The notes beneath the pieces are model-generated. The model ran no database searches. It was not told the DNA's origin and was given only the letters and a program-made list of their open reading frames with translations. The position numbers and the translations under genes were made by a program. Below, one piece after another: positions 1-64,000 of a stretch of DNA of 64,000 nt (positions within the stretch are counted from its first letter, which is position 1; each line of letters starts with the position of its first letter). This DNA comes from Rhodospirillaceae bacterium (GTDB lineage: Bacteria > Pseudomonadota > Alphaproteobacteria > Rhodospirillales > Casp-alpha2): the NCBI GenBank assembly GCA_018665815.1, contig JABJBP010000071.1:1-64000 (forward strand). The letters run 5' to 3'.

Positions 1-110
1 CCGATTTCGGCAATGTGGCGATAACGTTCCTCACTGCCCAACAGGACCATAAGCTCCTGTTCGCTCAAAGCAGTCGCGATAGCGCTGGGCTTGGCACGCT
101 TGTTCGCCAC
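1..110 (-). CDS. Unidentified protein, N-terminal fragment (runs off the window)
   Basis: Reading leftwards from a GTG at 110 there is an open frame to the window edge giving 36 residues beginning VANKRAKPSAI. A purine-rich AGGGGGAA ribosome-binding site sits directly upstream. The visible part is basic at first and then helical, with a short acidic stretch. No family is recognised from so little. The 3' end lies outside the window, so the length and function cannot be judged. Confidence 0.55.
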   Translation of the reverse strand, partial: MANKRAKPSAIATALSEQELMVLLGSEERYRHIAEI

Positions 111-266
111 AATTCCCCCTTCATGTGATCCCGTCTACGCAACCGGACGCAGTATCACTTTGGGATTATCACATACCCCCGATTTAACCACATTAGCCTG
201 GGTCAACTGCAATGCAGGCGCAAGATGATCGCATACAGCAGTATGTCACCTTGAGGGCCGCGACGT

Positions 267-296
267 AAAAAAACCCCGCACGAGGCGGGGTTTTCC
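267..296 (-). terminator. Rho-independent terminator of rpsD
   Basis: A perfect CCCCGC/GCGGGG stem with a five-base loop is flanked by A-runs on one side and T-runs on the other. It begins about 20 bases after the rpsD stop codon. On the minus strand it reads stem-loop followed by seven T residues. The symmetrical A/T flanks mean it could also stop transcripts coming from the other side. Confidence 0.85.
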
Positions 297-316
297 TAAT
301 TCGTCTGAATTCTGGA

Positions 317-931
317 TTAGCGCGAATAAAATTCGATCACCAGATTGGGTTCCATCTGCACCGGATAAGGCACATCTTCGTGCTTCGGGACCCGCACGAA
401 GGTTCCCTGCAATTTGTTCAGGTTAACGTCCATGTAATCGGGCACGTCACGCTCCGTGCTTTCAATCGCCAGCAGAACCAGCGGCAATTGGCGGGATTTT
501 TCCCGAACTTCAATCACGTCACCTTCGCGAACACGGTAGGACGGAATATTGACCTTCTTGCCGTTGACCTTGATATGACCGTGGTTAATGAATTGGCGCG
601 CCGCGAACACGGTAGGCACGAACTTCATCCGGTAGATCACCGCATCCAAGCGGCGCTCAAGAAGACCGATGAGTTTCTCGGACGTATCGCCCTTGCCGCC
701 TTGGGCTTCGTGGTAATATTTGCGGAACTGCTTTTCCGTGATATTGGCGTAGTAGCCTTTGAGCTTTTGCTTAGCAGCCAACTGCAGACCGAAATCGGAC
801 GGCTTGCGGCGGCGCTGGCCATGTTGGCCGGGACCGTAGTCACGGGTGTTCACAGGGCTTTTCGGACGTCCCCAAAGGTTGACGCCGAGGCGGCGGTTAA
901 TCTTGTATTTGGATTTGACGCGCTTGGTCAT
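317..931 (-). CDS. rpsD: 30S ribosomal protein S4
   Basis: S4 binds 16S rRNA early in 30S assembly and contributes to decoding accuracy. The 204-residue product has the family's usual length. It starts [14 protein letters not shown], carries the conserved [11 protein letters not shown] and [12 protein letters not shown] segments near the N-terminus, and has an S4 RNA-binding fold in the second half ([24 protein letters not shown]). A longer open frame continues upstream, but the ATG at 931 has a GAGGG site in front and matches family N-termini. It is a single gene with its own promoter at 1055-1082 and a terminator at 267-296. Confidence 0.97.
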
Positions 932-1254
932 TTCGGAACCCTCGTTTTCTCGGGTGTTATTAATGTTCCCGGTTAGCCTATTCCCGCGACTTAGCGGGGG
1001 CGGGATACGAACGGAACTCAGCCGTTGATCCACGTGTCGGGCATGAAGCGGCGCACTATAGGGATTGGCGGCGTCTTGTCAACAAATCCAGCGCCTCTTT
1101 CGCGGCTCCGGGCCGCCTTGATGAGATTGCCAATGACTCGAATTGCTTTCGATGTCTTTTTAATATAGACTAAATCAATAATATATGTATAATTTCGTGT
1201 ATTTTTGGCAATTTATTGCTTAACTATAGATATAATAAATGCTGACTATTGATT
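932..1254. other. Intergenic region between rpsD and the LysR gene
   Basis: This 323-base gap holds the rpsD leader and promoter on the minus strand and a strongly AT-rich segment (about 1155-1250) before the divergent LysR gene. The AT-rich part contains TATAAT at 1231-1236, a plausible -10 element for the LysR gene, although no convincing -35 at standard spacing was found. No RNA gene or small ORF with a ribosome-binding site was seen here. Confidence 0.5.
1055..1082 (-). promoter_or_regulatory. Sigma-70 type promoter of rpsD
   Basis: On the minus strand a consensus TTGACA (1082-1077) is followed after 16 bases by TATAGT (1060-1055), about 125 bases before the rpsD start codon. Both boxes are near-consensus, as expected for a highly expressed ribosomal protein gene. 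The long untranslated leader could hold autoregulatory structure, but none was identified. Confidence 0.7.
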
Positions 1255-2151
1255 ATGACTATAAACATAACACATCTTAAGGCATTTCATGCGGTCGCGT
1301 CAGAGGGCGGCTTCTCGAAGGCTGCGCGAGCACTTCGCGTCTCGCAACCAACCCTGTCGCAGCAGGTTCGCGGTCTCGAAGATCGTTACCGGGTGCGCTT
1401 ACTCGAGCGCCGCGGCCAGGGTGTCGAAACCACTGAGTTCGGTGACGAGTTGCTGGCATTGACCGCGCAAATATTTTCCGGTGTCGATGCAGCGGAGAAA
1501 ATATTGCAAGGTGGCCGCGATACCGTCACCGGGCATCTGCGCCTAGGTGCCGTCGGGCCGCAAAAGGTCGTGCAGTTGATGAGTGCCTTTCGGGAACGTT
1601 ACCCCGACCCGAACCTAAATTTGATGACGACTGGCAATCCCGATCTCTATCGGGCGCTCCGCGACCGCGAGATTGATATCGCTATTGTCGCCGAATTGCC
1701 TGATGAGAACGAATTTCATGCCATCGTCGTCACCGACGAACCAGTGGTCGCCATGGCGGCCAATGGACATCCATTTTCAAAAAACAAGCAAACGACACTG
1801 AAGGAACTGGCTGGCCAGCCATTGGTTCTGCGCGATTCCGGCATGATGATCCGGCGCATCGTCGAAGGCGCCTTGGATGACGCGGGGTTGAGGATTTCCA
1901 ATTACATGGAGGCCGACGGCTGGCATACCCATCATGAAATGGTCGCCGCGGGTCTTGGTGTTGCCATCCTGACGACGGCGGACGCCGGTGACGACCCTCG
2001 GTTTACGAAAATTCCGATCACCGATATTGCGCTGTCCAATCCCGATTGGATGATTTGTCTAAAATCCCGCATTCGCATACCTATCGTCCGGGCGTTTTTT
2101 GATATCGCCGCCGAGGTCGTTGCCGAACGCCGCGATGCAATCAATACTTGA
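1255..2151 (+). CDS. LysR-family transcriptional regulator
   Basis: A 298-residue regulator with an N-terminal winged helix-turn-helix (LKAFHAVASEGGFSKAARAL and VSQPTLSQQVR, about residues 7-45) and a C-terminal periplasmic-binding-protein-like effector domain. The ATG at 1255 is preferred over the TTG two codons earlier; neither has a clear ribosome-binding site. The HAD hydrolase gene follows after 30 bases in the same direction, so the regulator probably controls it or itself. The sequence recalls LysR proteins tied to aminoethylphosphonate use (TIGR03339 type), but that is by eye only and no phosphonate gene is in the window. The effector is unknown. Confidence 0.9.
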   Translation: MTINITHLKAFHAVASEGGFSKAARALRVSQPTLSQQVRGLEDRYRVRLLERRGQGVETTEFGDELLALTAQIFSGVDAAEKILQGGRDTVTGHLRLGAVGPQKVVQLMSAFRERYPDPNLNLMTTGNPDLYRALRDREIDIAIVAELPDENEFHAIVVTDEPVVAMAANGHPFSKNKQTTLKELAGQPLVLRDSGMMIRRIVEGALDDAGLRISNYMEADGWHTHHEMVAAGLGVAILTTADAGDDPRFTKIPITDIALSNPDWMICLKSRIRIPIVRAFFDIAAEVVAERRDAINT

Positions 2152-2181
2152 TGACTTGGATGACTAAGGAGTGAGAAAGCC

Positions 2182-2862
2182 ATGTCCAGCACGTCGAATA
2201 TAAAAGCTCTTGCCTTCGACTATTACGGCACCATCGCCAACAAGATGGCGTTGGCCGACGAAATTGACCAAACCTTCCCAGGCCAAGGCGCGGCGTTCAC
2301 CAAATTGTGGTTCGCCCAAATTCAGCGCTATTGTTTTCAACTGGGTCAGATGGAACATCACATTACCTGGGACGAGCTGACCATCGCCGCTTTTGATTTC
2401 GCGACACAGGAAATGGCCATGACCGTCGCCGATGATCTCCGCGACCAATGGATCGAGGCCGACACGCGGCTGCCGGTTTATCCCGAAGCTGACGCGGCGC
2501 TTGGCCGCTTGGCCGCCAAATTTGACCTCTATGTCCTGTCCATGGCGACACCTTGGATGATCGAGAAAAGCCAAGCCAATGCCGGCATCGACGGGCATTT
2601 CAAAGGCATCATCAGCGCCGAGCCCCATAAAGTATACAAGCCTGGCCGAGCGGCCTATGAACTGGGCCAAACCGAGATTGGCGTCAGCATAGAGGAACTG
2701 GGTTTCGTATCCGGCAATTCCTTCGACGTGATCGGCGCCACCAATTTCGGCTACCCGACCATTTGGGTGCGCCGGTATGGTCAGGCCTTGGACGCGTTTG
2801 GGATTACGCCCGATCTGATTGTCGCTGATCTCGCTGAAATGGCGGACGAACTCGGCGCCTAA
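2182..2862 (+). CDS. HAD-superfamily hydrolase, haloacid-dehalogenase type II-like
   Basis: A 226-residue HAD hydrolase. Motif I is DYYGT (nucleophilic Asp near residue 14), motif II lies in LSMATPW, motif III Lys in PHKVYKP, and the last motif is SGNSFD, matching the S-x-N-x2-D of L-2-haloacid dehalogenases. The substrate-binding Arg of true dehalogenases, expected in the helix at LWFAQIQRY, appears to be Leu, so dehalogenase activity is doubtful and another small phosphate or halo ester may be the substrate. AAGGAG lies 10 bases upstream of the ATG. Its stop overlaps the convergent HNH gene by four bases. Confidence 0.85.
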   Translation: MSSTSNIKALAFDYYGTIANKMALADEIDQTFPGQGAAFTKLWFAQIQRYCFQLGQMEHHITWDELTIAAFDFATQEMAMTVADDLRDQWIEADTRLPVYPEADAALGRLAAKFDLYVLSMATPWMIEKSQANAGIDGHFKGIISAEPHKVYKPGRAAYELGQTEIGVSIEELGFVSGNSFDVIGATNFGYPTIWVRRYGQALDAFGITPDLIVADLAEMADELGA

Positions 2863-3419
2863 GCCTCCAATTCCGCATCCCAATAAAGGAAATCGCGCCA
2901 GCTTTCGTGCAGGAAGTTGGGTGGGAAGGCGCGGCCGTTTTCTTGGAGTTGGCCGTTCGAGGGAGGGCGCGGTTTGATCAGCGGATACATGCCGGTTTCC
3001 GTCGGCATCCGGTGGCCCTTGCGCAAATTACAAGGCGCGCATGCCGTGACCACGTTGTCCCAGGTGGTGCGGCCGCCGCGCGAACGCGGGATCATGTGAT
3101 CGAAGGTCAAATCTTCGGCTTTGAATCCCGAGCCACAATATTGACACGCGAAGCTGTCGCGCAGGAACACGTTAAAGCGCGTGAACGCCGGGCGCCGGTG
3201 CAGCGGCACATACTGTTTCAGCGCAATAACGCTGGGCAATGGCATGGTAAAGCTTGGGGAATGGATTTCGTGTTCGTATTCGGAGACCACGTTGACCCGG
3301 TCCATGAACACCGCCTTGACCGAGTTTTGCCACGACCAAAGCGACAGCGGGAAGTAGCTCAACGGCCGGAAATCAGCGTTGAGAACAAGGGCCGGATGGG
3401 TGCCTTCTGCCGTAGACAA
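2859..3419 (-). CDS. HNH endonuclease family protein
   Basis: A 186-residue protein with a C-terminal HNH nuclease fold: a CQYC zinc knuckle, then DHMIPRSRGG with the catalytic His, WDNVV, and a second CAPC pair before NLRKG. The N-terminal half (LNADFRPLSYFPLS, LWSWQ) is typical of a chromosomal HNH family widespread in alphaproteobacteria and not linked to a restriction system. The start chosen is a TTG at 3419 because GGAGG ends six bases upstream; a GTG at 3443 would add eight residues but would put GGAGG inside the gene. The cellular role is unknown. Confidence 0.85.
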   Translation of the reverse strand: MSTAEGTHPALVLNADFRPLSYFPLSLWSWQNSVKAVFMDRVNVVSEYEHEIHSPSFTMPLPSVIALKQYVPLHRRPAFTRFNVFLRDSFACQYCGSGFKAEDLTFDHMIPRSRGGRTTWDNVVTACAPCNLRKGHRMPTETGMYPLIKPRPPSNGQLQENGRAFPPNFLHESWRDFLYWDAELEA

Positions 3420-3516
3420 CAGTATCCTCCGTTCTCGTAACACGGAGAATACTACATCTGGTGATTTCCTGGCAAACGACCGTCAGGTGACGGCTCTATC
3501 ACACAGCCCGATCAGC

Positions 3517-3552
3517 CCCAGATCATCCCCCAGATCATCCCCCAGGTCATCC
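3517..3552. repeat. Three-copy 12-base tandem repeat at the 3' end of the esterase gene
   Basis: The unit CCCAGATCATCC occurs twice perfectly and a third time with one change (G for A). The third copy overlaps the stop codon of the minus-strand esterase gene, so repeat-number change could shift or extend its C-terminus. It looks like a replication-slippage product. Confidence 0.7.
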
Positions 3553-4233
3553 CCCGGCCTGTTGCGGCAAGGGCACACCGAAGGCCTCGGCCAGGAATTC
3601 CATGCCCAGCATAATACACCGGTCATCAAGCCCATGGCCCAACCCCGGGCGCATTTCGTGGCGGACATTCAGCCCCGCCGCCTGCAAGGCATTGACGGCT
3701 TCTGGCAGGGACGTTGAGGGCAAGATGTCATCGGCATCGCCGTGCATCATCAAAATTGGCGGCTTGGATTTGATTTCATCGGCCAGCAAGTGCTGCCCAA
3801 TCAGCATACCTGAATACCCGATGATCCCCGCCAGTTGATTTTCCCGCCTAAGACCGACATGCAGCGACATCATCGTGCCCTGTGAAAACCCGACCAGCGC
3901 CAGCTCGCTTTCGGTCAATCCGTGGGCTGCCAATTGCTGATCGATATAGGCGTTGAGGATGGGTGCGGCAGCCTGAGTGCCGGTCAGGCGGTTTTCGTTG
4001 TTCATTTCCTGGATCGAAAACCATTGAAAGCCAACTGGAGCCATATCAAAGGCCTGCGGTGCGTTCGGTGACAAAAACTTGGCGTCCGGCAGGACCTTGG
4101 CGAAATAGGGCGATAGCCCGATCAAATCATTGCCGTCGGCGCCGACACCGTGACAAAAAATAACCAGTTGTTTAGCCGGGCCGCCCGAGGCCGGTTCCTG
4201 GCTCGGGCCGTGAAGTTCGGGGATGGGGTTCAT
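3547..4233 (-). CDS. Carboxylesterase/phospholipase of the acyl-protein thioesterase type
   Basis: A 228-residue alpha/beta hydrolase (Abhydrolase_2 type). Visible are the oxyanion loop FCHGVGADGND, the nucleophile elbow GFSQG, the acid in MHGDADD and the catalytic His in GLGHGLDD, a complete Ser-Asp-His triad. Length and motif order match bacterial carboxylesterases that act on short acyl esters or lysophospholipids; the natural substrate is not predictable. No signal peptide is seen, so it should be cytoplasmic. It is a single gene, convergent with nothing and divergent from gluQRS. Confidence 0.9.
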   Translation of the reverse strand: MNPIPELHGPSQEPASGGPAKQLVIFCHGVGADGNDLIGLSPYFAKVLPDAKFLSPNAPQAFDMAPVGFQWFSIQEMNNENRLTGTQAAAPILNAYIDQQLAAHGLTESELALVGFSQGTMMSLHVGLRRENQLAGIIGYSGMLIGQHLLADEIKSKPPILMMHGDADDILPSTSLPEAVNALQAAGLNVRHEMRPGLGHGLDDRCIMLGMEFLAEAFGVPLPQQAGG

Positions 4234-4322
4234 GTTGTCTCCGTCAGAAAAATTTGCTGATTGTTTGTACCCGCATTGGCCCCGCTATTGCCACCCCGTT
4301 CCGGCCTTGCCAAGCTGTCTTC

Positions 4323-5192
4323 ATGCCTGAGCACGCCACCATTACCCGTTTCGCGCCAAGCCCGACCGGGCTTTTGCACCTGGGCCACGCCTATTCGGCG
4401 CTGTTCGCCGAGGCCGAGGCCCGCCGGGCGGGCGGGCGGTTTTTGTTGCGCGTTGAGGACATCGACCAAGGCCGGTGCCGGCCTGAGTTCAGCGAAGCCA
4501 TATACGAAGACTTGGCCTGGCTCGGCTTGAGCTGGGAAGAACCGGTCCGCGTGCAATCCGATCATATGAGCGACTACACGGGCGCTCTCGATACCCTGAC
4601 GAAATCCGAGTTGTTGTATCCGTGCTTCTGCACACGCAAGGAAATCCAAACTGAAATCGCCGCCGCCGGCCACGCACCTCATATGGCGCCAGGCGGCCTC
4701 GACGGGCCGCTCTATCCCGGCACCTGCCGTCACGTGGATCCACAAGCTGCCCAAGATCGCATCAACGCCGGCGCGCCCCACGCCCTGCGGCTAAAAATGG
4801 ATATCGCCACCGCTAGAACCGGACCGTTGATCTGGCAAGACATAGGCCAGGGAGAACAGACCGCACAACCGGCCCTATTCGGCGATGCTGTCCTTGCCCG
4901 CAAGGATTCGCTCACCAGCTACCATCTGTCCGTCACCTTGGATGATCACTTGCAAGGCGTCACCGTGGTGACCCGAGGCGACGATCTGTTCGGCGCAACA
5001 CATCTGCATCGGTTGCTTCAGGCGCTGCTGGACTTGGATACGCCTGACTACCGTCACCATAAATTAATCACCGACGCCGACGGCAAACGGTTTGCCAAAC
5101 GCGACAAGGCCCAAACGCTTCAAAGCTTCCGAGAGGCGGGTAAATCGCCGGCGGACGTCCGCGCTCTTGCCGGTTGGCGGGATGAAACATGA
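4323..5192 (+). CDS. gluQ: Glutamyl-Q tRNA(Asp) synthetase
   Basis: A 289-residue paralogue of the catalytic half of glutamyl-tRNA synthetase that attaches glutamate to the queuosine base of tRNA(Asp). FAPSPTGLLHLGH (HLGH at about 19-22) is the HIGH motif, GKRFAKR the KMSKS-like loop. A zinc site is visible as CFC with a later YPGTC, a hallmark of GluQ enzymes, and there is no anticodon-binding domain. The ATG at 4323 starts just before the conserved motif; upstream in-frame codons are not family-like. The stop overlaps the next start as ATGA. It belongs functionally with the queuosine genes 5-16 kb downstream. Confidence 0.93.
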   Translation: MPEHATITRFAPSPTGLLHLGHAYSALFAEAEARRAGGRFLLRVEDIDQGRCRPEFSEAIYEDLAWLGLSWEEPVRVQSDHMSDYTGALDTLTKSELLYPCFCTRKEIQTEIAAAGHAPHMAPGGLDGPLYPGTCRHVDPQAAQDRINAGAPHALRLKMDIATARTGPLIWQDIGQGEQTAQPALFGDAVLARKDSLTSYHLSVTLDDHLQGVTVVTRGDDLFGATHLHRLLQALLDLDTPDYRHHKLITDADGKRFAKRDKAQTLQSFREAGKSPADVRALAGWRDET

Positions 5193-5992
5193 TCCGCTGG
5201 CTGGCCATCGTCGCCTTGCTTGCCTTGCCTGCCATGGCGGACGATGCCGCCGTGCGCGGCCAACTCGAAGTTGGCGCTAAGGCGACGGTAACCGAGGTCG
5301 TCGATGGCGATACGGTGATTATCTCCCCTGCCCCCGGCGGCGCCCGCCAGGTCCGCCTGGTCGGTATTCAAGCACCAAAGCTGCCACTGGGCCGCAAAGG
5401 GTTCCGCCAATGGCCGCTGGCCCCGAATTCCAAGCGGGCGCTGGAGCGTTTGGCCCTGGGCAAAGCCGTCACGCTCTATTTCGGTGGCACCCGCATGGAC
5501 CGCCACGGCCGGCACCTGGCGCATTTGTTTTTGGATGACGGGTTGTGGGTCCAGGGCCGATTGTTGGCCGACGGCATGGCTCGGGTTTATACCTTCCCCG
5601 ACAACCGCGCCGTCGCCGCTGACATGTACGTGCGTGAACGCAACGCCCGCGACGCCGGCCTGGGCATCTGGTCGCATCCGTTTTATAGCGTGCGCGCACC
5701 CGACGTTGACCCATTAATGCGCCGCCTCGGCACATTTCAAATCATCGAAGGGAGGGTTGTTGCCGCCGCTCGTGTCAAAAGCCGCATCTATCTGAATTTC
5801 GGCGAAGACTGGCGCAGTGATTTTACCGTCACCATCAACGGCCGCGCGCGGCGCGTGTTCGAGAAAGCCGGCCTTGATGCCGCCGGCCTTGGCAATAAAC
5901 GCATCCAGGTGCGCGGCTGGCTTCGTAAACACAATGGTCCGATGATCGAAGCAACTCATCCCGAACAGATCGAAATCGTGGCGCCCAAATAA
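5189..5992 (+). CDS. Exported SNase-like (thermonuclease fold) protein, probably non-catalytic
   Basis: A 267-residue protein with a signal peptide (MIRWLAIVALLALPAMA) and a staphylococcal-nuclease fold: VVDGDTV (calcium-site Asp), VRLVGIQAPK and DRHGRHLAHL. In active SNases the central motif ends in D-x-P-E; here Asp is Gln and the general-base Glu is Lys, while both Arg positions are kept. Nuclease chemistry is therefore unlikely, though nucleic-acid or protein binding may remain. A C-terminal beta-rich extension from about residue 180 is not part of the classical domain. It is translationally coupled to gluQ by ATGA overlap. Confidence 0.85.
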   Translation: MIRWLAIVALLALPAMADDAAVRGQLEVGAKATVTEVVDGDTVIISPAPGGARQVRLVGIQAPKLPLGRKGFRQWPLAPNSKRALERLALGKAVTLYFGGTRMDRHGRHLAHLFLDDGLWVQGRLLADGMARVYTFPDNRAVAADMYVRERNARDAGLGIWSHPFYSVRAPDVDPLMRRLGTFQIIEGRVVAAARVKSRIYLNFGEDWRSDFTVTINGRARRVFEKAGLDAAGLGNKRIQVRGWLRKHNGPMIEATHPEQIEIVAPK

Positions 5993-5996
5993 AAGT

Positions 5997-6018
5997 GCCG
6001 GCTCATTTCTGAGCCGGC
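5997..6018. terminator. Hairpin after the SNase-like gene, possible bidirectional terminator
   Basis: A nine-base perfect inverted repeat (GCCGGCTCA/TGAGCCGGC) with a four-base loop starts five bases after the SNase-like stop codon. On the minus strand it is followed by ACTTTTATTT, so it could also end transcription of the M20 gene; on the plus strand the T-run is weak. Confidence 0.55.
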
Positions 6019-6173
6019 AAGTTTGACAGGGAGGTAATAAGAAGCGCGGTAAAGTGGGGAGGCACTTTGGGAGAGGCGCTTCTCATGATGGTAATATGAC
6101 AGACCGCGCGACTGACCGCAGTGACCGCTGTCACACCCGTTCATACAAAGTTTTTCGCGGATTTCCGGGATTC

Positions 6174-7628
6174 TTATCGGAATTTTGGCCCGTCGGGTGC
6201 GTAATGGGGCTCCATCAGGGGACGAAACTTCTCCATAATTGCCCGATTCGTTTCCAGCGGCGGTGTGTTTTCCGGCGGGATCATCGGCGCATAGTCGACA
6301 CCTTCCGTTTCTTTGGCAAAACTGGTTTTCGCCTCAGACACAACCGACGGGTCGGTGAAACAATCCATGAGTGTCGCCGCCAACGCCCCGGCACCGGCCA
6401 CACCACCCTTGTGCGCGATGTCGGTCGCCAGCGCAGCACCCGCCGACCAATGGTGAAAGGTCACGCCCGGAATGTTTGACGGGAACCAAAGCCGGCCCAT
6501 GGGCACCTTCCATGACACGTCGCCACAATCGTTGGCGGCGGGAATTGACGCGGACGGGCCTTCAAGGGGCGTGATCTCGGTCGTCAGACCTTGCGCTTCA
6601 ATGCCGGCGCCTGTTTGAATATCACGGGCCATCTCCTGGTCCGTTTCTTCCCATTCGGGCATACCGACCAATTCGATATTCCGCTGCAGCGTATGGGCCA
6701 GCGTTTCATTGCCACGCACCGGCCAGACGGCGGTTTTGATGACGACCTCCAATTCGGTCTTGGTCATCAGCGCCGCACCTTCGGCGACCTGTTTGGCGTG
6801 CTCGAACAGTTTCTGCGCGCCTTCCGCCGTCGTGTCGCGGAAGAACCACCAGATCGCGGCGCGGGACGGAATAACGTTGGGCTGATCACCACCGTCCGTG
6901 ATGACGCGCTGCATGCCCATGCCGGGGTGCAGATGTTCGCGGTATTGGGCCATCCCGGAATCCATCAGCATGACACCATCCAACGCATCGCGCGCATCCC
7001 AAGGCGACATGGCGGCGTGCGCGGTTTCGCCATGGAAAACGAACTCGGCGGATACCACGGCACGCTGTAACACTCCGTATTCCGTGAAGAACCGATCCCA
7101 TAGATGCGGATGGAAAGCGACGTCAACATCGTCAAAATAGCCGTCCCGGACATAATAGGGCCGGGCCAGAATCAATTCTTCCGCTGGTGCACCGAAAACT
7201 TTGAGAGTGCCTTTGATGCCGTGCGCTTCCATGGCGCGCCGGGCCGCCATGACGGCCGAGATCATCACCGCGCCGTTGACGTTGTGGCCTTCGCAATGGC
7301 CGGGCGCGCCTTCCACGATAGCCGCATGTTCACCAACGCCGGGTTGTTGGGAATTGTTGGGCGCGGCGTCGTATTCCGTGTGCACGGCAATCACCGGCTC
7401 GCCTTCACCATAGGTTGCCATGAAGCCTGTGGGGAATCCGGATATACCGCGTTCGACACTAAAGCCGCCGTCTTCCAGAATGCCCGACAGCAACTCAGCC
7501 GAGCGTTCCTCCTGCATGGCCGGCTCGCCAAACCAGAACAGGCTGTCACAGACACCGGCCAAGGCATCGGCATTTTCCGCCACATAATCCAGGACGAATT
7601 GTTTTTCCGGTTTGACGTTGGTTTTCAT
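6174..7628 (-). CDS. M20 family amidohydrolase (AbgB-like)
   Basis: A 484-residue dizinc amidohydrolase of the M20 family. Metal ligands are visible in AVHTEYDAAP, in the GHCEGHNVNGA region (about 110-120) and in APAEEL (catalytic Glu plus ligand); the lid dimerisation domain contains FHGETAHAA. Length and sequence fit the aminobenzoyl-glutamate/indole-acyl amino acid hydrolase branch (AbgB), which releases an amino acid from an aromatic or acyl amide. No signal peptide is present. The gene is divergent from the oxidoreductase at 7726 with about 100 bases between them; the in vivo substrate is unknown. Confidence 0.88.
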   Translation of the reverse strand: MKTNVKPEKQFVLDYVAENADALAGVCDSLFWFGEPAMQEERSAELLSGILEDGGFSVERGISGFPTGFMATYGEGEPVIAVHTEYDAAPNNSQQPGVGEHAAIVEGAPGHCEGHNVNGAVMISAVMAARRAMEAHGIKGTLKVFGAPAEELILARPYYVRDGYFDDVDVAFHPHLWDRFFTEYGVLQRAVVSAEFVFHGETAHAAMSPWDARDALDGVMLMDSGMAQYREHLHPGMGMQRVITDGGDQPNVIPSRAAIWWFFRDTTAEGAQKLFEHAKQVAEGAALMTKTELEVVIKTAVWPVRGNETLAHTLQRNIELVGMPEWEETDQEMARDIQTGAGIEAQGLTTEITPLEGPSASIPAANDCGDVSWKVPMGRLWFPSNIPGVTFHHWSAGAALATDIAHKGGVAGAGALAATLMDCFTDPSVVSEAKTSFAKETEGVDYAPMIPPENTPPLETNRAIMEKFRPLMEPHYAPDGPKFR

Positions 7629-7725
7629 CGGCTCTAATCCCCATATTGCCGCATGGCTTTAATTCCAAGACGCCGAACATTATGTTCAAGCGACACGTAG
7701 CAGGCAAATTGAGAGGACAACCATC

Positions 7726-8703
7726 ATGACCATTCGCGCCGGCGTTGCCGGATTGGGCCGTTGGGGTCAGACCCTGGTCAATTCCGTTCAGGGTAAATCA
7801 GACGCCATCACGTTCGTTGCCGGCTGCACGGGCCGCAAGGACAGAGCGCGGGATTTCTGCACCGAAGCGGGGATAGATTTGCGCGATGGTTTGGATGATC
7901 TATTGGCTGACGACAGCATTGACGCGGTCGTCTTGGCGACCCCCAACCTTCAGCACGCCGACCAAATCACCGCCGCCGCCGCCGCCGGCAAACATGTCTT
8001 CGTCGAAAAGCCGTTCACCATGACCAAAGACAGCGCCGAGGCCGCCGCCCAGGCTTGCGCCGAGGCCAATGTGGTCTGTGCGCTCGGCCATAACCGCCGT
8101 TTTCTGCCGGCGATGAAATATCTCCGCGATGTGGTGAACAGCGGCGACATCGGCACACCCCTGCACGTGGAAGCCAATATTTCGATCCCCGCCGGCTACC
8201 GCCACGGCAACGAGCACTGGCGCGCCAACCCCGAAGAATGCCCGGCCGGCGGCATGACGGCGTTGGGCGTGCACATGACCGATGCGCTGATTTCGTTTTT
8301 GGGACCCGTGAAAGAGGTCACCGTCACGAGCGAACGTCGGGTTTTGGATATCCCCATCGATGACGTCACCTTCATGACCATGCGCTTTGAGAGCGGCATG
8401 ACCGGCTATATGTCGACGATATTCGTGACCTCGCCAGTCTGGTTTATCCGGGTCATGGGCGACAAAGGCTGGGCCAATATGCGGGGCTATGAGCGCGTCG
8501 CGGTGCGCAAGAACGTTGATGATGAGGAAACACTGACCAAATTCGACAAGCCCGATATCGAGCGTGCCGAATTGGAAGCCTTCGCCGAAGCTGCATCAGG
8601 CGGCACGGCCTATCCGATCCCGGTATCGGAAGCTGTCCACGGCACGGCACTGGTGCACGCCATCTTCAAATCCGCAGAAAACGGCGGGACCGTCGCCGTC
8701 TGA
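7726..8703 (+). CDS. Gfo/Idh/MocA family NAD(P)-dependent oxidoreductase
   Basis: A 325-residue dehydrogenase with an N-terminal Rossmann fold (GVAGLGRWG, residues 6-14), the family's EKPF motif near residue 93, and a C-terminal alpha/beta domain with a putative substrate His in LGVHMTD. Such enzymes oxidise sugars, inositols or similar polyols; nothing in the neighbourhood fixes the substrate. An AGAGGACAA stretch precedes the ATG. Its 3' end faces the convergent exported peptidase gene with two bases between stop codons. Confidence 0.9.
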   Translation: MTIRAGVAGLGRWGQTLVNSVQGKSDAITFVAGCTGRKDRARDFCTEAGIDLRDGLDDLLADDSIDAVVLATPNLQHADQITAAAAAGKHVFVEKPFTMTKDSAEAAAQACAEANVVCALGHNRRFLPAMKYLRDVVNSGDIGTPLHVEANISIPAGYRHGNEHWRANPEECPAGGMTALGVHMTDALISFLGPVKEVTVTSERRVLDIPIDDVTFMTMRFESGMTGYMSTIFVTSPVWFIRVMGDKGWANMRGYERVAVRKNVDDEETLTKFDKPDIERAELEAFAEAASGGTAYPIPVSEAVHGTALVHAIFKSAENGGTVAV

Positions 8704-8705
8704 TC

Positions 8706-9437
8706 TCAGCGGGCGTCGATGTATGCCCGCCAGGCGGTTTGCAAATCTGGGTAGTTAGCCCCCAGTGCCGCCTGATAATCACCTGAGCGGTATAGCGTTT
8801 TCATGAAACGCTGGATATCGCCGGCCATTTTCACATTGATGATCCAGGTGACGAAGGAACCGGCGACGTTGTAGGCAGTGATCCGACGCTGACGTGCACT
8901 GATCGGTGCCGAGGGAAACACAGATTCCGCGTCCTCAGGTGTCGTCACAACAGCACCGGGCTGGGTAATCCAGTGCCGCGCCGCACGGTGGATGCGACGT
9001 TTGTAGTTCGGCCAGCCGCGTTGCTCGCCGAATTTGTTTTGCGCAAATACCGCCAAGCCTTCTTTCAAGGCCTTCGATGCCCACCCCTGGGTTAATAGAT
9101 GCGTCAATTCATGGGCGGTAATAGCGATTGATTTGAGGACGCGATCCACCGGCATGCGAACAGTCGACGGTGGGAAATGCCGGCCGATGCCAGAACGGCG
9201 CACGTTGACCGTGATCTTGCCGACGCTCGTGCCGAAATAGGCGCTGAGTTTTGCGTATTCACGTTCCGTCTGCGCCGCCAAGGCCAACAACTGCACTTGC
9301 GTCAATGACGTGCCATAGCTGACCGCGCGCACCGATTCCCCGGCGCTGAACGCCACCGCATCTGCCGCGCCAGCCGGCTTCCAGGCCAGGGCGCAAAGAC
9401 TGATAACGATGAAACCGGCGTTTACCAAAAGGCGCAT
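8706..9437 (-). CDS. Exported HExxH zinc peptidase (peptidase MA-like)
   Basis: A 243-residue protein starting MRLLVNAGFIVISLCALAW with a clear signal peptide cut near PAGAADA. HELTH at about 109-113 and a downstream Glu in KEGLAVF (about 126) form a gluzincin-type zinc site, as in the peptidase MA-like family. The remaining C-terminal part is helical with no further domain recognised. The ATG at 9437 is preferred to an upstream start 19 codons earlier because it opens the signal peptide. The protein should act in the periplasm; its substrate is unknown. Confidence 0.8.
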   Translation of the reverse strand: MRLLVNAGFIVISLCALAWKPAGAADAVAFSAGESVRAVSYGTSLTQVQLLALAAQTEREYAKLSAYFGTSVGKITVNVRRSGIGRHFPPSTVRMPVDRVLKSIAITAHELTHLLTQGWASKALKEGLAVFAQNKFGEQRGWPNYKRRIHRAARHWITQPGAVVTTPEDAESVFPSAPISARQRRITAYNVAGSFVTWIINVKMAGDIQRFMKTLYRSGDYQAALGANYPDLQTAWRAYIDAR

Positions 9438-9500
9438 GGCCCGAATTTGCCACCCACTGACCGAATGCAAAAGGTTCTTTTGCCGAGACCGCAAAAGAAA

Positions 9501-9752
9501 CTAGGCGGTCTCACCAAGGCCCGCGCGCGGGCTTTCTGGCGCGCTCTGGTCGCGGTGCGTGACCATACGATGATGCAACGTGCTGATAATTCCGCTGCCG
9601 GTCTTCACGCAAAGAAACGGAAACACCGCATGGATCAATCCGGCCAAGGCACCGACAAACATTCGCACCGCAAACCCCATGGCCATGCCCATGTGCTGGA
9701 AATAGGTCTCATTGACACTGGCGGGATGTTCGGTGAAAAGGCGCTTGATCAT
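9501..9752 (-). CDS. DUF6356-type small membrane protein
   Basis: An 83-residue protein with an N-terminal LFTEHPASVNETYFQHM motif that I recognise from the DUF6356 family of alphaproteobacteria, followed by one or two hydrophobic segments (about 22-52) and a polar tail. GGAG lies 11 bases upstream of the ATG. No biochemical role is known. It is transcribed divergently from the Lrp/AsnC gene across an AT-rich gap. Confidence 0.75.
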   Translation of the reverse strand: MIKRLFTEHPASVNETYFQHMGMAMGFAVRMFVGALAGLIHAVFPFLCVKTGSGIISTLHHRMVTHRDQSAPESPRAGLGETA

Positions 9753-9842
9753 GGGATCGTCTCCGGTTCGATGTGGTATTTGAATTTGGAAACTATACCC
9801 AGTCGACCATGAAAAAGGTTTCTAAAATTTCCTTATATTTTT

Positions 9843-9856
9843 AATATTGCAATATT
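9843..9856. promoter_or_regulatory. AT-rich palindrome in the DUF6356/Lrp divergent promoter region
   Basis: A perfect 14-base palindrome, AATATTGCAATATT, lies 39 bases upstream of the Lrp/AsnC start in an intergenic region that is far more AT-rich than its surroundings. TATAGT at 9878-9883 may be the -10 element of the regulator gene. Lrp/AsnC proteins commonly bind AT-rich dyads and control their own gene, so this is a candidate operator. Confidence 0.5.
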
Positions 9857-9894
9857 TTCTTCTAATAAATTTATATTTATAGTAAATTTTATCT

Positions 9895-10353
9895 ATGGAT
9901 CGTTTGGATCACAAAATTTTGGCCTGTTTGCAGGAGGACGCCGGCCTGTCGGTTGCCGAAATCGGCGAGCGCGTCGGGCTGTCGTCGACTCCATGTTGGC
10001 GACGCATTCGGAACCTTGAGGATGCGGGCATCATTGAACGCCGGGTGGCATTGCTAAACCGAACGCGCCTAGGTCTCGACACTACCGTCTTCGTCGCCGT
10101 AAAAACGAGCCAGCATACGGAAGACTGGCTGCAGCACTTCGCCGACGTGGTCGCGGCATTTCCGGAAATTGTCGAATTTTACCGGATGAGTGGCGACGTG
10201 GATTATCTGATGAAGGTTGTGGTCGCCGATATCCCGGCCTTTGATGCCTTCTACAAACGCCTGATCGCCGCTGTAGATCTTTCCGATGTCAGCTCAAGCT
10301 TCGCCATGGAAGAAATAAAATTCACCACCGTGCTGCCTTTGGGCAGCGCCTAA
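9895..10353 (+). CDS. Lrp/AsnC-family transcriptional regulator
   Basis: A 152-residue regulator with an N-terminal helix-turn-helix (LDHKILACLQED, then VGLSSTPCWRRIRNLEDAGII, about 4-50) and a C-terminal RAM ligand-binding/oligomerisation domain (SGDVDYLMKVVV, about 100-112). It resembles Lrp paralogues that sense amino acids. No ribosome-binding site precedes the ATG, and the likely -10 box is only 11 bases away, so a very short or leaderless transcript is possible. queA follows 19 bases downstream on the same strand, which may be coincidental. Confidence 0.92.
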   Translation: MDRLDHKILACLQEDAGLSVAEIGERVGLSSTPCWRRIRNLEDAGIIERRVALLNRTRLGLDTTVFVAVKTSQHTEDWLQHFADVVAAFPEIVEFYRMSGDVDYLMKVVVADIPAFDAFYKRLIAAVDLSDVSSSFAMEEIKFTTVLPLGSA

Positions 10354-10372
10354 TTCGGGTTGGCGAACTGTC

Positions 10373-11449
10373 ATGCGCGTTGACCTATTTGATTTTGATC
10401 TGCCGACCGAATTGATCGCCCAGAAGCCGGCCGAGCCGCGCGGCGCGGCGCGGCTGCTTGGCGTCGGGAGCGACCTTGCCGACCACGTGGTCGCCGATCT
10501 GCCAACCCTACTCAACAGCGGCGACGTTTTGGTGGTTAACGACACCAAGGTTCTGCCTTGCCGGCTCACCGGTATACGACCTGGCCCTGACGGCTCGAGC
10601 GGCGCCAAGGTTCAGATCACCCTGCACAAACCGATCGACGATGCCCGTTGGTTGGCCTTCGCGCGCCCGGCGAAAAAATTACACCCCGGCGACCGGCTGA
10701 TTTTCAACGATGATTTCGAAGCCGAGGTCATTTCCAAACGCGATGCGGGCGAAGTCGAATTCGGCTTTAATCTGGATGGCCCAAACTTACTTGCCGCCTT
10801 GGAAGCCCACGGCGTCATGCCCCTGCCGCCTTATATCAAGCGCACGGATGCGGGCGAGGCCAGCGACCGGGACAATTATCAAACCCTGTTCGCCAATCAG
10901 CCGGGCGCCGTCGCCGCGCCGACGGCCGGGCTGCATTTCACCCTAAACCTTGTTGAGGCTCTCGGCGCGCGCGGAGTCAAAATCATAAACCTGACCCTAC
11001 ACGTCGGCGCGGGCACGTTTCTGCCGGTGAAGACCGACGATACCGATGATCACATCATGCACGGCGAACGCGGCACGGTTTCCCCTGACGCCGCTGACGC
11101 AATCAACACGGGTCGCGCCGCCGGCGGGCGGGTTGTTGCCGTCGGTTCGACCGCCATGCGGCTTTTGGAAAGTGCCGCAGACCCGTCGGGACATATTCAT
11201 CCCTTCGCCGGCGAAACGGACGTGTTTTTTACGCCCGGATACCGGTTCCGCGCCGTCGATATGATGATGACCAACTTCCATTTGCCGCGCTCGACACTGT
11301 TCATGCTGGTGGCGGCCTTCGCCGGCCTTGAGCGCATGCAGATGGCCTATGCCCATGCCATTGCGTCGGGTTATCGGTTCTATTCTTATGGCGATGCCTG
11401 CCTGCTTGAACCAAACCCCGCGACGTGGGGTAATGTCGACGGACAATAA
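10373..11449 (+). CDS. queA: S-adenosylmethionine:tRNA ribosyltransferase-isomerase
   Basis: QueA transfers and isomerises the ribosyl part of S-adenosylmethionine onto preQ1 in tRNA to give epoxyqueuosine. The 358-residue product has the family's length and landmarks: FDFDLPTELIAQKPAEPR at the N-terminus, NDTKVLPCRL, PTAGLHFT and LHVGAGTF in the middle, and MMTNFHLPRSTLFMLV near the C-terminus. It opens a same-strand run queA-aldolase-tgt-queF with gaps of 5 to 63 bases, so co-transcription is likely. Confidence 0.96.
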   Translation: MRVDLFDFDLPTELIAQKPAEPRGAARLLGVGSDLADHVVADLPTLLNSGDVLVVNDTKVLPCRLTGIRPGPDGSSGAKVQITLHKPIDDARWLAFARPAKKLHPGDRLIFNDDFEAEVISKRDAGEVEFGFNLDGPNLLAALEAHGVMPLPPYIKRTDAGEASDRDNYQTLFANQPGAVAAPTAGLHFTLNLVEALGARGVKIINLTLHVGAGTFLPVKTDDTDDHIMHGERGTVSPDAADAINTGRAAGGRVVAVGSTAMRLLESAADPSGHIHPFAGETDVFFTPGYRFRAVDMMMTNFHLPRSTLFMLVAAFAGLERMQMAYAHAIASGYRFYSYGDACLLEPNPATWGNVDGQ

Positions 11450-11464
11450 GTGAAAGCCTGAATA

Positions 11465-12604
11465 ATGAAACCTGCCGCCGAAATCGGCCAACCGCTTGCC
11501 GACATCGATACGCCGTCGCTAATCGTTGATCTCGACGCCTTAACGCGCAATCTAAAGCGCATGGCCGATACCATTACCGACAGCGGCACGGATGCCAAGC
11601 TGCGCGGCCATTCGAAAACCCACAAAAGTCCGATCATCGGCCGCATGCAGATGGATCTGGGCGCCGTCGGCGTGTGCTGCCAGAAGGTTTCCGAAGCCGA
11701 GGTCATGGTTGAGGGCGGCGTTGATAATGTTTTGTTGTCCAACCAAATCGCCGGCGCGGCCAAGCTCGACCGTTTGGCCGATCTCAATCGCCGCGCCTAC
11801 GTGCCGTTTTGCGTCGACCACCTCTCGGGCATCGCACAAGCTTCCGAAGCCGCGGTTCGCGCAGGCGTCACAATGAACGCCCTTGTCGAGATTGATGTCG
11901 GCGCCGGGCGTTGCGGCTGTGCGCCTGGGGCAGCGGCGGTGGAATTGGCAAAAGCCATCGACGACACCGACGGGCTGCGGTTCGGCGGCATCCAGGCCTA
12001 TCATGGCTCGGCCCAGCACATCCGCGCCTACAATGAACGTCAGGCCGCCACCGAAGGCGCCGTGACTATGGCCCGCAACACCGTGGCATTGTTATCCGAG
12101 GCCGGCTTCAGATGTGACATCGTCGGCGGCGCGGGCACCGGCACGTTCCGCACGGAAGCCGCCAGCGGCGTCTACAATGAACTGCAAGCGGGCTCCTACG
12201 TGTTCATGGACGCCGATTATGCGCGCAACGGCGGCGAGGACGGCGGCGCCTTTGATATTTTTGAGCACGCCCTGTTCGTGCTCGCCACCGTCATGAGTCA
12301 GCCCTCGCCGGACCGCGCCGTCGTCGATGCCGGGCACAAAACCTGCGCCATCGATTCAGGTCCGCCGACGGCCTTCGAGATGCCCGGCGCCGAAGTTACG
12401 CGCATCTCCGATGAGCACAGCGTCATCGAACTCGGCAACGTCAACGACCGGCCCCAGTGGGGCGATAAAATTCTGTTGGTACCGGGTCACATCGACCCCA
12501 CGGTCAATCTGCACGACACCTATATTTGCGTCTCGGGCCTGCACACACCCGACGCCCGTGTTGCCGATATCTGGCCGGTGGCGGCGCGTGGCTGCGTGTT
12601 CTAG
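11465..12604 (+). CDS. D-threonine aldolase/DSD1-family PLP enzyme
   Basis: A 379-residue fold-type III PLP enzyme with an alanine-racemase-like barrel and a C-terminal D-serine-dehydratase-like domain. [11 protein letters not shown] precedes the PLP lysine region SKTHK (about 50-54); GGAGTGTF binds the cofactor phosphate. Near the C-terminus [11 protein letters not shown] supplies a His-x-Asp metal pair, as in D-threonine aldolase or 3-hydroxy-D-aspartate aldolase; eukaryotic-type D-serine dehydratases have His-x-Cys. It should cleave a beta-hydroxy-D-amino acid to glycine or a relative. Its place between queA and tgt has no obvious link to queuosine. Confidence 0.85.
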
Positions 12605-12609
12605 TCCCA

Positions 12610-13737
12610 ATGAGTGGTCTCACCTTCGATCTGATCAAAACAGACGGCAAAGCGCGCCTCGGTACTTTGATGACAGCCCACGGCCCCATCGACACGCCGG
12701 CTTTCATGCCCGTCGGCACAGCGGCCACCGTCAAAGCGATGACGCCCGAGGCCGTCGCCGGCACCGGCGCGCAGATTATCCTGGCCAACACCTATCACCT
12801 GATGCTGCGCCCCGGCGCCGAGCGGGTTGAACGCTTCGGCGGGCTACACAAATTCATGAATTGGCCGGGGCCAATCCTCACTGATTCGGGCGGCTTTCAA
12901 GTCATGTCGTTATCCGAGCTCAGAAAACTCGAAGAGGAAGGCGTCACGTTTCGCAGCCACGTCGACGGCGCGTATCACAAGCTAACGCCCGAGCGCGCCA
13001 TCCAGATCCAGCACATGCTGGACGCCGACATCACCATGGTCTTAGACGAATGCACCCCCTACCCGGCCGAAGACAACGCGGTGAAGGATTCCATGGAATT
13101 GTCCATGCGTTGGGCGGCGCGCTCAAAAAAGGCCTTCCGCGAAAGCAAAGGCTATGGCCTGTTCGGCATCGTCCAGGGCGGCGTGCATGCGGAGTTTCGC
13201 GAACGCTCGGCGAAGGCGCTCATCGATATCGGTTTTGATGGTTACGCGGTCGGCGGTTTAGCCGTCGGCGAAGGACGCGAGCTGATGTTTTCAACTCTGG
13301 ACGTCACCGTCCCCCACTTGCCCCCCGACCGGCCGCGTTATTTAATGGGCGTCGGCAAGCCTGAAGATCTCGTCGGCGCGATCCGGCGCGGCATCGATAT
13401 GTTCGACTGCGTCCTGCCAACACGATCGGGCCGCACCGATCAGGCATTCACCCGGCGCGGCACACTGAATATGCGCAATGCGCGGCACCGCGACGACCCC
13501 CGCCCCATTGATCCTGATTGCGCGTGTTATGCGTGTTCGAATTATTCACGCGGCTACCTGCATCATCTGATCCAGGCCAAGGAAATCTTGGCCGCCATGC
13601 TGATGACCTGGCACAACCTGCACTATTACCAGGAACTCATGAAAGGCATGCGTGACGCCATCGCCGAAGGCGGCCTGGATGCCTTCACCGCCGTCTTCGC
13701 CGCCGAACAGGCGGCGGGGGATATTGAGCCAGTTTGA
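12610..13737 (+). CDS. tgt: tRNA-guanine transglycosylase
   Basis: Tgt swaps guanine-34 of tRNAs with GUN anticodons for preQ1. The 375-residue product begins [39 protein letters not shown] and [11 protein letters not shown] carry the general-acid Asp, [11 protein letters not shown] the nucleophilic Asp, and CACYAC with a later His bind zinc. The ATG at 12610 starts five bases after the aldolase stop. The gene fits the queA-tgt-queF run and the enzyme acts before QueA in the pathway. Confidence 0.97.
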
Positions 13738-13799
13738 CGCCCAGCCTTGATTGATCGAGGCTTGATTGAACACGCCCGGCTTGGGAACATGGAGACACC

Positions 13800-14264
13800 A
13801 TGACCGATAACACCTTTGAGACTTTGAGTCAGTTGGGCGGCAGCGCGGATTTACCCGCCTTCCCGGACGAGGCCGTATTGGAATCCGTGGCCAATCCACA
13901 AGCCGGCACCGATTACATGGTGCGCTTTGCGTGTCCGGAATTCACCTCTGTCTGCCCGGTGACCGGCCAGCCTGACTTTGCGCATCTGGTGATCGATTAC
14001 GTGCCCGCAGGCGCGATTGTTGAAAGCAAATCGCTGAAACTGTTCCTGGGTTCATTCCGCAACCACGCCGCCTTCCACGAGGACTGCACGGTCGCCATCG
14101 CCAAGCGCATCGTCGACGCCATCGCGCCGAAATGGCTGCGCATCGGCGGCTACTGGTATCCCCGCGGCGGCATCCCCATTGACGTGTTCTACCAGACCGG
14201 CGAAGCGCCCGAAGGCGTGTGGATCCCGGACCAAGGGGTCCAATCTTACAGGGGGCGAGGCTAA
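13800..14264 (+). CDS. queF: NADPH-dependent 7-cyano-7-deazaguanine (preQ0) reductase
   Basis: QueF reduces the nitrile of preQ0 to the aminomethyl group of preQ1, the substrate of Tgt. This is the short unimodular type: 154 residues, catalytic Cys52 in [12 protein letters not shown] with Asp59, and the family motif [18 protein letters not shown] stretch precedes the ATG. It follows tgt by 62 bases. Confidence 0.96.
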
Positions 14265-14272
14265 CTAAAACG

Positions 14273-14515
14273 ATGTTGGTGCTCCTCGAAATTTGCGCCA
14301 ATGCCGTCTTTTACTTCGCTGATCTGGTTATCGTTAGTTTGATGTACCGGGTTGGTGCCATTGTTTTTTGCGTCGCAAGTTTTGTGGGTTTTCTCACGAG
14401 TTTGTTTCACGAATATTATTCGGGATTTTGGGTATTTTTGATTTTGTTTGTGATCAGCGGAATAATTTTATTAGCATCAACGACTGAGACCGCACGAAAA
14501 GGAACTTGGAAATGA
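14273..14515 (+). CDS. Small membrane protein, unknown family
   Basis: An 80-residue, very hydrophobic protein with two or three likely membrane segments (about 5-25, 25-45 and 50-70) and a short polar C-terminus. The DNA is clearly more AT-rich than the surrounding genes. The start is the ATG at 14273, eight bases after the queF stop; its own stop overlaps the OsmC start as ATGA, so the two are probably translated together. I do not recognise the family. A spurious ORF is possible but the coupling argues for a real gene. Confidence 0.55.
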   Translation: MLVLLEICANAVFYFADLVIVSLMYRVGAIVFCVASFVGFLTSLFHEYYSGFWVFLILFVISGIILLASTTETARKGTWK

Positions 14516-14934
14516 AAGCACGGGTGAAATGGGTTGAGGCGATGCGGTTCGTCGGGGGTTCCGGGACCGGGCATGGCGTCATCATGGATGCGTCGGCGAC
14601 GCCGGAGGGCGAGACGACGCTGGGGCCTTCGCCGATGGAAATGCTGCTGCTCGGTATGGGTGGCTGCACGGTCTACGACGTGGTCGCGATTTTGCAAAAA
14701 ATGCGTCTGCCGGTGGAAGACGTGTTTGTCGAACTGGAAGCCGAGCGCGCCGACGAGCCGCCCAAATGGTTCACGAAAATACATGCGAAATTTACCGTCG
14801 TCGGCGACGTGCCGCTGGAAAAGGCCCAAGATGCAGTCAGCCTGTCGGCCGATAAATACTGTTCTGCCAGCCGAATGTTCGCAAAAACCGCCGAGATCAC
14901 GCATTCGGTCGAGGTGGTCGCCGCAGACGCCTAG
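14512..14934 (+). CDS. OsmC-family protein
   Basis: A 140-residue OsmC/YhfA-type protein. The two redox cysteines of the family are visible in MGGCTVYDV (about 54-57) and DKYCSASRM (about 118-122), separated by the usual long helix. OsmC members detoxify organic hydroperoxides; the YhfA branch is less well understood. No signal peptide. The gene is coupled to the small membrane protein upstream and is followed after 12 bases by an acyl-CoA ligase. Confidence 0.88.
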   Translation: MKARVKWVEAMRFVGGSGTGHGVIMDASATPEGETTLGPSPMEMLLLGMGGCTVYDVVAILQKMRLPVEDVFVELEAERADEPPKWFTKIHAKFTVVGDVPLEKAQDAVSLSADKYCSASRMFAKTAEITHSVEVVAADA

Positions 14935-14946
14935 GGCACGCACTTC

Positions 14947-16464
14947 ATGAACCTCGCGACCTGGCTCCGAAAATCCGCTGAGACACACGGCGACCAGCCG
15001 GCGGTGGCGCGGGGTTCCACGACCGTTCAAACCTATACCGAATTGGCGGACCGAGCCGCGAAACTGGCCACCGGATTGGCTATGCTGGGGCTCTCGCCCG
15101 GAGACCGCGTCGCCATTGCGTCAAAAAACCGGACCGAATATGTCGAGGCGTTTTACGGCATCTGGTGGGGCGGGTTTGCCGCGGTACCCGCGAACGCCAA
15201 GCTGCATGGGGCGGAGTTGGGTTATATTCTGGAGAATTCCGGCGCGCGGGTTTGCCTAGTGGGGCCGGAGTTGGCGGATGCCGTTGAAAGTCATCGGCCC
15301 GCCTCATTGGAACATTTGATCGAATTTGGCAGTGACGCCTACGCTGAATTATTCGGCGGCGCGGCGGTGGACCTGTGCGACGCCGGGCCCGATGATCTGG
15401 CCTGGCTGTTTTATACATCCGGCACCACCGGGCGGCCCAAGGGCGCCATGCTGACACACCGGAACATGACGGCCATGTCGGACGCCTATCTTTCGGACAT
15501 CGATCCGACGAAACCCGGCGATGCCATCGTCCATGCCGCGCCGCTGAGCCACGGGTCGGGGATTTACATGATCCCGCATGTGAACGCGGCGGCGTGTCAC
15601 GTGATCCCTGAATCGGGCAGCTTTGAGCCCGCGGAGATTTTCTGTCTTGCCGATGCGTGGCCGGGGCTGTCGTTGTTCGCAGCACCGACCATGGTCAAGC
15701 GGATGACTGAATGCCCCACCGACCTGCCGACATCGGGCTTTCGGACCATCACTTACGGCGGCGGGCCCATGTATGTGGCTGATGCCGAGGCGGCGTTGGA
15801 TCGTTTGGGGCCGTGTCTTGTTCAGATATACGGCCAGGGCGAAAGCCCGATGACCATATCGATCTGCCAGCGCGAGGTTATTGCCGACAAGGATCATCCG
15901 AAATGGCCAGATCGTCTGGCATCGGTCGGCACCGTCAATCCCGCCGTCGAAATGCGGGTTGCCGATGAAAACGATGAAACCCTGCCCTCTGGTGAGACCG
16001 GCGAAATTCTGGTCCGCGGTGATGCCGTCATGAAGGGCTATTGGCAAAACCCCGACGCCACGGCAAAAACCTTAAAGGGCGGCTGGCTGCACACGGGTGA
16101 TTTGGGCGCCATCGATGAGGACGGTTATCTCACTCTCATGGACCGTTCCAAGGACTTGGTGATCTCGGGCGGCTCAAACATTTATCCGCGCGAGGTTGAG
16201 GAAGTGCTGCTCCGCCATCCCGGCGTCGATGAGGTATCAGTCATCGGCCGGGCCGACCCCGAATGGGGCGAGGTCGTGGTCGCCTATGTGGTCGGTACCG
16301 CCACCGACATCGAGCTTGATCAGCTCTGCACCAACAACATCGCGCGCTTTAAACGTCCGAAAGCTTATGTGCGGATTGATGTGCTGCCGAAGAACAATTA
16401 CGGCAAGGTCCTAAAGACCGAATTACGTGAAATCGACACAAAGCGTACTGGTCGGGGCGTATAA
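14947..16464 (+). CDS. AMP-binding acyl-CoA ligase
   Basis: A 505-residue adenylate-forming enzyme. The ATP loop is YTSGTTGRPKG (about 158-168); further core motifs are YGQGE, GWLHTGDLG and DRSKDLVISGG, and the C-terminal catalytic lysine lies in NNYGKVLK. The architecture is that of medium/long-chain or aromatic acyl-CoA synthetases, activating a carboxylic acid to its CoA thioester in the cytoplasm; the acyl group is not predictable. It ends the small-membrane-protein/osmC unit. Confidence 0.9.
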   Translation: MNLATWLRKSAETHGDQPAVARGSTTVQTYTELADRAAKLATGLAMLGLSPGDRVAIASKNRTEYVEAFYGIWWGGFAAVPANAKLHGAELGYILENSGARVCLVGPELADAVESHRPASLEHLIEFGSDAYAELFGGAAVDLCDAGPDDLAWLFYTSGTTGRPKGAMLTHRNMTAMSDAYLSDIDPTKPGDAIVHAAPLSHGSGIYMIPHVNAAACHVIPESGSFEPAEIFCLADAWPGLSLFAAPTMVKRMTECPTDLPTSGFRTITYGGGPMYVADAEAALDRLGPCLVQIYGQGESPMTISICQREVIADKDHPKWPDRLASVGTVNPAVEMRVADENDETLPSGETGEILVRGDAVMKGYWQNPDATAKTLKGGWLHTGDLGAIDEDGYLTLMDRSKDLVISGGSNIYPREVEEVLLRHPGVDEVSVIGRADPEWGEVVVAYVVGTATDIELDQLCTNNIARFKRPKAYVRIDVLPKNNYGKVLKTELREIDTKRTGRGV

Positions 16465-16752
16465 AATTCTGAAGAGGCGTTAAATGGTGTAAGTTTAACT
16501 CCTGACAACAGACCCAATCTGCACCATCAGTGAACTTCCAAGAATAACCAAAGCTCGCCGGAGCCTAATTACCGGAAATTACTCGCTGAGAACGCGCTCC
16601 ATGCGTCTAATTAGAATACCGTTTTAAGATCGGCAGAATGATAAATGTTGGCGTAAGACGTTGTAATAATTTCGTTATTCCTTATGTTAATACGGCGAGG
16701 GCGGGCTCGCGAGGTCAATTTGAGCAACGGAGATTAGATAGTGAAATAGGTG

Positions 16753-17208
16753 ATGCTGCAACGCGCCGCCGTCATATTGATTGTTTCCGTTGGATTAATT
16801 TTCCCAGTGGGCGCGAGCGCCGAGTTTCCTGAGAACGCCATTGGCCAAGTCAAGACATTGAAGGTTGGTGCGTTAGTCGTGCGCGGAGAAATACGCGAAG
16901 TTATCCAGCAAGGCAGTGCGGTTTTCGTAAACGACGTGATTGAAACGGACAGTGAAGGGGCCGTTGGCATTACGTTTGTGGATGGCTCCGTATTGTCTCT
17001 CGGGCCTGAAAGCCAGTTCGAGATTGAAGAGTATCTTTTTGCGCCACACGACGAAGACGTGGCGTTCGGCGCCAAAATCGTCAAGGGGACGTTGATGTAT
17101 TTGTCGGGCCGTATTGCCAAGCTGGCTCCCGAGAAAATTCGCCTCACAACACCGTTTGCAACAATCGGGATTCGTGGCACCCGCTTTTTGATACAGGTTG
17201 AAGAGTAG
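16753..17208 (+). CDS. Exported FecR-domain protein
   Basis: A 151-residue protein with a signal peptide (MLQRAAVILIVSVGLIFPVGASA) followed by a single FecR domain: GSAVFVNDVIETDSEGAVGI, then FVDGSVLSLGP and a TPFATIGIRGTRF end. A GTG one codon earlier could also serve as start. Unlike classical FecR anti-sigma factors it has no N-terminal cytoplasmic part, so it should be entirely periplasmic. It is followed after eight bases by an OmpA-domain gene. The DNA is somewhat AT-richer than its neighbours. Confidence 0.85.
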   Translation: MLQRAAVILIVSVGLIFPVGASAEFPENAIGQVKTLKVGALVVRGEIREVIQQGSAVFVNDVIETDSEGAVGITFVDGSVLSLGPESQFEIEEYLFAPHDEDVAFGAKIVKGTLMYLSGRIAKLAPEKIRLTTPFATIGIRGTRFLIQVEE

Positions 17209-17216
17209 CGTTCAAA

Positions 17217-17813
17217 ATGGAACCGATTGTAATTTTCCTGATATGGCTAGCTGGCACGACGGTTCTCGAGGAGCCGGGGAACAAAGTCGTATTACTGGAA
17301 GAGAGCGATGGCAGCGTTGGTAGAATTATTGTTTCCAACAATGCCGGCTCACAAAATATGAACGGGCCCAACACGGTTGTCAGTGTTAATGACAGAAATT
17401 CATTGCCTGAGGCGCCACAAAAAAATTCGCAACAAGATATTCGCGCTGTTTTCGGTAATGTCCTCGATATAGCGCCCCTTCCGCCCGAGAGATTTCTTTT
17501 CTACTTCAACTCAGCAACAGCGGACTTAACGGACGAATCGCGAGCTGACATTGCACGTATCATCACAGCGTTTAAGGGCAGGGAAATGCCTCGCGCCACG
17601 ATTATCGGTCACACTGACAGGGTTGGCCAAACAGGCGCCAACTTTCGTTTGGGTTTTCAGCGCGCCGAACAAGTCCGAAAAATTCTAGTGGATGCCGGTA
17701 TGGACCCTAATCAGACGGTGGTACGTTCCCATGGTGAAAATGATCCGATTTTCGATACTGCGGACGAAGTGGATGAGCCGAAAAACCGACGCGTCGAAAT
17801 CATGATCTGGTAA
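17217..17813 (+). CDS. OmpA-domain protein paired with FecR
   Basis: A 198-residue protein with a short hydrophobic N-terminus (IVIFLIWLAGT), a polar linker and a C-terminal OmpA peptidoglycan-binding domain: FYFNSATADLTDES, IIGHTDRVGQ, FRLGFQRAEQVR and KNRRVEI (about 90-198). The hydrophobic start is short for a signal peptide and may be an anchor. In other proteobacteria FecR and OmpA proteins of this kind are, from memory, often accompanied by a CHASE2-domain cyclase; none is present here. Confidence 0.83.
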   Translation: MEPIVIFLIWLAGTTVLEEPGNKVVLLEESDGSVGRIIVSNNAGSQNMNGPNTVVSVNDRNSLPEAPQKNSQQDIRAVFGNVLDIAPLPPERFLFYFNSATADLTDESRADIARIITAFKGREMPRATIIGHTDRVGQTGANFRLGFQRAEQVRKILVDAGMDPNQTVVRSHGENDPIFDTADEVDEPKNRRVEIMIW

Positions 17814-17953
17814 CTGTCCATCTTTCCGCCGCATATGCGCTACATGCCAATTCGTTGCTGCAAAACATATTCGGATGAGAAACAGGGCGATGAAAAGTGG
17901 TGTAAAATGATGTGATCTCGGTCTCTTCTGATCGTTCTCATCGCCCTTTAAAA

Positions 17954-18655
17954 CTAATAAAGCGCATAGCGCGTCGGATCGCTGACGCCGGCTTCGCTGA
18001 AGCCTTTTTTCCGAAGCAAACAGGCGTCACAAGCCCCGCAGTGGGCCAGTTCATCACCCAGCGGCGGATCATAGCAACTTAGCGTTTCACCATAGTCGAC
18101 GCCCAGTTCTAAGCCGCGTCGGATGATATCGGCCTTGGTCATATCGATGAGTGGCGTCGCCAGATGCACCCGACCTGTATCTTCGACGCCGGATTTGGTC
18201 GCCAGATTGGCCATAGTCTCGAAGGCCGCGATGTATTCGGGCCGGCAATCGGGGTAGCCGGAATAGTCCAGCGCATTGACGCCGATGAAGATGGTTTCGG
18301 CGCCCTCGACCTCAGCCAGGGCCAGAGCATGGGAAAGAAAGATCGTGTTGCGGGCTGGCACGTAGGTGATCGGAATGCCGTCCCCGATATCGTCCACCGA
18401 GCGGCCCTTCGGTACATCGATATCATCGGTTAGCGCCGAGCCACCGAAGGCGCGGAGATCGAGATCGACAATGACGTGGCGTTCGCAGGCATCCGCAGCG
18501 ATGGCTTCGGCGGCATCAAGTTCGCGGTCATGGCGTTGGCCATAGTGGAAACTGAGCGCCGTAACGGCAAAGCCTTGATCGCGGGCGATGGCCAGGATGG
18601 TCGCGGAATCAAGTCCGCCGCTGAGCAGCAGGACGGCCTTGGGAGTTTTACTCAC
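17954..18655 (-). CDS. queC: 7-cyano-7-deazaguanine (preQ0) synthase
   Basis: QueC uses ATP and ammonia to convert 7-carboxy-7-deazaguanine into preQ0. The 233-residue product has the PP-loop SGGLDS at 12-17, SFHYGQRH, and a C-terminal zinc site with CGACDAC plus an earlier Cys in LSCYDPP. Its start codon overlaps the yhhQ stop as ATGA, so the two form an operon. QueD and QueE, which make its substrate, are not in the window. Confidence 0.96.
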
Positions 18656-19137
18656 GCCTGAGCGGCCTCACGCCGGCGCATCATCCGCCACACGATCAAC
18701 GCACCTAACATCTTGGAAGCCGTCATCGCGACGACGCCGGAAACCGACAGGTGATTGATCGCCCAAAGGAAGACCACGCTGTCCAGCGGCGTGCCGATGG
18801 CGCTGGAAATCAACACACGCTGGCTGAACGGCCGGCCGGTGAAGGAGTAGACGGCCCAGTCAGCGAATTCAGAAATCAGGAACGCCGACAAGCTGGCGAC
18901 CGCCACATAGGGGCTGGCCATGACGTAGCTGAGCACGGCAGCGATCAGCATGGCGATGATGACGCGGTGACCGATTTCGCGTTGGGCAAAGTCACGAGCG
19001 ACAAATATGAAGCCGACAACCAGCGACATGGGCGGCCATTTCTCGCCGCCCGGCATATCCACCAACGGCACCACCGTGAAGCCCCAATTGACGAGGACGA
19101 TGAGAACCACATAAAGGGCGGTGTATTTGAACGACAT
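18652..19137 (-). CDS. yhhQ: VUT-family queuosine precursor transporter
   Basis: A 161-residue integral membrane protein with five or six predicted helices. [24 protein letters not shown] and [13 protein letters not shown] match the YhhQ/VUT family that imports preQ0 or preQ1. It is shorter than the E. coli protein, as are several alphaproteobacterial members I know. It is coupled to queC, so the cell appears able both to make and to import preQ0. Confidence 0.88.
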
Positions 19138-19195
19138 GACAATTCCTAAAGGGCAATGCGGACGTTACACTGTCTTGAGGGCGAGGTAATAACGG

Positions 19196-19209
19196 ATCAG
19201 GGCCCTGAT
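19196..19209. promoter_or_regulatory. Palindrome between yhhQ-queC and queG
   Basis: ATCAGGGCCCTGAT is a perfect 14-base palindrome in the 97-base divergent region, 26 bases before the queG GTG and 59 bases before the yhhQ ATG. Its position suits an operator shared by both directions, but chance occurrence cannot be excluded. No preQ1 riboswitch fold was seen on either strand. Confidence 0.35.
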
Positions 19210-19234
19210 AGTCCAGCACAGGAAGTAAATCAGC

Positions 19235-20278
19235 GTGAACGATCTCAAGGAAAGTATCCGCGACAAGGCGCTGGCCGAGGGTTTCGATACCGTTGGTTTC
19301 ACCTCCGCCGATGCTGCGCCTAAGGACCGCGAAGTCCTGGCGCGATTCGTCAAGTCGGGCTGGCACGGTGATATGGATTGGCTGGCCCGAGATGATGGCC
19401 GGCGCGGCAATCTGAAGGCCATGATGCCCAAAGCGCGGACCGCCATCGTGTTGGCCGCCAACTACGGGCCCGATAGCGACCCGATGGCGGCGCTTAAACG
19501 CACAGACCGGGGCACCATTTCCGTCTATGCCCAGGCCGCCAAGGATTATCACGATGTCATAAAAAAGCGCCTGAAGCGCGTTGGCCGCTGGCTGGCGGAA
19601 ACCCATGGCGGTGACTTGAAAGTCTTCGTCGATACCGCGCCGGTGATGGAAAAACCCTTGGCGGCACGCGCCGGGGTCGGCTGGCAGGGCAAGCATTCCA
19701 ATTTGGTCTCGCGGGAATTCGGATCCTGGCTGTTCCTGGGCGAGATCGTCACAACGCTGGAGATACCCCCCGATCTGCCCGAAGCCGACCATTGCGGATC
19801 GTGCACCCGTTGCATGGATGTTTGTCCGACGAATGCCATCCCCGAGCCCTATAACTTGCAGGCGACGCGCTGTATTTCGTATCTGACAATCGAACACAAA
19901 GGTGCCATCGCGCCGGACTTAATGACCGATATGGGCAATCACATTTACGGCTGTGATGATTGCCTGGCGGTCTGCCCGTGGAACAAGTTCGCCGCCCCCG
20001 CATCGGAACCGAAATTCCAACCCCGGCCGGAATTGACCACGCCGCGATTGGCGGAACTGGCCGCATTGGATGATGAAAAATTCCGACAGCACTTTGCCGG
20101 CTCGCCCATCAAGCGCACCGGCCGCGACAGGTTCGTCCGCAATGTCCTGATTGCTATGGCCAACAGCGCCGACAAAACCCTGCGGCCCGTGGCGGAGAAA
20201 CTCAGCTATGATGAGGCGCCCTTGGTCGCTGAAACCGCCCAATGGGCGCTACAACAATTAGACGGGCTTGACGGCTGA
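19235..20278 (+). CDS. queG: Epoxyqueuosine reductase
   Basis: QueG, a cobalamin and iron-sulfur enzyme, removes the epoxide oxygen as the last step to queuosine in tRNA. The 347-residue product has the VFVDTAPVMEKPLAARAG segment, two 4Fe-4S motifs (CGSCTRCMDVCP at about 188-199 and CDDCLAVCPWN at about 240-250) and a C-terminal HEAT-like region. Translation starts at GTG 19235 after GGAAG. It is divergent from yhhQ-queC. Confidence 0.95.
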   Translation: MNDLKESIRDKALAEGFDTVGFTSADAAPKDREVLARFVKSGWHGDMDWLARDDGRRGNLKAMMPKARTAIVLAANYGPDSDPMAALKRTDRGTISVYAQAAKDYHDVIKKRLKRVGRWLAETHGGDLKVFVDTAPVMEKPLAARAGVGWQGKHSNLVSREFGSWLFLGEIVTTLEIPPDLPEADHCGSCTRCMDVCPTNAIPEPYNLQATRCISYLTIEHKGAIAPDLMTDMGNHIYGCDDCLAVCPWNKFAAPASEPKFQPRPELTTPRLAELAALDDEKFRQHFAGSPIKRTGRDRFVRNVLIAMANSADKTLRPVAEKLSYDEAPLVAETAQWALQQLDGLDG

Positions 20279-20342
20279 GCCCTGAGGCCTAACTTTTTAA
20301 CCGATGGTGTCACTTAGATATATGAACACGAGGTTTCCGCTC

Positions 20343-21203
20343 ATGCGCAGATTTACGGCCCTAATTTTCCTGTCGTTAATTTTTGCCGTATCGCCCGCCG
20401 GCGCGCAGAAAACCAGCACGCCACCTGTAGTGCAATCCCCTGGGCAATCCTTAGCACCCGGCAGCATCTTTAAGGAATGCAAAAACTGCCCGCAGATGGT
20501 TGTGGTTCCCGCTGGCATTTACATCATGGGGTTGGGCGGCAAGGGCCGCCATGGCCCGCCGCACCGCGTCAACTTCAAGCGCCCCTTCGCCGTTGGACGC
20601 TATGAGGTCAAATTTTCAGAATGGTTCGCCTGCGTGCGCGATGAGGTTTGCATCCATCAGCCACACGATCACAAGTGGGGCCGCATCGGTCGCCCGGTGA
20701 TCAACATCACCTGGCATCAGGCGAAAAATTTCACCAAATGGCTAAGCAAGAAGACCGGCTTTGTCTACCGCCTGCCGACGGAAGCCGAATGGGAATATGC
20801 ACACCGCGGCGGCACGACGACGAAATTCTGGTGGGGCGACAAGCCCGGCGAAAACCTCGCTAATTGCCGGGACTGCAAATCGCGGGCTTGTTGCACATCA
20901 AAAGATCATTCTTGTTGTTCGCACGGCACCCAACCGGTGGGGACCTATGGCGCCAACCCGTTTGGCCTGCACGACACGTCCGGCAATGTTTTTGAGTGGA
21001 CCGAAGATTGCTGGAACCGTGGCCACAAAGGTGCGCCCCGAGACGGCAGCGCGCGCAAGTCCGGCGATTGCCGCAATCGGGTGATCCGAGGCGGCTCGTT
21101 CTATTATTTCAACAAGGTCTCGCAATCCTATTACCGCTCGAAGAATCCGCCGGGGGTGAAAAGCTATTGGCTGGGATTCCGGGTCGTTCGGGAGATGCCA
21201 TGA
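20343..21203 (+). CDS. Exported formylglycine-generating-enzyme-fold (SUMF1-type) protein with a Cys-rich insertion
   Basis: A 286-residue protein with a signal peptide (MRRFTALIFLSLIFAVSPAGA) and an FGE-sulfatase/SUMF1 domain: MVVVPAGIYIMG, RYEVKFSEW, YRLPTEAEWEYA, GLHDTSGNVFEWTEDCW and VIRGGSFYY. The copper-binding cysteines of true FGE, expected shortly after RGGSF, are Tyr and Ser, so formylglycine formation is unlikely. Residues 175-192 hold an unusual cluster, C-x2-C-x4-CC-x6-CC. The ATG at 20343 follows a GAGG site and opens the signal peptide; two upstream ATGs are possible. It is coupled by ATGA overlap to the PLD gene. Confidence 0.85.
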   Translation: MRRFTALIFLSLIFAVSPAGAQKTSTPPVVQSPGQSLAPGSIFKECKNCPQMVVVPAGIYIMGLGGKGRHGPPHRVNFKRPFAVGRYEVKFSEWFACVRDEVCIHQPHDHKWGRIGRPVINITWHQAKNFTKWLSKKTGFVYRLPTEAEWEYAHRGGTTTKFWWGDKPGENLANCRDCKSRACCTSKDHSCCSHGTQPVGTYGANPFGLHDTSGNVFEWTEDCWNRGHKGAPRDGSARKSGDCRNRVIRGGSFYYFNKVSQSYYRSKNPPGVKSYWLGFRVVREMP

Positions 21204-22285
21204 ATGATGTCCCCGATGCAGCCACAAGGATTTTGGCCACGCTCGCGGTGGCGGCGATGGCGCTAAGCCCCGTCGATAGCGCCGCCGCCGAAGGCTACAA
21301 GGTCATCAAAAAAGACGGCTATGCCTACCGGGTCATCACCGATGGGCCATGGCAGGACCGCATCGCCTGGGCCTTCGACAAACCGAAAGACTCTTCCGAT
21401 CCGACGGGTTTATTGCTGCAGCATTTGCGGGCCGCCAACGACATCGTCTGGGCAAGCTACAAGCCGACCCATCCCGATATCGCCCAGGTCCTGAACACCC
21501 ATCCGCGGGCATACGGCGTTTATGACCGAAATTACTGCGGTGAAGCCTGTGAGGATGCGTTTGGCGGCAATGATCGCGTCAAGCCGGTGAGCCTGGGCAT
21601 CTACAAGCCTAAGAGCAAACGCAAATGGTTCGTGATGCATCACAAATTTGCTGTCCTGAACCGCGCGACAGACGGCCCCCGTGACAAGGAAGGCGTCGTC
21701 ACCGGCAGCTTTAATTGGAATACCAAGGCCGCCGAACTGAATTATGAAAACCTGATCTATATTCAAAGCCGGAAGATCGCCGATGCCTATTGGCGGGAAT
21801 ATGAGCGGATTAATGCCAATGGTACAGGCAACCCGGGGCCGGTCAGCGACGGTGATATTACAGCCGCCTTCAACGATGCCGGCACGGCGCTTCTTGTTGA
21901 TCGAATTTCAGCGGCGAAGAAAAGTATCTATGCCGCGGTTTGGAGCATTAGCGTGGCGTCGGCGAAAAATCCCAACCCGGTGTATGACGCCTTAGCCGCC
22001 GCGGTGGCTCGGGGCGTTGTCCTTCATCTGATCACCGACGGACACAAAGCGAAGAAACGAACCTATGATGATTTCGATGTCATCGGCGCGAACATGCCGA
22101 CTAAGAGTGGGCACATGCACCACAAGTTCATGGTTATCGATGGGGAACAGGTGGTTTCCGGCAGCTTCAACTTCGTCACCAAATCATTTTCGGGTAACGA
22201 TGAAAACGTTGTCGGGATCAAAAGCACCGCTATGGCGACATCATTCACCAATCATTGGCGAGCCATGTTGAGCGCCGTCAGGTGA
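21200..22285 (+). CDS. Exported phospholipase-D superfamily protein
   Basis: A 361-residue protein with a hydrophobic, signal-like N-terminus (ILATLAVAAMALS, ending near DSAAAEG) and two PLD domains. Each has a His-x-Lys motif, at 147-149 (MHHKFAVL) and 307-309 (MHHKFMVID), followed by a GSFN motif (TGSFNW, SGSFNF). Both halves of a PLD active site are therefore present; substrates could be phospholipid, nucleic acid or another phosphodiester. The NYCGEAC pair may form a disulfide. It is translated together with the FGE-fold protein and both should be periplasmic. Confidence 0.87.
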   Translation: MNDVPDAATRILATLAVAAMALSPVDSAAAEGYKVIKKDGYAYRVITDGPWQDRIAWAFDKPKDSSDPTGLLLQHLRAANDIVWASYKPTHPDIAQVLNTHPRAYGVYDRNYCGEACEDAFGGNDRVKPVSLGIYKPKSKRKWFVMHHKFAVLNRATDGPRDKEGVVTGSFNWNTKAAELNYENLIYIQSRKIADAYWREYERINANGTGNPGPVSDGDITAAFNDAGTALLVDRISAAKKSIYAAVWSISVASAKNPNPVYDALAAAVARGVVLHLITDGHKAKKRTYDDFDVIGANMPTKSGHMHHKFMVIDGEQVVSGSFNFVTKSFSGNDENVVGIKSTAMATSFTNHWRAMLSAVR

Positions 22286-22329
22286 GAAGTTCGACCGCCC
22301 CACCAAATTCATTTTAGAACTTAATTATT

Positions 22330-22971
22330 TTAAGACTTGCCGCCGGACAATCGGTTCAGCTGGCTTTGCATTTGTTCCAACTGAGATTTCAAGGTTTCCA
22401 AATCTTCGGCACTGGCGCCTTCATCCGCCGCCACGTTCGGCGCCTCGGCGCCCCCTGTGCCGTTCGGCGCAGGGCTACCGTTCGGATAAAACGGCGTGAA
22501 CATCTTCATAGCGTTCTCGAACATCGCCATGTTCTGCTTACCGATTTCTTCAAACGGGCCAAGCGGACTAATTCCACCAAGCGCGTCGCTCATGGCGCCA
22601 CGCATTTGTTCTTGGTTGCGGGCGAAATTGTGCATGGTCGCGTCCAGATAATTGGGGACAACGGCTTGCAGGCTGTCGCCGTAAAAACTGATCAGGTGAC
22701 GCAGGAAATCGATGGGCAACAGGTTTTGGCCCTTGCCTTCTTCTTCGACGATAATATGGGTCAGGACAGAGCGCGTAATGTCATCGCCGGACTTGGCATC
22801 GAACACGACAAAATCAGTACCGTCTTTGACCATCTGCGCCAAATGATCGAGGGTGACATAGCTTGAAGTCTGTGTGTTGTAGAGCCGCCGGTTGGCGTAC
22901 TTCTTAATCGTCACACGCACTTTCTCAGCATCGCCTTCGGACTTGTCGGTCGATTTGGCATTTTCGGCCAT
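22330..22971 (-). CDS. phaR: Polyhydroxyalkanoate synthesis repressor
   Basis: A 213-residue PhaR. The N-terminal DNA- and PHA-binding domain is clear (VTIKKYANRRLYNT, SYVTLDHLAQMVKDG, then ITRSVLTHII), followed by the PHB accumulation regulatory domain (FLRHLISFYGDSLQAVVPNYL) and a Pro/Gly-rich linker ending in a short coiled coil. In Paracoccus and relatives PhaR represses phasin and PHA genes by binding TGC-rich DNA and lets go when PHA is present. The ATG at 22971 follows GGAGAG by seven bases. It diverges from the synthase operon. Confidence 0.93.
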   Translation of the reverse strand: MAENAKSTDKSEGDAEKVRVTIKKYANRRLYNTQTSSYVTLDHLAQMVKDGTDFVVFDAKSGDDITRSVLTHIIVEEEGKGQNLLPIDFLRHLISFYGDSLQAVVPNYLDATMHNFARNQEQMRGAMSDALGGISPLGPFEEIGKQNMAMFENAMKMFTPFYPNGSPAPNGTGGAEAPNVAADEGASAEDLETLKSQLEQMQSQLNRLSGGKS

Positions 22972-23068
22972 GTTCGGCTCTCCATGCTTGGCGGTTTGGT
23001 TGCCGTATTCGTCTGCATCTTCCCGCGACCGCGTTGCGGTTTTGCAGGTTCCATCATTACCGCGTAAG

Positions 23069-23152
23069 ATGCTGCAGTGCAATGAAATGTTCCCGGCGTG
23101 CAGCATAACCATGACCAAGCAATGCAACATATTGTCGATGCTGCAGCAATTT
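23069..23152. promoter_or_regulatory. TGC-rich candidate PhaR operator region
   Basis: Between phaR and the synthase operon the sequence repeatedly contains CTGCAG, GTGCAGCA and ATGCAACA elements: ATGCTGCAGTGCAATG near 23069-23084, GTGCAGCAT near 23099 and ATGCTGCAGCAAT near 23138-23150. PhaR of Paracoccus is known to bind TGC-rich sites, so these are plausible operators controlling both directions. Confidence 0.5.
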
Positions 23153-23198
23153 GAGCCGTCGGCCACGCTAGGGTCGCCCACGGAGAGGAAGAAGAACC

Positions 23199-23591
23199 AT
23201 GTCCAATACGCCAGACGTGAACGACCCGGACGTGGACGACCCGGACGTGGACAATTTGGACGTAAACGATTTGGCAAAGCGCTATATGGACCTTTGGCAG
23301 GAACATCTGAACGCCGTTGCCGGCGACAAGAATACCGCCGAGGTCATGGCCCGAACCATGGCGGTAATGAGTTCCGGCGCTCAGGCCTTTGCCGCTGGCG
23401 CTGGTCATGACTTCTCGGGAAACCCGCCTCGGCCCGAGGCCGCTGCCGCTTCTGATGGCGATCCAGTCGCTGAGCGCGCTCAGCTCCTTGGCCGCCTTGC
23501 CGCTCTTGAGGGACGGGTCGCTCAGCTGGAATCCGAGCTTGCAATCCTCCGCGAGCGAACTCGACCCATTGATCCGCCAGACGATCCCTGA
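23199..23591 (+). CDS. Small acidic coiled-coil protein, candidate PHA synthase partner
   Basis: A 130-residue protein. Residues 4-22 are an Asp-rich repeat (PDVNDPDVDDPDVD), encoded by a near-perfect 12-base DNA repeat; a helical middle (AKRYMDLWQEHLNAVAG) recalls PhaE-like or phasin-like helices, and the C-terminus is a leucine-heptad coiled coil (LLGRLAALEGRVAQLESEL). AGGAAGAA precedes the ATG. Its last 62 codons overlap the synthase gene in another frame. Small coiled-coil partners activate short PhaC enzymes in class III and IV systems; that role is inferred here. Confidence 0.7.
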   Translation: MSNTPDVNDPDVDDPDVDNLDVNDLAKRYMDLWQEHLNAVAGDKNTAEVMARTMAVMSSGAQAFAAGAGHDFSGNPPRPEAAAASDGDPVAERAQLLGRLAALEGRVAQLESELAILRERTRPIDPPDDP

Positions 23592-24639
23592 AGATTTCGC
23601 CACCGCCGTCGAGGCCGAGGCACGACGCCGGCTATCGACTTTCGCCGACGGCGTCGCCGCCTACCAAACTGCCGGAAATTCCGTGCGCCCGACTGAGCCA
23701 CCGGCCATCTGGTCACGCGGCTCGGCCCGGCTATTGGACTACGGCGCCACAGCACCGGGCGCCGCTGCATGCCTGCCCCTGCTCTGCATCCCATCGCTGA
23801 TCAACCGCGGGTACATTCTGGACCTGACGGAAAGGCGCAGTCTGATGCGGGCCCTGGCCGCGGATGGGTTCCGTCCGCTGTTGATGGATTGGGGCACCCC
23901 GGATAATGAAGAGCGCAACTATTCACTCACCGACTACATCGACGGCCACTTAGGCGATGCGCTGACATTCATCGAAGATGATTGCGGCCGCCCACCGGCC
24001 GTGCTGGGCTATTGCATGGGCGGCAACTTGGCCTTGGCGTTGGCAGTACGGCGCCCCCAAAGCGTCCGGGCACTGGCTTTGCTGGCAACGCCGTGGGATT
24101 TCCAGGCCGGGCACTCCGCCGCCCAACCGTTTCTGGCCGCCCTGGCGCCCGGGCTGGAGACAATGATCGCCAACCTGGGCATCCTCCCGGTCGATGTCCT
24201 CCAAGCACTATTCACCGGCCTCAATCCGGCCCTCACCGGGGCCAAATTTCGGCAATTCGCCGACATGAAAAAGGATGGCGAACACGCTCGCCAATTCGTC
24301 GCTTTGGAAGATTGGCTGAATGATGGTGTTGTGTTGTCGGGCCCGGTAGCGCGTGAATGCCTGTTCGATTGGTATCTTCGCAATACACCAGCAAACGGCG
24401 CGTGGCAGGTCGGCGGTCAAATTGTCGACCCGGCAATCCTCAAACATCCAACGTTGTTGATGGTACCCGGCGACGACTACATCGTGCCGCCCGCCTCGGC
24501 CAAGCCCCTCGGCGACGTGCTGCCAAACGCTCAACTTCGGACGGTAAAGGCCGGGCACATCGGCATGGTCGCCGGCGGTCGCGCCAAATCGATGCTGTAT
24601 ATGCCGCTGGCGACATGGCTGAAGGAAAACGTCACGTAG
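23407..24639 (+). CDS. phaC: PhaC-type polyhydroxyalkanoate synthase (short form)
   Basis: A 410-residue alpha/beta hydrolase with the PHA synthase active site: nucleophilic Cys203 in GYCMGG where lipases have Ser, the Asp in VPGDDYIVPP and the His in KAGHIGMV. LMDWGTPD is typical of PhaC. It is shorter than class I synthases (about 590 residues) and nearer the class III/IV size. It should polymerise 3-hydroxyacyl-CoA at the granule surface. The ATG at 23407 lies inside the preceding gene; RLGPRPLPL right after it looks family-conserved, which supports an out-of-frame overlap of 185 bases. Confidence 0.8.
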   Translation: MTSRETRLGPRPLPLLMAIQSLSALSSLAALPLLRDGSLSWNPSLQSSASELDPLIRQTIPEDFATAVEAEARRRLSTFADGVAAYQTAGNSVRPTEPPAIWSRGSARLLDYGATAPGAAACLPLLCIPSLINRGYILDLTERRSLMRALAADGFRPLLMDWGTPDNEERNYSLTDYIDGHLGDALTFIEDDCGRPPAVLGYCMGGNLALALAVRRPQSVRALALLATPWDFQAGHSAAQPFLAALAPGLETMIANLGILPVDVLQALFTGLNPALTGAKFRQFADMKKDGEHARQFVALEDWLNDGVVLSGPVARECLFDWYLRNTPANGAWQVGGQIVDPAILKHPTLLMVPGDDYIVPPASAKPLGDVLPNAQLRTVKAGHIGMVAGGRAKSMLYMPLATWLKENVT

Positions 24640-24822
24640 CTCAAGACTCTCAATTAAAACGACGCTATGCTACAGCCATAATAAGGGCCAGGGCAGATCA
24701 AACGAATTCTCTTGCATGTCACTTCGCAAATGCACACTTTTAATTGAAATTTACTCAAACCCCCGGTATACAGCGGCGGACAGGTTTTTGCATGTGCGAA
24801 ATATCATGTGAAAACATAGATC

Positions 24823-24837
24823 GCAGCAAATGCTGTG
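24823..24837. promoter_or_regulatory. Palindromic TGC element upstream of phaA
   Basis: CAGCAAATGCTG (24824-24835) is a perfect 12-base palindrome about 60 bases before the phaA start, in an AT-rich 255-base gap that otherwise shows no gene. It shares the GCAGCA/TGCTG core with the elements before phaC and is a candidate PhaR operator for phaAB. Confidence 0.45.
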
Positions 24838-24894
24838 AATAAACAAATTTACGCGGCCCAAAGCCGCGCGTTCGACAAGTAGGAGGAATTCAAG

Positions 24895-26070
24895 ATGACG
24901 GAAGTTGTGATTGCGGGCGCGGCCCGCACACCGGTTGGTGCGTTCAGCGGTGGCCTTAGCGGCGTGCCGGCTCATGAATTGGGCGAGGTCGCCATCTCGG
25001 CGGCATTGGAACGCGCCGGGGTGTCGCCGGACGACGTGAATGAAGTAATCATGGGTCAAATTCTTGCCGCCGGTGGTGGACAGAACCCGGCTCGCCAAGC
25101 CGCCATGGCCGCTGGCGTGCCCCAGGAAAGCACCGCCTACGGCATCAACCAGTTATGCGGTTCGGGCCTACGCACGGTGGCGCTGGGTTACCAAGCCATC
25201 AAATGCGACGACAGCGACATCGTCGTCGCCGGCGGCCACGAAAGCATGAGCCAATCGCCACATGTCATGCATCTGCGTAACGGCACCAAGATGGGCAACG
25301 CGGAATTGGTCGATACCATGATCAAGGACGGCCTTTGGGATGCCTTTAACGGCTACCACATGGGCAACACGGCCGAGAATATCGCCACCCAATGGCAGCT
25401 GACGCGCGAAGAGCAGGATGCCTTCGCCGCCAACTCTCAGCAGAAAGCCGAAGCCGCCATGAAGGCCGGCAAGTTCAAGGACGAGATCGCGCCTGTCACC
25501 ATCAAGACCCGCAAAGGTGAAACCGTCGTCGACACGGACGAGCACCCTAAGGAAGGCGTTACAGCCGAAGGCTTAGCAAAATTGCGCGCGGCATTTGACA
25601 AAGAAGGCACCGTCACCGCCGGCAACGCGTCAGGCATCAATGACGGCGGCGCCGCCGTCGTTCTGATGAGCGCCGACGAAGCCGACAAGCGCGGCATTGC
25701 CCCACTGGCCCGCATCAAATCTTGGGCCACCGCCGGTGTTGATCCGGCGATCATGGGCACCGGCCCGATCCCGGCCAGCCGCATGGCGTTGGAAAAAGCC
25801 GGCTGGACCACCGATGATCTCGATCTGGTCGAAGCCAACGAAGCCTTCGCAGCCCAAGCCTGTGCGGTCAATAAGGACATGGGATGGGACACTGACAAGG
25901 TTAACGTCAACGGCGGCGCCATTGCGTTGGGTCACCCCATCGGTGCATCCGGGGCACGGGTCCTGGTCACGCTTCTTTTTGAGATGCAGAAGCGCGACGC
26001 CAAGAAAGGCCTAGCCACCTTGTGCATCGGTGGCGGCATGGGCATCGCCATGTGCGTCGAGCGCGACTAG
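24895..26070 (+). CDS. phaA: Acetyl-CoA acetyltransferase (beta-ketothiolase)
   Basis: Condenses two acetyl-CoA to acetoacetyl-CoA, the first step of PHB synthesis. The 391-residue product has Cys88 (NQLCGSG), the GHPIGASG His and the CIGGGMG Cys of biosynthetic thiolases, plus [11 protein letters not shown] strong AGGAGGA site precedes the ATG. phaB follows after 27 bases, and together they feed the synthase upstream. Confidence 0.96.
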
Positions 26071-26097
26071 AACAATAACTTGAGGGAGGACTAAACC

Positions 26098-26823
26098 ATG
26101 GCACGTGTTGCACTGGTTACCGGCGGGACCCGAGGTATCGGCCGCGCCATTTCTGAAGGACTGAAGGAAGCGGGCTACACGGTCGCCGCCAGCTACGCCG
26201 GCAACGACGAAGCCGCCGCGGCCTTCAAGGAAGAAACCGGCATTGACGTCTACAAGTTCGACGTCGGTAATTTCGACGCCTGCGCCGCCGCAATCGCACA
26301 GATCAAAGCGGATCATGATGCCATTGAGGTGTTGGTCAACAACGCCGGCATTACCCGCGACAAGCCTCTCCATAAGATGGAAAAGGCGCATTGGGATGCC
26401 GTCATCAACACCAACCTGAATGGCCTGTTCAACATGTGCCGCAACGTCATCGACGACATGCGCGGTGCCGGTTTTGGACGGATTATCTCGATCAGTTCGA
26501 TCAACGGCCAGAAAGGCCAGTTCGGGCAGACCAACTATGCGGCGGCGAAAGCCGGCGACTTGGGCTTCACCAAGGCCTTGGCGCTGGAAACAGCGTCCAA
26601 GGGCATTACGGTGAATGCTATCGCACCGGGCTACATTGCCACCGAAATGGTCATGGCGGTGCCGGAAGACGTTCTGAACAACGTCATCATTCCGCAAATC
26701 CCCGTCGGTCGTTTGGGCCAGCCTGAGGAAATTGCGCGCTGTGTGACCTTCCTGGCTTCCGACGACGCTGGGCTGATCACCGGCTCGACCCTCACGGCGA
26801 ACGGCGGCCAATACATGGTCTAG
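26098..26823 (+). CDS. phaB: Acetoacetyl-CoA reductase
   Basis: A 241-residue short-chain dehydrogenase that reduces acetoacetyl-CoA to (R)-3-hydroxybutyryl-CoA with NADPH. The cofactor loop is TGGTRGIG (8-15), NNAGITRD follows, the catalytic Ser is in ISISSING and the YxxxK pair in TNYAAAKAG. The C-terminal TGSTLTANGGQYM is the usual end of PhaB. AGGGAGGA precedes the ATG. The operon ends at the terminator 26852-26886. Confidence 0.96.
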   Translation: MARVALVTGGTRGIGRAISEGLKEAGYTVAASYAGNDEAAAAFKEETGIDVYKFDVGNFDACAAAIAQIKADHDAIEVLVNNAGITRDKPLHKMEKAHWDAVINTNLNGLFNMCRNVIDDMRGAGFGRIISISSINGQKGQFGQTNYAAAKAGDLGFTKALALETASKGITVNAIAPGYIATEMVMAVPEDVLNNVIIPQIPVGRLGQPEEIARCVTFLASDDAGLITGSTLTANGGQYMV

Positions 26824-26851
26824 CGCTGAGCATTCAATACGCTTACATTTA

Positions 26852-26886
26852 GGGCCTCTCCGGTTTGGAGAGGCCCTTTTTGTTTT
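26852..26886 (+). terminator. Rho-independent terminator of phaAB
   Basis: A ten-base perfect stem (GGGCCTCTCC/GGAGAGGCCC) with a GGTTT loop is followed by TTTTTGTTTT, 28 bases after the phaB stop. It is the strongest terminator in the window. Confidence 0.93.
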
Positions 26887-26898
26887 AAGGAGCGTGCT

Positions 26899-27897
26899 TT
26901 GCGAAAATTTTTCATATTGCTCGCAGGATTGCTGAGCGCTTTGCCGAACGGCGCCAAAGCCCTTGAAGTGACAGCACACCGGATCGTTGCCGAGGCCGTC
27001 GCCCCTGAAACTGCCCTAAACTGGATGACGTTGCGCGTGCGTGACGGTGTCGTCCGAGTGATTGCTGACCGGGGCAATTTCAAAGCGATACGAACACCCG
27101 TCATGGAGAAGCACGACATGCCTGAAGGGGTGCTGCCGGACTCAGGGTTTACCATCGGCACCCGCAATATCCGCAACGCCTGGCTGACTCTGCCAACCCG
27201 GTGTTACCGCCATGGCGCGCTGGGTGACTCCATCGAGGCCGGTGGCCTCTCCGCGACCTTGGGCTTGGGCCGAAAGTCCGATCTGGTTCTTGATCAAAAC
27301 AGCGTCTTCGAAGACCGCATACCGCGTCTCGCTGATATGGACGGCGACGGCACGGATGAGATTTTGGTGGTGCGGTCATTTTTGGACGCCGGCGCGGCAC
27401 TAACATTGATCACGGCAAAAGGCGGTCGGCTGGCGATTGCCGCCAGCGCCGAACCCATCGGCATGGCCAACCGCTGGCTCAATCCTGTCGGTGCGGCGGA
27501 TTTCGACGGCGACGGTCGCATGAAAGCCGCCGTCGTCATCACGCCGCATATCGGCGGCACCCTGCAGCTTTATGAATGGAAAGGCGACAAACTGGTCGGC
27601 GACCATAGCGCCTACGGATTTTCCAATCATTCCATCGGATCGCGGGAACTGGGTCTGTCGACGATCACCGATTTGAACGCAGACGGCATCACCGACATGA
27701 TTGTACCGGACGCCGGCCGTGGGTATCTGATTGGTCTGACGTTCGCTGGCGGCGCCTATAAAGAACTGTTCCGTCATCAAATGGAAGGCCGCTTGGCGAC
27801 CAATGTCGTTGCCGGCGACCTCGACGGTGACGGGCGCCCGGAAATTGCCTATGGCACCGGAGACGGCAAGGTGAGCATTCTCACCGTCCGCCCATGA
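26899..27897 (+). CDS. Exported FG-GAP/VCBS repeat protein
   Basis: A 332-residue protein with a signal peptide (FFILLAGLLSALPNGAKA) and at least three calcium-binding Asp-rich FG-GAP loops: DMDGDGTDE, DFDGDGR and DLDGDGRPE, plus a weaker DLNADGITD, consistent with a beta-propeller. Translation starts at TTG 26899 because AAGGAG ends six bases upstream; no ATG occurs near. Its function is unknown. The stop overlaps the transporter start as ATGA. Confidence 0.85.
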   Translation: MRKFFILLAGLLSALPNGAKALEVTAHRIVAEAVAPETALNWMTLRVRDGVVRVIADRGNFKAIRTPVMEKHDMPEGVLPDSGFTIGTRNIRNAWLTLPTRCYRHGALGDSIEAGGLSATLGLGRKSDLVLDQNSVFEDRIPRLADMDGDGTDEILVVRSFLDAGAALTLITAKGGRLAIAASAEPIGMANRWLNPVGAADFDGDGRMKAAVVITPHIGGTLQLYEWKGDKLVGDHSAYGFSNHSIGSRELGLSTITDLNADGITDMIVPDAGRGYLIGLTFAGGAYKELFRHQMEGRLATNVVAGDLDGDGRPEIAYGTGDGKVSILTVRP

Positions 27898-28781
27898 GCC
27901 CACCAAATAAGCGCACTGCCACCCTGATCGGCAGCACGGCCATCCTCATGTGGGGATTGCTGGCGCTGTTCACAACGCTTACCGGTAAAGTCCCGCCGTT
28001 CCTGTTGGCGGCGCTGGCTTTCGGCACCGCGACCGCCTTGATTGCGGCAAAGTGGTTGGTCCGCCGTGAAAATGTCATCACTCACTTAAAACAGCCCCTG
28101 GGCGCTTGGGCCGTTGGGGTTATCGGGCTGTTCGGCTATCACTTTTTTTATTTCATGGCACTCAGGAACGCGCCGCCGGTGGAAGCCGGATTGATTGCCT
28201 ATATGTGGCCGTTGCTGATTGTCCTGTTTTCCGCCCTGCTGCCGGGTGAACGCCTGCGCTGGTTTCATTTGGCCGGCACGCTCGCGGGGCTGGCTGGCGC
28301 GGTGCTGTTGATCACCGGCGGCCAGGGGTTGGCGGGGTTCAAATCGGAATTCACCTTGGGTTACGTCATGGCAGTTTGCTGCGCACTGACATGGTCCAGC
28401 TATTCCGTTATCAACCGGCGTTTCGGTCACGTTCCCACGGACACGGTCGGCGGATTTTGCGCGGCTACGGCAGTCCTGGCCGCACTTTGCCACATGGCCT
28501 TCGAAACCACCGTGTGGCCCGCCGACACAGGCGAGTGGATCGCCGTGCTGGGCCTCGGCCTGTTGCCGGTGGGCTTGGCGTTCTTTGCCTGGGACCATGG
28601 CACCAAACACGGCGACATCCGCGTCCTCGGCGCCTTCGCCTATGCGGCACCCCTGCTGTCGACGGTGATCTTGATTTCATTTGGCAAGGGCGAGGCGACA
28701 TGGGCCGTGGCGGCGGGATGCGTACTGATCGTCGGCGGCGCGGTGCTGGCCGCCAAGGAGATGCTGTTTCCTAAAACTTAG
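27894..28781 (+). CDS. EamA/DMT-superfamily transporter
   Basis: A 295-residue protein with about ten membrane helices and two EamA repeats. ILMWGLLALFT at the N-terminus, YMWPLLIVLFSALLPGE in the first repeat and YAAPLLSTVIL in the second resemble YddG-type exporters of aromatic amino acids and other metabolites. It is coupled to the FG-GAP protein by four-base overlap. Its stop overlaps the convergent TPR-gene remnant by four bases. Confidence 0.88.
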   Translation: MSPPNKRTATLIGSTAILMWGLLALFTTLTGKVPPFLLAALAFGTATALIAAKWLVRRENVITHLKQPLGAWAVGVIGLFGYHFFYFMALRNAPPVEAGLIAYMWPLLIVLFSALLPGERLRWFHLAGTLAGLAGAVLLITGGQGLAGFKSEFTLGYVMAVCCALTWSSYSVINRRFGHVPTDTVGGFCAATAVLAALCHMAFETTVWPADTGEWIAVLGLGLLPVGLAFFAWDHGTKHGDIRVLGAFAYAAPLLSTVILISFGKGEATWAVAAGCVLIVGGAVLAAKEMLFPKT

Positions 28782-29427
28782 GCGGCACGGCGCACCAACG
28801 CCGAGATAACATCGACAACCATATTCGGCCAATCGCCCAACGTATCTTGGCGAAACAACCGCATGGTCGGGTACCACGGCGTGTCATTGCGATCTTTGAG
28901 CCAGCGCCAGTCGGCATCGGCGGACAACATCACCCAGGTTTCCGCCCCCATCGCGCCCGAAAGATGCGCCACCGACGTGCAAATACTGATCACCAAATCC
29001 AACTGCCCAATGAGCCCCGCCATGGCGACAAAATCCGACATCACCGGACGCAGATCATGGAGTTTGCCGGACAGACCGGCAGCGTCAATCTGATCGCCGG
29101 CCGGTCCATGCTGCAGGCTGTAGAAAGTGCACCGAGACACATCCAATAGGGGTCGTAGGACATCGAGGTCCATTGAGCGGCGAAGATCACTGGGATTGGC
29201 GGGACTGCCGGCCCAGGCCAACCCGACCTTAAACCCGGCGCCGTCCGGCAATGCCGGCCTGTCCGACGGCGCGGTGATATAGGGAATGTCGGCGGGCACC
29301 GTATCAGGCTCGGTGCCAAAGACACCCGGCAAACTGAGCAGCGGCAAATGCACATCGAACGCCGGCAGATCGGCACCCTGTTCAACGAACTCATCTACGC
29401 CAGCGGTGCCTGACTTTCGAGCACGAC
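28778..29427 (-). pseudogene. C-terminal (GT9-like) part of a frameshifted TPR-glycosyltransferase
   Basis: This frame begins without a convincing start and encodes the second half of a TPR-GT9-like protein: GVDEFVEQGADLPAF, then HLPLLSLPGVFGT, VGLAWAGSP and VISICTSVAHLSGAMGAETW, the heptosyltransferase-like nucleotide-sugar half. In relatives this follows directly on the TPR half in one reading frame. Here the two halves are out of phase and several residues expected at the join are missing, so a frame-changing deletion near 29397-29425 is likely. It could also be an assembly error. Confidence 0.7.
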
Positions 29428-30309
29428 CCTGCCTACACGTTCCGCGGCCAATGGCGCATAGCGGATAAACTGCATCGTGTCGCCCATGCACTGCTCGGCA
29501 TGCAACAAAAGCGTTTGATCGGGCCGGTCCGCACCATCCCATTGCTGCTGCGCGAAACCGCGCTGAAAGGGGCCCATCTGCCGAGTTTGCCAGCGCCGCT
29601 CATAATCCGGCCAACCCTCGCTCCAACGGCCTTCGCACAAGGCCAACAAGCCACGATTGAAGTATGGATCTGGAAATTCCGGATTGATTGCGATGGCGGC
29701 ATCGTAAGCGGCGCGGGCCTCGGCGCCGCGGGCCAGGCCACACAACACATTACCGCGGCCGTTGTGCGCCTCCTCCGTGCTTGGCAACTGGGCCAGTACG
29801 CGATCAAATCCCTTAAGCGCCGCGTCCAAATCGCCTTGCGCCAGATAGAGTTCCGCACGCGCATTGCCCACATCAACACGGCCCGGCTCAAGCGCTTCGG
29901 CGCATGCGCATGCTTCCAGGGCCTCGGCAAATTCGCCAGCACCCGTACAAAGCAGTGCCAAGCCCACCCAGGCGGTGACGATTTCGGGCTTCAATTCAAC
30001 CGCGCGCTTTAATGCCTTCATCGCCTCGACGGTTCGGCCCTGGGCTTCGGCAGCGGCCCCAAGTATGGTGTGCGCCTCGGCCATGTCGGGATTGGCGACG
30101 ACTGCCCGCTCGGCAACCTCGGCAGCGGCGTCCAGCCGGCCTTGGCGCCACAACACACTGGCCAGATTAACATTGATACCACCATGGTCGGGGAATTGGG
30201 CGCGCAAGGCTTCCCATGCCCGTTCCGCTTCGGCCAAGCGTCCCGACTGTTGCAGTTCAAGCGCCGTCTGAAACGCCCGCTTGGCGTCTTCGTTGCTGTT
30301 GTCGCTCAC
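29395..30309 (-). CDS. Tetratricopeptide-repeat protein, truncated N-terminal half
   Basis: A 304-residue product made of about six TPR helical pairs (repeated A-x3-Y/L-x3-A-x2-P patterns up to about residue 215), then RGLLALCEGRWSEGWPDYERRW and LLLHAEQCMGDTMQFIRY, which in relatives leads into a GT9-like glycosyltransferase. It stops at a TAG just after VVLESQAPLA. The downstream half continues in another frame. The GTG start overlaps the cupin stop as GTGA, so the pair was or is an operon. Complete relatives are thought to glycosylate surface components; the truncated protein may lack activity. Confidence 0.75.
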   Translation of the reverse strand: MSDNSNEDAKRAFQTALELQQSGRLAEAERAWEALRAQFPDHGGINVNLASVLWRQGRLDAAAEVAERAVVANPDMAEAHTILGAAAEAQGRTVEAMKALKRAVELKPEIVTAWVGLALLCTGAGEFAEALEACACAEALEPGRVDVGNARAELYLAQGDLDAALKGFDRVLAQLPSTEEAHNGRGNVLCGLARGAEARAAYDAAIAINPEFPDPYFNRGLLALCEGRWSEGWPDYERRWQTRQMGPFQRGFAQQQWDGADRPDQTLLLHAEQCMGDTMQFIRYAPLAAERVGRVVLESQAPLA

Positions 30310-30731
30310 CGGTCCGCACCAGGCGCCCAGCCGTCCGGCGCCATCTCGAAGGTGTCGAATGAAAACGCCGGCGCAACGGTGCAGCCGACCAAGGACCACG
30401 CACCCAGCGGCCGCGCCGCTTGCCAAGCACCGGACGGAACGACATGACAGGGCTGCTCACCGGCCACAAGGTTCGTACCAAGCGCCAATGTGTCGGTTTC
30501 CCGGCCGTCATCGCTGATCATCAAATTCATCGCCGCGCCGGCATGGTGATGCCAGATTTCAAGTTGCTCGATCCGGTGCCAATGCGATCTCTCGCCGGCT
30601 GCCAGCAAAAAATAAATAGTCGTCGCGTCATCACTACGGAAAATTTCACGGTAATGACCGCCTTCCGGGTGCGGCGCCAATCCCAGCATATCGATCACCG
30701 CATCGGCATTCAGCTCATCAATTTCAGCCAC
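30306..30731 (-). CDS. Cupin_5 (DUF985) family protein
   Basis: A 141-residue single-domain cupin. PHPEGGHYRE at the N-terminus, FLLAAGERSHWHRIEQLEIWHHHAG with metal-ligand histidines and the VPSGAWQAARP loop are hallmarks of DUF985 proteins. Their reaction is not established. It starts at GTG 30731 and is coupled to the TPR gene. About 17 bases separate it from the upstream GST gene on the same strand. Confidence 0.88.
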   Translation of the reverse strand: MAEIDELNADAVIDMLGLAPHPEGGHYREIFRSDDATTIYFLLAAGERSHWHRIEQLEIWHHHAGAAMNLMISDDGRETDTLALGTNLVAGEQPCHVVPSGAWQAARPLGAWSLVGCTVAPAFSFDTFEMAPDGWAPGADR

Positions 30732-30748
30732 CGTGACGCCCCTAACAT

Positions 30749-31357
30749 TTACTTCGCATCCTCGGGCATCGTATCACGCATGGACGGGCGCTCGGAAAAT
30801 GTCATGTACCAGTCAGTCAGGGCCGGGCGGTCATCGCGCCAACTCATTTCGGGCATCCGGAAATCCATGTATCCCATGGCTACACCCAATGTAATGGTCG
30901 CAATATTGGGATTTTCGGAAAAGGCCGGAACTTCTTTCTCGAACGCGTCCAATGCGGCGTTAATGGCGCGCACCTGATGGCGCATCAAACTTTCGGAACG
31001 CTTTGCCGCATCGCGTATGCCTTCACGGCGCCGAATCCAGACCGCATCAATAATCCCGTTCGCCTGGGCATGCTGGCGCAGCACGTCCCAGCGTTCCGGG
31101 CCATAGCCCGGAAACAGGCGGCTGTCTTCATTGATGTTGTCGAGAAACTCGCAAATCACCACGGAATCGAACAACACGTCACCGTTTTTCAGCCGCATGG
31201 CCGGCACTTTGCCCAACGGATTGGCATCGCGAATTCCAGATTCCTTGTCCCGGATATCGGTATCGACCCGTTCAATCAACTCATCGACGCCGGCCTCGAT
31301 GGCACAGACGCAGACTTTGCGGACGTAGGGTGAACTGGGCATGTAGTGTAGCTGCAT
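30749..31357 (-). CDS. Glutathione S-transferase family protein
   Basis: A 202-residue GST with an N-terminal thioredoxin-like domain (SSPYVRKV, NPLGKVPAMRL, the FDSVVICEFLD glutathione-binding segment) and an all-helical C-terminal domain. The start at 31357 follows a GGAG site; the open frame runs far upstream but has no family sequence there. The substrate is not predictable. It precedes the cupin and TPR genes and may be co-transcribed with them. Confidence 0.9.
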   Translation of the reverse strand: MQLHYMPSSPYVRKVCVCAIEAGVDELIERVDTDIRDKESGIRDANPLGKVPAMRLKNGDVLFDSVVICEFLDNINEDSRLFPGYGPERWDVLRQHAQANGIIDAVWIRRREGIRDAAKRSESLMRHQVRAINAALDAFEKEVPAFSENPNIATITLGVAMGYMDFRMPEMSWRDDRPALTDWYMTFSERPSMRDTMPEDAK

Positions 31358-31495
31358 CGGGGTCTCCTGGTCGGTGATCATCGGTTGATTGAATTGCGCG
31401 GGCGGCATCCTAACATCCCCAAACCATTGGCGCATGCACGACCTCGCCCGGCATGAATTCGTGTCAATCGGACACGCGCCCTGTATGCTCGCGCC

Positions 31496-32233
31496 ATGTG
31501 GCATGACGTGGTTGATACGCGTGATTTTTACGGCTCTGCGCTGGGACAAACGGCGCGGCGGATGATCCGCCGCAAGCTTCGCGACCAGTGGCCGGATGTG
31601 AGCGGGCAATCGGTGCTGGGGCTGGGATATGCGGTGCCTTATCTTGGTACTTTCCGAAACGAAGCCTTGCGCATCGCCGCCGCCATGCCGGCTAGTCAGG
31701 GTGTATTGCATTGGCCGCGCGATGAGCCGGGCCAAACGGCGCTGGTCGATGAATTGGAGCTGCCCTTCGACGATCTGGCCTTCGACCGGGTTTTGCTGGT
31801 CCACGCGTTGGAATACGCCGAACAGGTGCGGCCCCTGCTGCGCGAAATTTGGCGGGTTTTGGCCGGCAGCGGCCGATTGATCGTCGTGGTGCCGAACCGG
31901 CGCGGGCTCTGGGCCCGATTTGAACGTACGCCATTTGGTCACGGCCTGCCTTATTCGGCGCGCCAGATCTCGATGACGCTTCGCGACAATATGTTCACAC
32001 CCTTGCAGATTGATCGTGCGCTTTTCGTGCCCCCCATGCGGGGCCGCGTGGTACTTTCGACGGCGGCGGCGATGGAAAAGATCGGCCGCGCCAGTTTCAA
32101 GACTTTCGGCGGGGTCATTGTCGCTGAAGCTGTAAAACAGATATACGCCGCGCCGCCCGTGACCGAACGCAGCCGGATTAAGCGCTATCTTCCGGTCCCG
32201 GGACATACATCGCACACGTCTTCGAGGCGGTAA
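31496..32233 (+). CDS. Class I SAM-dependent methyltransferase
   Basis: A 245-residue methyltransferase-like protein. The SAM loop is VLGLGYAVPYLG (about 41-52), the acidic strand and post-II segment are FDRVLLVHALEYAE and GSGRLIVVVPNRRG. Alphaproteobacteria carry relatives of unknown target, often beside metallo-hydrolase genes. No signal peptide. It is a single gene divergent from the GST. Confidence 0.8.
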   Translation: MWHDVVDTRDFYGSALGQTARRMIRRKLRDQWPDVSGQSVLGLGYAVPYLGTFRNEALRIAAAMPASQGVLHWPRDEPGQTALVDELELPFDDLAFDRVLLVHALEYAEQVRPLLREIWRVLAGSGRLIVVVPNRRGLWARFERTPFGHGLPYSARQISMTLRDNMFTPLQIDRALFVPPMRGRVVLSTAAAMEKIGRASFKTFGGVIVAEAVKQIYAAPPVTERSRIKRYLPVPGHTSHTSSRR

Positions 32234-32377
32234 TGGGCGGGCAAATATTGATGAAGAAGCCAAGGTTTTCTTTGATTTTGGCGAGCCATCCCATTATCAC
32301 TGCCATCCCATTGGTTCGTCGTGACTTTTTAGGTTCGATCAACCAACTGAAATGCGGATGGACACGCGGACAAGCAC

Positions 32378-33277
32378 ATGGCCGACGATAAAGAAAAACT
32401 GCTGGCGCTGCGCAATGAGATCGATGCCATCGACCGTACCATGCATGAATTGATCATGCGCCGGACGAAGGTTGTGGAAAGCGTGCGCACGGTGAAAAAG
32501 GACTCAAACGTCAAAATTCGTCCGTCGCGCGAAGCGGACATCCTGTACCGCCTGATGGCCGAGCATCGGGGGCCTTTTCCAAAGCGCGAACTTGCCCGAA
32601 TTTGGCGCGAGCTGATCGTCGCCACGCTGAGCTTCGAAGGCCCGTTCTCGGTTGCCGTCCATCACCCGGAAGATTGCCCCGATTATTGGGAATTGGCGCG
32701 TGATCATTTCGGCACGTTCACGACCATGCAACGCCATACCTCGGCGCGCGCCGTTGTCGAAGCGGTGCGCGAACAGACCTCAACCGTCGGCGTCCTGGCG
32801 TTTCCTGACCATGAACAAACCGAGCCTTGGTGGCGTTTCTTAGTCAGCGAGGCGCCGGAAACACCAAAGGTGATTGCACGTCTGCCGTTTATTCCAGGTG
32901 GCCAGGTTCACAACCGCGACGCCGACGCCCTGGTCATTTGTCCCGTTGAACAGGAAGAAACGGGCCGCGATCGTTCGTTTCTGGCGATTGAGTCGGAAGA
33001 AGATATCGGCTACCCGGCCATTGAGCGGGTGCTCACGGAAGCTGGGTTTTCAGCTACCTTCCACCAACTTTGGCACGACCCTAACCGGCCGCCGGGCTGG
33101 ACCTATCTGGTTGAAGTGTTCGGATTTATCAACGTTGGTGGGCGCCCCTTGCAGCGGCTCCATGACGGCCTGGGCACGCGAATTACGCGGATCATTCAAC
33201 TCGGCGGCTATGGCACGCCCTTGAGCGATCAGGATATGGCGCCGGCCCCGGATTTCGACAATGGGGACGACGCATGA
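32378..33277 (+). CDS. Chorismate mutase with C-terminal prephenate-dehydratase-like region
   Basis: A 299-residue protein whose N-terminal 85 residues are an AroQ-type chorismate mutase (LRNEIDAIDRTMHELIMRR, VRTVKKDSN, then the RPSREADIL segment). The rest resembles a degenerate prephenate-dehydratase/ACT arrangement, as in several alphaproteobacterial mutases, without a clear catalytic TRF motif. It makes prephenate for tyrosine or phenylalanine. The stop overlaps the hisC start as ATGA, tying it to the aminotransferase and dehydrogenase that follow. Confidence 0.87.
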   Translation: MADDKEKLLALRNEIDAIDRTMHELIMRRTKVVESVRTVKKDSNVKIRPSREADILYRLMAEHRGPFPKRELARIWRELIVATLSFEGPFSVAVHHPEDCPDYWELARDHFGTFTTMQRHTSARAVVEAVREQTSTVGVLAFPDHEQTEPWWRFLVSEAPETPKVIARLPFIPGGQVHNRDADALVICPVEQEETGRDRSFLAIESEEDIGYPAIERVLTEAGFSATFHQLWHDPNRPPGWTYLVEVFGFINVGGRPLQRLHDGLGTRITRIIQLGGYGTPLSDQDMAPAPDFDNGDDA

Positions 33278-34371
33278 GCGCGCCCAATCCACAGCCCGGG
33301 ATCATGGATATCGCGCCCTACGTCGGCGGCGAGTCGGATATCGACGGTGCCCAGAAAATCATCAAACTCAGCTCAAACGAGAGTGCACTCGGCCCCAGCC
33401 CCGACGCCGCCAATGCCTTTGCCGACCTCAAGGCTGAGTTGCACCGCTACCCGGACGGGGATTGCCGCGAATTGCGCGACGCCATCGCAGAAGTCCACGG
33501 GGTCGATCCGACACGCGTTATTTGCGGCGCCGGTTCCGATGAAATCATCAGCTTGCTATGCCAAGCCTATGCTGGCCCTGGCGACGAGGTTCTTTACAGC
33601 CGCCATGGTTTTCTGATGTATCCGATCTCGGCGCAAAGTGTCGGGGCGACGCCACTCCACGCGCCGGAAACCGATCTCACTGCCGATGTTGATGCCCTGT
33701 TGGATGCCGTGACCGAGCGCACTCGGATGGTCTTTCTAGCCAATCCGAACAATCCGACCGGGACCTACCTGCCGGCGCCGGAAGTCGCACGCCTGCACGC
33801 CGGGCTAAGAGACGACATCTTGCTGGTCATCGATGCAGCTTATGCGGAGTACGTTGGTCGCGAAGATTACACGGCCGGCGTCGAGCTTGTTGAGACGTCT
33901 AGCAACGTCGTCATGACACGGACTTTTTCAAAAATTTATGGCCTTGGCGGCATGCGGCTGGGTTGGGGATATGGCCCACCGGGCGTGGTCGATGTGCTGA
34001 ACCGTATTCGCGGGCCTTTCAATGCTGGTGCTGCGGCCCAGGCCGCCGGTGTCGCTGCCGTCCGTGATCTGGCGTTCACGAAGCGTGTGCGTGATCACAA
34101 TGACACCTGGCTGCCCTGGACCCGCGACAGGCTGCGTGAGTTAGGCTTGTCAGTCACCGATAGCGTCGGAAATTTTTTGCTGGTCTGTTTTGGCGATCAT
34201 CCAGATCACGGCGCCAAAGCGGCGGAAAAATTCCTCAAACAGAACGCGATCATCGTCCGAATGATGGCCGGTTACGGCCTGCCCGATTGCCTGCGGATCA
34301 CGGTCGGCACAGAAAACGAAATGCGCAGCGTCGTCGACGCCCTGTCCCGGTTCTTAGGGAAGAATGCGTGA
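33274..34371 (+). CDS. hisC: Histidinol-phosphate/aromatic aminotransferase
   Basis: A 365-residue PLP aminotransferase of class I/II. The N-terminal KLSSNESALGPSP, NPNNPTGTYLP and the Schiff-base Lys220 in TFSKIYGLGGMRLGWGYG are HisC-like. Its place between chorismate mutase and prephenate dehydrogenase suggests it works mainly as the aromatic (tyrosine/phenylalanine) aminotransferase, as in other alphaproteobacteria; it might also serve histidine synthesis. It overlaps both neighbours. Confidence 0.92.
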   Translation: MSAPNPQPGIMDIAPYVGGESDIDGAQKIIKLSSNESALGPSPDAANAFADLKAELHRYPDGDCRELRDAIAEVHGVDPTRVICGAGSDEIISLLCQAYAGPGDEVLYSRHGFLMYPISAQSVGATPLHAPETDLTADVDALLDAVTERTRMVFLANPNNPTGTYLPAPEVARLHAGLRDDILLVIDAAYAEYVGREDYTAGVELVETSSNVVMTRTFSKIYGLGGMRLGWGYGPPGVVDVLNRIRGPFNAGAAAQAAGVAAVRDLAFTKRVRDHNDTWLPWTRDRLRELGLSVTDSVGNFLLVCFGDHPDHGAKAAEKFLKQNAIIVRMMAGYGLPDCLRITVGTENEMRSVVDALSRFLGKNA

Positions 34372-35255
34372 TGGCCGATCCCTTGTTCCAACGCATCGCA
34401 CTATTGGGTATCGGGCTGATCGGCTCGTCGCTCGCCCACGTGATCCGCCGCGAGAACCTGGCCGGCCATGTCGCGATCTACACGCGCAGCGCTGAGACCT
34501 TGGCAAAAGCAGAACAATTGGGGCTGGGCGACAGCTACCATGCCCGTCCGGCAGACGCCGCTGCCGATGCCGATTTAGTGATTTTTTGCGCACCCTTGGG
34601 TGCCAACGCAAGTCTGGCCGAAGCCATCGGGGCGTCGCTGAAAAGCGGCGCATGCATCACCGATGTGGGGTCGTGCAAGGGTTCGGTCATTCGCGATATC
34701 GGCCCGCACCTACCTGAAGGCGTGTCCCTGGTGCCGGCCCACCCGGTTGCCGGGACCGAGCATTCCGGCCCCGAATCAGGCTTTGCGGAATTGTTCGATG
34801 GCCGCTGGTGTATCCTGACGCCGGCGCCGGAAACCGACGAGGATGCCGTCTCAATAGTCACCGAGTTTTGGTGCCGCGCCGGCAGCGACGTCGAGATCAT
34901 GGACGCCGATCACCACGACCGGGTCTTGGCGATTACCTCGCATCTGCCACACTTGATCGCCTACACCATCGTCGATACGGCGAGCGAACTGGAACGCGAT
35001 CTAAGAAAAGAAGTGGTCAAGTTTTCCGCCGGCGGGTTTCGCGATTTCACCCGGATCGCGGCGTCCGACCCGACCATGTGGCGCGATGTATTTTTGAATA
35101 ACCGCGAAGCCGTGTTGGATATCCTGGGGCGCTTCACCGAAGACCTGACGGCGTTGCAACGCGCGATCCGGCGCGGCGACGGCGACGCCCTGCATGACGC
35201 GTTCACCCGCACCCGAAAAATTAGGCGCGGCGTCATCGACGCCAAGCAGGCTTAG
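34371..35255 (+). CDS. tyrC: Prephenate/arogenate (cyclohexadienyl) dehydrogenase
   Basis: A 294-residue TyrA/TyrC-type NAD(P)-dependent dehydrogenase that decarboxylates prephenate or arogenate on the way to tyrosine. GIGLIGSS (about 11-18) is the Rossmann loop, CAPLGAN and DVGSCKGSV follow, PAHPVAGTEHSG carries the catalytic His and HDRVLAITSHLPHL the second His region. The ATG shares a base with the hisC stop (TGATG). The operon mutase-hisC-tyrC completes tyrosine synthesis from chorismate. Confidence 0.95.
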   Translation: MADPLFQRIALLGIGLIGSSLAHVIRRENLAGHVAIYTRSAETLAKAEQLGLGDSYHARPADAAADADLVIFCAPLGANASLAEAIGASLKSGACITDVGSCKGSVIRDIGPHLPEGVSLVPAHPVAGTEHSGPESGFAELFDGRWCILTPAPETDEDAVSIVTEFWCRAGSDVEIMDADHHDRVLAITSHLPHLIAYTIVDTASELERDLRKEVVKFSAGGFRDFTRIAASDPTMWRDVFLNNREAVLDILGRFTEDLTALQRAIRRGDGDALHDAFTRTRKIRRGVIDAKQA

Positions 35256-35263
35256 GTGCCGCC

Positions 35264-35677
35264 ATGGAAGCCGTGTTTCAAAGTTTTCTAGCCGGGTTTC
35301 CCGTCCTTTTGCTGCATTCATCGGTAACCTTGGCGATGCTCGCCGCCGCCGTAGCGCTTTATATCAAAATCACGCCCTACGACGACCTCGGCTTAATCCG
35401 CGACGGCAATGTTGCGGCCGCGGTATCCCTGGCGGGTGCAATTTTGGGTCTTGGTATCCCGCTCGCTTTTTCCATGGCCAGTTCGATCAGTGTCTGGGAG
35501 ATATTGATTTGGGGTCCGGTGACTCTGGTGCTGCAATTGGTCGCCTTCCGCTTCACTGACTTGATCATGCGCGACCTGCCACAACGGATCGTCGATGGCG
35601 AGCTCGGCCCGGCGGTATTGCTGGTATCCATCAAACTCACTGTCGCCGCTATTAACGCCGCCGCCGTGACCGGATAA
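35264..35677 (+). CDS. DUF350 membrane protein
   Basis: A 137-residue protein with four predicted membrane helices. LYIKITPYDDLGLIRDGN and the AAAVSLAGAILGLGIPLAFS segment, then WGPVTLVLQLVAF, are typical of DUF350. Members often neighbour membrane-integrity or protease genes; no reaction is known. It follows tyrC by eight bases and precedes an exported protease gene. Confidence 0.88.
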   Translation: MEAVFQSFLAGFPVLLLHSSVTLAMLAAAVALYIKITPYDDLGLIRDGNVAAAVSLAGAILGLGIPLAFSMASSISVWEILIWGPVTLVLQLVAFRFTDLIMRDLPQRIVDGELGPAVLLVSIKLTVAAINAAAVTG

Positions 35678-35695
35678 CCAAGGGCTGGAGACCCC

Positions 35696-36595
35696 ATGCG
35701 CCGTTTCGATTGGTTGCTGATCATCATCCTTATCGTCGGCGCCGTCGGCGGCAAATTCGCTGACTTCGGTGCCGGCGTGCCGAAATCCGAAAATCCCCGC
35801 CGACCCAGCCCGGAAAATTTTGAGCCGAAAGCCTGGGACGATGAGACTCAGGCCTGGATGAGCCAAACCCCCGAAAGCCGGCGCAATGAGATCCCTGGCG
35901 GCGCGCCATTGCCCGATATCGGTATCATCGACGGCGACAACAAGCGGCAATCCTCGACCGGCAGCGCATTCAGTATTTCGACCAAAGGCTTTTGGCTGAC
36001 GGCACGCCATGTCGCTGAAGGCTGCGATACGACGTTTCTTCAGATCGGCAAACGCAAGGGCCTGAAGGTGACGCGGACCATCCTGCACCCGAATGCCGAC
36101 GTCGCCCTGTTGGTCACCCAAAACGCACCACCGGGATTGCCGATACGCGACTTTCAGGGCCGGCGGCGCGATGACGCGTTCAATGTGGGCTTTCCGAAAG
36201 GCCAGCCCGGCGCCGTCCATGCGCGCTATATCGGCGAGATGACCATGCGCCACCGCGGCCGCATGGGTTTTCGCGAACGGGTCAATGTGTGGACGGAAAA
36301 ATCCCGCATCCCCTCACGCTTTGGCTCATTGGGGGGGTTGAGCGGCGGCGCGGTGCTTGATGATACGGGCCGGATCATCGGTGTCGTCGAGGCGGAATCG
36401 CGCCGACGAGGCCGGATCATGACAGCAAAGACCGAAACCTTGCGCGAAATCCTGGCCCGCGCCGACGCGCGAAACGGTAACCAGGCCGTTGCCAGCGGCC
36501 CTCTCGGCGCTGACGACTACCCGACAACGGCACGCCGTCTGATCACCACGCTTCGGGTCGCCAAGGTGATCTGCCGCGTCAACCGGTTGTCCTAG
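35696..36595 (+). CDS. Exported or anchored trypsin-like serine peptidase
   Basis: A 299-residue protein with one N-terminal membrane segment (WLLIIILIVGAVGG), probably a signal anchor, then a disordered Pro-rich stretch and a chymotrypsin fold. The triad is visible: His105 in TARHVAEG, Asp135 in NADVALL and Ser216 in GLSGGAVLD. There is no PDZ domain. It should act on periplasmic proteins, target unknown. It follows the DUF350 gene by 18 bases. Confidence 0.87.
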   Translation: MRRFDWLLIIILIVGAVGGKFADFGAGVPKSENPRRPSPENFEPKAWDDETQAWMSQTPESRRNEIPGGAPLPDIGIIDGDNKRQSSTGSAFSISTKGFWLTARHVAEGCDTTFLQIGKRKGLKVTRTILHPNADVALLVTQNAPPGLPIRDFQGRRRDDAFNVGFPKGQPGAVHARYIGEMTMRHRGRMGFRERVNVWTEKSRIPSRFGSLGGLSGGAVLDDTGRIIGVVEAESRRRGRIMTAKTETLREILARADARNGNQAVASGPLGADDYPTTARRLITTLRVAKVICRVNRLS

Positions 36596-36608
36596 CCATC
36601 GTGGCAAT

Positions 36609-37847
36609 ATGACCACCCAATTCAAGGGCCCCACGGGCTGGGCGATTCCCATCTGGTTGGTACCGGCGCTTGCGGCGTCGACCATGCTCAGCCAATTCCT
36701 GCGCACATCCAATGGCGTCATTGCGCCGGAATTGATGGCCGATCTTGCCATCAGCCCGGAGCGCCTGGGCGTCGCCAACGGCGCGTTCTTTATTGCGCTG
36801 GCAATCATGCAAGTGCCGGTGGGCATGCTCATCGACCGGCTGGGCCCACGGCGCACTGTGTTCTGGCTAACCTGGATCGCCGTCGCCGGCTGCGGGCTTC
36901 ATGCGGTCGCGGAAGATGGCACGCAGTTGATCGCCGCCCGATTTCTTTTAGGGATTGGTTGCGGCGGCAACTTCATGGCTGCCGTTGTTCTGTATTCGCG
37001 CTGGCATGCACCCGAACACCTGACGCAACGGCTTTCCGTCATGTTCGCCATGAGCCAAGGCGGCACCCTTTTGGCCGCAACCCCGCTGGCGCTATCAAGC
37101 GACGCGTTCGGGTGGCGGACGACCTTTGTCGGCGTTGCCATCGTCACGGCGTTGATTGGAATCGGATATTTCTTGGGTGTCCGCGACCACCCAGACAGTA
37201 CCGACAAACAAGCCAAACCGGAGCCCATCCGCAAAGTGATCGGCGGCTTGGCCGACGTCATCCGCAGTCCGGGCCTAGCGCCCATTTTCGCCATGCATCT
37301 TATCGCCTACGCATCGATGCTGACCGTATTGGGGCTTTGGGCGGCGCCTTATCTGCACGACGTCCACGGCATGGATAGCGTTGCGCGCGGCAACGTGATG
37401 TTTGTCATGGCCGCCGCCCAGGTTTTCGGTGTCCTCGCCTACGGCCGCCTGGAACCAATCTTGGGGTCGAAAAAGCGCACCGTCATTACCGGTGGGCTGG
37501 GTACGGTCCTCGTCATGGCCATCCTGGCGTTGTGGCCATCGCCGCCGCTTTGGGCGGCCGCCGGCCTGCTGGTTCTGCATTGTTTGATTGCGTCCTATGG
37601 CATCATCATTGTCGCCCAGGGCCGCGGCCTTTTTTCCGACCACTTGGCGGGCCGCGGCGTAACGACGGTAAACCTGGCTCAGGTGACCGGATGTTTCGTG
37701 TTGCCCATCATGACCGGCGCTTTGATTGGTGCGTTTCCCGAAATCAACGGGCAAGTGCCGGAAAGCGCTTACCGGGCGACATTCGCCTGCATCGGCATAT
37801 GTGTCGTGCTAGGCTTGGTCGCCTATACGAAATCTCCGAAAACATGA
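36609..37847 (+). CDS. MFS transporter
   Basis: A 412-residue protein with about 12 membrane helices. The loop 2-3 motif is present as GMLIDRLGPRRTVFW, and helix 4 contains FLLGIGCGGNFMA. The substrate cannot be read from the sequence. It is 13 bases after the protease gene and precedes an enolase-superfamily enzyme by ten bases, so a sugar acid is a possible but weak guess. Confidence 0.9.
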   Translation: MTTQFKGPTGWAIPIWLVPALAASTMLSQFLRTSNGVIAPELMADLAISPERLGVANGAFFIALAIMQVPVGMLIDRLGPRRTVFWLTWIAVAGCGLHAVAEDGTQLIAARFLLGIGCGGNFMAAVVLYSRWHAPEHLTQRLSVMFAMSQGGTLLAATPLALSSDAFGWRTTFVGVAIVTALIGIGYFLGVRDHPDSTDKQAKPEPIRKVIGGLADVIRSPGLAPIFAMHLIAYASMLTVLGLWAAPYLHDVHGMDSVARGNVMFVMAAAQVFGVLAYGRLEPILGSKKRTVITGGLGTVLVMAILALWPSPPLWAAAGLLVLHCLIASYGIIIVAQGRGLFSDHLAGRGVTTVNLAQVTGCFVLPIMTGALIGAFPEINGQVPESAYRATFACIGICVVLGLVAYTKSPKT

Positions 37848-37857
37848 GGATCGTTTG

Positions 37858-38961
37858 ATGAGCATGCCCGAATTGACCATCCGCGACGTCAAGGTGCGTT
37901 CCGTCGTCGTCCCCATGGCCCATCCGCTGGTCACGCGGGTGATTACTATCGAACAATTGGCCTTGTTGTTGATTGATTTGCGGACCGAGGAAGGCATCAC
38001 CGGACGAGCCTACTTGTTTGGTTTTTCAGAGCGCGGCAACAGCTATTTGGCGCCCCTCGTCCGTGACCTTGCGGAAATTTGCCACGGTGACAAGGTCGTC
38101 CCCATTGATCTTTATACGAAAATGCAAAAATCGCTGACGCTCTTCGGTCATGAAGGCCTGACCTTGATGGTGCTGTCGGGCATCGATATGGCGTGCTGGG
38201 ATGCGCTCGGCCAAGCCGCCGAAGTGCCGGTGGCAAGTTTGTTGGGCGGTGGAACCGGTCCAATACCGGCGTACAATTCCAACGGCATGGGGCTCACCGA
38301 TGATTTGGGTGTGTTGGCTGATGAAGCGCGCAGATTAATAGCTGAAGGTGACTTTAGGGCCATTAAGGTTCGCCTGGGGCGGGATACCTTAGCCGAAGAT
38401 ATTTCGGCTTTCCGCGCAGTGCGCGGTGCAGTCGGCGACGAGATCTTGTTGCCCGTCGATTTCAACCAGGGCCTCGATGTGGCTGAGGCATTGAAGCGCG
38501 GTCACGCGCTGGACGAAGAAGACGTTTATTGGATCGAAGAACCTATCGTCTATGACAATCTTACCGGATGCGCGGAACTGGCGGCCGCCCTCAATACACC
38601 AATCCAGATTGGTGAAAACTTCTGGGGCCCCAAGGCGCTCTCGGCGGCCATTGAAGCCAAGGCGCTGGCCTATGCCATGCCCGATCTGGAACGCATCGGC
38701 GGGATTACCGGCTGGCTATGCGCCGCCGCCATCGCCAATGAGGCCGCCATCCCTCTATCATCGCACATTTTTCCGGAAGCCTCGGTCCATGTCATGGCAG
38801 CGACGCCAACGGCGCATTGGCTGGAATATGTCGACTGGGCAGCGCCGGTTCTCACGCATCCGCTTGTTGCCAGAGACGGCCATGTCCGTGTGCCAGACAG
38901 GCCGGGACTTGGGATTGATTGGAATGAAGACGCGGTGGCGAGGTATCAGGTCACGCTGTAA
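37858..38961 (+). CDS. Mandelate racemase/muconate-lactonizing enzyme family protein
   Basis: A 367-residue enolase-superfamily enzyme. The capping domain precedes a barrel whose metal ligands lie in PVDFNQG (Asp), WIEEPIV (Glu) and IGENFWGP (Glu). IKVRLGR holds the Lys of the KxK motif with Arg at the second Lys; SSHIFPEA supplies the His of the racemase-type dyad, and PDLERIGGITGW is strongly mandelate-racemase-like. It should abstract the alpha proton of a carboxylate; mandelate or a related hydroxy acid is possible. Start ATG 37858. Confidence 0.87.
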   Translation: MSMPELTIRDVKVRSVVVPMAHPLVTRVITIEQLALLLIDLRTEEGITGRAYLFGFSERGNSYLAPLVRDLAEICHGDKVVPIDLYTKMQKSLTLFGHEGLTLMVLSGIDMACWDALGQAAEVPVASLLGGGTGPIPAYNSNGMGLTDDLGVLADEARRLIAEGDFRAIKVRLGRDTLAEDISAFRAVRGAVGDEILLPVDFNQGLDVAEALKRGHALDEEDVYWIEEPIVYDNLTGCAELAAALNTPIQIGENFWGPKALSAAIEAKALAYAMPDLERIGGITGWLCAAAIANEAAIPLSSHIFPEASVHVMAATPTAHWLEYVDWAAPVLTHPLVARDGHVRVPDRPGLGIDWNEDAVARYQVTL

Positions 38962-38984
38962 TCGCCAGGCTAATTGTACCAGGC

Positions 38985-39800
38985 TTAATCGTAACTGACG
39001 TCAACGACAGTCATTTCCGCCGTCATCCTGCCATCCGCATTCAAGGCCCGGTAACGCACGGCACCGGGCTTAGCGCCCTCTTCGACCCAAAGTTCCATGA
39101 GGTCGTCCCAGAAAACCGGTCGGTTGAAAGTAAAGCGCACATCCAGCGTTGATGGGGCATATGGGTTATCCAGCGCGCCCAGCAGCCACGCCGCCGTCAT
39201 CACGCCGTGCGCGATGGGCGCTCGGTATCCCAGACTTTGTGCGAAGGCTGGATCGTGATGAATAGGATTGCCGGCGCCGCCGTAAGTGGTGACGTCATCG
39301 GGCACCAATGTGCGCTCAGCTTTTTTCAGAAATCCGTCGCGCGGATCAACTGGTGGTGCGCCTGGCTTCCTCCCGCCGGTCATTTTTTCGGGATTTGGAA
39401 CCAAAACACCGATCTTACATCGGATCGGCGTTCTGCCGTTGCCTGAGCCAAACCTAAAAACTTGAAAAAGCATCCGCCCCTTGGCGACCTCTTCTGTGCG
39501 TTCGGTCGTACCCTGAATAGTGAGCGGTTCGGATAGCGGAACCCGGGCGTCTTGAACCAACCGCATATCGACATGGACGGAACCGCTGATGTCCTGGCCG
39601 GCGTCGCCCAGGTGAATGAAACAATCCGTACCCAGTATGCCAGGCGCCCAATAATTGCCGCGAGGCCCGCCATGGGGCCCACCATGAGCCTCGCCACCGA
39701 CGTCGCAACAGCCCAGGCGGCGAGTTTGTTCATCGCCGTCGCGGATCAACGTCATGGCTGGCGTCTGAAAGCCGGGTTGAGTGAAAGCTTGATCGATCAT
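38985..39800 (-). CDS. MaoC/FAS1-like double hot-dog dehydratase
   Basis: A 271-residue protein with an N-terminal hot-dog fold (about 1-130) and a C-terminal MaoC domain carrying GNPIHHDPAFAQSLGY and the AHGVMTAAW helix, the Asp/His hydratase signature. It should hydrate an enoyl-CoA or dehydrate a hydroxyacyl-CoA. The ATG at 39800 follows GGAAGAA. The convergent enolase-family gene ends 23 bases away. Confidence 0.85.
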   Translation of the reverse strand: MIDQAFTQPGFQTPAMTLIRDGDEQTRRLGCCDVGGEAHGGPHGGPRGNYWAPGILGTDCFIHLGDAGQDISGSVHVDMRLVQDARVPLSEPLTIQGTTERTEEVAKGRMLFQVFRFGSGNGRTPIRCKIGVLVPNPEKMTGGRKPGAPPVDPRDGFLKKAERTLVPDDVTTYGGAGNPIHHDPAFAQSLGYRAPIAHGVMTAAWLLGALDNPYAPSTLDVRFTFNRPVFWDDLMELWVEEGAKPGAVRYRALNADGRMTAEMTVVDVSYD

Positions 39801-39829
39801 CAGCAATTCTTCCGCAACATCTATATCAT

Positions 39830-40432
39830 CTAAAGGGTGAGGCCGGCTTTGTCCTTGGCGCGCTGCCAAACTTCCTCGGCGCTGCCCTCATCTTCAAAGA
39901 TAAACCCCAGATCAGCCGTTGCGTCGAGCCAGTCGCCACGGGCAATTTCATTTTCCAATTGTCCCGGCCCCCACCCCGAATAGCCGACCATGAACTTCAT
40001 TCGTTTCGGGCCACGGCCTGCCGATATGGCTTCAAGGATGGCTCTGTCGCCGGTCATCGACAGACCGTTCTTTGCCGAAAGCGTCCCCTTGCCGCTGTAA
40101 TCGGAGCTATGCAGGATAAACACCGAACCGGACGCCACCGGGCCGCCGAAATGCAATTTCACGTCGCGGTCGCCATCTTTTGACGGCAGCCCAAAGCCCT
40201 TCAACAGGCCGGCCAAATTTCCTTCGCCGATGCGCCGATTGACGATCAAGCCGACGGCGCCGCCTCGGTCGTGCTCAACCAGGTAGACCACGGTGCGGTT
40301 GAAATTCGGATCTTGGAGTTTCTTTGATGCGACCAGCAACCGGCCGTCCAGGAACCGACCTTCGGCCTGTACGTCACCGATATGCAGGCAAAGGACGGCG
40401 AACACGAGAACGAATGAACGGCGCCAGTTCAT
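39830..40432 (-). CDS. YqgE/AlgH (UPF0301) family protein with signal peptide
   Basis: A 200-residue UPF0301 protein: FLDGRLLVASKKLQDPNF, VYLVEHDRGGAVGLIVNR, LHFGGPV and FMVGYSGWGPGQLENEI are all family landmarks. The N-terminus (MNWRRSFVLVFAVLCLHIGDVQA) looks like a cleavable signal peptide, which most members lack. Its start overlaps the DUF2125 stop as ATGA, so it is made together with an envelope protein, which fits export. The role is unknown. Confidence 0.88.
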   Translation of the reverse strand: MNWRRSFVLVFAVLCLHIGDVQAEGRFLDGRLLVASKKLQDPNFNRTVVYLVEHDRGGAVGLIVNRRIGEGNLAGLLKGFGLPSKDGDRDVKLHFGGPVASGSVFILHSSDYSGKGTLSAKNGLSMTGDRAILEAISAGRGPKRMKFMVGYSGWGPGQLENEIARGDWLDATADLGFIFEDEGSAEEVWQRAKDKAGLTL

Positions 40433-41559
40433 GAGATTTCCCGGCCCAACAACTGAGACCAATCGATCCTTGGTAATTTTAAAATCCGCATTTTTTCAAA
40501 TGACAACATACGGTTTTGGATGCTCAACGGCGCCTCGATATAGGGCGTCTTGCCCGCCGGGCGCTTGGCGACCACCGTCAATACAAGCTTTATCGCCGTG
40601 GCATTACCAACCTTGATCACGCGGGCGCGGGTCAAGGCATCGACAACGTCCATAAAGCCCTCGACGTGGGCCGTAAATGCGCCGACGGGCTGCAAGTTGG
40701 TATCCAAAGCCAGCGTGCCCGACGTGCGGAGGCGAGCGGGGCCATGATCAGCGGCCAGTCGGGCCACCTCAATGGTGCCGCCGGCGTCGCGCCAACGTCT
40801 CAGTGCAGCCGGGTCATCGGGATGGCCGATGGGGCCGCTGACATGTCCGGTCAACCGAAAACTTTCGACATCCCCGCCCAGTGGTGATGACCATGCTGGC
40901 GGCAGCACAAGACCGTCCAAGCCGACATCAAACCGGATCGGCGGTGCGGTGTTCGTCTTGCCGACGTCGCCCAGCCAATTGATGTCCCAAGCCAAGGTGG
41001 CGAGCCGCAAGTTGCCCGCCCGCGAAAAACCCGCGTCAATCCCGGCGCCCTCGAAGTGCGCGTTAACCGCGCCGCGCGCACCCAAGATCAATTTCGCACT
41101 CAGTTGCCTCGCCGTCACCGTGACACGGCGGGGACCGGAAACCTCATGTCGGCCACCGAAATCGATATCGATGTTGCGCAGGTCCCAGGGGCGCGCCGAA
41201 GCCTGGATTGAAGGTGCGCGCCACTCGATGGGCGCGTCCCCGATCCAGAGCGCAGCCGGATTTTCAAGGCGCACCGTCAGCCAAAATGGAAAACCATCGA
41301 TCTCCAAGCCGCCATAGGTGACGGTCAGCCCGGCTGCGGCGCGCTCGGCGATCCATCCATCAATCCCGCCCCGCAATTGATGGGAAGCAAACAGCCAATA
41401 TCCCGTGTACGCCCCGACAGCCAACGCAGCAATTGTCGCCGCGCCGGCCAAGCGCCGCACCCAGGAAGATGAGGTCTCCCCGTAATCTGGGCCATCCGGC
41501 GCATCCTGATCGCCTGAGATTGGCGTTGATGGCGGCTCTGTTGGATTTGTGTCGGTCAT
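40429..41559 (-). CDS. DUF2125 envelope protein
   Basis: A 376-residue protein with a disordered acidic N-terminus, one membrane segment (about 37-56) and a large beta-rich periplasmic part. YGGLEIDGFPFWLTVRLENP and FTAHVEGFMDVVDAL are typical of alphaproteobacterial DUF2125. Members may relate to outer-membrane or lipid handling, but this is not proven. It is coupled to the exported YqgE gene. Confidence 0.9.
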   Translation of the reverse strand: MTDTNPTEPPSTPISGDQDAPDGPDYGETSSSWVRRLAGAATIAALAVGAYTGYWLFASHQLRGGIDGWIAERAAAGLTVTYGGLEIDGFPFWLTVRLENPAALWIGDAPIEWRAPSIQASARPWDLRNIDIDFGGRHEVSGPRRVTVTARQLSAKLILGARGAVNAHFEGAGIDAGFSRAGNLRLATLAWDINWLGDVGKTNTAPPIRFDVGLDGLVLPPAWSSPLGGDVESFRLTGHVSGPIGHPDDPAALRRWRDAGGTIEVARLAADHGPARLRTSGTLALDTNLQPVGAFTAHVEGFMDVVDALTRARVIKVGNATAIKLVLTVVAKRPAGKTPYIEAPLSIQNRMLSFEKMRILKLPRIDWSQLLGREIS

Positions 41560-41832
41560 GTCCTCAACTCAACGTTCATCGCGCCAGTGTAATACCCGAC
41601 GCCCGGCTTCGCCATATTCGGTTTGCCGGCTTCACAAAGCGTCCATTGGCATTTGCGGCCCATTGGCTGGACACCAATTCTCTGATAATTCAATGTCCTG
41701 GAAATGTCCTGGGCGGGGGCCCCATTGGCAGCAGCCCCTTTCAAGCTAATGATGTTTGGAAGGTTTTTGCGCCGATGAGATCGCATCATTGGAAAACGAT
41801 GGTATTCTGTATCGCAAGACAGGAGACAACAC

Positions 41833-42759
41833 ATGAGCGGCTATGATTTGTCCTACGTCGCCCTGGCCACTAACGATGCGCCGGGCTTGGCCGAGATGTT
41901 CGGCAACACCCTGGGCCTGGAAGGTGAGCGCATGGCGGCACCGGGCGGCGAGGTCTATGTATTCACCGCCGGCGCCAGCGCCATCGCGGTCTTCGATAAG
42001 GACCATCCCTTGTTGGACCGGCCCGGTGAAACCGGTGTGGATCATATTGCGCTGGCCACCGATGACCCCGCCAAGGCGGCGGCCGATCATCGATTGGCTG
42101 CGTTTGCGAATAGCCATAAGGCGGGCGTTGGTAATCGTAAACAGGTGCGCATCGATCCCACCACGACGGCCGGCGTCCGGGTGCGGTTCGCGGAGCCCAT
42201 CGATAAACCGAAAGCCACGCCGGGCCGCGTTGAGCGGATCGATCATTTGGGTCTGGCCAGTTTGGACGTGTCGGCGGACGAAGCCATATTCGCCACCAAT
42301 CTTGGCTGCGCCGTGGAAAGCCGGCAAACCGACATGGAGGTCCGCACCGTGGTCGAGAGCTTCACGTCGGATAAGTACGGCGCTGTCTATCACAACCGGG
42401 CGCCGGAACCGGTCGGTGGACTTCGGGTATTATTTATCAGTGTCGGGGATTTCGAAATGGAATTCTTGCAAGAATTTGATCCAAACTATGACCGAGTTGT
42501 TGAAGCCAACCAGGCAGGCACCACCAAACAAGACCAAAGCGCCATCGGGCGTTTCGTTGATCGCCGGGGCGCGGGACTGCACCATCTGGCTTTAAAGACA
42601 CCCGATATCGATGAGGCGCTGGGCCATTTGGCGGCGCGAGGCCATCGAGTAATCGACACCATCGGGCGCCCCGGGTCGCGCCGCGCGCGGATCGGCTTCG
42701 TCCATCCCGCCGCCTTGGGCGGTGTGCTGTTGCATTTCGTCGAACGCGATGAGCTCTGA
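41833..42759 (+). CDS. VOC-family (glyoxalase/dioxygenase superfamily) protein
   Basis: A 308-residue protein built of two VOC modules (about 1-125 and 135-300). Candidate metal ligands are the His in VDHIALATDD and in HHLALKTPDID, with a Glu near the C-terminus (FVERDEL). The second module resembles methylmalonyl-CoA epimerase and related CoA-thioester epimerases. AGGAGA precedes the ATG. It overlaps the enoyl-CoA hydratase gene by 11 bases, pointing to acyl-CoA metabolism. Confidence 0.82.
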   Translation: MSGYDLSYVALATNDAPGLAEMFGNTLGLEGERMAAPGGEVYVFTAGASAIAVFDKDHPLLDRPGETGVDHIALATDDPAKAAADHRLAAFANSHKAGVGNRKQVRIDPTTTAGVRVRFAEPIDKPKATPGRVERIDHLGLASLDVSADEAIFATNLGCAVESRQTDMEVRTVVESFTSDKYGAVYHNRAPEPVGGLRVLFISVGDFEMEFLQEFDPNYDRVVEANQAGTTKQDQSAIGRFVDRRGAGLHHLALKTPDIDEALGHLAARGHRVIDTIGRPGSRRARIGFVHPAALGGVLLHFVERDEL

Positions 42760-43531
42760 GGTCCTTCTTTCCGAAACCCGGGGGCGCACCCGGATTCTCA
42801 CCTTGAACCGGCCCCAGGCCGGGAACTCGGTGAACGCCGAGCTTTCCGGCGCCCTGGATCAAGCGGTCGAAGACGCCGCAAGCGACGCAGATTTACGCGC
42901 CCTGATCTTGACCGGCGCCGGAGAAAAATTTTTCTGCACCGGGGGCGACATCAAGGAATACCGGGCGATCACCGATCGTGACCAATTGAACGCAATATTC
43001 AACCGCACCCGACAAGCCCTCAAAGGCCTGGAAACGCTGCCAATACCGGTCATCGCGGCAGTTAACGGCTATGCCTTGGGCGGCGGCATGGAACTGGTGT
43101 TGGCCAGCGATATCCGGCTCGCGGCCGAGGACGCCGCACTGGGGTTGCCGCAGGTTCAATTGGGTATCATTCCGGGCTGGCACGGGATCGAACGCCTGGT
43201 CCGGGAATTCGGACGCGGCACGGCCATGAAGCTGGCCGCCGGGGGACAGCGGATCAGCGCCGCCGATGCCGCGCACGCGGGTCTCATTGATGCGGTCGTA
43301 CCAGAAGATGATCTCATGGATCAGGCCCTCGCCGTAGCCGCCAGCTTCGACGCCGCGTCGCCGCTCGCCCTGGCCGCCGTGAAAAGTGTCGTTGCTGCGT
43401 CAGATCCGGACATGGCAACGGCCAATGCACTATCGGAGACGGAATTCGCTGAACTGTGGTTTTCTGAAGACCATCGCGAGGCCGAGGCCGCCTTTGCCGA
43501 GAAACGTTCGCCGGCATTCAAGGGCAAATAA
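42749..43531 (+). CDS. Enoyl-CoA hydratase/isomerase family protein
   Basis: A 260-residue crotonase-fold enzyme. FFCTGGDIKEY and NGYALGGGMELVLASDIRLA form the CoA-binding oxyanion hole; VQLGIIPGWHGIERLVR contains the position usually holding a catalytic Glu, here less obvious. It acts on an acyl-CoA thioester; hydration, isomerisation or hydrolysis cannot be told apart. The ATG at 42749 lies inside the VOC gene, indicating coupled translation. Confidence 0.88.
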   Translation: MSSEVLLSETRGRTRILTLNRPQAGNSVNAELSGALDQAVEDAASDADLRALILTGAGEKFFCTGGDIKEYRAITDRDQLNAIFNRTRQALKGLETLPIPVIAAVNGYALGGGMELVLASDIRLAAEDAALGLPQVQLGIIPGWHGIERLVREFGRGTAMKLAAGGQRISAADAAHAGLIDAVVPEDDLMDQALAVAASFDAASPLALAAVKSVVAASDPDMATANALSETEFAELWFSEDHREAEAAFAEKRSPAFKGK

Positions 43532-43596
43532 TACCGCCCTAGCAATCCGCAGTCTCGGTGCGTTGATTTTCAGCCCCCCGCCGATAGGGTGGCCGA

Positions 43597-44187
43597 ATGT
43601 CGAGGTTCGCCGGAAAACGCCCCGAAAGGCCATCCCTGACGCCCCGCCCGCCGGGCGATCTCTGGGTGTTCGGCTACGGCTCACTGATGTGGCGCCCGAA
43701 CTTTCCACACACGGATGTCCAGCCAGCCCTCGTCCATGGTTATCATCGGGCACTTTGCATTTATTCCGTCGCCTATCGGGGCACCTATGAATGCCCAGGG
43801 CTGGTGTTCGGATTGGACCGGGGCGGTGCGTGCAAGGGGCTCGCCTTTAAGGTTGCCGAAAATGATGTCGACAACGTCATGGGATATCTCTGGGAACGCG
43901 AGATGATTACCGGGGTTTATCGGCCGCGTATCTTGCACGCTGAAATGCCCGATGGCTCAAAAACCATCAAGCGGACGATTTGGGGCTTCATCGCGGATCG
44001 CGACCACGACCAATACACCGGCCGCCTGGCCGACAACGATGCGGTGAAATTGATCCTGCAGGGCCAAGGCATGGCCGGGCCGTGTTTGGACTATCTGAAA
44101 AACACCCTCGATCACCTGACCGACCAGGGCATCCACGACCGATCTCTGGCGCGGATTATCAAAAAGGCCGAGACGGGAAAAATCTAA
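43597..44187 (+). CDS. chaC: ChaC-type gamma-glutamylcyclotransferase
   Basis: A 196-residue protein that should cleave glutathione to 5-oxoproline and Cys-Gly. WVFGYGSLMWRP (about 23-34) is the substrate-binding motif of the ChaC branch, and YLWEREMI contains the catalytic Glu (about residue 100). RGLVFG-type and cyclotransferase core strands are present. Its last 231 bases are overlapped on the other strand by a VOC-family gene. Confidence 0.9.
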   Translation: MSRFAGKRPERPSLTPRPPGDLWVFGYGSLMWRPNFPHTDVQPALVHGYHRALCIYSVAYRGTYECPGLVFGLDRGGACKGLAFKVAENDVDNVMGYLWEREMITGVYRPRILHAEMPDGSKTIKRTIWGFIADRDHDQYTGRLADNDAVKLILQGQGMAGPCLDYLKNTLDHLTDQGIHDRSLARIIKKAETGKI

Positions 44188-44628
44188 GCCGCGCCGGTAT
44201 TCTTCCAACAGCGTCCGCCCATCCTCGGTGATCGGAAAGAACGGGTTCCAGGCAATCTCCCAAAGGTGCCCGTCGGGGTCGGTGAAGTAGCCCGAATAGC
44301 CGCCCCAGAAGGCGTCTTCGGCGGGTTTGACGATGGTCCCGCCGGCGGCTTTGGCTTCCGCCAATACCGTATCCACATCGGCTTTTTCGCGGGCATTGTA
44401 GGCGATTGAGACGCCGTTGAAGGGTTGCGATGCAGACGGCGGCAACGTGGCGTCTTCGGCCAGGGCATCGCGGCCGTAAAGGCCCAAGATCACGCCGCCC
44501 ATTTGGAAGAACGTGATCTGGTCGTTGCTCTGCTCGGCGGCATGCGCAAGACCCATGCGGTTATAGAAGGTAGTCGCTTCGGCGACGTCCTTGACGCCGA
44601 GCGAAATCAAGCTGAGGCGCTGTTCCAT
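43957..44628 (-). CDS. VOC-family protein with an unusual C-terminal extension
   Basis: A 223-residue ORF whose first 140 residues form one VOC module (ISLGVKDVAEATTFYNRMGL, ITFFQMGGVILGLYG, GYSGYFTDPDGHLWEIAWNPF). Relatives end shortly after this point. Here the frame lacks a stop and runs on 80 residues through DNA that is antisense to chaC, ending at 43957. The tail has no recognisable fold. Either a stop codon was lost or the tail is tolerated. The VOC part probably binds a small metabolite; its reaction is unknown. Confidence 0.8.
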   Translation of the reverse strand: MEQRLSLISLGVKDVAEATTFYNRMGLAHAAEQSNDQITFFQMGGVILGLYGRDALAEDATLPPSASQPFNGVSIAYNAREKADVDTVLAEAKAAGGTIVKPAEDAFWGGYSGYFTDPDGHLWEIAWNPFFPITEDGRTLLEEYRRGLDFSRLGLFDNPRQRSVVDALVGQVIEGVFQIVQTRPGHALALQDQFHRIVVGQAAGVLVVVAIRDEAPNRPLDGF

Positions 44629-44653
44629 GATGAATTCTCCGGGGTTTTCGCGT

Positions 44654-45727
44654 TCAGATGTCTAGCCAGACGCCAGTATCCAAAAACCGGTTGATTTGCG
44701 CGGTGTAAGGCGCGATGTCGAAACCGTTTTGGGCGAGCCAGGCATCGCTGTAATAGGTCTCGCGGTAACGCTCGCCCGGATCACAAAGCAATGTCACCAC
44801 GGACCCCGACAGGCCTTCATCCACCATGTCACGGATCACCTGCAGGGCGGCATATAGATTGGTTCCCGTGGAACCACCAGGTAAGTGATCAACCCGCTCG
44901 GCCAAGACCCGCATAGCGGCGAAGGTGGCGACATCAGGCACCTGGATCATATGGTCAATGACGCCCGGCAAGAACGACGGCTCGCAGCGCGGCCGGCCGA
45001 TGCCCTCGACCCGCGATCCCGCGTCGATGGTGATATCGCCACGGTCTTCGGTGTAACAATTGTAGAAAACGGAGTTTTCCGGATCGCAGACGCAAAGCCG
45101 GGTCGAATGACTTTGGTAGCTCAAATAGCGACCGATGGTCGCCGCCGTACCGCCCGTCCCGGCGCTGACGACAATCCACCGCGGCACCGGGTGACGCTCG
45201 GCAGCCATCTGTTCGAAGATCGATTGGGCAATATTGTTGTTGCCGCGCCAGTCCGTGGCGCGCTCGGCGAAAGTGAATTGGTCCATATAGTGGCCGCCCG
45301 TCTCCTCGGCGAGGCGCTGAGAAGCCGCATAAATTTCGCCCGAGCTGTCGACGAAATGGCAGCGACCGCCGTAGAATTCGATAGCGGTGATTTTTTCGGG
45401 CGACGTGGATTTCGGCATGACGGCAATGAACTCAAGGCCGAGCAACCGGGCGAAATAGGCTTCCGAAACTGCCGTTGAGCCCGATGAGGCTTCGATGACA
45501 GTCGTGCCATCTTCGACCCAACCGTTGCAAATGGCGTAAAGGAACAGGGAACGCGCCAACCGATGCTTGAGGCTACGCGTCGGATGCGTCGACTCATCTT
45601 TGAAATAAAGCTCAGCGTTTGGGATTCCCGGCAACTCCAGGCGGAACAAATGAGTATCGGCGGAGCGGTTGTTGTCTGCTTCGATACGGCGCACCGCCTC
45701 AACCCGCCAATCGCGTGAGCGGCTCAT
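44654..45727 (-). CDS. PLP-dependent cysteine desulfhydrase/synthase-family enzyme (Cds1-like)
   Basis: A 357-residue fold-type II PLP enzyme. The Schiff-base Lys is in [11 protein letters not shown] (about 50-54), [10 protein letters not shown] binds the carboxylate, [15 protein letters not shown] is the phosphate loop and GGSTGTN the C-terminal loop. It is closer to the Cds1 L-cysteine desulfhydrases (sulfide release) than to CysK. The spacing to the RNR gene upstream is 24 bases, but a functional link is not evident. Confidence 0.82.
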
Positions 45728-45751
45728 AGGCGGCGGCTCATGGACGGCGCC

Positions 45752-48163
45752 TCATCCGCACTTCGAGTACGCGCAGCTGGTGCAGGTATCACAGCCTTCC
45801 TGGCGAATCAGACTGGGTTGGCCGCATTTCGGGCACTGGCGGAAGGGTGCCGTGCGGCCGACCGGGCCGTCATTCGATTGGGCACCCGATTTGCCCCCTG
45901 ACTTGCCGTGCGCCTCGTGATCGCCGGTTTCGTCGAAGCCGCCACCCGCAATAGCAACGATCTGCGCTTCCGCCGCGTCGGGGTCGGCCAAACCGCCCGG
46001 GTTGGTCATGAACCCGATGTCGATCAAATGGCGCTCAATCACGCCGCCCAGGGCTGCCAGCAATGAAGGCACGTACTTGCCTTCCATCCATTGGCCACCG
46101 CGCGGGTCGAACACCGCCTTCAGTTCTTCGACGACGAACGAGATATCGCCGCCCCGGCGGAACACCGCAGAAATCATCCGGGTCAGCGCCACAGTCCAGG
46201 CGTAGTGCTCCATGTTCTTGGAATTGATGAAGATTTCGAACGGCCGGATGCGGCCCGAGTCATCAACGATATCATTGAGCGTGATGTAGATGGCGTGATC
46301 GCTTTCCGGCCACTGCAGTTTGTAGGTCTTGCCGTCGAGCTCGCCAGGGCGGCCCAAGGGTTTGTACATCTGATGGACCACACCGCCGGTGTCTCCGGTA
46401 TTCGCTTCGGGGATTTTTTTGACGGCACTTTCCAAGGGCAGTTCGGGCTCGTCGGCGGACGCCGTCTCGGTCTTCACTTCCAGCACGGCGCCGGTGACGT
46501 CGTTCGGGCGGTAGGTAGTACAGCCCTTGCAGCCCAACTCATAGGCCTGCGCGTAGACGTCTTTAAACGCATCGAAGGAAATGCTTTCCGGTACGTTGAT
46601 GGTCTTGGAAATTGAGCTATCGATGTATTTCTGAACGGCGGCCTGCATGACCAGATGATCGTGCGGGCTCAGATCGGGGACCGAGACGAAGGCATCGGGC
46701 AATTCGGCGTTCTCGCCCTTCATCTGTCTAAACAGGCGGTAGGCGTAATCGGAGACCTGTTCCTCGCGCCGCTCACCGTCGGGCATAAGGACATGGCGGC
46801 TGTATGCGAAGCTGAACACCGGCTCCAGGCCCGACGACGCGTTGTCGGCGAACAGCGAGATCGTGCCGGTCGGTGCCACCGACGTCAGCAACGCATTGCG
46901 GATGCCGTGTTCGGCGATGGCCTCCTTGATGTCCAGATCGAGCCCTTGGATGGTTTCACCGGTCAGATATTTTTCCTTATCGAACAGCGGAAACGCGCCC
47001 TTCTCACGGGCCAGGCCGACGGACGTCAGATAGGCGGCGCGCTGTAGGCGTTTCAGCCAGACCTCAACCAACCCGACGGCCCTGGCACCGCCGTAGCGCG
47101 CGCCGCACATAATCAACGCGTCAGCGAGCCCGGTGACGCCAAGCCCGATGCGACGTTTGGCCAAGGCCTCGTGTCGCTGTTCTTCCAACGGGAATTCCGA
47201 GACATCGACGACGTTGTCCATCATCCGGACCGCCGTCGCCACCAATTCATCAAGGCCGCCCAGATCAAGTTCGGCATCTTCTTCAAAAGGATTATTCACC
47301 AGCCGGGCGAGATTGACCGACCCCAACAGACATGCGCCGTAAGGCGGCAGAGGTTGTTCACCACAGGGATTGGTGCCGTGGATGGTTTCACAATAATTCA
47401 GGTTGTTGCGAGCATTGATGCGGTCGATGAAGATCACGCCGGGTTCGGCATAGGCATAGGTGGCGCGCATGATCGTGTCCCACAGCTCGCGTGCCGGCAG
47501 GCTGTTGTAAGTGACGCCGCCGAAAGTCAGTTCCCAGGGCTTGTCAGCCTTGACCGCTGCCATGAAGGCATCGGTGACCAGCACCGAAAGATTAAACATC
47601 CGAAGCCGCCCCGGGTCGCGCTTCGCATCGATGAAGGCTTCGATGTCGGGATGATCACAGCGCAACACCGCCATCATGGCGCCGCGACGCGACCCGGCGC
47701 TCATGATCGTCTTGCACATGGAATCCCAGACATCCATGAAACTGAGTGGCCCCGAGGCATCGGCACCAACACCTTTGACCGGCGCGCCTTTCGGGCGCAG
47801 CGTCGAGAAATCATAGCCGATGCCGCCGCCCTGCTGCATGGTGACGGCCGCTTCCTTCAGGCCCTCGAAAATCCCGGCCATATCGTCGGGCACGTCGCCC
47901 ATGACGAAACAATTAAACAACGTGACATCGCGGCCCGAGCCGGCGCCCGAAAGAATGCGCCCCGCCGGCAGGAAGCGAAAATCCTCCATGGCGGTGAAAA
48001 ATCTTTGCTCCCAATAGGATGGGTCCTGTTCGGCCCCACTCAGCGCCGCCGCAACACGGCGCCAAGTCTCAGCAATGGTTTTATCCACAGGACGCCCGTC
48101 AATCGCTTTGAGGCGATATTTCATATCCCAAATTTGCTGCGAGACGGGCGACAGCTCGACCAT
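45752..48163 (-). CDS. nrdJ: Adenosylcobalamin-dependent (class II) ribonucleotide reductase
   Basis: Reduces ribonucleotides to deoxyribonucleotides using adenosylcobalamin as radical source, so it works with or without oxygen. The 803-residue protein has LFNCFVMG (first redox Cys), GGGIGYDFSTLRP, GTNPCGEQPLPPYGAC (thiyl Cys and Glu), SVAPTGTIS and a C-terminal redox/zinc-like segment, CPKC and later CDTCTSCAYSKC. The ATG at 48163 follows GGAGTG; an ATG at 48202 is an alternative. No cobalamin riboswitch was seen upstream; TTGACG at 48296-48291 may be part of its promoter. Confidence 0.94.
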   Translation of the reverse strand: MVELSPVSQQIWDMKYRLKAIDGRPVDKTIAETWRRVAAALSGAEQDPSYWEQRFFTAMEDFRFLPAGRILSGAGSGRDVTLFNCFVMGDVPDDMAGIFEGLKEAAVTMQQGGGIGYDFSTLRPKGAPVKGVGADASGPLSFMDVWDSMCKTIMSAGSRRGAMMAVLRCDHPDIEAFIDAKRDPGRLRMFNLSVLVTDAFMAAVKADKPWELTFGGVTYNSLPARELWDTIMRATYAYAEPGVIFIDRINARNNLNYCETIHGTNPCGEQPLPPYGACLLGSVNLARLVNNPFEEDAELDLGGLDELVATAVRMMDNVVDVSEFPLEEQRHEALAKRRIGLGVTGLADALIMCGARYGGARAVGLVEVWLKRLQRAAYLTSVGLAREKGAFPLFDKEKYLTGETIQGLDLDIKEAIAEHGIRNALLTSVAPTGTISLFADNASSGLEPVFSFAYSRHVLMPDGERREEQVSDYAYRLFRQMKGENAELPDAFVSVPDLSPHDHLVMQAAVQKYIDSSISKTINVPESISFDAFKDVYAQAYELGCKGCTTYRPNDVTGAVLEVKTETASADEPELPLESAVKKIPEANTGDTGGVVHQMYKPLGRPGELDGKTYKLQWPESDHAIYITLNDIVDDSGRIRPFEIFINSKNMEHYAWTVALTRMISAVFRRGGDISFVVEELKAVFDPRGGQWMEGKYVPSLLAALGGVIERHLIDIGFMTNPGGLADPDAAEAQIVAIAGGGFDETGDHEAHGKSGGKSGAQSNDGPVGRTAPFRQCPKCGQPSLIRQEGCDTCTSCAYSKCG

Positions 48164-48399
48164 GGAACACTCCGCGGTTGCGTGATAGTGGCGAAAAATC
48201 ATTTCACTCGAAAAACGACCGGTAGCCGGGGCGTTGGAAGCGACCGGCAACCGCCATTTCTCTTTTAAACCTAAGGATTTAGATAGCCGGCGTCAATTGA
48301 TTTGTTCTCTTTATGTTTCCACATATCCACCGTTTGAGGCGACCAAGCGGGACACCGGCGAATCTGCTTTTCCGTCAAGGGGTTGCGGGGTCGCCGGTT

Positions 48400-49254
48400 T
48401 CAGATGTCTGATTTATCCACAGATTCACCCACAGGCTGAGGGTGGTTTTTCTCTACCTCTGTCGGGCTATCGCCATCGGCCGCAGCCGCCGTGGGGGCTG
48501 GATCAGCGGATTCCGCCTGCGCCAGCGTGGCCGGAAAACGGGCCCAGGCTTCTTCCACCAAGCGCGTGCTCGCGCCCTCAATGGCGTCTTCCAACCGAGC
48601 CATGAATTCCCGACGCTTCAAGCCCGGCATAATTGGCGTCAGGAACTCCGCCGTCACTGTGCCAGGCTGTTTGCGATAGCTGCGGCGCCCCCAAAAAACA
48701 CCTGAGTTCACCGCCACCGGCACCACCGGCACATCGCACTGCGCGTACATGGCGGCAATGCCCGGATGGTAATCCAACCGGGTTCCGGGTGCGGTTCTCG
48801 TGCCTTCCGGGAAGATCACAACGGGCCGCCCCGCGGCCAGCCGGTCGCGGGTATCGCGGATCAATGCCTTCATGGCCGACGCGCCGCCGTCCCGATCAAC
48901 AACGATGGCCCGACATTTGCGGACGTAGAGCCCCCAAACGGGAATGTTCAAAAGCTCTTTCTTCAACACGTAAGCGGGATTTCTGAACATCACGAAAAAG
49001 AAAAAGGTATCCCACGCGGACTGATGCTTGGAGGCGATGATGAACCCGCCTTCGGGAATATTCTCAAGACCCCGGACTTCGTGATCGAGGCCGACAACGA
49101 CCCGCAGCATGGCGGCCTGGATGGTCGACCACCACGCCACGAACTTCAGCGCATGGCGGGTCGTCATCAACAACACCGGCGAAACGACAATCAAGATCAG
49201 GCCGGTGCCGGCCAAAAACAACACGTTGAAGATCAGGGATCGAAGCCAGTTCAT
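48400..49254 (-). CDS. plsC: 1-acyl-sn-glycerol-3-phosphate acyltransferase
   Basis: Adds the second acyl chain in phosphatidic acid synthesis. The 284-residue membrane protein has an N-terminal hydrophobic hairpin, the HQSAWD catalytic motif (HX4D), the FPEGTR motif and VPVVPVAVNSG. The C-terminal 50 residues are Ala/Pro/Asp-rich and not conserved. The start at 49254 opens the first membrane segment. It ends the same-strand run ftsE-ftsX-ydcF-plsC. Confidence 0.93.
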   Translation of the reverse strand: MNWLRSLIFNVLFLAGTGLILIVVSPVLLMTTRHALKFVAWWSTIQAAMLRVVVGLDHEVRGLENIPEGGFIIASKHQSAWDTFFFFVMFRNPAYVLKKELLNIPVWGLYVRKCRAIVVDRDGGASAMKALIRDTRDRLAAGRPVVIFPEGTRTAPGTRLDYHPGIAAMYAQCDVPVVPVAVNSGVFWGRRSYRKQPGTVTAEFLTPIMPGLKRREFMARLEDAIEGASTRLVEEAWARFPATLAQAESADPAPTAAAADGDSPTEVEKNHPQPVGESVDKSDI

Positions 49255-49340
49255 GTTGGAGTTCCGCTCATGAGGTTTCTGCTTCGAGGTTTTTGATGAT
49301 CGCGTCAATAGATATCATTCACGAGCCGCGTACCGGTAGG

Positions 49341-49967
49341 CTAATTTGGCGGCGCGCTGAACAATCTCTCAGCGCGATGGCGAACCCAGGCCATCAAAAA
49401 CTTATTGTACTCGCTGACCATTAAACTCGCCGTACCGGGCCAGGCCCACCATTGGTCCTGTTTGACGTGTTCGGGGAACACCGGGTTGGGCACGATCATT
49501 ACCATTGGCATGACATGCCGAAATTCCAGTAGGCTGCGCGGCATATGATAGGCGGCGGTCACCAGCCGTATGGATTTTATCTTCTGGCGGCGTGCCCATT
49601 CGCCCGTCTCTGTCGCGTTGCTGGTGGTGTTGATGGCATTGCCAATGCCGATACGCGCTTCAAGGCCAACCGTATTGCGCCGCGCCAACTGTAACAGCTT
49701 GCGCACATCCAGGCCCCGGTAAACACCGGAAATGAACAACTTCCCTGCCAAGTCGCGGTCCAGCAACGCAAGCCCTTCGTTGACCCGGCCGCTGCCCCCC
49801 GTGAGCACCACAATGGCATCGGTTTTGGTATTTGCATCTTTGATGGTAGCGGGAACCTCATCGGCATAGCGGACAAGCCCAATCGCCCAAATACCGGCAA
49901 CAAAAAGCGCCATCAAGCCAACGTTGACCCAAAACTGCCCACCCGGTCGCTTTACCCGCCTGCGCAT
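49341..49967 (-). CDS. YdcF/ElyC (DUF218) family membrane protein
   Basis: A 208-residue protein with one N-terminal membrane helix and a DUF218 domain: DAIVVLTGGSGRVNEGLALL, LFISGVYRG, NATETGEWARR and LVTAAYHMPRSLLEF. DUF218 proteins such as ElyC affect peptidoglycan precursor or undecaprenyl metabolism. It starts three bases after the ftsX stop on the same strand, which fits a cell-envelope operon. Confidence 0.9.
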   Translation of the reverse strand: MRRRVKRPGGQFWVNVGLMALFVAGIWAIGLVRYADEVPATIKDANTKTDAIVVLTGGSGRVNEGLALLDRDLAGKLFISGVYRGLDVRKLLQLARRNTVGLEARIGIGNAINTTSNATETGEWARRQKIKSIRLVTAAYHMPRSLLEFRHVMPMVMIVPNPVFPEHVKQDQWWAWPGTASLMVSEYNKFLMAWVRHRAERLFSAPPN

Positions 49968-49970
49968 TCT

Positions 49971-50855
49971 TTACAGCATCTGTGCCAAGTTGCGCAGGAC
50001 CGTAATTTTCGCCGTCGACATGGCAATCAGCGCCACCGAAATCGGTAACGCCAACAATAACGCCCAATGTACCGGCCCGAACCCAATATCAGGCAGCAAC
50101 CGCTCATCGAGGCTTTGCGCCAAATGGGCCAGCCCCCACAACGTCGGCGCCGCCAGGCAAAGGCCCAAAATGCCACCCTTCACGCCAAGGCCCAGTGCGC
50201 GGCCGGCAAATTGGCGCGCAATATAATTGTCTTGGGCGCCAATCAAATGCAGAACTTCAATGGCATCGCGGTGAATGGCCAATCCGGTGCGCGTTGTGAA
50301 CACCACGGTACCGATAGTCGCCAGCACGATGAACAGCAACACCACCAGGGCCAAAGCCTCGAAGGTCTCAATCATTCTGACAAGACGATCGAGCCAAACC
50401 CGATGATCATCGATGGTGACGCCCTTGACCCGGACGTCCAGTCGTTTTCGCAAACCTGCCGCGGTCAAATCCGTCGCCGGTTTCAACTCAACATCAATAA
50501 GCCGCGGCAGTGGCAAATCAGCACTGCCCGCCGCTGCACCGACCCACGGCTCCAACAATCGGATCAAGCGGGCCTCATCCATGGCATCGTATTTCGCAAT
50601 CTCCGGAGATGTCGCCAACACGGTGAGCACCTCGTTCAATCGAGCTTCATCATCGGCGGCATCGGCAGACGGCACGACCTGGACGGTTAAGGTGCCTCGG
50701 ACCCCGGCATCCCAGCGCGATGCCGTGGCGTTGAGAACCAACATGCCGGCGACAGCCAGAATCGACAAAAACACCATGAAGGCGATAAGCCAGGGCAGGA
50801 ATCGGCTGTGCTCATCTTTGTCCAAAGGCAGATCGGAACGGCTTGCCAGGATCAC
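49971..50855 (-). CDS. ftsX: Cell division protein FtsX
   Basis: A 294-residue integral membrane protein with four helices: one after the N-terminal cytoplasmic tail, a periplasmic loop of about 120 residues (VQVVPSADAAD to LVRMIETFE), then three more with the GLAIHRDAIEVLHLIGAQDNYIARQF cytoplasmic loop typical of FtsX. With FtsE it forms an ABC-like complex that controls amidase activation at the septum. Its start overlaps the ftsE stop by four bases. Confidence 0.92.
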   Translation of the reverse strand: MILASRSDLPLDKDEHSRFLPWLIAFMVFLSILAVAGMLVLNATASRWDAGVRGTLTVQVVPSADAADDEARLNEVLTVLATSPEIAKYDAMDEARLIRLLEPWVGAAAGSADLPLPRLIDVELKPATDLTAAGLRKRLDVRVKGVTIDDHRVWLDRLVRMIETFEALALVVLLFIVLATIGTVVFTTRTGLAIHRDAIEVLHLIGAQDNYIARQFAGRALGLGVKGGILGLCLAAPTLWGLAHLAQSLDERLLPDIGFGPVHWALLLALPISVALIAMSTAKITVLRNLAQML

Positions 50856-51676
50856 AAAAAGTTCTCCACGTTCGGTGGATTGCGGAAAGTGTCTTCCGTG
50901 TCGATTCGCGAATCGGCAGCGGAATTTGTCGATTTGCCGGTTTCCACCGCCGTTTGGGCCCGACCTTCGGATGGCGGCGCCTTTTGTTTACGGCCGGGAA
51001 TAACCGAAAATTGGCCGTCGTCGAGTCGCAGTTGCGTGTACCCCAAACGCTCGACCAGTTGTTGATTATGCGTAGCAATAATCACCGTCGTGCCAAGTTT
51101 GTTCAATTCCTCGAACAGATGGATAAGCCGGTAGCCCATGGTGTCATCGACATTACCGGTCGGCTCATCCGCCAACAGCAGCCGCGGCCTGGAAATGACC
51201 GCCCGAGCGATTGCGACGCGCTGTTGCTGGCCGCCCGATAAGGTTGGCGGACGGGCTTTCATATGATCCTTGAGGCCGACCCAAGCCAACAATTCGGCCA
51301 CATGCCTGTTCACGTCCTTGCGCTTTACGCCGGCCACCCGAAGCGGCAATGCGACGTTGTCAAAAGCCGATAAGTGATTGAGTAACTTGAATTCTTGGAA
51401 CACAACACCGACCCGGCGGCGCAATGCCGGAAGCTGTTCGCGGGGGGTTGTAGCGATGTCTTTTCCGAATAATGAGATCAATCCACGGGTCGGGCGAAGC
51501 GCTAAATAAATCAGTTTCAAGAGCGATGATTTGCCCGCGCCGCTTTCACCGATGAGAAAATGAAACGCCCCCGGGTCTAGGGAAAAGGAGACATCCTGAA
51601 GAACCTCCGGACCTAGCCCATAGCGCAGCCCGACGTTTTCGAAGCGGACGATCGGTTCGTCAAATTCCGTGATCAC
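50852..51676 (-). CDS. ftsE: Cell division ATP-binding protein FtsE
   Basis: A 274-residue ABC ATPase. Walker A is GESGAGKSS (about 43-51), the signature is LSGGQQQRVAIARA, Walker B is LLLADEPTGNVD and the H-loop THNQQLV. Beyond residue 225 there is an extra polar tail of about 45 residues not found in E. coli FtsE. It couples ATP hydrolysis to FtsX. The gene is divergent from the zinc-ribbon protein gene. Confidence 0.95.
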   Translation of the reverse strand: MITEFDEPIVRFENVGLRYGLGPEVLQDVSFSLDPGAFHFLIGESGAGKSSLLKLIYLALRPTRGLISLFGKDIATTPREQLPALRRRVGVVFQEFKLLNHLSAFDNVALPLRVAGVKRKDVNRHVAELLAWVGLKDHMKARPPTLSGGQQQRVAIARAVISRPRLLLADEPTGNVDDTMGYRLIHLFEELNKLGTTVIIATHNQQLVERLGYTQLRLDDGQFSVIPGRKQKAPPSEGRAQTAVETGKSTNSAADSRIDTEDTFRNPPNVENFL

Positions 51677-51880
51677 GGCGCCTCCAGGTTGGTCGTCCGC
51701 TTGCCTAATAATGACCTGACGGGACGCGCCCGAACGGCCTTTGCATTACGGGTGCACAATGCCATGAGAGCGGGCATGGCGTCCAGGGCGGCAAATGGGT
51801 TCTTGGCAGGCCCGGCCCGGGTTGCGTAAGATTCTCCTAAACCCTATAAATGAAAAAACCTTTTCGGGGTCCGAGACTCT

Positions 51881-52885
51881 ATGATTATCACCTGTCCGAA
51901 CTGCACGACCCGCTATACCGTGCTGCCGGCACTCATCGGAGAAGGTCGATCTACCCGCTGTTTTAATTGCGGGCATACGTGGCATCAAACGCCCGTGGTC
52001 TCACCGCCACCACCCCCCATGCAAGCCCCACCAGCACCGGCAGCCCCCATGCCCGAGCCGGCCCCGCCCGAGCCGGAGCCCATCCCCGAGCCGGAACCAG
52101 AGCCGGAACCAGAGCCGGAACCAGAGCCGGAACCCGAACCCGACCCCATGGACGACTTCGACCTTGATGACGAGTTCGATATCGAAGACGACGATGACGG
52201 GGTTGGTTTTGACGAGGACGGTAATGACGAGGAAGCGCCCGCCCTGCCCGCCGATCTGGATGACATGTTCGGCGAAAACGAGGATACGGAACCTGTCGAA
52301 TCGATCATGGGCGAGGTCGATGACGAAGATGATCCCTTCGATGAAGATATGGACCCGGAAGATATCCCGGACCCTGACCCCATTCCGCAACTGTCCTCGC
52401 CGGACGAAGCCGGCCAGCCCCGTAGCATTGTCAAGATTATCGGCATTGCCGTCGGCGTGCTGCTGATTGTGATTCTTGCCGGCGGGTTCTTCGCCCGCGG
52501 CATGATCATGAGCATGATGCCGTTCACTAAAGGGCTTTATGAAATGATCGGCCTCGGTGAGAAAGTCGGCGCCGGTCTGAATCTTGGCACACCGAAAATG
52601 GTCTTCACCACTGCACGCGGCAAACCGGCGTTGGTGGTGCGCGGGGTCATTACCAATATTAGTGACGAAACGCGAGCCGTGCCGATGATCAAGATTATCC
52701 TCCACGACAGCGAAAGACATGACATTCATTCATCCCTAGCAGCACCGGCAAGAAACCAACTTAAGGCCAAGGAACGGATGAGTTATAAGATCACAGTCAT
52801 CGAACCGTCACCCCTAGCGCGTGGCATTGCCGTGGTTTTCGCGGCGCCAGAAGAAGCCATGGCGGATAAGAAAAAGGCACACTAG
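51881..52885 (+). CDS. MJ0042-type zinc-ribbon membrane protein (DUF3426-like)
   Basis: A 334-residue protein. Residues 1-36 form a zinc ribbon (ITCPNC, then TRCFNCGHTW). Next come a Pro-rich stretch, a Pro-Glu repeat (about 63-88), a highly acidic Asp/Glu region, one membrane helix (about 185-207) and a C-terminal beta domain like DUF3426 (VVRGVITNISDETRAVPMI). The topology suggests a cytoplasmic zinc ribbon and a periplasmic sensor or binding domain. Divergent to ftsE, as often in this class. Confidence 0.87.
   Translation: MIITCPNCTTRYTVLPALIGEGRSTRCFNCGHTWHQTPVVSPPPPPMQAPPAPAAPMPEPAPPEPEPIPEPEPEPEPEPEPEPEPEPDPMDDFDLDDEFDIEDDDDGVGFDEDGNDEEAPALPADLDDMFGENEDTEPVESIMGEVDDEDDPFDEDMDPEDIPDPDPIPQLSSPDEAGQPRSIVKIIGIAVGVLLIVILAGGFFARGMIMSMMPFTKGLYEMIGLGEKVGAGLNLGTPKMVFTTARGKPALVVRGVITNISDETRAVPMIKIILHDSERHDIHSSLAAPARNQLKAKERMSYKITVIEPSPLARGIAVVFAAPEEAMADKKKAH
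52088..52135. repeat. Four-copy 12-base repeat encoding Pro-Glu
   Basis: GAGCCGGAACCA occurs three times perfectly and a fourth time with one changed base, in frame inside the zinc-ribbon gene. It encodes a repeating Glu-Pro tract. Since the unit is a multiple of three, copy-number change would lengthen or shorten the linker without a frameshift. Confidence 0.85.
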
Positions 52886-52937
52886 CAGCGACGCGATCTC
52901 GCCTCGAAATCCGCCGGCAGCACCTTTCTTGCTAACT

Positions 52938-55550
52938 CTAGAATCGCCGGATAAGCCGGTCGATGTAGTCAAGCTCCAACGCCGGCCGATCGCGTTCGCC
53001 GGAACGGCGACGCAATTCATCAAGAATTTGGCGTGAGCGGCGCAATTCCATGCGACCGGGTATTTTGACATCACCATTTTCGACCCCGCCACCGGCACCT
53101 TGGCCGCGCTGACGCCCGAAGGGGTCCCGGCCGCGCGGCATTTGCTGGTCGTTGCGCCCCAATGACATGCCCATGGAGCCTTGCATGCGACGCGCCAATT
53201 GCTCGGCCATGCCTTCGGTCGCCTGACGCAGTTGATCCAGAGCTTCGGTTTGAAGCGGCACTGCGCCCTCACCGTCGCCCTTCTGCAATGCCTTGCCGGC
53301 ACCCTTCATGGCGCGGTCCGCCTTACCCATGGATGGCGGTATGGCGCCCAGGATTTCATCCATTTGCAGCATCATTCGGCCAAGCTCGCGGCGCAATGCC
53401 TCTTGCTCGCCAGCCATTTTCCCGTGCTCGCCCGGACGGTTCCTCTGACCCTGCTGTCTTTGGCCCTGTTGCCCTTGGCGCTGCTGATTTTGCTGCCCCT
53501 GCTGGCCTTGCTGACCCTGGCGGCGATTTTGCTGCGATTGTCGAAATGTACGATCGAGAAGTTCTTGCTGGCGGCGCGTCAAGTCACGCAGCCCTTGCAA
53601 GGCGCGGCGGCCTTTATTCATTCCACGTGGCTGCTGCGCCATGCGGGCGCCATTGCGGATCGCATCAAGCATCTGGTTGAGTTGTGAAAGCATCCGCTTC
53701 GCCGCATCAACGGCGCCCGTGCGCGACAATTCCTTGATCTGATCAAGCATTTTCTGCAGATCGCCACCTTCCATCATCCGGGTGGTCGGGTTCTGCGGCA
53801 TTTCGCTCAAACCCTGGCGGGCCAGATGTTCGGCCAGGGCGGCCATGTATTTGTCCAACGCCTGCTGCAATTCGTTCATCAGGCGGTCCAGCTCCTGGGC
53901 GTCGGCCCCGTTCTTCATCGCCTCGCTGAGGCGTTTTTGGGCGTCGCGAAGTTCCCGGTCGGCAATGGAAAACTCGCCGTCCTCAATACGCAGCGCGGTT
54001 TCCCACAAAAGCTTCTGCACCGACGCCACGGCCATCTCTGTGCCGTCATGCGCAAGCCGGGCGCGCGCAATCCTGAGCGCCAGGAAAACCACCGTATCGT
54101 CGAAAAATTGCTGCGGTTGGCGGGCAATGGTATCCAGATCCTTAGCCGCGGCGTCAATGGCGCCGGCCTCAGGCCGATTCAATTTCTTGCGTGCTGCGAC
54201 AATCGCCCGGGCGACGGGATGATTGAAAATGCGTTGCGGCAAGGCCAGGGTGATGGGGTCGCTTTCGCCGCGCTGCTTGGCGCCATCGGTGGCATAAAGG
54301 CTGAGCTTGACGATTTCCCCGGCCCAAGGGTGCGCAGATAAATCCTGGGTCGATGTTCCCTTAGCTTGAGGCGTGCCAAGACCGGGCACAGGAAGGTCAA
54401 TAAGAACATCCTTACCAGCGCCTGGCACGGCCCAGCCGTCGCTGTGGCGAATAGCCATGCCGACACCGGTCAGGCCGTAATCGTCGCGGGCCTCAAACTC
54501 GACACCCAACAGACCGCGGCCCAAGTTTTTCGCCGGTGCCAAAAATTCGGCTTCGGGAACTTTATCGGCAGCGACAAGAACCGACCACGAGGCGACCACG
54601 AGGCCGGCCACGCTCACGCTTAATTTGTTAGGCCCGGCATCAGCAGGCTGAAACATGCCTTCCACCCGCGCACCGCTTTTCGTTTCACCTTCATCAAACC
54701 GCTCAAATGTGACCACCCGCTGGCCGATACTGATCTCGGCCACGTCATCAAGCGCGCCCATTTGCGCCAGAAATGTACTGCCGACGGGTATGGTGATCGC
54801 GACCGGCTCGATGGTGGCTGGCACATCGCTCGGTGAGCCTGTGCTTTGTGATGCGGCGGCGGCCAGTGGCGGCGGTGGCGTTTTTTGGCGTTCCAGGAAG
54901 ATCGGCGCCAGGCCTGTATAGGCCGGCGGCGTTATCCAAACATCCAGACTCAACTGAGCTTGCGCGATGGCAGCGGACTGCGGCACCAAGGCACGAACCA
55001 AAAGGGCGCGGGCATCGGTGGCCCCGGCAGCGGCGGCAATAACCATAATTAACAAGACCGCAGCACGCATACCAAAAGGATCAAGCGCCGCCATGCCGGG
55101 CGACGGCAGTCGCACCCGTAGCTTTCCAATCACGGCAGCCATGCGCCGCAAGTGCAATTCCCAAAGCACCCGGCCGCCGGCATCAATCTGGCCGCTCAGC
55201 GGCTGATCGACGAGCGCTGTAAGCGGCCGGTGTTGAAGATTACTGTCACGTTCTAGGCGGTCGCGGGTTGCTCGCTCATCGGTGTGGTAATCACCGATCA
55301 AAAGGCCGCGCAAGGTGTAACCCAACATGCCGGCGAAGATCGCCAAGACCGATACATGGACCGCAAAAGGCAAGCCCGGCAGCACATCCAGCAAAGCCAC
55401 CGCAAAAAACAGCCCCACCGTTGCCAGCGCCGGCAACAGGCGCGGCCAAACGCGTTCCCATATGCTTGCCAGGGCGGCGGCTCGCATCAACAACCGGACG
55501 CGCCGGCTGGCCAGCGGATTTGTGTTGTTTTCTGCCGGACCGGGCGCCAT
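52938..55550 (-). CDS. TIGR02302/DUF4175 family large membrane protein
   Basis: An 870-residue protein with two or three N-terminal membrane helices (about 35-90), a further helix near 160-180, a long beta-rich periplasmic part and a helical C-terminus with a Gln/Arg-rich low-complexity stretch (about 670-710, repeated GQQ) followed by QEALRRELGRMMLQMDEIL. The order matches the alphaproteobacterial TIGR02302 family, whose function is unknown. The ATG shares a base with the lysA stop (TAATG). Confidence 0.9.
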   Translation of the reverse strand: MAPGPAENNTNPLASRRVRLLMRAAALASIWERVWPRLLPALATVGLFFAVALLDVLPGLPFAVHVSVLAIFAGMLGYTLRGLLIGDYHTDERATRDRLERDSNLQHRPLTALVDQPLSGQIDAGGRVLWELHLRRMAAVIGKLRVRLPSPGMAALDPFGMRAAVLLIMVIAAAAGATDARALLVRALVPQSAAIAQAQLSLDVWITPPAYTGLAPIFLERQKTPPPPLAAAASQSTGSPSDVPATIEPVAITIPVGSTFLAQMGALDDVAEISIGQRVVTFERFDEGETKSGARVEGMFQPADAGPNKLSVSVAGLVVASWSVLVAADKVPEAEFLAPAKNLGRGLLGVEFEARDDYGLTGVGMAIRHSDGWAVPGAGKDVLIDLPVPGLGTPQAKGTSTQDLSAHPWAGEIVKLSLYATDGAKQRGESDPITLALPQRIFNHPVARAIVAARKKLNRPEAGAIDAAAKDLDTIARQPQQFFDDTVVFLALRIARARLAHDGTEMAVASVQKLLWETALRIEDGEFSIADRELRDAQKRLSEAMKNGADAQELDRLMNELQQALDKYMAALAEHLARQGLSEMPQNPTTRMMEGGDLQKMLDQIKELSRTGAVDAAKRMLSQLNQMLDAIRNGARMAQQPRGMNKGRRALQGLRDLTRRQQELLDRTFRQSQQNRRQGQQGQQGQQNQQRQGQQGQRQQGQRNRPGEHGKMAGEQEALRRELGRMMLQMDEILGAIPPSMGKADRAMKGAGKALQKGDGEGAVPLQTEALDQLRQATEGMAEQLARRMQGSMGMSLGRNDQQMPRGRDPFGRQRGQGAGGGVENGDVKIPGRMELRRSRQILDELRRRSGERDRPALELDYIDRLIRRF

Positions 55551-56845
55551 TAACCGGTGCCGCCAGCCCTGAGGGGCGGGTCCGAACTCAACCAGTCAGG
55601 TATGGTTTCCAAATCAATCATATCATCCACCGTAAAGCGCCGCCTGATCACTTCAAACGTATTGCCGTTGACCAGCACCTCGGGCGCCAACGGCCGGGTA
55701 TTATATGTCGAAGCCATCACCGCCGCATAGGCCCCAGCGGTTCGAACCGCTAGCAAATCATCGGCATCAACCGGTGCCATCATCCGATCCTTGGCAATAT
55801 AGTCACCCGATTCACAGATCGGACCAACGATATCCATATTAATATCGGCATGGCCCTTAGGCGCTTCAATAACGGGCACAATTTCGTGATAGGCATTGTA
55901 GAGCGTCGGCCGGATCAGATCGTTCATGGCCGCATCGACAATACAGAAATTCTTCGCCAAACCTTCTTTGACAAAAAGCACGCGGCTGACCAAAACGCCG
56001 GCGTTGCCGGCGATGACCCGGCCTGGCTCAAAAGTCACCGGACAATTCAAATGAGAGACGGTCTCGGTCACCATAGCGCCATATTCCGCCGGTGACGGGA
56101 CCTCTTCATCGTCATAGCGAATACCCAACCCGCCGCCAAGATCCACATGGCGGATATCGTGACCGTCCTGGCGCAACCCCTCAACAAAAGCCGCAGTCCG
56201 CACGTAGGCTTCGCGGTAAGGGGCCAAATCCGTCAGCTGCGAGCCGATATGCACCGCCACGCCACAGACCTCCAGTCCCGGCATGGTCGCCGCGCGGGCA
56301 TAGACATCACGGGCCACGGCCAAGTCGATACCGAATTTGTTCTCACTTTTACCGGTGGTGATTTTTTCGTGAGTCTTGGCATCGACATCGGGATTGATGC
56401 GAATTGAAATTTCCGCGGCGATCCCCAACGATGCGGCCACTTCAGACAAAATTTCAAGTTCCGGCTCGGATTCCACGTTGATCCGTGTCACCCCGGCTTT
56501 CAAGGCTTCGGCCAATTCTTCGCGGGTCTTGCCGACGCCGGAAAAGACAATCCGGTTGGGCGTCACGCCAGCGATCAAGGCGCGTTTCATTTCACCACCG
56601 GAAACCACGTCGGCACCGGCACCAAGCCGGGCCAGGGTGGCAATTACCGCAACATTTGAGTTCGCCTTAACGGCATAGCAGATGCTTGCATCAAGCCCGG
56701 AAACGGCATCGGCGAACACCTGGTAATGACGCTCAAGGGTTGCCGTCGAATAACAGAAAAACGGTGTACCGATCTCCGCCGCCAGCCGGCTGAGCGCCAC
56801 GTCCTCGGCATACAGTTCGCCGTTGCGGTATTGAAAATGATCCAT
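55550..56845 (-). CDS. lysA: Diaminopimelate decarboxylase
   Basis: Decarboxylates meso-diaminopimelate to L-lysine. The 431-residue PLP barrel enzyme has Lys60 in CYAVKANS, HVDLGGGLGI, EPGRVIAGNAG and the substrate-binding GPICESGDYIAKDR with the catalytic Cys. The start at 56845 follows GGGGAAC; longer in-frame starts are not family-like. It sits in the argH-lptM-lysA order common in proteobacteria. Confidence 0.96.
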   Translation of the reverse strand: MDHFQYRNGELYAEDVALSRLAAEIGTPFFCYSTATLERHYQVFADAVSGLDASICYAVKANSNVAVIATLARLGAGADVVSGGEMKRALIAGVTPNRIVFSGVGKTREELAEALKAGVTRINVESEPELEILSEVAASLGIAAEISIRINPDVDAKTHEKITTGKSENKFGIDLAVARDVYARAATMPGLEVCGVAVHIGSQLTDLAPYREAYVRTAAFVEGLRQDGHDIRHVDLGGGLGIRYDDEEVPSPAEYGAMVTETVSHLNCPVTFEPGRVIAGNAGVLVSRVLFVKEGLAKNFCIVDAAMNDLIRPTLYNAYHEIVPVIEAPKGHADINMDIVGPICESGDYIAKDRMMAPVDADDLLAVRTAGAYAAVMASTYNTRPLAPEVLVNGNTFEVIRRRFTVDDMIDLETIPDWLSSDPPLRAGGTG

Positions 56846-56861
56846 AGCGCCGTTCCCCGCG

Positions 56862-57116
56862 TTACCGGTTGGGCGCCCGATTGGGGTATTGGTAAATCGC
56901 GCCGGGTTGATTGATCCCGCCAATGGTGCGCCCGTCGTCATCCTTACCTGTATAGGGCTTCAATTCGGGCAGTGCCCGCGGGTATTCGCTCGGGTATTCG
57001 GCATCATCGGGATGCTTTGGCGCGGACTTCTTGCCGCACGCCGCCAGCACCAAGCCCGCCACCAACAACGGACCGGCAAACATCACCCAACCAACAATGT
57101 CTCTGCGTTGTCGCAT
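56862..57116 (-). CDS. lptM: Small LptM-type lipoprotein
   Basis: An 84-residue lipoprotein: a signal segment (VMFAGPLLVAGLVLAAC) with the lipobox LAAC near residue 26, followed by GKKSAP and a Pro/Tyr-rich mature part. The place between argH and lysA and the CGxKxxP start of the mature protein match LptM (YifL), which helps LptD fold in the outer membrane. An upstream ATG at 57134 would add six residues. Confidence 0.75.
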   Translation of the reverse strand: MRQRRDIVGWVMFAGPLLVAGLVLAACGKKSAPKHPDDAEYPSEYPRALPELKPYTGKDDDGRTIGGINQPGAIYQYPNRAPNR

Positions 57117-57183
57117 ATTGCTCTCGTTAATCATCTACGCCGCATGTCGGATCATCGTCACGCGACAGCATAACCCGTATCGC

Positions 57184-58596
57184 TCAGTCCAGGAACCTTT
57201 TGCGTGCCGCCGCCACGGCCGCGCGGACATTTCCCGGTGCCGTCCCGCCAAAACTGGTCCGGCTATTGACGGAGTTCTCAGCCCCCAGCACCTCAAAAAT
57301 GTCTGCCGTAATGCCCGCTTCGACGCCTTGCATGTCGCTCAGTGCCAGGCCTTCCAGTCCACAACCTTTGTCTTCAGCCAGTTTCACAATCGCGCCGGTG
57401 ACATGATGGGCCTGACGGAACGGCATGCCCAGCACCCGGACCAGCCAATCGGCCAAATCTGTCGCCGTCGAAAACCCTGTGCCCGCGTCAGCCGCCATGC
57501 GGTCTGTATTAAACTTCGTGTCACCCAGCATCCCGGTCATCGCCGCCAAACACAGCTGTAGGGTTTCAGTGGCCTCGAAAACCGGCTCTTTGTCTTCTTG
57601 CATGTCCTTGCCGTAGGTCATCGGCATGCCCTTCATGACAATCATCAAGCCGTGCAATGCGCCGATCACCCGGCCCGCCTTGCCGCGCACCAATTCAGCG
57701 GCATCGGGGTTACGTTTTTGCGGCATGATCGATGAGCCCGTCGAAAACGCATCTCCCAACCGGGCGTAGCTAAATTGTGCCGAACACCAAATCACGTATT
57801 CCTCGGCCAGGCGCGACAGATGCACCGACAAAATCGACGCAAAGGCTAAAAACTCCATAGCGAAATCGCGGTCTGAGACGGCGTCCATGGAATTGCGCGC
57901 CGGGCCATCAAATTCCAGGGCCGCGGCGGTGGCGTCGCGGTCGATGGGGAACGAGGTGCCGGCCAATGCGGCCGCGCCCAAAGGGCTCTCGTTCAGCCGC
58001 GCCCGGCAATCGGCGGCCCGGCCCCTGTCCCGGCCGACCATTTCCACATAAGCCATCAAATGGTGGCCCAAGGTAACCGGCTGCGCCGTCTGCAAATGGG
58101 TCATGCCAGGCATCACCGACGCCGCATGGGCTTCAGCTTGATCCAACAGGGCGGATTGCAAGGCCTGCATATCGCCGTCCATCGCATCCAAGGCGGCGCG
58201 GGCCCAAAGCTTAAAATCGACGGCGACCTGATCATTGCGCGACCGCGCTGTATGTAGACGCCCAGCCGCGTCACCGATCAATTCCGTCAGACGCGCCTCA
58301 ACATTCATATGAATGTCTTCCAGCGCGCGGCTGAATTCAAAGCTGCTGGCCTCAATTTCCGATCTGATGGTGTCGAGACCGGCGATTATCGCATCGGCAT
58401 CATCCGTCGAAATGATCTTTTGGTTCGCTAGCATTCGGGCATGCGCCTGGGACGCGGCAATGTCTTGCGCGTACATCCGTTGGTCAAAGTCGATGGAGGC
58501 GTTAATCGCCTCCATGACCGCATCCGGCCCGGCCTCGAACCGACCACCCCAGATGGTGCTGGCGTCGGCTGGTGATTTTGATTTATCGTCCGCCAT
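57184..58596 (-). CDS. argH: Argininosuccinate lyase
   Basis: Splits argininosuccinate into arginine and fumarate. The 470-residue product has [10 protein letters not shown] at the N-terminus, [21 protein letters not shown] with the catalytic His, and the fumarase-superfamily signature [12 protein letters not shown] with the active-site Ser loop. The ATG at 58596 is the family start; an upstream ATG adds 14 unlikely residues. Confidence 0.96.
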
Positions 58597-58659
58597 CAGG
58601 CGTATCCTTAATTTCGTCTTCCGTCGTTCATTGTCCAATAACTCAGAGTGCCATCGTAT

Positions 58660-59250
58660 ATGTCCGAAGGACGTCTAAGTACAAGAAAAATTGCGGTTTT
58701 TGTGGTTTTCATTGGTGTCGGTCTGGCTGCGCTAGCCGCCACTTTCGGCCTTGGCACGGCGAATTCCAGCGCCGCTTGTACGCTCAAGGACGGCACTCAT
58801 TTTCCATTCCAGGCCGCCGACGATCACACCGCCGCGCCCGATACCGCGTTTAAGGACGCGAACGGCAAAGACCGCCGGCTAACCGACTACAAAGGCCAGG
58901 GCGTGGTCTTGAACTTCTGGGCGACCTGGTGCGCGCCGTGCGTGCGCGAAATGCCGCAACTCGATCGCCTGCGCGCGCTCTTGAAGGGCACCGGCATCGA
59001 TGTATTGGCGGTATCGGAGGACCGCAAGGGCGTCCCGGTGGCAAAGAAGTTTTTTGAGACCAACAAACTCCACGACTTGGAAGTCCTGGTCGATCCCGGC
59101 GGCAAACTGCTCAGATCCTTGAAAGTCCGCGGCCTGCCGACCACCGTGCTGTTCGGCGAGGACGGCCTGGAACGCGGCCGCGTCACCGGCATCGCCGAAT
59201 GGGACAGCAACGAAGTGGTCGCGTTTATCCGAAAATGTCTCGGCGCTTAA
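58660..59250 (+). CDS. TlpA/ResA-type thiol-disulfide oxidoreductase
   Basis: A 196-residue thioredoxin-fold protein anchored by an N-terminal helix ([22 protein letters not shown]). The active site is WATWCAPC (about 88-95), with the cis-Pro in RGLPTTVLF. It should reduce periplasmic disulfides, for instance during cytochrome c maturation. It diverges from argH, as TlpA genes often do in alphaproteobacteria, and its stop overlaps the convergent channel gene by four bases. Confidence 0.92.
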
Positions 59251-60050
59251 GCGCCACCCCGTGCGCGTAACATCCGGCGCAACTCCGACAATTCTTTCTC
59301 GACGTCCTCAATCTTGCCTTCAATGGCCTGCGCATCGGCGTGAACCTCTTCGATAACATCGTCGTGTTGACCGTGCATGGCGTCGACGATGACACCGATG
59401 AAGAGATTAATAATGGCGAAGCTTGTCACCAAAATGAACGGCACGAAGAACGCCCAAGCATAGGGAAATATTTCCATTACCGGGCGAACAATGCCCATGG
59501 ACCAGCTTTCCAGGGTCATGATCTGAAAAAGCGAATACATGGACCGCCCAATGTGGCCGAACCATTGCGGGAAATCAGCACCGAACAGATTGGTCGCGAG
59601 CACGGCACTGACATAAAAGATCAAGGTGATTAGGGCGACAATGGACAACATGCCTGGAATTGCCGTGACCAGCGCCTGGACCACCCGGCACATTTGCGGG
59701 ACCATGGAAATCAATCGGAGCACTCGCAAGATCCTGAGTGCCCGGAGGATGTACAGCGGCCCGGCAGCGGGCACTAGAGCGATGCTGACAACGATGAAGT
59801 CGAAGACGTTCCAGCCGTCACGGAAAAATCGCGCGCCCTGGGCGAAAAGTTTGGCAGCAATCTCGGCAATGAAAATGCTCAAGATGATCTTGTCAAAAAT
59901 CGCCAGCGGCGCGCCGAAGTTCTCGCGCACGCCCGCGTCCGTCTCCAAGCCCAGCGTAATCGCATTGATAACGATCAATATGGTGATCAGATTTTGAATT
60001 TTAGGCGCGCTGACGAAGGCGCCGACGTGTTCTCGCAAGCTCATGGTCAT
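59247..60050 (-). CDS. NaChBac-type voltage-gated sodium channel
   Basis: A 267-residue six-helix channel subunit. The voltage sensor S4 has Arg at 103, 106, 109 and 112 (ILRALRILRVLR), every third residue. The pore carries the selectivity filter TLESWSM (179-185), as in NavAb-type sodium channels, and S6 ends NLFIGVIVDAM. A C-terminal coiled coil (about 232-262) should tetramerise it. The start overlaps the glycosyltransferase stop as ATGA. It would conduct sodium into the cell on depolarisation. Confidence 0.93.
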   Translation of the reverse strand: MTMSLREHVGAFVSAPKIQNLITILIVINAITLGLETDAGVRENFGAPLAIFDKIILSIFIAEIAAKLFAQGARFFRDGWNVFDFIVVSIALVPAAGPLYILRALRILRVLRLISMVPQMCRVVQALVTAIPGMLSIVALITLIFYVSAVLATNLFGADFPQWFGHIGRSMYSLFQIMTLESWSMGIVRPVMEIFPYAWAFFVPFILVTSFAIINLFIGVIVDAMHGQHDDVIEEVHADAQAIEGKIEDVEKELSELRRMLRARGGA

Positions 60051-60652
60051 GTGTCCTGTCTGCCCATAGCGGCGTAAGTAGGGCCGTCATCGACATCCGT
60101 CAAGATACCCAATGTGTGGGCCCGCCAGCCCGTCGGCAGGTTGGCCCGGGTATCGGCCAGCGCATCGGCGCTCGACCAACGTACATTCTGGAAAATATCG
60201 GCCATGCGCGGCGTGCGTCTTTGGCCTACCAGCCAATAGCCACCATCGGCGGCCGGGCCGAATACCGCGTCATGGCGCCCCATGGCTTTAAAGGCCTGCC
60301 AGATATGGCACGGGCGAATGCCCGGAATATCGGCCCCGATAATAACCACCGGCCCCGTCGGCATGACCGCCATCACCCGCGCCATGCGCCGACCGAGATC
60401 ACCATCACCCTGGGTGATCCGCCGTGAGCGCACCGGCCACAATTGATCGTCAGTGACGGTTGCGTCAGGATTGACCGCCAGCCAGAGCGTCCAACGCGGG
60501 TCGCGGGCCAGCGGGCGAACAACGCGCGCCAATGTCCGGCGGTAAAAATTCCATGCCGCGAGTGTACCAATATCGGCCGCCAGGCGCGTTTTTACCCGCC
60601 CCATTCGCGGCGCCTTGGCCATCACCACAAGATGCCGCTGGGCGGGCGTCAT
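60047..60652 (-). CDS. TIGR04282/DUF2064-type glycosyltransferase
   Basis: A 201-residue nucleotidyl/glycosyl-transferase-like protein: VVMAKAPRMGRVKTRLA at the N-terminus, VVIIGADIPGI (metal-binding Asp) and PAADGGYWLVG are the family landmarks. The label arsenosugar biosynthesis comes from its usual database name, but no arsenic gene is present here. It overlaps its partner at 60649 by ATGA and the sodium channel by ATGA. Confidence 0.85.
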   Translation of the reverse strand: MTPAQRHLVVMAKAPRMGRVKTRLAADIGTLAAWNFYRRTLARVVRPLARDPRWTLWLAVNPDATVTDDQLWPVRSRRITQGDGDLGRRMARVMAVMPTGPVVIIGADIPGIRPCHIWQAFKAMGRHDAVFGPAADGGYWLVGQRRTPRMADIFQNVRWSSADALADTRANLPTGWRAHTLGILTDVDDGPTYAAMGRQDT

Positions 60653-61332
60653 AACCGGCCCGAACGGTAAAAGTCCGCGAGATACCCCGGCGGAAAGCCC
60701 AGGTAATAAAGTGCCAAGCAAATCAGGTTGCGGGCCGGACGGGTGAGGTATCCCTCATGGCGGTAGCGCTCCGCCGATGTCACGGCGATGGCGGCGAGTT
60801 CAATGAGCCGGTGGCGGGGAATTTTGCGAACCAAGTCGACATCTTCCATCAGCGCGATGGGCCGAAACCCACCCAGGCGTTCGTAATAACTGGCACTGAT
60901 CAGCAAGCCCTGATCCCCATAGGGCAGATTAAGAAGTCGGCAACGCCAATCGACAATCATCTCGAGGCGCCTGGCGGCGGCGGCGCTATCGTCCAAGGCA
61001 TAACGAAAATACCCAGCCCGGAATTTGTTATCGTGATCAGCCATGAACCGCTTCGCGACTGTTGCCCAGCCTGGCCCCGGCTGCGTATCGGCGTGCAGGA
61101 ACAACAGCCAACTGCCATTCGAAATATTGGCACCGGCGGCCAGTTGCTGGCCGCGACCCGGCGGGCCGACAATGGTCCGAGCGCTCGCTTCGGCGGCAAT
61201 GTCGATCGTCGCGTCGGCAGATCCCCCATCGGCAACAATAATCTCGGCGGCGATGTCGGCGGCTTTCAAATCTTCAAGCCGCGCGCCGATGCGACGCGCT
61301 TCGTTGAGAGTTGGGATAATGACGCTCAGCAC
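60649..61332 (-). CDS. TIGR04283-type family 2 glycosyltransferase
   Basis: A GT2-fold protein of about 227 residues: VLSVIIPTLNEARRI, EIIVADGGSADATIDIA, PPGRGQQLAAGA and LFLHADTQPG with the DxD-like site, then GDQGLLIS and LMEDVDLVRK. The start is set at GTG 61332, where family proteins usually begin; the frame is open to an ATG at 61428, which would overlap the TauD gene by 74 bases. Together with the TIGR04282 gene it forms a commonly seen pair whose product is not known. Confidence 0.8.
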   Translation of the reverse strand: MLSVIIPTLNEARRIGARLEDLKAADIAAEIIVADGGSADATIDIAAEASARTIVGPPGRGQQLAAGANISNGSWLLFLHADTQPGPGWATVAKRFMADHDNKFRAGYFRYALDDSAAAARRLEMIVDWRCRLLNLPYGDQGLLISASYYERLGGFRPIALMEDVDLVRKIPRHRLIELAAIAVTSAERYRHEGYLTRPARNLICLALYYLGFPPGYLADFYRSGRL

Positions 61333-61354
61333 CGGTTCACTCGCATCTTCATCA

Positions 61355-62209
61355 TCAGTACGGTCTATCGCCGGCGATCTGAACTCGGCGCATGACGCGG
61401 CGCGCGTCCGAAACATCGTCGACGGCAATATGCTTGGAACATCGGTTGTCCCAGAACGCCACCGAGCCGGGCCGCCAGCGGAACCGGCAGGTGAATTCTG
61501 GCCGGTGGCCCCAATCCATCAAATAATCCAACAACGGTTGGCTCTCGGCCTCCGTCATTCCTTCAATGCCCACCGAATAGGAATGGTTGACGTAAAGGCA
61601 TTTGCGCTTGGTTTCAGGATGGGTACGGATGACCGGATGATAACTTATGGTCTCGGTCCAGTCTGGGCCTGTGCGGGCCTTGGTGGCGCGACTGGCGCTG
61701 CGCTCGGCGGCGCCCGGTCCGGCGACCAGCCGGTCGGACTGCACGGCTTTGAGCGGCGCCAGCATCCGCTTCATGCCGTCCGACAGGGCGTCATAAGCCA
61801 GATATTGATTGGCAAACATTGTATCGCCACCGAACTCCGGCACGTCCAGGGCTAGCAGGATGGCGCCTAAGGGCGGCTCGGCCATCATCGCCGTATCGGA
61901 ATGCCAGTCCTCGCCGACAATGCGGGTATCGCCGGGTTCACGAACGATGGTGACAACACCCGGATCATCGGAAAAGAAGAACGGATGAACGAATATGTCG
62001 CCGAATTTGAGCGCCAGACGCTTGTGCGCCGCGGTGTCGAAATCCTGATCCCGGAAAAAGATCACGCAATGATCCAGCAATGCCTGGCGAATGGTGGCCA
62101 CGTCGATGTCATTAATATCTGCACCCAAATCGACACCACCAATCTCAGCGCCCAGCGCACCGGCAATGGGGGTCACAGAAATTTCGTCAACGCGGACGCT
62201 TGGCGTCAT
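61355..62209 (-). CDS. TauD/TfdA family alpha-ketoglutarate-dependent dioxygenase
   Basis: A 284-residue non-haem iron enzyme. The facial triad is visible as His-x-Asp in WHSDTAMM (about 103-106) and the distal His in SKHIAVDD, with the 2-oxoglutarate Arg in ARRVMRRVQ. TauD-type enzymes hydroxylate taurine, 2,4-D-like or other carboxylates and sulfonates. AAGGAG precedes two tandem ATGs; the second (62209) has better spacing. It opens the operon leading to the glycosyltransferases and the channel. Confidence 0.9.
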   Translation of the reverse strand: MTPSVRVDEISVTPIAGALGAEIGGVDLGADINDIDVATIRQALLDHCVIFFRDQDFDTAAHKRLALKFGDIFVHPFFFSDDPGVVTIVREPGDTRIVGEDWHSDTAMMAEPPLGAILLALDVPEFGGDTMFANQYLAYDALSDGMKRMLAPLKAVQSDRLVAGPGAAERSASRATKARTGPDWTETISYHPVIRTHPETKRKCLYVNHSYSVGIEGMTEAESQPLLDYLMDWGHRPEFTCRFRWRPGSVAFWDNRCSKHIAVDDVSDARRVMRRVQIAGDRPY

Positions 62210-62314
62210 CATGCCTCCTTACTCTGGCGACATTTCTAAACCATGTCGCGCCCGCCTTTCAACGTCACAAGACATTGCCAGCCGATGCTAGTAAATGGGA
62301 TTTCTCATAAAAGT

Positions 62315-62352
62315 ACGCCCCGGCGCTTCTTGCGAAGCAGGGTCCGGGGCGT
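62315..62352 (-). terminator. Rho-independent terminator of the 46-residue ORF
   Basis: A nine-base stem ACGCCCCGG/CCGGGGCGT encloses a second hairpin (GCTTC/GAAGC with a TTGC loop). On the minus strand it is followed by ACTTTTAT. It lies 63 bases past the small ORF's stop and about 100 bases before the TauD start, separating the two units. Confidence 0.7.
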
Positions 62353-62414
62353 CCAGGGATGGTTCGTGACCGGCGCGGGCGCCGGGAATTCGCAAGTGTT
62401 CGAAGGCCTAAATG

Positions 62415-62555
62415 TTAGGCGCGGGAGCCGAAGAGCCGTTCGATGGCGGTGTAGGCTTTGTAGGCCGCTTCGGAGACCATCATCTCCCAGGTCAAGCCGG
62501 CGCCGCGGGCGTCGAGGGAAGCATTGTGTCCGGTGATTTGCGTGTAGGGGTTCAT
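62415..62555 (-). CDS. 46-residue small protein, family unknown
   Basis: A short minus-strand gene with an excellent ribosome-binding site (GAGGAG seven bases before the ATG at 62555) and a TAA stop at 62415. The product starts MNPYTQITGHN and then has an amphipathic helix (SEAAYKAYTAIERLFGS). It has no signal peptide or Cys. A private terminator at 62315-62352 and an AT-rich divergent promoter region shared with the LysR gene argue that it is a real, independently transcribed gene. I do not recognise the family. Confidence 0.7.
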   Translation of the reverse strand: MNPYTQITGHNASLDARGAGLTWEMMVSEAAYKAYTAIERLFGSRA

Positions 62556-62701
62556 GGTCGTCTCCTCTTTCAAAATGTGTTTTCGTCGGTTGTTGCGTTG
62601 GCCCCTTTAAACAACAATCCACTGCGCTTCACAAACGAGTTTTTATGTTTTATACTTAAGATAATCTAATTCATTTGATAATTACATAACATGTTGTTTT
62701 T

Positions 62702-63610
62702 ATGAGAAAATTACCACCCCTTAATGCCTTACGTGCCTTCGAGGCCACAGGCAGACATTTAAGTTTCTCGAAAGCTGCTAAAGAACTGTTTGTTACCCCC
62801 GCCGCGGTCAGCCAGCAGGTTCGTGGATTGGAAGAATGGCTGAGCGTGCCGCTATTCAGACGCCTGACCCGCGAAATCCGGTTGACCGAAGCCGGCCAGA
62901 AAGCCCTACCCTTGATGACAGAAGGCTTAGACCGGTTGGCGGAAGGCGTCAGCCGACTCACCGATGATGATGAGACCGGTATTCTAACCGTATCAGCGGC
63001 GCCGACCTTCGCCGCCAAATGGCTGGTGCCGCGCCTGGATTCGTTCAACACCCGCTATCCGGATTTGAGCGTGCGGCTGGATGCCAGTTTGGGGCTTGTC
63101 GATTTCGAACGCGACGGCGTCCATGTGGGTATCCGCCTCGGCCCTGGCAAATACCCAGGCCTCAGGGCCGATAAGCTGTTTGACGAAAACGTCGTCCCGG
63201 CCTGCAGCCCGTCGTTGATGGAAGGCGATCATCCATTAGCGGCGCCCGCGGACCTAGCCCATCACCGGTTGTTGCACGTTGATTGGGGGGACCTTCGCGA
63301 TGCGCCCAGTTGGCAGCGTTGGCTTGGGCATTTCAAAGTGGATGGCGTCGACGCATCCCGGGGCGCGGTATTCACAATCGAAAACCTGGCCATTCAGGCC
63401 GCCATCGGCGGCCAAGGCGTGATGCTGGTTAATCCGATCATTATTGAAGCAGAACTAGCCGCCGGCACGCTGGTGATGCCCTTCGATATGGTTTTGAAAT
63501 CAAACACGTCGGTTTGGGTGGTCGCGCCGGAACGCACGGCGGACCGGCCCAAAGTCAAAGCCTTCCGCGATTGGATCTATTCAGAGGTCGCGAAAATTCT
63601 ACCTGAATGA
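62702..63610 (+). CDS. LysR-family regulator, GcvA-type
   Basis: A 302-residue LysR protein with the GcvA-like start RKLPPLNALRAFEATGRHLSFSKAAKEL, the recognition helix TPAAVSQQVRGLEEW, and an effector domain with VSAAPTFAAKWLVPRL. The closest named type, GcvA, controls glycine cleavage; related proteins control AmpC and others, so the target is open. It is divergent from the 46-residue ORF across a 146-base AT-rich region and may regulate it. Confidence 0.92.
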   Translation: MRKLPPLNALRAFEATGRHLSFSKAAKELFVTPAAVSQQVRGLEEWLSVPLFRRLTREIRLTEAGQKALPLMTEGLDRLAEGVSRLTDDDETGILTVSAAPTFAAKWLVPRLDSFNTRYPDLSVRLDASLGLVDFERDGVHVGIRLGPGKYPGLRADKLFDENVVPACSPSLMEGDHPLAAPADLAHHRLLHVDWGDLRDAPSWQRWLGHFKVDGVDASRGAVFTIENLAIQAAIGGQGVMLVNPIIIEAELAAGTLVMPFDMVLKSNTSVWVVAPERTADRPKVKAFRDWIYSEVAKILPE

Positions 63611-63655
63611 TTTTATGTTCTTTCTTTGTTCTCCTTCAATGCATATACTGCCTCC

Positions 63656-64000
63656 ATGGTTGATATCCTTCCCGCGCAACCGCTGAAGGGCCGTGGCGCC
63701 GTCTCCCAGGAAAGCGGGCGGTTTGAGGCCATGAGCGTGCATGCCATCGATGACGGCTGGGATTTGGATGACGCCGACGTGCCGCCATTGCGCACCACGG
63801 TAACGCTTGAGCGGCCGAAAACCATCATCACCCGCAATACGTCCCCGGACATTCCCTTCGATCGCTCGATCAACCCTTACCGGGGATGCGAGCACGGCTG
63901 CGTCTATTGTTTCGCGCGGCCGACCCACGCCTACCACGGGCTGTCGCCGGGGCTTGATTTCGAAAGCAAGCTGTTCGCCAAGCCCGACGCCGCGGCGTTG
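63656..64000 (+). CDS. PA0069-type radical SAM protein, N-terminal part (runs off the window)
   Basis: The first 115 residues of a radical SAM protein. After a polar N-terminus comes [24 protein letters not shown], with the cluster cysteines at 78, 82 and 85 (C-x3-C-x2-C), the pattern of the PA0069/SplB-like branch. The ATG at 63656 follows a CTCC-poor leader without a strong ribosome-binding site; relatives start similarly. The reaction is not established for the family. The 3' end is outside the window. Confidence 0.85.

What the first reader, a model, noticed from the sequence alone, without database searches (positions are those of the whole stretch)
23199..24639. Small coiled-coil gene and PhaC-type synthase overlap by 185 bases in different frames
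The last 62 codons of the coiled-coil gene and the first 61 codons of the synthase share DNA, and both reading frames look protein-like there: a leucine-heptad coiled coil in one, an apparently conserved RLGPRPLPL segment in the other. Short PhaC enzymes of class III/IV need a small partner, so the overlap may fix the stoichiometry of a two-subunit synthase of unusual type.
Basis: partly seen in the sequence, partly recalled or inferred. Interest (0 to 1): 0.6.

Follow-up and report, generated by a model that had tools for sequence, protein, structure and literature searches.

The report
Overlapping partner gene in PHB operon
In many alphaproteobacteria the gene for a bioplastic-making enzyme begins inside a second, usually overlooked gene for a small coiled-coil protein, and about 200 bases of DNA really encode both proteins at once; so long a same-direction gene overlap kept across a whole class of bacteria is very rare and hides a protein that probably helps the enzyme.

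Summary
A 130-aa gene (23199-23591) and a 410-aa PhaC-type synthase (ATG 23407-24639) share 185 nt in different frames. It recurs, same phase, in 79 of the 80 nearest synthase loci in named genomes and in 174 loci collected here, across Alphaproteobacteria (median about 200 nt). Both frames are constrained as protein: synthase 4-fold sites change half as often inside the overlap as downstream (22 of 23 close pairs), and with the synthase protein fixed the coil frame is far more conserved and stop-free than chance; the reverse also holds. A Shine-Dalgarno signal is enriched exactly before the synthase ATG. One genus lost the synthase and keeps the small gene (dN/dS about 0.17); several lineages lost the coil and keep the synthase N-terminus. 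The synthase is its own clade beside class III/IV. The small protein fits no curated family and is missing from annotation in all three Azospirillum plasmids checked. It is probably a synthase activator or granule scaffold working like PhaE/PhaR/PhaM (inferred from context and anatomy, not shown). Fixed stoichiometry is not supported. A 2008 survey found no real co-directional overlap above 60 bp.

The parts
23199..23591 (+). Small gene (130 aa): acidic N-terminal helical block with YxDLWQ, variable linker, C-terminal coiled coil. No curated family.
23182..23191 (+). Purine-rich Shine-Dalgarno-like stretch GGAGAGGAAG before the small gene's ATG
   Evidence: read from sequence
23262..23402 (+). 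Small protein N-terminal helices (residues 22-41 and 44-68), encoded outside the overlap
   Evidence: AF2 model; invariant L25 A26 Y29 L32 W33 D43
23407..24639 (+). PhaC-type synthase (410 aa), start ATG 23407
   Evidence: (TIGR01836 E 8e-53 but below cut-off)
23407..23591 (+). 185-nt dual-coding overlap, synthase frame +1 relative to small gene
23431..23451 (+). GPRPLPL motif of the synthase N-terminus (residues 9-15), near-universal in homologues
23463..23558 (+). Coiled-coil helix of the small protein (residues 89-120) in the other frame; invariant R99 E104 R106 E111
24013..24015 (+). Catalytic Cys203 of the GYCMGG box; Asp357 (24475-24477) and His384 (24556-24558) complete an invariant triad
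   Evidence: invariant columns; triad role from knowledge of PhaC enzymes
22330..22971 (-). phaR, PHA synthesis repressor, divergent neighbour
   Evidence: TIGR01848 above cut-off
24895..26070 (+). phaA, acetyl-CoA acetyltransferase
26098..26823 (+). phaB, acetoacetyl-CoA reductase
   Evidence: TIGR01829 above cut-off

Best explanation
This is a PHB operon (phaR divergent; small gene - phaC - phaA - phaB) in which the last ~60 codons of a small-protein gene and the first ~60 codons of the synthase gene are the same DNA read in two frames, both under selection as protein (shown comparatively). The synthase is translated from its own internal ATG, placed where the small protein has a tolerant low-complexity linker (start and Shine-Dalgarno signal shown comparatively, translation inferred). 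In the shared stretch one frame encodes the synthase's extra N-terminal helices (GPRPLPLHL...), the other the small protein's coiled coil and its tail, which is basic in most homologues. The small protein most likely works as a synthase partner: its YLDLWQ helical block contacts synthase or granule, the coil multimerises it, and the basic tail tethers or organises, like PhaE/PhaR or PhaM (inferred). The overlap looks like ancient overprinting near the base of this synthase clade rather than a stoichiometry device: the synthase frame has the more native codon usage, and the coil has been lost several times.
For: Same +1 overlap in 30 of 30 loci of relatives, 79 of 80 named-genome synthase loci and 174 pairs. 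Synthase 4-fold third positions conserved above codon-usage expectation at codons 21-44 (ratios 1.39 and 1.44, against 0.99-1.20 downstream). 23 independent close pairs: 4-fold differences 0.106 in overlap against 0.228 downstream, 22 of 23 pairs, p 2.6e-5. Synthase protein fixed, codons redrawn: small-frame similarity z 25-48 against 2-9 in control windows, zero stops against 8-20 expected; reverse test z 34-74. Shine-Dalgarno energy before the synthase ATG -4.95 against -2.80 kcal/mol for other ATGs, p 1.6e-21, position-specific. Uncoupled cases: G048 and G078 keep the small gene beside phaA without this synthase, dN 0.125 / dS 0.759; L113/L241, L245, L249 and L251 keep the synthase motif without the coil. 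Codon usage more native in the synthase frame in 165 of 174 loci. phaR upstream in 75 of 79 loci, phaA and/or phaB downstream in most. Tail charge median +5.
Against: No experiment shows either protein or their contact. The OLGenie-style ratio for the small frame (NN/NS 1.00, bootstrap 0.61-1.80) is not informative, since its silent sites are the synthase's second positions. Profile comparison with PhaE and PhaR is not significant. The small gene persists without this synthase in one genus, so its client may be other synthases or the granule. PMC9999600 reports, citing earlier work, that R. rubrum PhaC1, probably of this family, was more active than PhaC2; if assayed alone, a partner is not obligatory. 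The window's own ATG lacks a good Shine-Dalgarno and its small protein's tail is not basic. In the class sample about 8 synthases with the motif lack the coil.
Confidence: 0.66

Rival explanations
1. The synthase really starts downstream of the overlap (for example at an in-frame TTG near the small gene's stop); the conserved GPRPLPL segment is only a shadow of coil conservation in the other frame.
For: The window's ATG has no good Shine-Dalgarno; class III/IV-like synthases lack this N-terminal segment.
Against: With the small protein fixed, synthase-frame conservation exceeds chance by z 34-74; the motif persists where the coil frame is lost; a start codon lies upstream of the motif in 118 of 121 non-redundant loci, with a Shine-Dalgarno peak across the ATG loci; AF2 predicts helices there.
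Confidence: 0.03
2. The small protein's C-terminus is a passive read-through to the first stop, with no function in the shared region.
For: The NN/NS ratio is not below 1; the coil is lost in several lineages.
Against: the invariant heptad residues; purifying selection on coil and tail where the synthase is absent (dN/dS about 0.20).
Confidence: 0.03
3. Programmed +1 frameshifting makes a small-protein/synthase fusion from one start.
For: The +1 phase; 3 of 121 non-redundant loci lack ATG, GTG and TTG upstream of the motif, for example L081.
Against: Start codon in 118 of 121 loci and a position-specific Shine-Dalgarno; in L113 the two genes meet at a TGATG junction.
Confidence: 0.05
4. The small protein is a granule or nucleoid tether of the PhaM/phasin kind, serving any synthase, not a partner of this synthase in particular.
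For: Kept beside phaAB in G048 and G078, which hold only class I-like synthases; basic tail; two members hit PhaM weakly, E 0.04.
Against: Near-constant linkage to this one synthase; the PhaM hit is not significant.
Confidence: 0.3
5. A dedicated, obligatory second subunit (mini-PhaE/PhaR) without which the synthase is inactive.
For: Short synthase nearest class III/IV, which need PhaE/PhaR; gene order partner-then-synthase as in the PhaE-PhaC operons seen; helix plus coil anatomy.
Against: No sequence homology; synthase persists with truncated or unrecognised small gene; reported R. rubrum PhaC1 activity.
Confidence: 0.25

Closest known systems
Class III PHA synthase PhaC-PhaE (TIGR01836 / PF09712, TIGR01834)
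   Same: Short PhaC with Cys-Asp-His triad; partner gene just upstream; partner with W-rich N-terminal helix and a C-terminal coil
   Different: Synthase below the curated cut-off (180 against 365 bits) and a separate clade; extra N-terminal helices; partner much shorter and not detectably homologous; long gene overlap
Class IV PHA synthase PhaC-PhaR (TIGR02132)
   Same: Small partner with a coil; similar size in the 121-aa Novosphingobium protein
   Different: No significant profile match; genes not overlapping in the loci seen
PhaM, activator of PhaC1 in Cupriavidus necator
   Same: Proposed role: synthase activation, lysine/arginine-rich tail (PhaM function from PMC9049629)
   Different: PhaM is 32 kDa and serves a class I synthase; profile hit not significant (E 0.04)
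Long same-strand overlapping genes in bacteria (e.g. holD-rimI, up to 56 bp)
   Same: Conserved co-directional overlap
   Different: 56 bp within enterobacteria was the longest real case in PMC2478687; here about 200 nt across a class

Membership tests
PHA synthase superfamily (PhaC) | alpha/beta hydrolase fold with G-x-C-x-G-G box and Cys-Asp-His triad | tested here: met
   Invariant C203, D357, H384; best solved-structure matches are PhaC enzymes
PHA synthase superfamily (PhaC) | polymerises hydroxyacyl-CoA | not testable with these tools
   operon with phaA, phaB and phaR only
Class III PhaC (TIGR01836) | score above curated cut-off 365.3 bits | tested here: not met
   179.6 bits
Class III PhaC (TIGR01836) | groups with class III/IV synthases | tested here: not met
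   own branch, support 99/99, length 2.18
PhaE / PhaR partner | sequence profile match | tested here: not met
   no TIGR01834, PF09712 or TIGR02132 hit; hhalign not significant
PhaE / PhaR partner | gene directly upstream of a short phaC | tested here: met
PhaE / PhaR partner | binds PhaC and is needed for activity | not testable with these tools
   needs co-purification and assay
PhaM | PhaM profile (NF043076) | tested here: not met
   2 of 26 members at E 0.04 only
True overlapping (dual-coding) gene pair | both frames constrained as protein | tested here: met
True overlapping (dual-coding) gene pair | both proteins made in the cell | not testable with these tools
   start codon and Shine-Dalgarno evidence only

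The most novel reading that the evidence does not exclude
A new class of two-component PHA synthase, widespread in Alphaproteobacteria, whose second component is a previously undescribed protein family whose coiled-coil end is encoded inside the synthase gene; it would be one of the longest and most deeply conserved same-strand dual-coding overlaps known in bacteria.
Probability: 0.4. Interest if true: 0.85.

Novelty: new variant of a known kind. Interest (0 to 1): 0.72.

Why it matters
A published survey of 968 long overlaps in 338 prokaryotic genomes found no real co-directional overlap above 60 bp (PMC2478687). This one is about 200 nt, recurs across a class, and both frames are measurably constrained, so it is a clear counter-example and a good test case for how two proteins share one DNA. 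It also points to a probably unannotated component of PHB operons in organisms used for PHB work, such as Azospirillum brasilense. It may bear on work with Rhodospirillum rubrum PhaC1: constructs that carry the synthase ORF alone would lack this protein.

Tried and rejected
PDB profile search with the small family gave only generic coiled coils. Pfam and NCBIfam scans of 26 members gave nothing beyond weak, mostly coiled-coil models. hhalign against PhaE and PhaR, whole and split, was not significant, although PhaE and PhaR found each other at 95.8%. The OLGenie-like ratio was inconclusive for the small frame. A search for R. rubrum by a published primer found no genome in the sample. Jin and Nikolau 2012 is not held. 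The claim 'overlap universal' was dropped after one search showed losses. The tree of gains and losses is too poorly resolved to date the overlap's origin. Literature searches found no description of this overlap; the library lacks most subscription journals.

Full report
Observation. Searches show the two ORFs as described: a 130-aa gene at 23199-23591 and a synthase frame whose ATG at 23407 gives 410 aa and a 185-nt overlap. The synthase frame is +1 relative to the small gene. Upstream and divergent is phaR; downstream are phaA and phaB.

Conservation. A protein search of 100 related genomes found the small protein in 63 (34 of 54 genera). All 30 loci examined carry the synthase in the same +1 phase with a start codon inside the small gene. 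A scan of named genomes with the synthase alignment returned 80 loci from Azospirillum, Magnetospirillum, Thalassospira, Nitrospirillum, Reyranella, Telmatospirillum and uncultured Alphaproteobacteria; 79 have the overlapping small ORF. In 109 loci the overlap has median 200 nt and the small stop lies most often 161 nt after the start of the GPRPL motif. An even sample of the class found the small family in 81 of 240 genomes and this synthase type in 98 of 240; some of the weakest small-family hits are coil-only or spurious. I collected 174 pairs in all.

Dual coding. Four lines agree. (1) Synonymous 4-fold sites of the synthase are conserved above codon-usage expectation at codons 9-44 (1.23, 1.39, 1.44) against 0.99-1.20 downstream. 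(2) In 23 independent close pairs they differ at 0.106 inside against 0.228 downstream, 22 of 23 pairs, p 2.6e-5; rates of all change classes with enough sites fall inside the overlap. (3) If the synthase protein is held fixed and its codons redrawn, the small frame loses its similarity (z 25-48 against 2-9 in downstream control windows) and gains stops; the reverse test gives z 34-74. (4) Natural uncouplings: two genomes of one genus have phaR / small / phaA / phaB with this synthase gone and only class I-like synthases elsewhere, and the small gene is still under purifying selection (dN 0.125, dS 0.759; coil and tail ratio about 0.20). In L113/L241 the small gene ends before the coil and meets the synthase at a TGATG junction while the PRPL motif is kept; L245, L249, L251 and others keep the motif with no recognisable coil.

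Initiation. Across loci the ATG before GPRPL carries a Shine-Dalgarno-like signal (mean -4.95 against -2.80 kcal/mol for other ATGs, p 1.6e-21), absent when the test window is shifted. Hence independent internal initiation, not frameshifting or termination-reinitiation, is the simplest reading. The window's own ATG is weak in this respect and rests on homology. L081 has no ATG, GTG or TTG upstream of the motif and is unexplained.

What the proteins are. The synthase has an invariant Cys-Asp-His triad and GYCMGG box. It scores 180 bits against class III PhaC (cut-off 365) and forms its own clade beside class III/IV, apart from class I (the bootstrap had not fully settled). AF2 gives pLDDT 88, with helices 13-36 and 43-57 encoded in the overlap; the closest solved structures are PhaC enzymes. 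The small protein is predicted as three helices (22-41, 44-68, 89-120; pLDDT 71), with invariant Y29, L32, W33 and coil residues R99, E104, R106, E111. Its tail is basic in most homologues (median +5 in the last 18 residues), though not in the window. No curated family fits, and PhaE/PhaR homology was not demonstrated.

Function (inferred). Its fixed place before phaC and the helix-coil-basic-tail anatomy suggest a synthase partner or granule organiser working like PhaE, PhaR or PhaM (PhaM facts from PMC9049629). Retention without this synthase in one genus leaves open a more general role.

Origin (inferred). The synthase frame has the more native codon usage in the overlap (165 of 174 loci), and its motif is found in more lineages than the coil. 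Both suggest that the coil was overprinted on the synthase 5' end, or at least that it is the more dispensable frame. The tree scatters coil-less forms, implying repeated loss; a few lie near the base.

Known or new. RefSeq-derived annotation of three Azospirillum plasmids lists phaR, 'alpha/beta fold hydrolase', phaA and phaB, and no small gene; PLSDB's table is incomplete, so this is strong but not final evidence of omission. PMC2478687 found no real co-directional overlap above 60 bp. No paper found here describes this overlap. Other long bacterial overlaps are known to me from memory (for example rnpA/rpmH in Thermus, comS in srfA), so the kind is not new; the combination, depth of conservation and new partner family are.

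Noticed in passing
L136 1408-1767 and L238 1582-1992 (G048, G078): Small gene kept between phaR and phaA after loss of this synthase; both genomes hold only class I-like synthases.
   Followed up: yes
L113 2256-2455 (same locus as L241): Small gene cut to its N-terminal block, with a TGATG junction to the synthase: the overlap collapsed naturally.
   Followed up: partly
L130 / L240 (G003, same genus as the window): Small gene with in-frame stops and no synthase in the stretch read: apparent decay of the locus.
   Followed up: partly
L081 2180-2720: No ATG, GTG or TTG in the synthase frame upstream of GPRPLPL; start unexplained (CTG, sequencing error or frameshift).
   Followed up: no
window 23199-23260: The window's small protein has an acidic repeat (DVNDPDVDDPDVDNLDVND) before the conserved block that most homologues lack.
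   Followed up: no
G000 C17 33146-34144 and C73 114900-115805: Two further, class I-like PhaC genes of about 600 aa in the same genome.
   Followed up: partly
L115 2643-3008: Novosphingobium pNL2 carries a 121-aa PhaR-like partner before a short PhaC, not overlapping: the smallest PhaE/PhaR-like subunit seen here.
   Followed up: partly
window 20304-21203 and 20996-22285: By eye, a sulfatase-modifying-factor-like protein followed by a phospholipase D-like protein with an HxK motif; not searched.
   Followed up: no
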